Shown: positions 1-15,910 of the stretch, piece by piece
How the letters are laid out: every line of letters starts with the position of its first letter
Position numbering within the stretch: position 1 is the stretch's first letter
Source of the DNA: a bacterium
GTDB taxonomy: Bacteria > CAIWAD01
DNA: 15,910 nt
Direction of reading: 5' to 3'
Assembly: GCA_030685015.1 (NCBI GenBank)
Contig: JAUXWS010000085.1
Span: 1 to 15,910, forward strand
The notes under the pieces: model-generated
What the model saw: only the letters and a program-made list of their open reading frames with translations
The model's database searches: none
What the model was told of the DNA's origin: nothing
Position numbers and translations under genes: made by a program

Positions 1-1162
1 CCGCCGGGCGCGCCGCCGGGGGGCGGTAGTCCGCCGCCGCGGCCAGGGGGCTCCGCCCGGGCTTGTCCAGGACCATGCGCGCCTTGCGCTGGCCGGCTTC
101 CACGTGCAGCTGGGCGGAGCGGCCTTGATGCTCGGCCGTCACCCACCAGCTGCCCTCGCCGCAGGCCAGTTCCAGCCGGCCCTGGCCATCCGTGCGCTGG
201 GCCAGGGCGGGGATCCAGCCGCCATAGTTGAAGAGATGGAAGACGATGCGGCAAGCGGGCAGCGGCCTTCCACGCCCGTCCACCACCTCCAGGCGCAGCG
301 TCTTGACGGGACCGTAGACGGCGGTGGAGTTGACGCTGGTGCTGCGTCCCTCCCGCCGCAGGACGGGCTCGGCGCCGGGGGGGACCGCGCCCCAGGCCTG
401 GCTGACCACCAGCATGGCCCGCGCCGCCGGGCCGCTGAACCAGGCCTCGCCCAGGGCCGGGGCGGGTTCGCAGGCGCCCAGGTAGGTCCAGGCGCCGTCC
501 ACCCACAGCTCCACCCAGGCGTGATTGTCGTCCATGTGGGCCCAATAGGGTGTGTAGCATTGACGGGCGGGAATGCCCACGCTGCGCAGGGCGGCGATGG
601 CCAGGATCATCTCCTCCTCGCAGCGGCCGTAGCCGGCGCGGAGGGTGGTGAGGGGGTCCTGGTCGCGGCCGTCGGTGGGCCGGTAGGTGGCCTGTTCGTG
701 GCACCAGTGGTTCACCTCGAGGGCGGCCTCGCCCATGGCCAAGCCGGCCAGGCGGGGGGCCAGCTCCGCCAGGAAGGGGCCGCGCCAGCGGGTGAAGGGC
801 TCCTGGGAGACCCGGTGGGGCAACACGTAGTGGCGCCACAGCTCATCCGGCACCTGCGCGCCCCAGGGAAAGTCCGCCCGCGCCCGGCGGGCCAGGCGCA
901 GGTTCTCCACCAGGTCCGCCGCGGCCAGCTCCGCCAGGTCCGACAGGGGCAGGTTGGCCAGCAGGAAGCGGTAGTCCTCCCGCTCCTCCCCCCTCAGCTC
1001 CGTCCCGGCCAGCGGCGCGAAGAGCTCCGCGGCCCGCCCCCCGGCGCGCTGGCGCTGGAGGGCAATGAGGGAGTCGAGCACCTGCTCCGCGGCGACCGCA
1101 CCGGGCGAGAACGCCAGCAAGCAGGCCAGGGTCGGGGCCAGCAGGATGCCGGGCCAGCGCAT
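1..1162 (-). CDS. Secreted transglutaminase-like domain protein (C-terminus cut by window edge)
   Basis: I translated the minus strand from an ATG at 1162, preceded by GGAGG four bases upstream; the frame stays open to the left edge (about 387 codons), so the C-terminus is missing. Residues 1-25 form a signal peptide (hydrophobic stretch, then AVAA), suggesting export. A transglutaminase-like core is visible: Cys181 in GYGRCEEEM and His214 in DDNHAWVELW. The position usually held by Asp (the DP of the family) reads GACEP, with Glu232 in its place. Residues 286-366 (KTLRLEVVDGRGRPLP onward) look like a carboxypeptidase-regulatory or Ig-like beta domain. The fold is used by peptidases and cross-linking enzymes acting on protein or wall substrates; the actual reaction cannot be told. 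It lies downstream of the K+ channel behind a strong hairpin, so it may be a separate transcription unit. Domain call firm, function open. Confidence 0.85.
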   Translation of the reverse strand, partial: MRWPGILLAPTLACLLAFSPGAVAAEQVLDSLIALQRQRAGGRAAELFAPLAGTELRGEEREDYRFLLANLPLSDLAELAAADLVENLRLARRARADFPWGAQVPDELWRHYVLPHRVSQEPFTRWRGPFLAELAPRLAGLAMGEAALEVNHWCHEQATYRPTDGRDQDPLTTLRAGYGRCEEEMILAIAALRSVGIPARQCYTPYWAHMDDNHAWVELWVDGAWTYLGACEPAPALGEAWFSGPAARAMLVVSQAWGAVPPGAEPVLRREGRSTSVNSTAVYGPVKTLRLEVVDGRGRPLPACRIVFHLFNYGGWIPALAQRTDGQGRLELACGEGSWWVTAEHQGRSAQLHVEAGQRKARMVLDKPGRSPLAAAADYRPPAARPA

Positions 1163-1175
1163 GGTGCCTCCAGGT

Positions 1176-1376
1176 TCAGGCCGGGACCGGACAGGCCGGT
1201 CCCGGCGGTTCAGCCCAACAGGGCGGACAGGATGCCGCCGCCGCGCACGACCCAGGCCATGTCACCTTGCGCAGGAGCAGCAGGAAGACCCCTGCGGTGG
1301 CGACCACGGCGCCCGCCAGTCCCGACGCCTGGTGCCCCGCGAAGATGATGGTGATCACGATGGGCCTGGGCGTCAC
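1176..1376 (-). CDS. Possible small membrane protein, reading frame uncertain
   Basis: A GTG at 1376, preceded by GGAGG, opens a 66-codon frame 39 bases after the channel stop. The first 37 residues look real: a polar start, a hydrophobic stretch and a run ending GVFLLLLRK, consistent with membrane segments. The last part (SCAAAASCPPCW, then PPGPACPVPA) looks non-coding and runs through the hairpin at 1181-1205. The neighbouring frame at the same place reads MAWVVRGGGILSALLG and stops at 1210, just before the hairpin. One frameshift near 1260-1270 would join the two into a plausible roughly 55-residue membrane protein. I do not recognise a family. It may be a small gene broken by mutation or sequencing error, or no gene at all. 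Confidence 0.25.
   Translation of the reverse strand: MTPRPIVITIIFAGHQASGLAGAVVATAGVFLLLLRKVTWPGSCAAAASCPPCWAEPPGPACPVPA
1181..1205 (-). terminator. Perfect 10-bp GC hairpin, candidate terminator without T tract
   Basis: CCGGGACCGG (1181-1190) and CCGGTCCCGG (1196-1205) are exact inverted repeats around a 5-base loop. The hairpin sits between the K+ channel/small ORF and the transglutaminase gene. No T run follows on either strand, so it is not a classical intrinsic terminator; it could be a U-less terminator or an mRNA-stabilising 3' end. Confidence 0.5.
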
Positions 1377-1415
1377 TTGGCCCTCCTCGGGATTGGCGCC
1401 CCCCGTCGACGCGGC

Positions 1416-2231
1416 TCACAGCCGGGTGCCGCAGCGCTTGCAGAAGTCGGCGTCGCGGTCGTGCCCGGCCAGGGCGCAGGCCGGGCAGGGACCGCGGACA
1501 GGGCTGCGCGGGCGGTTTAGTTCCACGGTGACGATGCCGGTGGGCACGGCCACGATGGCGTACCCCAGCAGCATGATGACGGAGGCCAGGGCCTTGCCCA
1601 GCGGCGTCGCCGGCGAGATGTCGCCGTAGCCCACCGTCGTGATGGTGACGATGGTCCAGTAGATGGACTGCGGGATGCTCGTGTAGCCGTGGCTGCTCCC
1701 CTCCACGATGTACATGGCGGCGCCGAGGATGATGGTGGTCACCAGCACGAAGGAGATGAAGATGGACAGCTTGCGCCGGCTGCCGCGGATGGCCGCCATC
1801 AACACGTCGGCCTCGCCCACGTAATGCGCCAGCTTGAGGATGCGGAAGACGCGCAGGATGCGCAGGGCCCGCACCACCTGGAAGAACTGGGCGCCGGGGA
1901 GGACCAGGCTGAGGTAGGTGGGCACGATGGAGACCAGGTCGACCACGCCATAGAAGCTGCGGGCATAGCCCAGGGGGCGCGGCGCGCAGAGCAGGCGCAG
2001 GACGTACTCCACCGTGAAGAGCAGGGTGAAGGCCCATTCCAGGGCGACGAGGATCGAGCCCCAGCGGTCGTGGACAGTCGCGACGGAATCCAGCATGATG
2101 ACCAGCACGCTGGCCAGGATGCTGGCGATGAGCACCAGGTCGAAGGCCCGGCCGGCGCGCGTGTCGTGGCCGAAGATGACGGTGTGGAGCGTGCGGCGCC
2201 AGGGCTTACGTTGGGCTTGCGGAGGGTTCAT
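1416..2231 (-). CDS. Voltage-gated-type potassium channel with C-terminal zinc ribbon
   Basis: This 271-aa protein has the six-helix Kv layout. Membrane helices cover roughly residues 30-50, 60-82, 94-112, 118-135 (S4), 156-176 and 212-236. S4 carries arginines at every third position (R121, R124, R127, R130), the pattern of a voltage sensor. The pore helix leads into the selectivity filter TVGYGD at 199-204. The cytoplasmic tail has CPAC (249-252) and CKRC (264-267), a short zinc-ribbon-like pair instead of the RCK domain found in many bacterial channels. The expected role is gated K+ flow across the inner membrane. The ATG at 2231 has AAGGAAG five bases upstream. It is separated from the potassium uptake operon by 181 bp with repeats, so it probably has its own promoter, which I could not identify. 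Confidence 0.93.
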   Translation of the reverse strand: MNPPQAQRKPWRRTLHTVIFGHDTRAGRAFDLVLIASILASVLVIMLDSVATVHDRWGSILVALEWAFTLLFTVEYVLRLLCAPRPLGYARSFYGVVDLVSIVPTYLSLVLPGAQFFQVVRALRILRVFRILKLAHYVGEADVLMAAIRGSRRKLSIFISFVLVTTIILGAAMYIVEGSSHGYTSIPQSIYWTIVTITTVGYGDISPATPLGKALASVIMLLGYAIVAVPTGIVTVELNRPRSPVRGPCPACALAGHDRDADFCKRCGTRL

Positions 2232-2264
2232 CGCAGCTTCCTTTCAACTCGTGGGAGTGGCCTG

Positions 2265-2378
2265 GAACCCCCATCCCGGCCTTCCCTCTGCCAGGGGGAA
2301 GGAGCCCGGGCACCCAGGGCTGAACCCCCATCACGGCCTTCCCCCGGCGAGGGGGAAGGTGGCCGGGCGCCCAGGGCT
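2265..2378. repeat. Two tandem 57-bp intergenic repeats with internal palindromes
   Basis: Unit A (2265-2321) and unit B (2322-2378) abut exactly and differ at 7 of 57 positions. A decayed start of a third unit (CCTCCCATCC) follows at about 2380. Each unit has an internal stem: 2280-2288 with 2294-2302 (one T-G pair) and 2337-2345 with 2351-2359 (perfect 9 bp CCTTCCCCC/GGGGGAAGG, loop GGCGA). This resembles the short palindromic intergenic repeats scattered in many GC-rich genomes. It lies between the vWA gene's 3' end and the K+ channel start, so it could also act as a transcript-end structure. The rest of the 2232-2412 gap shows no other recognisable site apart from the channel's Shine-Dalgarno sequence at 2237-2243. 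Confidence 0.85.
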
Positions 2379-2412
2379 GGCCTCCCATCCGTCCCCAATC
2401 ATGGCGGAGGGA

Positions 2413-4536
2413 TCAGAGCAGGCCGTTCACCCGCCGCCAGATCCACTCCCCGGCGATGAGCAGCAGGAGGGCGGCGAGGATCCAGCCCTCCCCCGCCAGT
2501 TCCCGCTGGCGGCCGGCGCGGCGCAGGAGGGGCCGCGTCTCCAGGCTGTCCAGCGCCTCGCCCGAAGCCAGCCGGGCGCGGTCTTCGGCGTCGTCCAGAT
2601 TGAACAGGCGGCCGCCACCCAGGGCGGCCATCTCCCCCAGCAGGCGCTGGTTGCGGCTGCCGTCCAGACTCTCCGGGCTGCGCTCCTCCACCAGCACGCG
2701 TCCGCTGTCGGCCAGCTGGGGGCGGTCCCCCAGGCGGGCCAGGGCCAGCCAGCGCCATTCCCCGGGCGGCAGGGCGGGCAGGGTCCCGGCGTAGGCGCCG
2801 CCGCCGCGGGGCTCCAGGCTGAGGCCGCGCGCCAGAGAGTCGGGGCCGAGCAGGCGCAGCTCGATGGAGGCGCCGTCCCGCGGGCGGCCGTCCTCCTCGC
2901 GCAGGCGGGCCTCGAAGGCGAGCGGCGCCCCCGCCGGCAGGGCCTCGCGATCGGGCCGCACGCGCAGCAGGCCCTGGACCGGCGCGGCCAGCAGCCAGTC
3001 GGCCAGGCCATCGACCAGGTCGCGGGCGCGCCGGTTCCCCCCCAGCGAGAGCTGGCTGCCCACGCCCCAGCGTCCCAGGCCCTGGACGGTGAGCCAGGCC
3101 TGGCGCAGCTCGGCCTGCTGCCGCAACAGAAGCAGGGGCCTCCCCTCGGCCGACTCCAGCAGGACGCGGCCGCCCGCCGGCGGCGCTCCCCCGGCCAGGC
3201 CGCGGGTGGCGGCGAGGGGCGGCATCTCGGCGTAGATGGCGCGCAGCTCCGCCAGGCTCTCCTCCGGCCCCAGCAGGGCGTGGGCCTGGGGCACGCGCAC
3301 GCCGCCCGCCGCGCCGGGCCGCCAGGGACCCAGGCCGCGCTCGAGGGCGGGGGCGAGGCGCTCCAGATCGGCGCCCTCGCCGTCCAGCCAGAGCAGGGGC
3401 TTGCCCGGGAGGGCGCCCGCCACCAGCGCGGCCAGCTCGGGGGAGCGGCCGCGCAGTGGCCAGTGGGCCAGCACCAGCAGGCGGGAGCGCTCGATGGCCC
3501 GCCTGAGGTCGGCCAGGTCCACCCCGGGCCGCTCGGGCATGGCGAAGAGGAGATCGAGATCGGGCCGGGCCTCCAGCACGGAACGAAGAAAGCCCAGATC
3601 CTCCGAGGGCCGCCCGGCCAGCAGGAGGATCGGCCGGCGCGCCTCCTCGACCCGCACCTGGACGGCGCGCCCGTTGTTTTCCGCGGTGCGCTCGCCGCCG
3701 CCTTCCAGCACGGCATCCAGGCGCAGCAGGCGGGGGCCGGCCACCTGCGGCGTCCATTCCAGCTCCACGCGCTGGCGGGCGCCGTCCACGCCCAGCTCGA
3801 GGGAGGCGACGGCCAGCTGGCGCCCCTCCTCGCTGAGCGTCACCCGCGCCGTGCGCCCGCCCAGGCCCCGGCTCTCCAAATCGACGGAGATAGGCTGGGC
3901 TCGTCCCAGGCGGGCTTGGCGGTTCAGCTCCACCTCGCGCAGCACCAGGTCGGCCACGGGATCCAAGCGGCCGGTGCCGGCACACCAGACGCGGGCCGGG
4001 AGGCGGCGCACCCGCTCCAGGGGCCAGGCGCCCGTCGTGGGGTTGCCATCCCCGACGAGGAGCAGGCCGGTCCAGTGCTCGCCCTGCATGGCCCGCTCCA
4101 CGCCGGCCAGGGCGCCGTCCAGGTCGGTCTCCACGCCGTCGCCGGGCAGGAGGGGCGCTTCCGTGGCCGACAGCTCGCGCAGACCGCCGTCATAGGCGAA
4201 GAGGCGCAGGCGCACGCCGTCGAGCCGGCTGGCCAGCTGGGGCAGCCAGTCGCCGTGGTCGAGGCGGCCCACCAGGTGGCGCAGGCTGGCCGAGTTGTCG
4301 AGCAGCACGGCCAGGGTGGCCGGGCGGCGCTGCACCTCGTTCCAGCGCAGGCGCGGTCCGCAGAGCAGGAGGATGAGGACCGTCCACAGCGCCAAGCGGG
4401 CCAGGGCCAGGCCGCGCCGCAGGCGGCGGGAGGGCTCCGGCCGGGTGACGCGCAGGCTCCACCAGGTCAGCCAGGCGGCGGCCGGCCAGAGGAGCAGGGG
4501 CCACCAGCGGGCGAGGTCGAGGGTCAGGTCGGTCAC
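2413..4536 (-). CDS. Membrane-anchored von Willebrand factor A domain protein
   Basis: This 707-aa protein has two N-terminal membrane helices (about residues 11-30 and 43-60), then a vWA domain. Its metal-site residues are visible: DNSAS (80-84), T137 in ETDLDGAL and D163 in LLVGDGN. A long periplasm-like region with Ig-like beta stretches follows (about 195-300 and 530-640), and a C-terminal helix (about 682-700) ends in WRRVNGLL. The layout matches large bacterial vWA membrane proteins related to the BatA/B group, often found with MoxR ATPases; no MoxR or other Bat gene is visible here. Substrate or partner is unknown. The start is GTG at 4536, overlapping the tsaD stop in GTGA, with AGGGAG upstream; this indicates translational coupling at the end of the operon. 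Confidence 0.85.
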   Translation of the reverse strand: MTDLTLDLARWWPLLLWPAAAWLTWWSLRVTRPEPSRRLRRGLALARLALWTVLILLLCGPRLRWNEVQRRPATLAVLLDNSASLRHLVGRLDHGDWLPQLASRLDGVRLRLFAYDGGLRELSATEAPLLPGDGVETDLDGALAGVERAMQGEHWTGLLLVGDGNPTTGAWPLERVRRLPARVWCAGTGRLDPVADLVLREVELNRQARLGRAQPISVDLESRGLGGRTARVTLSEEGRQLAVASLELGVDGARQRVELEWTPQVAGPRLLRLDAVLEGGGERTAENNGRAVQVRVEEARRPILLLAGRPSEDLGFLRSVLEARPDLDLLFAMPERPGVDLADLRRAIERSRLLVLAHWPLRGRSPELAALVAGALPGKPLLWLDGEGADLERLAPALERGLGPWRPGAAGGVRVPQAHALLGPEESLAELRAIYAEMPPLAATRGLAGGAPPAGGRVLLESAEGRPLLLLRQQAELRQAWLTVQGLGRWGVGSQLSLGGNRRARDLVDGLADWLLAAPVQGLLRVRPDREALPAGAPLAFEARLREEDGRPRDGASIELRLLGPDSLARGLSLEPRGGGAYAGTLPALPPGEWRWLALARLGDRPQLADSGRVLVEERSPESLDGSRNQRLLGEMAALGGGRLFNLDDAEDRARLASGEALDSLETRPLLRRAGRQRELAGEGWILAALLLLIAGEWIWRRVNGLL

Positions 4537-5564
4537 GTCAGCTCCCTTCGGGCGGTCCCGGTGGAGGCCTGCTCCAGATCAAAGCGCGGGGTGGCGTCCT
4601 CGTGCCGGGGACTGCGCTCGCCGCGGAGCAGGCGGCCATGGGCGGCACGGGCGATCATCACGGCGTTGTCCGTGCACCAAGCCAGGGGCGGCAGGGCCAG
4701 GGGCAAGCCGAGGGTGGCGCAGGCCGCCTCCAACTGGGCGCGCAGGCGGGCGTTGGCGGCCACGCCCCCGGCCAGCACCAGCTGGCGGGCGCCCGTCGCC
4801 TCGGCGGCGCGCAGGGCCCCCCGCGCCAATTGGTCGCAGACGGCCTGCTCGAAGGAGGCGCAGATGTCGGACACGTGCGCCGCGCGCCAGGCCGCGTCCT
4901 GGGCCCTCAGGCTGTGCAGCACGGCGGTCTTGAGGCCGCTGAAGGAGAAGTCGAAACCCTCGCGCCCGGCCAGGGCGCGGGGATAGGCGAGGAAGGCGGG
5001 GTCGCCCCCCGCCGCCGCGCGACCGATGGCTGGTCCTCCCGGCCAGCCCAGACCCAGCAGCTTGGCCACCTTGTCGAAGGCCTCGCCCGCCGCGTCGTCC
5101 AGCGTGCGGCCGATGATGCGGTAACGGCGCGGCTCCTCCATCAGCACCAACTGGGTATGCCCGCCCGAGATGACCAGCACGAGGCAGGGCAGGAGGGGCT
5201 CCTCCTCGACGAAGCTGGCGTAGATGTGCCCTTCCATGTGGTTGACGCCCAGGAAAGGCAGGTCGCGGGCATAGGCCAGGCACTTGCCCAGATGGTAGCC
5301 CACGAGCAGGCTGCCGGGCAGGCCCGGCCCGCGGGTGGCGGCCACCGCCGCCAGGTCTCCGATCTCCAGGCCGGCCTCGGCCAGCGCGGCGTTGATGACG
5401 GCGGGCAGGACGCGCAGGTGTTCGCGGCTGGCCAGTTCCGGCACGACGCCGCCCCAGTCGCGGTGGACAAGCTGGGTGGAGACGACGCTGGACAGGACCC
5501 GCGCCCCGTCGATGAGGGCGGCGGCGCTTTCGTCGCAGGAACTCTCGATGCCGAGGAGGATCAT
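4533..5564 (-). CDS. tsaD: tRNA N6-adenosine threonylcarbamoyltransferase TsaD
   Basis: This 343-aa protein has the usual TsaD length and motifs. TsaD transfers the threonylcarbamoyl group from threonylcarbamoyl-AMP to A37 of ANN-decoding tRNAs, acting with TsaB and TsaE in the cytoplasm. Seen here: the N-terminal ESSCDES (7-13), the iron-binding HMEGH (109-113), the nucleotide-binding SGGHT (133-137), the DDAAGEAFDK segment (156-165), LAGGVAANARLR near 255 and the late metal-ligand segment CTDNAVMIARA. Nothing essential appears missing. It overlaps the YbbR gene upstream by 4 bp (ATGA) and the vWA gene downstream by 4 bp (GTGA), so it sits inside an operon headed by serS. Neither tsaB nor tsaE is in the window. 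Confidence 0.97.
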   Translation of the reverse strand: MILLGIESSCDESAAALIDGARVLSSVVSTQLVHRDWGGVVPELASREHLRVLPAVINAALAEAGLEIGDLAAVAATRGPGLPGSLLVGYHLGKCLAYARDLPFLGVNHMEGHIYASFVEEEPLLPCLVLVISGGHTQLVLMEEPRRYRIIGRTLDDAAGEAFDKVAKLLGLGWPGGPAIGRAAAGGDPAFLAYPRALAGREGFDFSFSGLKTAVLHSLRAQDAAWRAAHVSDICASFEQAVCDQLARGALRAAEATGARQLVLAGGVAANARLRAQLEAACATLGLPLALPPLAWCTDNAVMIARAAHGRLLRGERSPRHEDATPRFDLEQASTGTARRELT

Positions 5565-6547
5565 GGAGCCGGTGGTCCCAGCGTGTCCGGCGCCTCGGCC
5601 GCCGGGGCGCTCCGCTTGCCCAGGATGCGGAAGAGGGCCGGATCGGGGTTGGTCCAGCTGAAGCCCTCCGGCACGATGATGCGGCAGGGCGCCTCCCGCT
5701 GGTCGGGCGCCAGGCGGGTGAAGTCGAGCACGGCCTCGATCTGGTCCTTGTCGAAGGCGGCGAGGGCTTTTTCGCCGCCCACGACGGTGAGGGCCAGCTG
5801 GCGCGGCCGGACCGAGAGCGGCGCCGGCAAATGGAGGACGCGCAGCGGGATCCCCGTGAAGCGGCGCTCGGCGCGGCGCTCCACGGCGGCGTGGAGGGTC
5901 ACGGCCGCCGGCTCGAGATCGACGGAGGGCCAGGGCCGCTGGAGGGGAACGACCTCTTCCACGTCACGCCGGCGCGCGGGCAGCTCGACCAGCACCGTCT
6001 CGACCTGGCTGAGGGTGTCCAGCACGCTGCGCGGCCCCGTCACCTTGACGTGGCCGGGATTCAACTCCGGCAACTCGGTCAAGACCCAGCCTTCGCCGGC
6101 CTCCACCCTTCCCTTGAGGCGGACGGGCAGGCGGCGTGTCTCGAGGCGGTCCACCTCCAGGGGCAGGATGGCGGGCAGGATGCCGGCCACGCTCAGGTCC
6201 ACCGCCCCGATCAGCTCCACGTGCCGGCTGGTGAGGGGGACGCTCTCGCCGCCGCGGCCGCCCTCCACCCGGACCAGCCCCTCCCCGAAGAGGGCAAAGA
6301 CGAGCAGGCTGCGCCCCTTGCCGCGGAGGAGGACCTGCACCTCGGCGGGCGGGCGCGTCACCAGGGTGCGACCCTCGGCCAGGTCAAGCTGCAACTCGAG
6401 GGGCAGATCGAACTCGATCTCCATCTCCTCGCTTGTATGGACGAAGAACCAACTGACGGCGGCGAGCAGCAGAAGCACGAGCTTGACCTGCAGGTGCCGG
6501 GTGAGGGCGGTGATGATCTTGTTGAGGCGGACGATCAGGACTCTCAT
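5561..6547 (-). CDS. YbbR-domain membrane-anchored protein (CdaR-like)
   Basis: This 328-aa protein has one N-terminal helix (about 20-37, ending WFFVHTSEE) and then a series of YbbR-type beta domains, about 48-125, 130-215 and 220-300. The second shows the family pattern closely (LPVRLKGRVEAG, then VKVTGPRSVLDTLSQVET). A Pro/Ala-rich tail ends the protein. Proteins of this family are exported and membrane-tethered; in Firmicutes the member CdaR binds and modulates the diadenylate cyclase CdaA. No cyclase gene is next to it here. Its neighbours are two trkH genes upstream and tsaD downstream. The ATG directly abuts the trkH stop (TAGATG) and its own stop overlaps tsaD in ATGA, so coupled expression is likely. 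Family call firm; a c-di-AMP role is inference. Confidence 0.88.
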   Translation of the reverse strand: MRVLIVRLNKIITALTRHLQVKLVLLLLAAVSWFFVHTSEEMEIEFDLPLELQLDLAEGRTLVTRPPAEVQVLLRGKGRSLLVFALFGEGLVRVEGGRGGESVPLTSRHVELIGAVDLSVAGILPAILPLEVDRLETRRLPVRLKGRVEAGEGWVLTELPELNPGHVKVTGPRSVLDTLSQVETVLVELPARRRDVEEVVPLQRPWPSVDLEPAAVTLHAAVERRAERRFTGIPLRVLHLPAPLSVRPRQLALTVVGGEKALAAFDKDQIEAVLDFTRLAPDQREAPCRIIVPEGFSWTNPDPALFRILGKRSAPAAEAPDTLGPPAP

Positions 6548-7996
6548 CTAGCGTTTCCAGTAGTGGACGCTGAACATGACCAGTATGGTGAAAAGCTCGA
6601 GTCGGCCCAGCAGCATGAGCCAGCTGAGGAGCAGCTTGCCCGCCGGGTGGATGCCGGCGTAGTTGCCCGCCGGACCCAGCTCCCCCAGCCCCGGCCCGAT
6701 GTTGCTGAGGCAGGCCAGGGTGCCGCTCAAGCCCGTCTCGAGATCGTGTCCGAGCAGGGCCAGCACCAGGGTGCCCAGGGCCAGTTGGAGCAGGAAGACG
6801 ACAAAGAAACTATGGATGGCGGCCACCAGGACCGGCGGCACGATGCGCTCCCCCAGCCGCACATGCAGCACGGCCCGCGGCGAGATGAGGCGGCGCAGCA
6901 CCAGGCGGGCGCTGGCGACCAGCACGCGGATGCGCACCACCTTGACGCCCCCGCCCGTGGAGCCGGCCATGCCGCCCACCATCATCAGGCCCAGCAGGCC
7001 CACCCGGCCGAAGGAATGCCAGGCGTCGAAGTTGTCGGTGGAAAAGCCGGTCGTGGTCAGGATGGAGACGGCCTGGAAGGAACCGTCGATGAGGGCGCCG
7101 GGCCAGGGCCGGTCGTGGGCCAGGACCAGCATCGCGGCGAAGGCAAGGGAGGCGGCGCCGGCGATGCCGGCATAGCAGCGCCATTCCGGATCCTCCCAGA
7201 GGAGGCGGAGCCGGCCGGTGCGCAGCAGACGGAAGTAGAGGACGAAATTGATGCCCGCCATGAACATGAAGCATGTGACGACCAGATGGAGGTAGGGGCT
7301 GTCCCAGGCGCCCAGGGAGAGGGTGCGGGTGGAGAAGCCGCCCGTCGCCATGGTCGTGAAGCTGTGGGCCGCCGCGTCGTAGAGGGTCATGCCCCCCGCC
7401 AGCAGCAGGAGGATTTCCAGGGCGGTCAGGCCCACGTAAATGCCCCACAGGATCTTGGCCGTGTCCGACAGACGGGGGGTGAACTTCTCACTGGTGGGGC
7501 CGGGCGTCTCCGCCTTGAAGAGGTGGAGGCCGCCCACCCCCAGCATGGGCAGGATGGCCAGGCCGAAGAGGACGATGCCCAGGCCGCCGATCCACTGCAT
7601 GAAACAGCGCCAGAAGGCGATGCCGTGGGGCAAGCGCTCTGGATCGGCCAGGATGGAGGCGCCGGTGGTGGTGAAGCCGCTCATGGACTCGAAGAAGGCA
7701 TCGATCCAGTGAGTCGTGTGGCCGCCCAGGTGGAAGGGCAGGGCGCCGCAGACAGCCATCAGCACCCAGCCGAGGGTGACCACGGCGAATCCTTCGCGCA
7801 CGGTCAACTCCCCGCGGCTGCGGCGGGTGGCCAGCACGGCCAGCGCTCCCGTAAGGGCGGTCAGCCCCGCCGAGGCCAGCAGCACGCCAACGTCCCCCCC
7901 TCCGTGAAGGAGGGCAACCAGCCAGGGCAGCAACATGCCACCGGCCAGGAAAAGGAGGATCCAGCCCAGGACGTGGGCGACGCGCTTGCTCTTCAT
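6548..7996 (-). CDS. trkH: TrkH-family potassium uptake pore protein, copy 1
   Basis: This 482-aa membrane protein has the four-fold pore repeat of the TrkH/KtrB superfamily. The four filter loops are TTTGAS (109-114), ATGGFST (217-223), TTTGFST (314-320) and SNIGPG (431-436), each keeping the filter glycine. GGMAGSTGGGVK (341-352) matches the conserved segment after the third pore loop. It should form the K+ path through the inner membrane and be gated by a TrkA-type ring. It is the second of two tandem trkH genes after a single trkA. Unlike the other junctions, 47 bp separate it from the gene upstream, and I see no good Shine-Dalgarno sequence; instead the ATG lies at the foot of a small hairpin (7995-8014). 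Confidence 0.95.
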   Translation of the reverse strand: MKSKRVAHVLGWILLFLAGGMLLPWLVALLHGGGDVGVLLASAGLTALTGALAVLATRRSRGELTVREGFAVVTLGWVLMAVCGALPFHLGGHTTHWIDAFFESMSGFTTTGASILADPERLPHGIAFWRCFMQWIGGLGIVLFGLAILPMLGVGGLHLFKAETPGPTSEKFTPRLSDTAKILWGIYVGLTALEILLLLAGGMTLYDAAAHSFTTMATGGFSTRTLSLGAWDSPYLHLVVTCFMFMAGINFVLYFRLLRTGRLRLLWEDPEWRCYAGIAGAASLAFAAMLVLAHDRPWPGALIDGSFQAVSILTTTGFSTDNFDAWHSFGRVGLLGLMMVGGMAGSTGGGVKVVRIRVLVASARLVLRRLISPRAVLHVRLGERIVPPVLVAAIHSFFVVFLLQLALGTLVLALLGHDLETGLSGTLACLSNIGPGLGELGPAGNYAGIHPAGKLLLSWLMLLGRLELFTILVMFSVHYWKR

Positions 7997-8014
7997 TGCT
8001 TGGAATTAAGCAAT
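7995..8014 (-). promoter_or_regulatory. Small hairpin at the trkH copy 1 start codon
   Basis: ATTGCTT (7995-8001) and AAGCAAT (8008-8014) form a perfect 7-bp stem with loop GGAATT. On the minus-strand mRNA the AU of the AUG start is inside the 3' arm. In a GC-rich genome this AT-rich stem stands out. It may tune translation of the second pore protein; the stem is weak, so it could be chance. Confidence 0.35.
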
Positions 8015-8043
8015 CCGGCCGCCCGGTCGCTTGCCCTGATCAC

Positions 8044-9495
8044 TCAACGGCGCCAGAAGTGGCGGCTGAAGACGACCAGGACGGTGAGGAACTCAAGGCG
8101 TCCCAGCAGCATGTCGGCCGTCAGGAGGAGCTTGATGTCGGCGCCCAGGTGGGCGTAGTTGCCCATCGGTCCCATCCGGCCCAGTCCTGGGCCCGCGTTG
8201 GAAAGGCAGGCCGTCACGCCCGCCACCGCTTCGTCAAAGGCACAGCCCTGCCAGGCCAGGTACAGCGTGCTGATCCCCCAGAAACAAAAGTAGAAACCGA
8301 CGAGGGCCATCACGTCGAGGATCAATTCGTTGCCCAGCGTGCGGCCACCGAAACGGGCGGGCGAAATGGCCTGCGGTTGAAGGGTGCGGCGCAGCACCTT
8401 GCGCAGGATGGCCAACACCATCCCCAGCCGGATCGTTTTCAGTCCACCGGAGGTGGAACCCGCCATGCCGCCCACCACCATGAGTCCCACCAGCGTGAGG
8501 CCGGCGAAGGAGGGCCACAGGTTGTAGTCCTCCGTGGCGAAGCCGGCCGTGGTGAAAAGGGATGCGACCTGGAAGGCGCTTGCCCGCAGGGCGCGCGACC
8601 ACTCCCAGCCCAGTTCGCCGATGAGCAGGATGCCGATGAGGACGGTCGCGGCGACGAAGAGGCCGAGAAAGAGACGCAGTTCCCCGTCACGCAACACGGC
8701 GCGCCAGTCCCGCTTTCTCACCAGGATGTAGTAGAGGGTGAAGTTGATGCCCGAAAGCAGCATGAAGACGGTGATGACCCACTCGATGGCCGGACTGGCG
8801 AAGGTGGCGATGGAGGTGTCTCGGGTGGAGAATCCGCCCGTGGCGATGGTGCCGAAGCTGTGGGCCACTGCGTCGTAGAGGTCCATCCCGAAGAGCCAGA
8901 GCAGGGCGGCGCAGGCCACGTTAAGGGACAGGTAGACGATGAGCAGGATGCGCACCGTGTCCTTCAGCCTCGGAGTCAGCTTCTCGGCGATGGGTCCGGC
9001 GGCCTCCGCGCGGAAGAGCGACATGCCGCCAGCGCCCATCATGGGCAGGATGACGAGGGCGAAGAGCACGATGCCGAAGCCGCCCACGAAATGGGTGAAG
9101 CAGCGCCAGAAGCCCACGCCGCGGCTGAGGGCGGAAGGTTGGGTGAGAATGCTGGAGCCAGTGGTGGTGAAACCGCTCATGGACTCGAAGAGGGCATCGG
9201 TGAAGGCGGGAACCTGTCCGGAAAGCACGAAGGGCAGGGTGCCAAACAGGGCCATGAGCAGCCAACTGAGGGTGACGGCGGCAAAGCTCTCGCGCACGGT
9301 CATCTCGCCCTGGACCCGTCTTCCCGCCAACACGGCGGCCGCACCCGTCCCGGCGGTGATCAGCGCGCTGCCCAGCAGGGCGACGCGATCTCCCTCGCCG
9401 TGATAGCAGAAGCTTATGGCCAACGGGATCAACATGGCTACGCCCAGACAGAACAGCACCCAGCCCAGGAGTCGTCCAATGCGAAGTACTTTCAT
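8044..9495 (-). CDS. trkH: TrkH-family potassium uptake pore protein, copy 2
   Basis: This 483-aa protein aligns along its length with the 482-aa trkH copy next to it. The filter loops read TTTGSS (110-115), ATGGFST (218-224), TTAGFAT (315-321) and SNAGPG (432-437); the glycines are kept, but loops three and four differ from copy 1 (TTTGFST, SNIGPG). GGMAGSTSGGLK (342-353) matches the conserved segment of the family. It is an inner-membrane K+ uptake subunit expected to work with TrkA. The ATG at 9495 lies four bases after the trkA stop, so it is surely co-transcribed with trkA and is the copy physically closest to it. The tandem arrangement suggests an old duplication with divergence, since the two proteins differ at many positions. 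Confidence 0.95.
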   Translation of the reverse strand: MKVLRIGRLLGWVLFCLGVAMLIPLAISFCYHGEGDRVALLGSALITAGTGAAAVLAGRRVQGEMTVRESFAAVTLSWLLMALFGTLPFVLSGQVPAFTDALFESMSGFTTTGSSILTQPSALSRGVGFWRCFTHFVGGFGIVLFALVILPMMGAGGMSLFRAEAAGPIAEKLTPRLKDTVRILLIVYLSLNVACAALLWLFGMDLYDAVAHSFGTIATGGFSTRDTSIATFASPAIEWVITVFMLLSGINFTLYYILVRKRDWRAVLRDGELRLFLGLFVAATVLIGILLIGELGWEWSRALRASAFQVASLFTTAGFATEDYNLWPSFAGLTLVGLMVVGGMAGSTSGGLKTIRLGMVLAILRKVLRRTLQPQAISPARFGGRTLGNELILDVMALVGFYFCFWGISTLYLAWQGCAFDEAVAGVTACLSNAGPGLGRMGPMGNYAHLGADIKLLLTADMLLGRLEFLTVLVVFSRHFWRR

Positions 9496-9499
9496 CCGA

Positions 9500-10846
9500 T
9501 CATCCGAAGTACTTCTCGAGGTCGGGCAGGCGCTCGTCGAGGGTGACCACCATCACCAGGTCGCCCGGCTCCACCTGGTCCTGTCCGCGGGGCACGAAAG
9601 CGGCGCCGCGGCGCTGGATGCCGGCCAGGAGCGCTTGCTCGGGGAGGTCGAGGCGGGCGATGGGCTGCTTGCAGAGGCGACTCTCCGGCGGAATGCGGAA
9701 GCTGGCGACAAGCGCTCCCGAGCCGGAGAGGGTGAGGCGCTGCTGCAGCTGGCCCACGCGGATGTAGCGCAGGATCTCCTGGGCGGCGATGAGGCGCTCG
9801 TTGATGCCCACGTCCAGGCCGATCGTCTTGATGATGGGCATGTAGTCCGCCCGCCGCACCAGCGTGATGGTGCGTTTCACCCCCAGGTGCTTGGCCACGA
9901 GGCAAGTGATGATGTTGTCCTCCTCGTCGCCGGTGAGGGAAAGGAGGACGTCCATGTCGCCCAGGGCGTGCTGGGCCATGGTGTCGATCTCCTTGCCCGA
10001 GGCGCTGAAAATGTCGATGCGGGGCAGGCGCTCGGCCAGGTCGTACTCGGAGATCCAGGTGTCGGTGTGGGTGGTGAAGAGCTTGACGTTGGCGCCGCCC
10101 ACTTTCTGCAGGTCCTCGGCCACCGCCACGGCGATGCGGCTGGAGCCGAGGATCATGACGTGGCGGCTGCGGGCGTCGGCGATGCCCGTCATGCGGAAGA
10201 TCTCGACGGAATCGCGCGAACGCACGGCGAAGGTGACGGTGTCCCCGGCGCGCAGCACGTCCTCTCCGCGCGGGATGCTGGTGAGGCCCTGGGAGACGCG
10301 CGCCACGATGCGGTAACTGATGCGGTCGTACTTCTGCGCCAGCTTGATCAGGTTGCGCCCGTCCAACGGGCCGCCCTTCTCCACGGTGAGGGAGATCATG
10401 CGGATCTGCCCGCCCAGGAAGTCGCTGTAGTCCTTGACAGCGCTGTGGAGCAGCAGGTCCATGATCGCCTTGGCCGCCGCCTTCTCCGGGTTGACGGTGA
10501 GGGTGGCCTGGCCCAGGCGCTTGATCTCCTCGGTCAGCTCGTCGCTGCGGATGCGGGCGATGCGATTGGCCACGCCCAGGCGCTCGCCGGCCATGCAGGC
10601 CAGCAGGTTGATCTCGTCGATGTTGGTGGCGGCCACCAGGTAGTCCGCGCCTTTGGCGCCGGCCTTCTCCAGCACACTCTGCAGGGTGCCGCTGCCGTGG
10701 ACGACGGCGATGTCCAGCTGGTCGGCCAGCTCCTGCAGGCGGGGGCCGTTCTGGTCGACGAGGGTGACGTCGACCTGGGTCTCGCGGCTGAGGACGCGGG
10801 CCAGATAGCTGCCCACGTCCCCGGCGCCGATGATGATGACTCTCAT
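9500..10846 (-). CDS. trkA: Trk system gating protein TrkA (two RCK units)
   Basis: The ATG at 10846 gives a 448-aa protein, the usual TrkA length, beginning MRVIIIGAGDVGS; a longer frame upstream is only the overlapping gene in another frame. There are two RCK_N-RCK_C units. The first has a complete Rossmann glycine motif, GAGDVG (7-12), and Asp31 at the end of strand two, consistent with NAD(H) binding. The second has the degenerate motif GSSRIA (244-249), common in second halves of TrkA. RCK_C domains lie at about 145-225 and 370-448. The protein forms a cytoplasmic ring that gates TrkH in response to nucleotides, and in some bacteria RCK_C domains bind c-di-AMP. It overlaps the upstream 190-aa gene in ATGA and precedes trkH copy 2 by 4 bp. 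Confidence 0.96.
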   Translation of the reverse strand: MRVIIIGAGDVGSYLARVLSRETQVDVTLVDQNGPRLQELADQLDIAVVHGSGTLQSVLEKAGAKGADYLVAATNIDEINLLACMAGERLGVANRIARIRSDELTEEIKRLGQATLTVNPEKAAAKAIMDLLLHSAVKDYSDFLGGQIRMISLTVEKGGPLDGRNLIKLAQKYDRISYRIVARVSQGLTSIPRGEDVLRAGDTVTFAVRSRDSVEIFRMTGIADARSRHVMILGSSRIAVAVAEDLQKVGGANVKLFTTHTDTWISEYDLAERLPRIDIFSASGKEIDTMAQHALGDMDVLLSLTGDEEDNIITCLVAKHLGVKRTITLVRRADYMPIIKTIGLDVGINERLIAAQEILRYIRVGQLQQRLTLSGSGALVASFRIPPESRLCKQPIARLDLPEQALLAGIQRRGAAFVPRGQDQVEPGDLVMVVTLDERLPDLEKYFG

Positions 10847-11415
10847 GTTGTCCCGTAATTGACACAAGCCTCGCCGGCGCAGGCGCCGTCCATGGGGCAG
10901 CCTGCTCCGCCCAGCAGGCCCTCGCAGCGGCCGCAGGAGGGGGAGGGGCGGGCTTCCGCCCGATCGGGGCGCGACAAAGCCTCCGCCCCGCCGTCTCCCA
11001 GCAGGCGGTCCAGCACCACGCGCCGCCCCGCCTCCTCGGCGGCGGCCAGCGCCGCCACGCAGGCGGCGGGGTCCTCGCCCAGGCAGACGATCTGGCCCTC
11101 CAGCCTGACCAGAAGCCCGCCGCCGGGCAGTCCGCCCCGTCCCTCGGGGTCCGTCCCCAGTTGAAGGCCCCCGGCCGCCAGCCCGTAGAGAAGGGTGACA
11201 GGAAAGGCGGCCCGCTCCCGCCGCGCCGCGCGGCCGTCTCCCAGCACGCGGCATAGCCGCGCCAGCAGCCGCTCCTCCAGGCGATCCGCCTGGTAGCGCA
11301 ACAATCCGTGGTCGTGCGTGCGCCAGAGCAGGCCCGCCCGCTCCGGCAGCAGGCCACAGCGCCGGCCCTCCTCCAGGGCCCGACGGGCCCCTTCACGGTA
11401 GAAGGCGGCCTCCAT
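10843..11415 (-). CDS. Unknown 190-aa protein with Cys-rich C-terminus
   Basis: I do not recognise a family. The gene is supported by its position: the ATG at 11415 lies one base after the serS stop (TGAGATG) and its stop overlaps the trkA start (ATGA). The N-terminal half (1-70) is Arg/Glu/Leu-rich and probably helical; the middle (71-140) looks like a mixed alpha/beta fold (FPVTLLYGLAAGGLQLG, then GLLVRLEGQIVCLGEDP). The tail is striking: Cys161, 164, 173, 179 and 184, spaced C-x2-C-x8-C-x5-C-x4-C, ending VNYGTT. Such clusters often bind zinc or an iron-sulphur centre, but that is a guess. No signal peptide or membrane helix is seen, so it is likely cytoplasmic. Its place between serS and trkA hints at a link with either, without proof. 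Confidence 0.75.
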   Translation of the reverse strand: MEAAFYREGARRALEEGRRCGLLPERAGLLWRTHDHGLLRYQADRLEERLLARLCRVLGDGRAARRERAAFPVTLLYGLAAGGLQLGTDPEGRGGLPGGGLLVRLEGQIVCLGEDPAACVAALAAAEEAGRRVVLDRLLGDGGAEALSRPDRAEARPSPSCGRCEGLLGGAGCPMDGACAGEACVNYGTT

Positions 11416-11416
11416 C

Positions 11417-12685
11417 TCAGCCGATCCGCTCGCGGCCGCCCATCCAGGGGCGCAGGGCGGGCGGCACCGTCACCCCGCCGTCCTCCGTCTGCCAGGTCTC
11501 GAGCAGGGCGACGATGAGGCGGCTGGTGGCCAGGCCGCTGCCGTTCAAGGTGTGCAGGAACTGGGGCTTGCCCCCCTTGTCCTTGTAGCGCATGTTGCCG
11601 CGCCGCGCCTGGAAGTCGGCGAAGCTGCTGCAGGAGCTGCATTCCAGGTAGCGGCCCTCGGCCGGACTCCACACCTCCAGGTCGTAGGTGCGGGCGCTGG
11701 CGAAGGAGAGATCCCCCGTGCAGAGGGCCAGCACGCGGTAGTGCAGGCCCAGGCGGCGCAGCACCTCCTCGGCGTGGCCGCGCAGGGCATTGAGGGCGGC
11801 GTCGCTCTCCTCCGGGCGCACGAACTGGACCAGCTCCACCTTGTTGAACTGGTGGACGCGCAGGAAGCCGCGCACCTCCTTGCCGTAGCTGCCCGCCTCC
11901 CGCCGGAAGCAGGCGCTGTAGCCGGCGTAGCGCAGGGGCAGGCTCTCGCCGGGCAGCACCTCGTCCCGGTGCAGGTTGGTGATGGGCACCTCGGCGGAGG
12001 GGATGGCGAAGAGCTCGTCCTTCCCGCAGTGGTACATGTCCTCTTCCATCTTGGGCAGCTGGCCCGTGGCGGTCATGGACTCGCGGTTGGCCAGGAAGGG
12101 CGGGAAGACCTCGGTGTAGCCGTGCTCGCCCGTCTGGAGGTCCAGCATGAAGTTGATCAAGGCCCGCTCCAGACGCGCCCCCAGCCCCTTGTAGACCGGA
12201 AAGCCGCTCCCGGCGATCTTCGCCCCGCGGGGGAAGTCGAGGATGTCCAGCGCCTCGCCCAGCTCCAGGTGGTTGCGCGGCGTGAAGGCGAAGGGCGGCT
12301 TCTCCCCCCACTCCGCCACCACCACGTTGTCCCGCTCGTCGCGGCCGACGGGGGTCTCCGGGTGGGGCGTGTTGGGCAGCCGCATGAGCAGCCAGCCCTG
12401 CCGCTCGTCCACCTCCTTCAGCTCGGCGTCCACGGCCTTGATGCGCTCCCCCACCTCGCGCATGGCGGCGATGCGCGAGGCGGCGTCGCCGCCCGCCCGC
12501 TGCACCTCGGCGATGGCCCTGGACTCGGCGTTGCGCACGGCCTTCAGCTTCTCGCTCTCCTGCAGGAGGGCCAGGCGCCGGCCATCCAGGGCCAGGATCT
12601 CGTCCAGGTCCAGCTCGGGGCTTTTGGTGCGCAGGGCCGCCAGCACGGCCTCGGGCTTCTCGCGGATGCGGCGCAGGTCCAGCAT
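11417..12685 (-). CDS. serS: Seryl-tRNA synthetase
   Basis: The ATG at 12685, six bases after AAGGAAG, gives 422 aa, the normal bacterial SerRS length; the frame further upstream lacks sense and is excluded. The enzyme charges tRNA-Ser with serine in the cytoplasm. Residues 30-100 form the N-terminal coiled-coil arm that contacts the long variable arm of tRNA-Ser. Class II motif 1 is near 169-196, the serine-binding segment reads PSAEVPIT (229-236, Ser where TAE is more common), motif 2 spans FRREAGSYGKE (260-270) and on to HQF, and motif 3 is GSGLATSRL (382-390). All catalytic parts are present. It is the first gene of the long minus-strand run that continues into the potassium genes, behind a leader containing a large hairpin. 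Confidence 0.97.
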   Translation of the reverse strand: MLDLRRIREKPEAVLAALRTKSPELDLDEILALDGRRLALLQESEKLKAVRNAESRAIAEVQRAGGDAASRIAAMREVGERIKAVDAELKEVDERQGWLLMRLPNTPHPETPVGRDERDNVVVAEWGEKPPFAFTPRNHLELGEALDILDFPRGAKIAGSGFPVYKGLGARLERALINFMLDLQTGEHGYTEVFPPFLANRESMTATGQLPKMEEDMYHCGKDELFAIPSAEVPITNLHRDEVLPGESLPLRYAGYSACFRREAGSYGKEVRGFLRVHQFNKVELVQFVRPEESDAALNALRGHAEEVLRRLGLHYRVLALCTGDLSFASARTYDLEVWSPAEGRYLECSSCSSFADFQARRGNMRYKDKGGKPQFLHTLNGSGLATSRLIVALLETWQTEDGGVTVPPALRPWMGGRERIG

Positions 12686-12691
12686 GGGGGA

Positions 12692-12698
12692 CTTCCTT
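12692..12698 (-). promoter_or_regulatory. Ribosome binding site of serS
   Basis: AAGGAAG on the minus strand, six bases before the ATG at 12685. It fixes the serS start against longer in-frame alternatives that extend to 12787. Confidence 0.75.
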
Positions 12699-12707
12699 GT
12701 GCATGAC

Positions 12708-12741
12708 AACGGCCGGTGGCGGACCAACCGCCCCGGCCGTT
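12708..12741 (-). promoter_or_regulatory. Large GC hairpin in the serS leader
   Basis: The arms at 12708-12722 and 12728-12741 pair along 14 bp with one bulged base, around a 5-base loop. It lies between the pfk terminator candidate and the serS ribosome site, which begins 9 bases past the stem on the minus strand. No T run follows, so read-through control, an RNA stability element or a leader structure are all possible. It does not show T-box features. Confidence 0.45.
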
Positions 12742-12788
12742 GCGTCAGGGTTCGCCGGAAGGTCGAAACTGGCTCCCGCTCATCCAAA

Positions 12789-12805
12789 CCGGCGGGCGCC
12801 GCCGG
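12789..12805 (-). terminator. Candidate intrinsic terminator after the phosphofructokinase gene
   Basis: CCGGCGG (12789-12795) and CCGCCGG (12799-12805) form a perfect 7-bp stem with a 3-base loop, starting one base after the TGA stop. On the minus strand it is followed by TTTGG, a minimal T run. Short and weak for a terminator, but in the right place. Confidence 0.5.
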
Positions 12806-12806
12806 A

Positions 12807-14015
12807 TCAGTAGTCGCCGGTCATGATCATGAGCGGCTTGGCCTCGAAGCGCTCGTAGACCGGCCGCAGGCGGTCCGTCGAGTAGAACTTGGCCACGTCC
12901 ACCAGCTTCTTGGTGCTGGTCACCACACCGATGGGCACGTGGTCGTAGCGGCCGTTGCGCACGCAGATGAGGCGCCCGTCGTTGCCGTCCAGGATGAGGT
13001 CCATGGCCAGGTTGCCGAAGGCCATGGGCACGATGGAGTCGGTGGCGTCGGGGTCGCCGCAGCGCACCAGGTAGCCCAGGCGCTGGTTGATCACGTTGAT
13101 GCGGCGGCCCTGGTTGTACTTCACCGACAACTCCTTCAGCTTGCTGCTGACCAGGTCGCCGACGCCGCCCAGCTTCTTGTGCCCGAACATGTCCTGCTCG
13201 TGGTTCTCGTAGGCCATCTCCTCCATGCCCTGGAAGCGCGCCCCCTCGCTCACCAGCGCCACGCTGTACTTGGAGGGGTTGGAGAAGCGGTCCGCCGTCA
13301 TCAGCTCGCAGAGGCGTTCGATGTCGAAGACATGCTCGGGGATGACGCAGCGGTTGGCCGCTCCCGCCATGGTGGGAAGCAGGGCCGTGTACCCGGCGTA
13401 GCGGCCGAAGACCTCCAGCACCAGGAAGCGCTCGTGGCTGCCGGCGCTGGTGCGCAGGGCGTGGGTCAGCTCGATGGTGCGCGTCACGCAGGTGGAAAAT
13501 CCGATGCAGTAGTCCGTGCCCGGCACGTCGTTGTCCATCGTCTTGGGGATGGCCAGGACCCTGACGCCCTCTTTGTGCAGGCGCACGCCGTAGGAGAGGG
13601 TGTCGTCGCCGCCGATGGGCACCAGGTGGTTGATCCCCAGCCAGGCCAGATTCTGAAGCACTTCCGCGGTCAGGTCGTTGGTCTCGGCGCCGTAGGCGTC
13701 CAGCAGGTGCTCGGGCACGTTGGCCTTCGGCACGTGGCTGGGCCGCGTGCGCGAGGTATGGAGGAAGGTGCCGCCCGTGCGCCCCACCTTGTTGACGATG
13801 TTCTCGGTCAGCTCGATGACGCACTCGCTGTTGTCGGCGCCCTTGTCGCGCTTCAGCTCGATCAGGCCCGCCCAGCCACGGCGGATGCCCAGCACGCGGT
13901 AGCCCTCGCGGATGGCCCGCACGGTGAGGGCGCGGATGGCCGGGTTGAGTCCCGGCACGTCGCCGCCCCCCGTCAGGATGCCGATCGTCCCCTTGTTCGT
14001 CTTCACCGCCGCCAT
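12807..14015 (-). CDS. Phosphofructokinase with PPi-type active-site signature
   Basis: The ATG at 14015, five bases after AAGGAG, gives 402 aa. The enzyme family phosphorylates fructose 6-phosphate to the 1,6-bisphosphate in glycolysis. Visible motifs are TGGGDVPGLN (15-24, phosphate-donor loop), IGGDDT (134-139), PKTMDND (157-163, catalytic Asp161/Asp163) and EVFGRYAGY (201-209, substrate binding). In ATP-dependent PFKs the donor site has Gly in GGDGS and Gly in PGTIDND; here they are Asp138 and Lys158. This Asp/Lys pair marks pyrophosphate-dependent enzymes (PFP), whose reaction is reversible. PPi use is therefore the best prediction, though annotation pipelines may just call it 6-phosphofructokinase. 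It appears monocistronic, divergent from the beta-helix gene, with a hairpin right after its stop. Confidence 0.93.
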   Translation of the reverse strand: MAAVKTNKGTIGILTGGGDVPGLNPAIRALTVRAIREGYRVLGIRRGWAGLIELKRDKGADNSECVIELTENIVNKVGRTGGTFLHTSRTRPSHVPKANVPEHLLDAYGAETNDLTAEVLQNLAWLGINHLVPIGGDDTLSYGVRLHKEGVRVLAIPKTMDNDVPGTDYCIGFSTCVTRTIELTHALRTSAGSHERFLVLEVFGRYAGYTALLPTMAGAANRCVIPEHVFDIERLCELMTADRFSNPSKYSVALVSEGARFQGMEEMAYENHEQDMFGHKKLGGVGDLVSSKLKELSVKYNQGRRINVINQRLGYLVRCGDPDATDSIVPMAFGNLAMDLILDGNDGRLICVRNGRYDHVPIGVVTSTKKLVDVAKFYSTDRLRPVYERFEAKPLMIMTGDY

Positions 14016-14020
14016 GGCTG

Positions 14021-14026
14021 CTCCTT
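14021..14026 (-). promoter_or_regulatory. Ribosome binding site of the phosphofructokinase gene
   Basis: AAGGAG on the minus strand, five bases before the ATG at 14015. It selects this start over a much longer open frame reaching 14939, which would run antisense to the beta-helix gene. Confidence 0.8.
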
Positions 14027-14055
14027 GCTGCTTGACGGGACCCAATGTAGCGCCT

Positions 14056-14079
14056 CGGCCCCGTCCCGCGCCGGGGCCG
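14056..14079. repeat. Inverted repeat in the divergent intergenic region
   Basis: CGGCCCCG (14056-14063) and CGGGGCCG (14072-14079) are exact inverted repeats with an 8-base spacer. They lie in the 171-bp gap between the divergent phosphofructokinase and beta-helix genes. It could be an operator or a leader hairpin of the phosphofructokinase mRNA. I found no convincing -35/-10 pair in this gap; TTGTCC near 14105 with TATTTG is spaced too widely to trust. Confidence 0.35.
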
Positions 14080-14173
14080 GCCATCAAGCCCCGCCCGAAT
14101 TCGCTTGTCCCTGGCCCTCGGCTTTGCCGTATTTGAGCTGTGAGCACCGGCCTGCCCCCGGCCGCATGCAAAC

Positions 14174-14179
14174 AGGAAA
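14174..14179 (+). promoter_or_regulatory. Ribosome binding site of the beta-helix gene
   Basis: AGGAAA, seven bases before the ATG at 14187. It favours this start, which places the signal peptide at the very N-terminus, over the in-frame ATG at 14166. Confidence 0.6.
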
Positions 14180-14186
14180 CACCGCC

Positions 14187-15898
14187 ATGCCTGTCTGCCT
14201 CCTGCTGCTTTGGATTGGCCTGGCTCTGGGCGCTTGGGCCAGTGTGCTGCGCGTGCCCTTCCCTTTCGGACAGATCCAGTGGGCGATCGACGCCAGCCAG
14301 GCCGGCGACACGGTGCTGGTCGAGCGCGGCGTCTACCGCGAGCGGCTGACGATCCCTGTCCACGACTTGACGCTGGCCTCGCGCTGCCTCTACACTGGCG
14401 ACACGCTCGACATCGCCGGAACCATTATTGACGGCGAACTGGAGGGCACGGTGATCACCGTGCTGGCGGGCGAGCGGCTCTTCCGGCTGAACGGCTTCGT
14501 GATCACGAGGGGTTGGGCGGTCTTCGATACAACGGTCACGGGCGGAGGAGTCTGGGTTCAAGAAAGGGCGGACATCCAGTTCGAGAATCTCGTGTTCACG
14601 AACAATGGAACGGAATTCGGAGCGTTTGGGGCCGCCGTGTGCGGCGGCTTCCCTTTCAACGAGATCGGTTCCGCCAAGATCCACAATCTGCAGATCACGG
14701 ACAACAACCACCTGCCCGGGTCGCACTGGGAGCCGGATAACTACGCCTTCGCCCTTCGCGGAACCGGGCGGTTCGAAGTCTCCAACATATTCTGCAATGG
14801 GGCAGGACTCAACGATCCGGCCTTCTTTGTCGCCAGCTACGACAGCCTGTTCGCCGACTCGATCCGCGTGGTCGGCTATGTCGGCAACTTTGCCTCGGTG
14901 TGCGGTCTGCGGAGTTCGGTGCATCTCGATGTCGAACACGTGCGCATCCTGGATACATTCGTTGGCGAGTGCGGCAGCGGTTTGATAAGGAACTAAGGAA
15001 CTGTCAGTTCATTCGTAACAACCGATTTGCACTGTGGTATTACTCGTTCGACGATAGTGGAACAGTACGGTTGCAGAATACGCTATTTACCGGAACAAGA
15101 ATGCAAGAGTTTTATCTTCCTTATCCTCAGTTGCAGGGTGTATTCTCAATTCACAGTTACAATCTCAACGAGGGGTCAATAACTGAAAACGTAACTGTAA
15201 CAGCCTGTTCGACGGCTTCTGCATTAGGTCTAGGATCGAACACACAAGGTCCTGCTTTTGTGCGTAACTTGTTGTTCTGGGATAATACCTATGAGTCCTT
15301 CATCCGACCATATGGGTATGGAGATGAACAACCGGGCGCCTTCTCGTATTGTTTAGTAGACCACTTGCTCCCTGGAGCCGGCAATCTGGTCATAGATCCT
15401 CAGTTCGATGACCAACTGGGTGCACCCTGGTTGGGCGCTGCCTCGCCTTGCATCGATGCTGGCGATCCGAATCCTTTGTACAACGACATGGAAGACCTTG
15501 CCGCCCCCGCCTTCGCCTTGTGGCACAGCCAGGGCAGCCTGCGCAACGACATGGGCTTCACCGGCGGGCCGCGGGCCGCCGTCTTCGACACGGCCTGGGT
15601 GGCCCTGCCGCGCTGGGAGCCGCGCACCCAACCACAGGCCTTCACCCTGGGCGCGCCCTGGCCCAACCCCTTCAACCCGGTGACGCGCATTCCCCTCACC
15701 CTGCAACATCCCATGCCCGTCCGCCTCGTCGTGCACAACCTGCTGGGGCAGCAGGTGGCCGTCTTGGTGGATGGCCTCCTGCCGGCGGGCACGCATCACC
15801 TGCCCTTCCAGGCCGGACGCCTGGCCAGCGGCCTCTATCTGGTCACGCTGGAGGCGGCGGGGCGGGCGCAGACGAGGACGGTGACGCTGCTGAGGTAG
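14187..15898 (+). pseudogene. Secreted beta-helix protein with T9SS-type sorting domain, frameshifted
   Basis: The frame from ATG 14187 stops at TAA 14994-14996; the rest continues in another frame to TAG 15898. Deleting one copy of the 8-bp duplication at 14987-15002 joins the two into about 567 residues with no other stop. Residues 1-18 are a signal peptide. Next comes the parallel beta-helix opening typical of exported proteins (FGQIQWAIDASQAGDTVLVE), followed by many Asn-rich rungs such as FVITRGWA and LVFTNNGT. The joined segment GLIRNCQFIRNNRF is itself a good rung. Near 15445 is SPCIDAGDPNP, common at the end of such helices. The last 86 codons or so (from about 15638) form a FlgD-Ig/Por-type C-terminal domain (PNPFNPVTRIPLTL, then ASGLYLV), which directs type IX-like secretion or surface attachment. 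Ligand unknown. It could be inactive, or a short exported N-terminal fragment may still be made. Confidence 0.85.
14987..15002 (+). repeat. 8-bp tandem duplication causing a frameshift
   Basis: AAGGAACT occurs twice with no gap (14987-14994 and 14995-15002). The duplication shifts the frame by two and places TAA at 14994-14996. Removal of one copy gives ATA AGG AAC TGT CAG and a continuous beta-helix protein. Confidence 0.95.
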
Positions 15899-15910
15899 GG
15901 CAGTGGGCGG

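Follow-up and report, generated by a model that had tools for sequence, protein, structure and literature searches.

The operon found in the window (the whole stretch of 15,910 nucleotides of DNA that was analysed) is, on balance, probably a housekeeping operon having the gene pair ybbR-tsaD as its core, in which a CdaR-type YbbR protein would modulate a CdaA diadenylate cyclase encoded at a distance and would be co-expressed with the synthesis of the tRNA modification t6A, with the potassium uptake (trk) genes as local passengers. Plausible as it looks, the placement of a c-di-AMP regulator next to Trk is an arrangement at the level of a small bacterial family, to which the potassium link is probably confined, since the trk neighbourhood was found in this family only and the conserved partner of ybbR in distant bacteria is tsaD. 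What recurs is an apparently undescribed pattern, in which CdaR genes fall into two exclusive classes, cyclase-linked and tsaD-linked. It is this tRNA link, rather than the potassium link, that is worth testing.

Gene content and layout of the operon

The window carries a tight run of eight genes on the minus strand, which are listed below in the direction of transcription:

11417..12787, minus strand: serS (Pfam tRNA-synt_2b and Seryl_tRNA_N), upstream end of the tight run
10843..11415, minus strand: gene between serS and trkA, for a 190-aa protein whose C-terminus is Cys-rich
9500..10846, minus strand: trkA (NCBIfam NF007039, TrkA equivalog, above cut-off; PDB 4j9u, 2.7e-48)
8044..9495, minus strand: trkH1, K+ channel subunit (Pfam TrkH, 1.8e-65)
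6548..7996, minus strand: trkH2, K+ channel subunit (Pfam TrkH, 1.7e-62)
5561..6547, minus strand: ybbR, CdaR-type protein of 328 aa (Pfam YbbR, E 8.8e-10)
4533..5564, minus strand: tsaD, tRNA t6A transferase subunit (TIGR03723, 2.2e-117, above cut-off)
2413..4536, minus strand: gene for a 707-aa membrane protein, VWA-like through a weak match of a homologue

The sequence-only reading of this DNA had described the order trkA-trkH-trkH-ybbR, its strand and coordinates and a TAGATG junction, all of which are as it described them; the operon is longer than it stated, and tsaD, located just downstream, had been passed over. Read directly, the trkH2 stop codon abuts the ybbR start codon (TAG|ATG) with a gap of zero, and the tsaD start lies inside the ybbR stop (ATGA overlap). 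An ATGA overlap likewise joins the 190-aa gene and trkA, tsaD and the gene for the 707-aa protein overlap too, and 47 nt separate trkH1 from trkH2. This spacing suggests that the genes of the operon are co-transcribed, the trk block probably being on a shared transcript with ybbR.

TrkA comprises two stretches each of the TrkA_N and TrkA_C domains. The two TrkH proteins are 48.5% identical, trkH1 being closest to the single trkH of another genome of the family, G002 (67.7%). The 190-aa protein gave no match in Pfam and NCBIfam searches and has orthologues in G002 and in a further family genome, G003 (approximately 49-50% identical). A search of the window and the neighbouring loci with Rfam at gathering scores returned tRNAs only and no riboswitches.

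YbbR and the single diadenylate cyclase

YbbR has a single membrane helix at residues 19-39 and, C-terminal to it, beta domains that make up about three YbbR domains, which is the layout of CdaR. For an AlphaFold model built from 22 tsaD-linked YbbRs (mean pLDDT 90, pTM 0.66), the best solved folds were the pneumococcal YbbR-like protein SP_1560 (4qdy; Z 9.4, 177 residues, 4.8 A) and the YbbR domain of Listeria lmo2119 (5hqh; Z 9.0, 92 residues, 3.3 A); 3lyw was also among the best matches, and residues 234-322 are matched by YbbR domain IV from Desulfitobacterium (2l3u, Z 5.6). Together, the matches to YbbR entries cover residues 40-225 and 234-322. An L25/TL5-type ribosomal-protein fold, considered for the second YbbR domain, ranked below the YbbR entries and was taken as a shared beta arrangement. 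Based on Pfam, the model and the fold matches, the protein is a genuine member of the CdaR/YbbR family with its N-terminal membrane helix and YbbR domains, as had been proposed from the sequence. A scan of viral contigs with YbbR gave nothing.

The same reading had placed ybbR in a setting without a cyclase gene, which is true for the window; the genome (97% complete) encodes a cyclase elsewhere. It possesses exactly one DAC gene, with a CdaA N-terminal domain (CdaA_N), on another contig than ybbR (G000:C100:34395-34745), and one YbbR gene; the possibility that the genome has no cyclase is rejected on account of this single CdaA. The genome search for a DAC gene, whose absence the sequence-only reading had named as an argument against itself, thus found one. 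A DAC-domain cyclase gene is present in all five genomes of the phylum that were examined, and in all five cdaA sits behind tsaB, encoding the partner of TsaD. Outside the phylum, tsaB-cdaA was found only in the unrelated genome G084 (locus L184). A CdaA-CdaR operon, with the cyclase gene directly beside ybbR, is therefore not what this genome has, its cyclase gene being behind tsaB on another contig.

Since YbbR is of the genuine CdaR type and a DAC-domain cyclase is encoded, it is likely that c-di-AMP signalling operates in this non-Firmicute. The c-di-AMP riboswitch RF00379 was found in two genomes of the genus, beside trk in neither, and none was found in the window's own genome. PgpH-type phosphodiesterases were absent from the four family genomes.

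The cdaA-cdaR(ybbR)-glmM operon of Firmicutes and the dacA-ybbR operon of Chlamydia contain the same type of CdaR protein, with a CdaA-type cyclase in the genome (PMC8573169, PMC12422730), but here the cyclase and its putative regulator are encoded on different contigs, and ybbR neighbours tsaD and, in this family, also follows trk. The cdaR gene of P. gingivalis (PGN_1486) likewise lies in another genomic region than the cyclase gene, as a regulator in trans; unlike the ybbR of the window, it is not known to be tied to tsaD (PMC9259658). In Chlamydia, full DacA output requires YbbR (PMC12422730), while in P. gingivalis, where the two genes are also unlinked, CdaR lowers c-di-AMP (PMC9259658). 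For Firmicutes an effect of CdaR in either direction has been reported, as has, for Listeria, an interaction through the membrane region of CdaA (PMC8573169). By analogy with the studies on Firmicutes, Chlamydia and Porphyromonas, the membrane-anchored YbbR most likely binds the single CdaA of the genome and modulates it in trans, and would so tune c-di-AMP. As the known cases differ in the sign of the CdaR effect (up in Chlamydia, down in P. gingivalis), the effect may be of either sign here.

The trk genes as neighbours of ybbR

The sequence-only reading had taken the ybbR-trk adjacency as a possible tie between c-di-AMP and K+ uptake and had proposed to look for its recurrence in related genomes. 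Within the family, ybbR and trk are directly adjacent in two of the four genomes, approximately 15.5 kb apart in one (G004), and not together in one (G003). Besides the window, the direct adjacency is present in G002, which has the order serS-190aa-trkA-trkH-ybbR-tsaD-707 with a spacing of 40-60 nt. In G003 the order is pfk-serS-190aa-ybbR-tsaD-707, the ybbR-tsaD pair being kept without trk, and a search for TrkH in this genome (90% complete) found none. The G004 region begins with pfk-serS-X-trkA-trkH and continues with inserted DNA that holds a gene judged by eye to be transposase-like and a 3' copy of trkH; some 15.5 kb of other genes separate this part from ybbR, which is followed by a small ORF, tsaD and the gene for the 707-aa protein. 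The trk block is on the same strand as ybbR, 15.5-20 kb away. The trkH fragment, at 98.4% identity with the full trkH of G004, points to a recent partial duplication and is not an old second trkH. Taken together, these gene orders suggest that the trk block was probably ancestral to the family and was lost in G003.

Outside the phylum, a survey covered 106 ybbR loci from 106 genomes, with at most about 8 kb on each side and less at contig ends; the loci are among the Pfam YbbR matches listed, in which diverged YbbRs are under-sampled. None of the 106 loci had TrkH or TrkA within about 8 kb of ybbR, and the count remained at zero when the search was repeated with 20 diverse TrkH queries, validated by the leave-one-out recovery of known TrkH (20/20). 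A Pfam TrkH search of 30 survey genomes, including all 18 in which ybbR is followed by tsaD, found none near ybbR, the nearest being approximately 17 kb away (G218). Recurring in half of the family genomes and in none of the 106 loci elsewhere, the trk-ybbR adjacency is not a conserved operon and does not support the tie read into it by the sequence-only reading; ybbR also persists in G003, where trk was not found.

TrkA itself was compared with RCK proteins that bind c-di-AMP. In BusR, c-di-AMP is bound between RCK_C helices in a pocket formed by Ile153, Gly154, Asn157, Val158, His160, Ala164-Ile166, Gly180 and Pro181 (PMC8517857). At the Gly-Pro position the sequence is SPNP in the putative K+ transport protein 4xtt, which is the RCK_C domain of S. 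aureus KtrA (PMC12453120), and SPAP in the Ktr protein A 6s5e. In the alignment both RCK_C domains of the window's TrkA have PRGQ/PRGE at the place where the c-di-AMP binders have SPNP/SPAP, the pocket-helix region is altered, and RCK_C2, which resembles TM1088B, is two residues shorter there. The Gly-Pro/SPxP turn and pocket helix residues of the KtrA, CabP and BusR type are thus lacking at the sequence level, and the pocket that the earlier reading had suggested looking for has no signature in either domain. Like the c-di-AMP-gated KtrA, CabP and TrkA regulators of Gram-positive bacteria, the protein is an RCK protein accompanied by a Trk/Ktr channel subunit, but it is of the two-RCK Vibrio/enterobacterial type, the whole protein resembling the Vibrio-type TrkA of 4j9u, and it carries no such signature. 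The alignment is a sequence-based argument against binding of c-di-AMP by TrkA rather than a proof.

It accordingly seems improbable that the operon joins YbbR-mediated c-di-AMP regulation with its K+ uptake target TrkA-TrkH, with the genes under common control and c-di-AMP gating TrkA through RCK_C. The zero-gap trkH2-ybbR junction of the window, the short spacing in G002, the same-strand linkage in G004, the presence of a cyclase in the genome, the RF00379 riboswitches of the genus and the control of K+ uptake by c-di-AMP established elsewhere (PMC12453120) are all in line with such co-control, and a family-specific link is possible given that, by the linkage in G004, the trk block is old in the family. 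These points are set against the G003 genome, the empty count among the 106 outside loci, the altered RCK_C pocket regions, shortened in RCK_C2, and riboswitches that stand apart from trk and were not found in the window's genome. The trkA-trkH-trkH block, which only this family has in the place between serS and the 190-aa gene on one side and ybbR on the other, would more plausibly share the transcript while being functionally untied to YbbR, and its genes are probably local passengers.

The ybbR-tsaD pair

Among the 106 outside loci, ybbR is immediately preceded by a cyclase gene in 75 and immediately followed by tsaD in 18, the neighbour being on the strand of ybbR in each case; 13 loci (some of them cut by contig ends) show neither arrangement, and none shows both. 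We define the ybbR-tsaD operon class by the second of these arrangements; the window belongs to it, with the two genes overlapping. The 18 outside loci of this class come from 15 families, a count that may not equal the number of independent origins, and in 17 of them the gap between the genes is at most 52 nt, with occasional overlap. The adjacency is also kept throughout the window's family, with a small ORF in between in G004. Its recurrence in 15 other families indicates that the pair is more than chance.

In a quick tree of YbbR proteins, 20 of the 22 tsaD-linked members, including the four of the family, group in one cluster, whose SH-aLRT support of 93 is under the 95 mark in a tree with many weak forks; the cluster also includes one cyclase-linked YbbR and four classed as "other", five members in all that lack an adjacent tsaD. 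Class labels change four times on this tree, compared with a mean of 20 in shuffles. A GxG-type N-terminal motif, chosen after the data had been seen, is present in 14 of the 18 tsaD-class YbbRs and in two of the 72 of the cyclase class. A DAC gene was found in 16 of the 18 tsaD-class genomes, the two misses being genomes of 72% and 83% completeness, and in 14 of these 16 cdaA adjoins folP. Because cdaA mostly adjoins folP in this class, tsaB-cdaA is ruled out as a general feature of tsaD-class genomes.

For the tie between ybbR and tsaD, shared housekeeping expression is the modest explanation and cross-talk between t6A and c-di-AMP the bold one. In the latter, a set of lineages would make a distinct CdaR branch together with TsaD, and this phylum would make CdaA together with TsaB, so that operons would pair a partner from one pathway with a partner from the other and c-di-AMP control would be coupled to t6A synthesis; we give this little credence. 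Just as doubtful is the wider form, in which t6A synthesis and signalling by c-di-AMP would sense or balance one another, for instance via ATP use or translation state. The occurrence of the ybbR-tsaD pair in the window's family and in 15 others from outside the phylum, and of tsaB-cdaA in five of five phylum genomes and in the unrelated G084, agrees with a coupling; the position of cdaA beside folP instead of tsaB in most tsaD-class genomes with a DAC gene speaks against it, operon membership may reflect shared housekeeping expression only, and no linking paper was found in the open-access literature. It is also unlikely that this YbbR branch has given up the regulation of CdaA and, once released from the cyclase operon, taken on a different role as a membrane protein, such as envelope assembly. 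The separate tree cluster, the unlinked ybbR and cyclase genes and the post hoc GxG-type motif could be accommodated in this way, but DAC genes accompany the branch in all tsaD-class genomes except the two incomplete ones, the fold agrees with that of YbbRs linked to a cyclase, and in P. gingivalis an unlinked cdaR controls c-di-AMP (PMC9259658). A housekeeping operon with a CdaA-modulating YbbR hence remains the preferred reading, with the mutual influence of t6A synthesis and c-di-AMP levels as a testable question.

Full-text searches of the open-access literature found no paper that mentions YbbR together with TsaD or YgjD, and no relevant paper with both t6A and c-di-AMP; the ybbR-tsaD arrangement is thus apparently undescribed, a negative that, given the restriction to open-access literature, is weak evidence of novelty. 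The two classes predict where to seek CdaR in genomes whose cyclase stands alone. According to ORF clustering, no genes besides ybbR and tsaD are common to all tsaD-class neighbourhoods, and a gene resembling that of the 707-aa protein is located 3' of tsaD in the window's family and in four of the outside loci.

Neighbours of cdaA and c-di-AMP riboswitches

In each of the phylum's five genomes, and also in a single unrelated one (G084), the cyclase gene cdaA lies directly downstream of tsaB, whose product is the partner of TsaD in t6A synthesis; elsewhere, the usual neighbour of cdaA is folP.

L008, 8279-9175, minus strand: cdaA, with tsaB just upstream
L184, 485-1908, plus strand: tsaB and cdaA region of G084

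Strong matches to the c-di-AMP riboswitch RF00379 were present in both other genomes of the genus, and none was found in the window's own genome.

L063, 1501-1633, plus strand: RF00379, 87 bits
L064, 1501-1638, plus strand: RF00379, 84 bits

Both riboswitches are divergent from a TonB-dependent-receptor-like gene; in L063, no clear gene on the riboswitch's strand separates it from a GC hairpin and an ABC-transporter gene in convergent orientation.

Other cation transport genes

Besides TrkA, the window's genome encodes one other RCK_C protein, a KefB-like antiporter, whose RCK_C domain retains the c-di-AMP pocket pattern (LRPQHGVTV) better than TrkA but lacks the SPxP turn. A further K+ gene, encoding an ion channel, adjoins the operon on the same strand.

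L022, 1468-3171, minus strand: KefB-like cation/proton antiporter with RCK_C
Window, 1416-2231, minus strand: voltage-gated-type ion channel (Ion_trans, Ion_trans_2; filter TTVGYGD)

Uncharacterised proteins of the window

In three genomes of the genus, the 190-aa gene keeps its position, separating serS from the next gene. The 707-aa gene follows tsaD in the window's family and in four outside loci. The 707-aa protein itself has no family match, and is called VWA-like through a weak match of a homologue in L135.

Window, 10843-11415, minus strand: 190-aa protein of no known family, C-terminus Cys-rich (CGRCEGLLGGAGCPMDGACAGEACVNY)
Window, 2413-4536, minus strand: 707-aa membrane protein
Window, 14900-15898, plus strand: C-terminal end of a surface-type protein, sorting-like tail WPNPFNP...LLGQQV...GLYLV

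Judged by eye, this last sequence is the end of a surface-type protein whose tail resembles those of FCB-group bacteria.

Follow-up and report, generated by a model that had tools for sequence, protein, structure and literature searches.

The gene at 14187–15898 of the window, the 15,910-nucleotide stretch of DNA analysed here, is probably a pseudogene, a paralog in decay whose compound lesion combines an internal deletion with an 8 bp duplication at or beside the deletion junction. A TAA codon at 14994 splits this copy, whereas the intact homologues are each read in a single frame (20/20 relatives). The window makes up contig C85 in full; the genome has 105 contigs and 3.6 Mb and is estimated to be 97% complete.

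Two fragments of one secreted beta-helix gene

The features at the disrupted site are as follows.

14187–14996, + strand: N-terminal fragment of a putative secreted right-handed beta-helix protein, assigned from its translation, the family profile and a NosD-like match
14987–15002, + strand: 8 bp tandem duplication, AAGGAACT twice, which shifts the frame and makes the stop TAA at 14994
14998–15010, no strand assigned: perfect inverted repeat GAACTG-T-CAGTTC (one-base loop) that reaches into the second repeat unit; a possible hairpin
15002–15898, + strand: C-terminal fragment, with the last beta-helix rungs and a domain resembling the Por secretion (type IX) tail, assigned from the profile and TIGR04183

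The upstream frame opens with an ATG at 14187 and encodes 269 aa with a hydrophobic start before terminating at TAA 14994–14996. It covers positions 3–249 of the family profile (175 bits), and has a NosD-like beta-helix match (E 4.7e-5) together with a weak match to Beta_helix (PF13229). The C-terminal fragment comprises 298 codons (15002–15898) with no internal stop, and from its first residue matches profile positions 512–809 (394 bits). Both parts therefore belong to the family by their profile matches. Against the tail models, the C-terminal fragment scores 22.1 bits with TIGR04183 (E 1.1e-4, cut-off 23) and 15.8 bits with PF18962 (cut-off 27). The gene is similar to known proteins that combine a Beta_helix (PF13229) or NosD-like region with a Por_Secre_tail (TIGR04183/PF18962), in that its N-terminal half weakly matches the helix and its C-terminal half the type IX tail, but it differs in that all of its Pfam and NCBIfam matches fall under the curated cut-offs, and its family seems to be lineage-specific.

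The N-terminal fragment would be made as a truncated product. Downstream reinitiation was considered and rejected: the in-frame starts in the C-terminal frame are weak (TTG at 15071, ATG at 15101 and TTG at 15131), and no signal peptide was found in the C-terminal fragment. Lacking both a signal peptide and a good start, this fragment would not be secreted.

The tandem repeat and its position

The initial annotation described an exact 8 bp tandem at 14987–15002 and the stop that it creates, and both are confirmed, with TAA 14994–14996 separating the two fragments. Both units are exact, and counting the T before them the period-8 run extends to 17 bases (14986–15002). On the + strand, AAGGAACTAAGGAACT at 14987–15002 has a single occurrence in the window, as against none in 200 shuffles. 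For an exact 8 bp tandem of any sequence, dinucleotide shuffles give an expectation of 0.53 per window, and two were found. Exact 8 bp tandems as such are not rare; the placement of the one at 14987–15002 is not chance. The upstream and downstream open frames overlap only in the 256 bp from 14741 to 14996, so the frameshift must lie there, and about 0.01 frame-shifting tandems would be expected by chance within this overlap. A chance tandem accompanied by a frameshift elsewhere is therefore unlikely.

The second exact 8 bp tandem in the window, TCATCCGA twice, is at 9492–9507, where two potassium-uptake-like (TrkA/TrkH) genes of the minus strand meet. It covers the stop of one gene and the start of the other, and neither is broken.

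A multi-copy family of beta-helix proteins

Seven copies with the N-terminal half are present in the genome, including the window copy, and there are more at contig edges. The other six are on contigs C59, C81, C78, C34 (two copies) and C75. Relatives are common in the genomes nearest to this one, with one in LaPlata_bin-1558 (same genus) and many in 8_bin.8 (same family). In 20 distinct full-length relatives the family-matching region spans 787–835 aa; the family profile, fam20, was built from these and has 809 positions. All 20 are single unbroken frames, and the idea that two separate genes lie at this position, proposed in the initial annotation as a check on the broken-gene reading, can be set aside. 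The proteins seem, from sequence comparison, to form a multi-copy, lineage-specific family of secreted beta-helix proteins of about 800 residues with a type IX-like C-terminal tail. A full-length relative is predicted (mean pLDDT 75.9) to form a long beta-helix and, after it, a C-terminal beta domain. Its matches to solved structures are weak and of the beta-helix type (PL6 alginate lyase, tailspikes and pectin methylesterases), and for this reason no enzymatic function is claimed. A literature search found nothing on this beta-helix family or on two-unit 8 bp tandems.

No such gene lies beside pfkA (12807–14018 in the window) in the same-genus and same-family genomes (L073, L074 and L075), and the window copy (14187–15898) was therefore probably inserted in its own lineage. 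The end of the gene is closely similar to that of other copies.

15757–15898, + strand: 3' tail, shared at 92–97% identity with other family genes, of which several lie at contig ends

Across the family, the last ~140 bp are 92–97% identical while the upstream parts are far more diverged (L049, L050, L051, L052 and L072 are at contig ends). This shared tail looks homogenized or cassette-swapped, and contigs break there.

Loss of the middle of the gene

The two fragments total 567 aa, compared with 787–835 aa in the full-length relatives.

14958–14978, + strand: predicted point of the loss of ~255 residues (~770 bp), from a profile search with the joined reading and 12 resampled profiles

The window copy skips the profile from position ~250 to ~506, so that it lacks about 255 residues, equal to ~770 bp or about ten rungs. 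This is about a third of the family length of the gene, lost at the site of the repeat, and the copy does not contain a continuous family region of 787–835 aa with all core rungs. As a leave-one-out control, 20/20 relatives align as one domain with nothing skipped, in contrast to the jump of ~255 positions in the window copy. When the frames are searched separately, the upstream family match ends at about 14957 and the downstream match starts at 15002 or just before. Read as one, the fragments give a second match that starts at profile position 506, six residues earlier, and its score rises from 394.1 to 400.1 bits. The initial annotation had recognized a typical rung across the join, and this gain of ~6 bits bears it out; the ~255 missing residues could not be visible to it. 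When 12 profiles were each made from a random half of the family, they put the end of the first match at 14954–14960 and the beginning of the second at 14973–14982. The missing stretch ends 4–33 bases before the tandem.

Because beta-helix rungs are mutually alike, the deletion point is known to about 10–15 codons only. A first multiple alignment set both ends of the join on one mid-gene rung and left the gap unplaceable, so the profile search was used instead; in pairwise global alignments the gap was scattered and uninformative. Third-position GC drops from 0.81 to 0.46, with the best change-point at 14979 (support 14889–15053), but patches of differing GC occur widely in the family, which limits the weight of this change-point. 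A foreign origin of the AT-rich stretch at 14980–15470 is not needed, as most relatives have similar AT-rich patches.

Within the assembly the six other copies are the only places where the missing middle was found. Both flanks of the join are unique in the genome, so that the join is not shared with other loci. A chimera of two known paralogs was also rejected: the N-terminal part (23–34%) and the C-terminal part before the tail (30–48%) stand at about the same distance from every copy, the homogenized tail excepted.

The earlier view that a frameshift at the tandem breaks a single secreted beta-helix gene thus stands, but not the view that the lesion is clean, single and reversible, since ~255 core residues are also gone. 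They are absent at either number of repeat units, and gaining or losing a unit would not bring back a protein of family length.

Proposed origin of the compound lesion

The deletion point and the tandem lie within roughly 10–50 bp of each other, which makes a single event the most economical reading. A single error of replication or repair could account for both lesions, if it removed ~770 bp and copied the 8 bp beside the junction twice. The inverted repeat at 14998–15010 could have stalled synthesis, but the gene has 14 such repeats in all, and this one is of unproven significance and proves nothing. No Ku homologue was found in the genome; Ku-based end joining, the classical route in bacteria, is thereby rejected, and the event would instead have involved slippage or an alternative form of joining. 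The resulting gene is comparable with other pseudogenes of multi-copy secreted protein families, in which a frameshift and a large internal loss affect one copy and others are intact or carry a single nonsense mutation. It differs in that the frameshift is an exact 8 bp tandem beside the deletion, resembling a junction scar.

The lack of further stops in the C-terminal part shows that the frameshift is not old. The initial annotation went further and called the event very recent, for which the two identical 8-mers and the 298 open downstream codons offer weak support.

The main rival to this single-event reading is a sequence of two events, although it is judged unlikely. An older in-frame internal deletion would have produced a shorter, possibly working protein of ~570 aa, and a later 8 bp slippage beside the old junction would have broken the gene. 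The well-matched rung of the joined reading somewhat favours this deletion-first order, and the open downstream frame suggests translation after the deletion. Two lesions would, however, have to land within roughly 10–50 bp in a 1.7 kb gene, and there is no short in-frame member among the 20 full-length relatives. None of the relatives is near enough to reveal the ancestral sequence of the window copy, which bears on the choice between one event and two.

A less likely explanation again is that the assembler wrongly joined parts of one or two family members at the tandem, the true gene being of full length. Contigs do break inside family genes (C1, C17, C19, C34, C67, C75, C82 and C91), the window contig itself ends in the tail of the gene, and the join is exactly where sequence is missing. 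The end of the window nevertheless gives some indication of how the assembly was made.

15780–15910, no strand assigned: overlap at the contig end; the same 131 bases open contig C67 in this genome

C67 has a metallophosphoesterase-like gene at its start. Contigs C17 and C19 likewise have a common 141-base start. Shared contig ends of 131–141 bp would be the mark of a large-k, short-read graph (de Bruijn) assembly, which should need reads across the join and for which the 16 bp repeat is far shorter than k. An overlap error, as suggested initially, would require an 8 bp join, which is not expected of such an assembler. There is also no orphan middle segment in the bin. Misassembly is disfavoured by these marks of graph assembly, by the presence of the core in the six other copies only, and by the uniqueness of the flanks.

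Three further explanations are much less probable. It is very doubtful that the family varies the length of its beta-helix through deletion of whole rungs, the tandem being a passing off state from which a new short variant can revert to a working short protein. A phase-variable switch, with slippage between one and two 8 bp units turning the protein on and off, is more improbable still. A two-unit tandem can in principle drop one unit, and contingency loci (simple-repeat phase variation) similarly have a short tandem repeat in a coding sequence that alters the frame. In the window, by contrast, there are two units only, the other family members have no tandem at this position, tandems of period 8 or more are few and scattered in the relatives, and the protein is also deleted, so that even its 'on' state would be without about 255 residues. 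The on/off switching put forward in the initial annotation accordingly finds no counterpart in the family. The least credible proposal is the footprint of an excised mobile element: although adjacent identical 8-mers resemble an empty site that has kept both target copies, the stretch missing beside the repeat is conserved family coding sequence and not an element, no family member has an insertion at the tandem site, and a search of the genome for transposases of ISL3 and IS66, two families associated with 8 bp target duplications, found none.

Signs of decay within the family

A second copy in the genome is also broken. On contig C75, an in-frame nonsense codon, TGA (L047:2590–2592), occupies a position at which the closest paralog, C34a, has TGG; the remaining codons are in frame up to the contig end. 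Two of the seven copies with the N-terminal half are therefore disrupted (the window copy and that of C75), and in the same-family genome the members are nearly all long open frames. These broken copies fit relaxed selection on redundant genes, and redundancy within the family would allow a broken copy to be tolerated.

The site also carries a caution. A short frame-shifting tandem looks cleanly reversible when a gene is viewed alone, and it is the comparison with paralogs that reveals a larger loss at the same point. If the window copy is the decaying paralog that it appears to be, it would represent gene decay in progress within a secreted-protein family that has expanded in an uncultured bacterial lineage.
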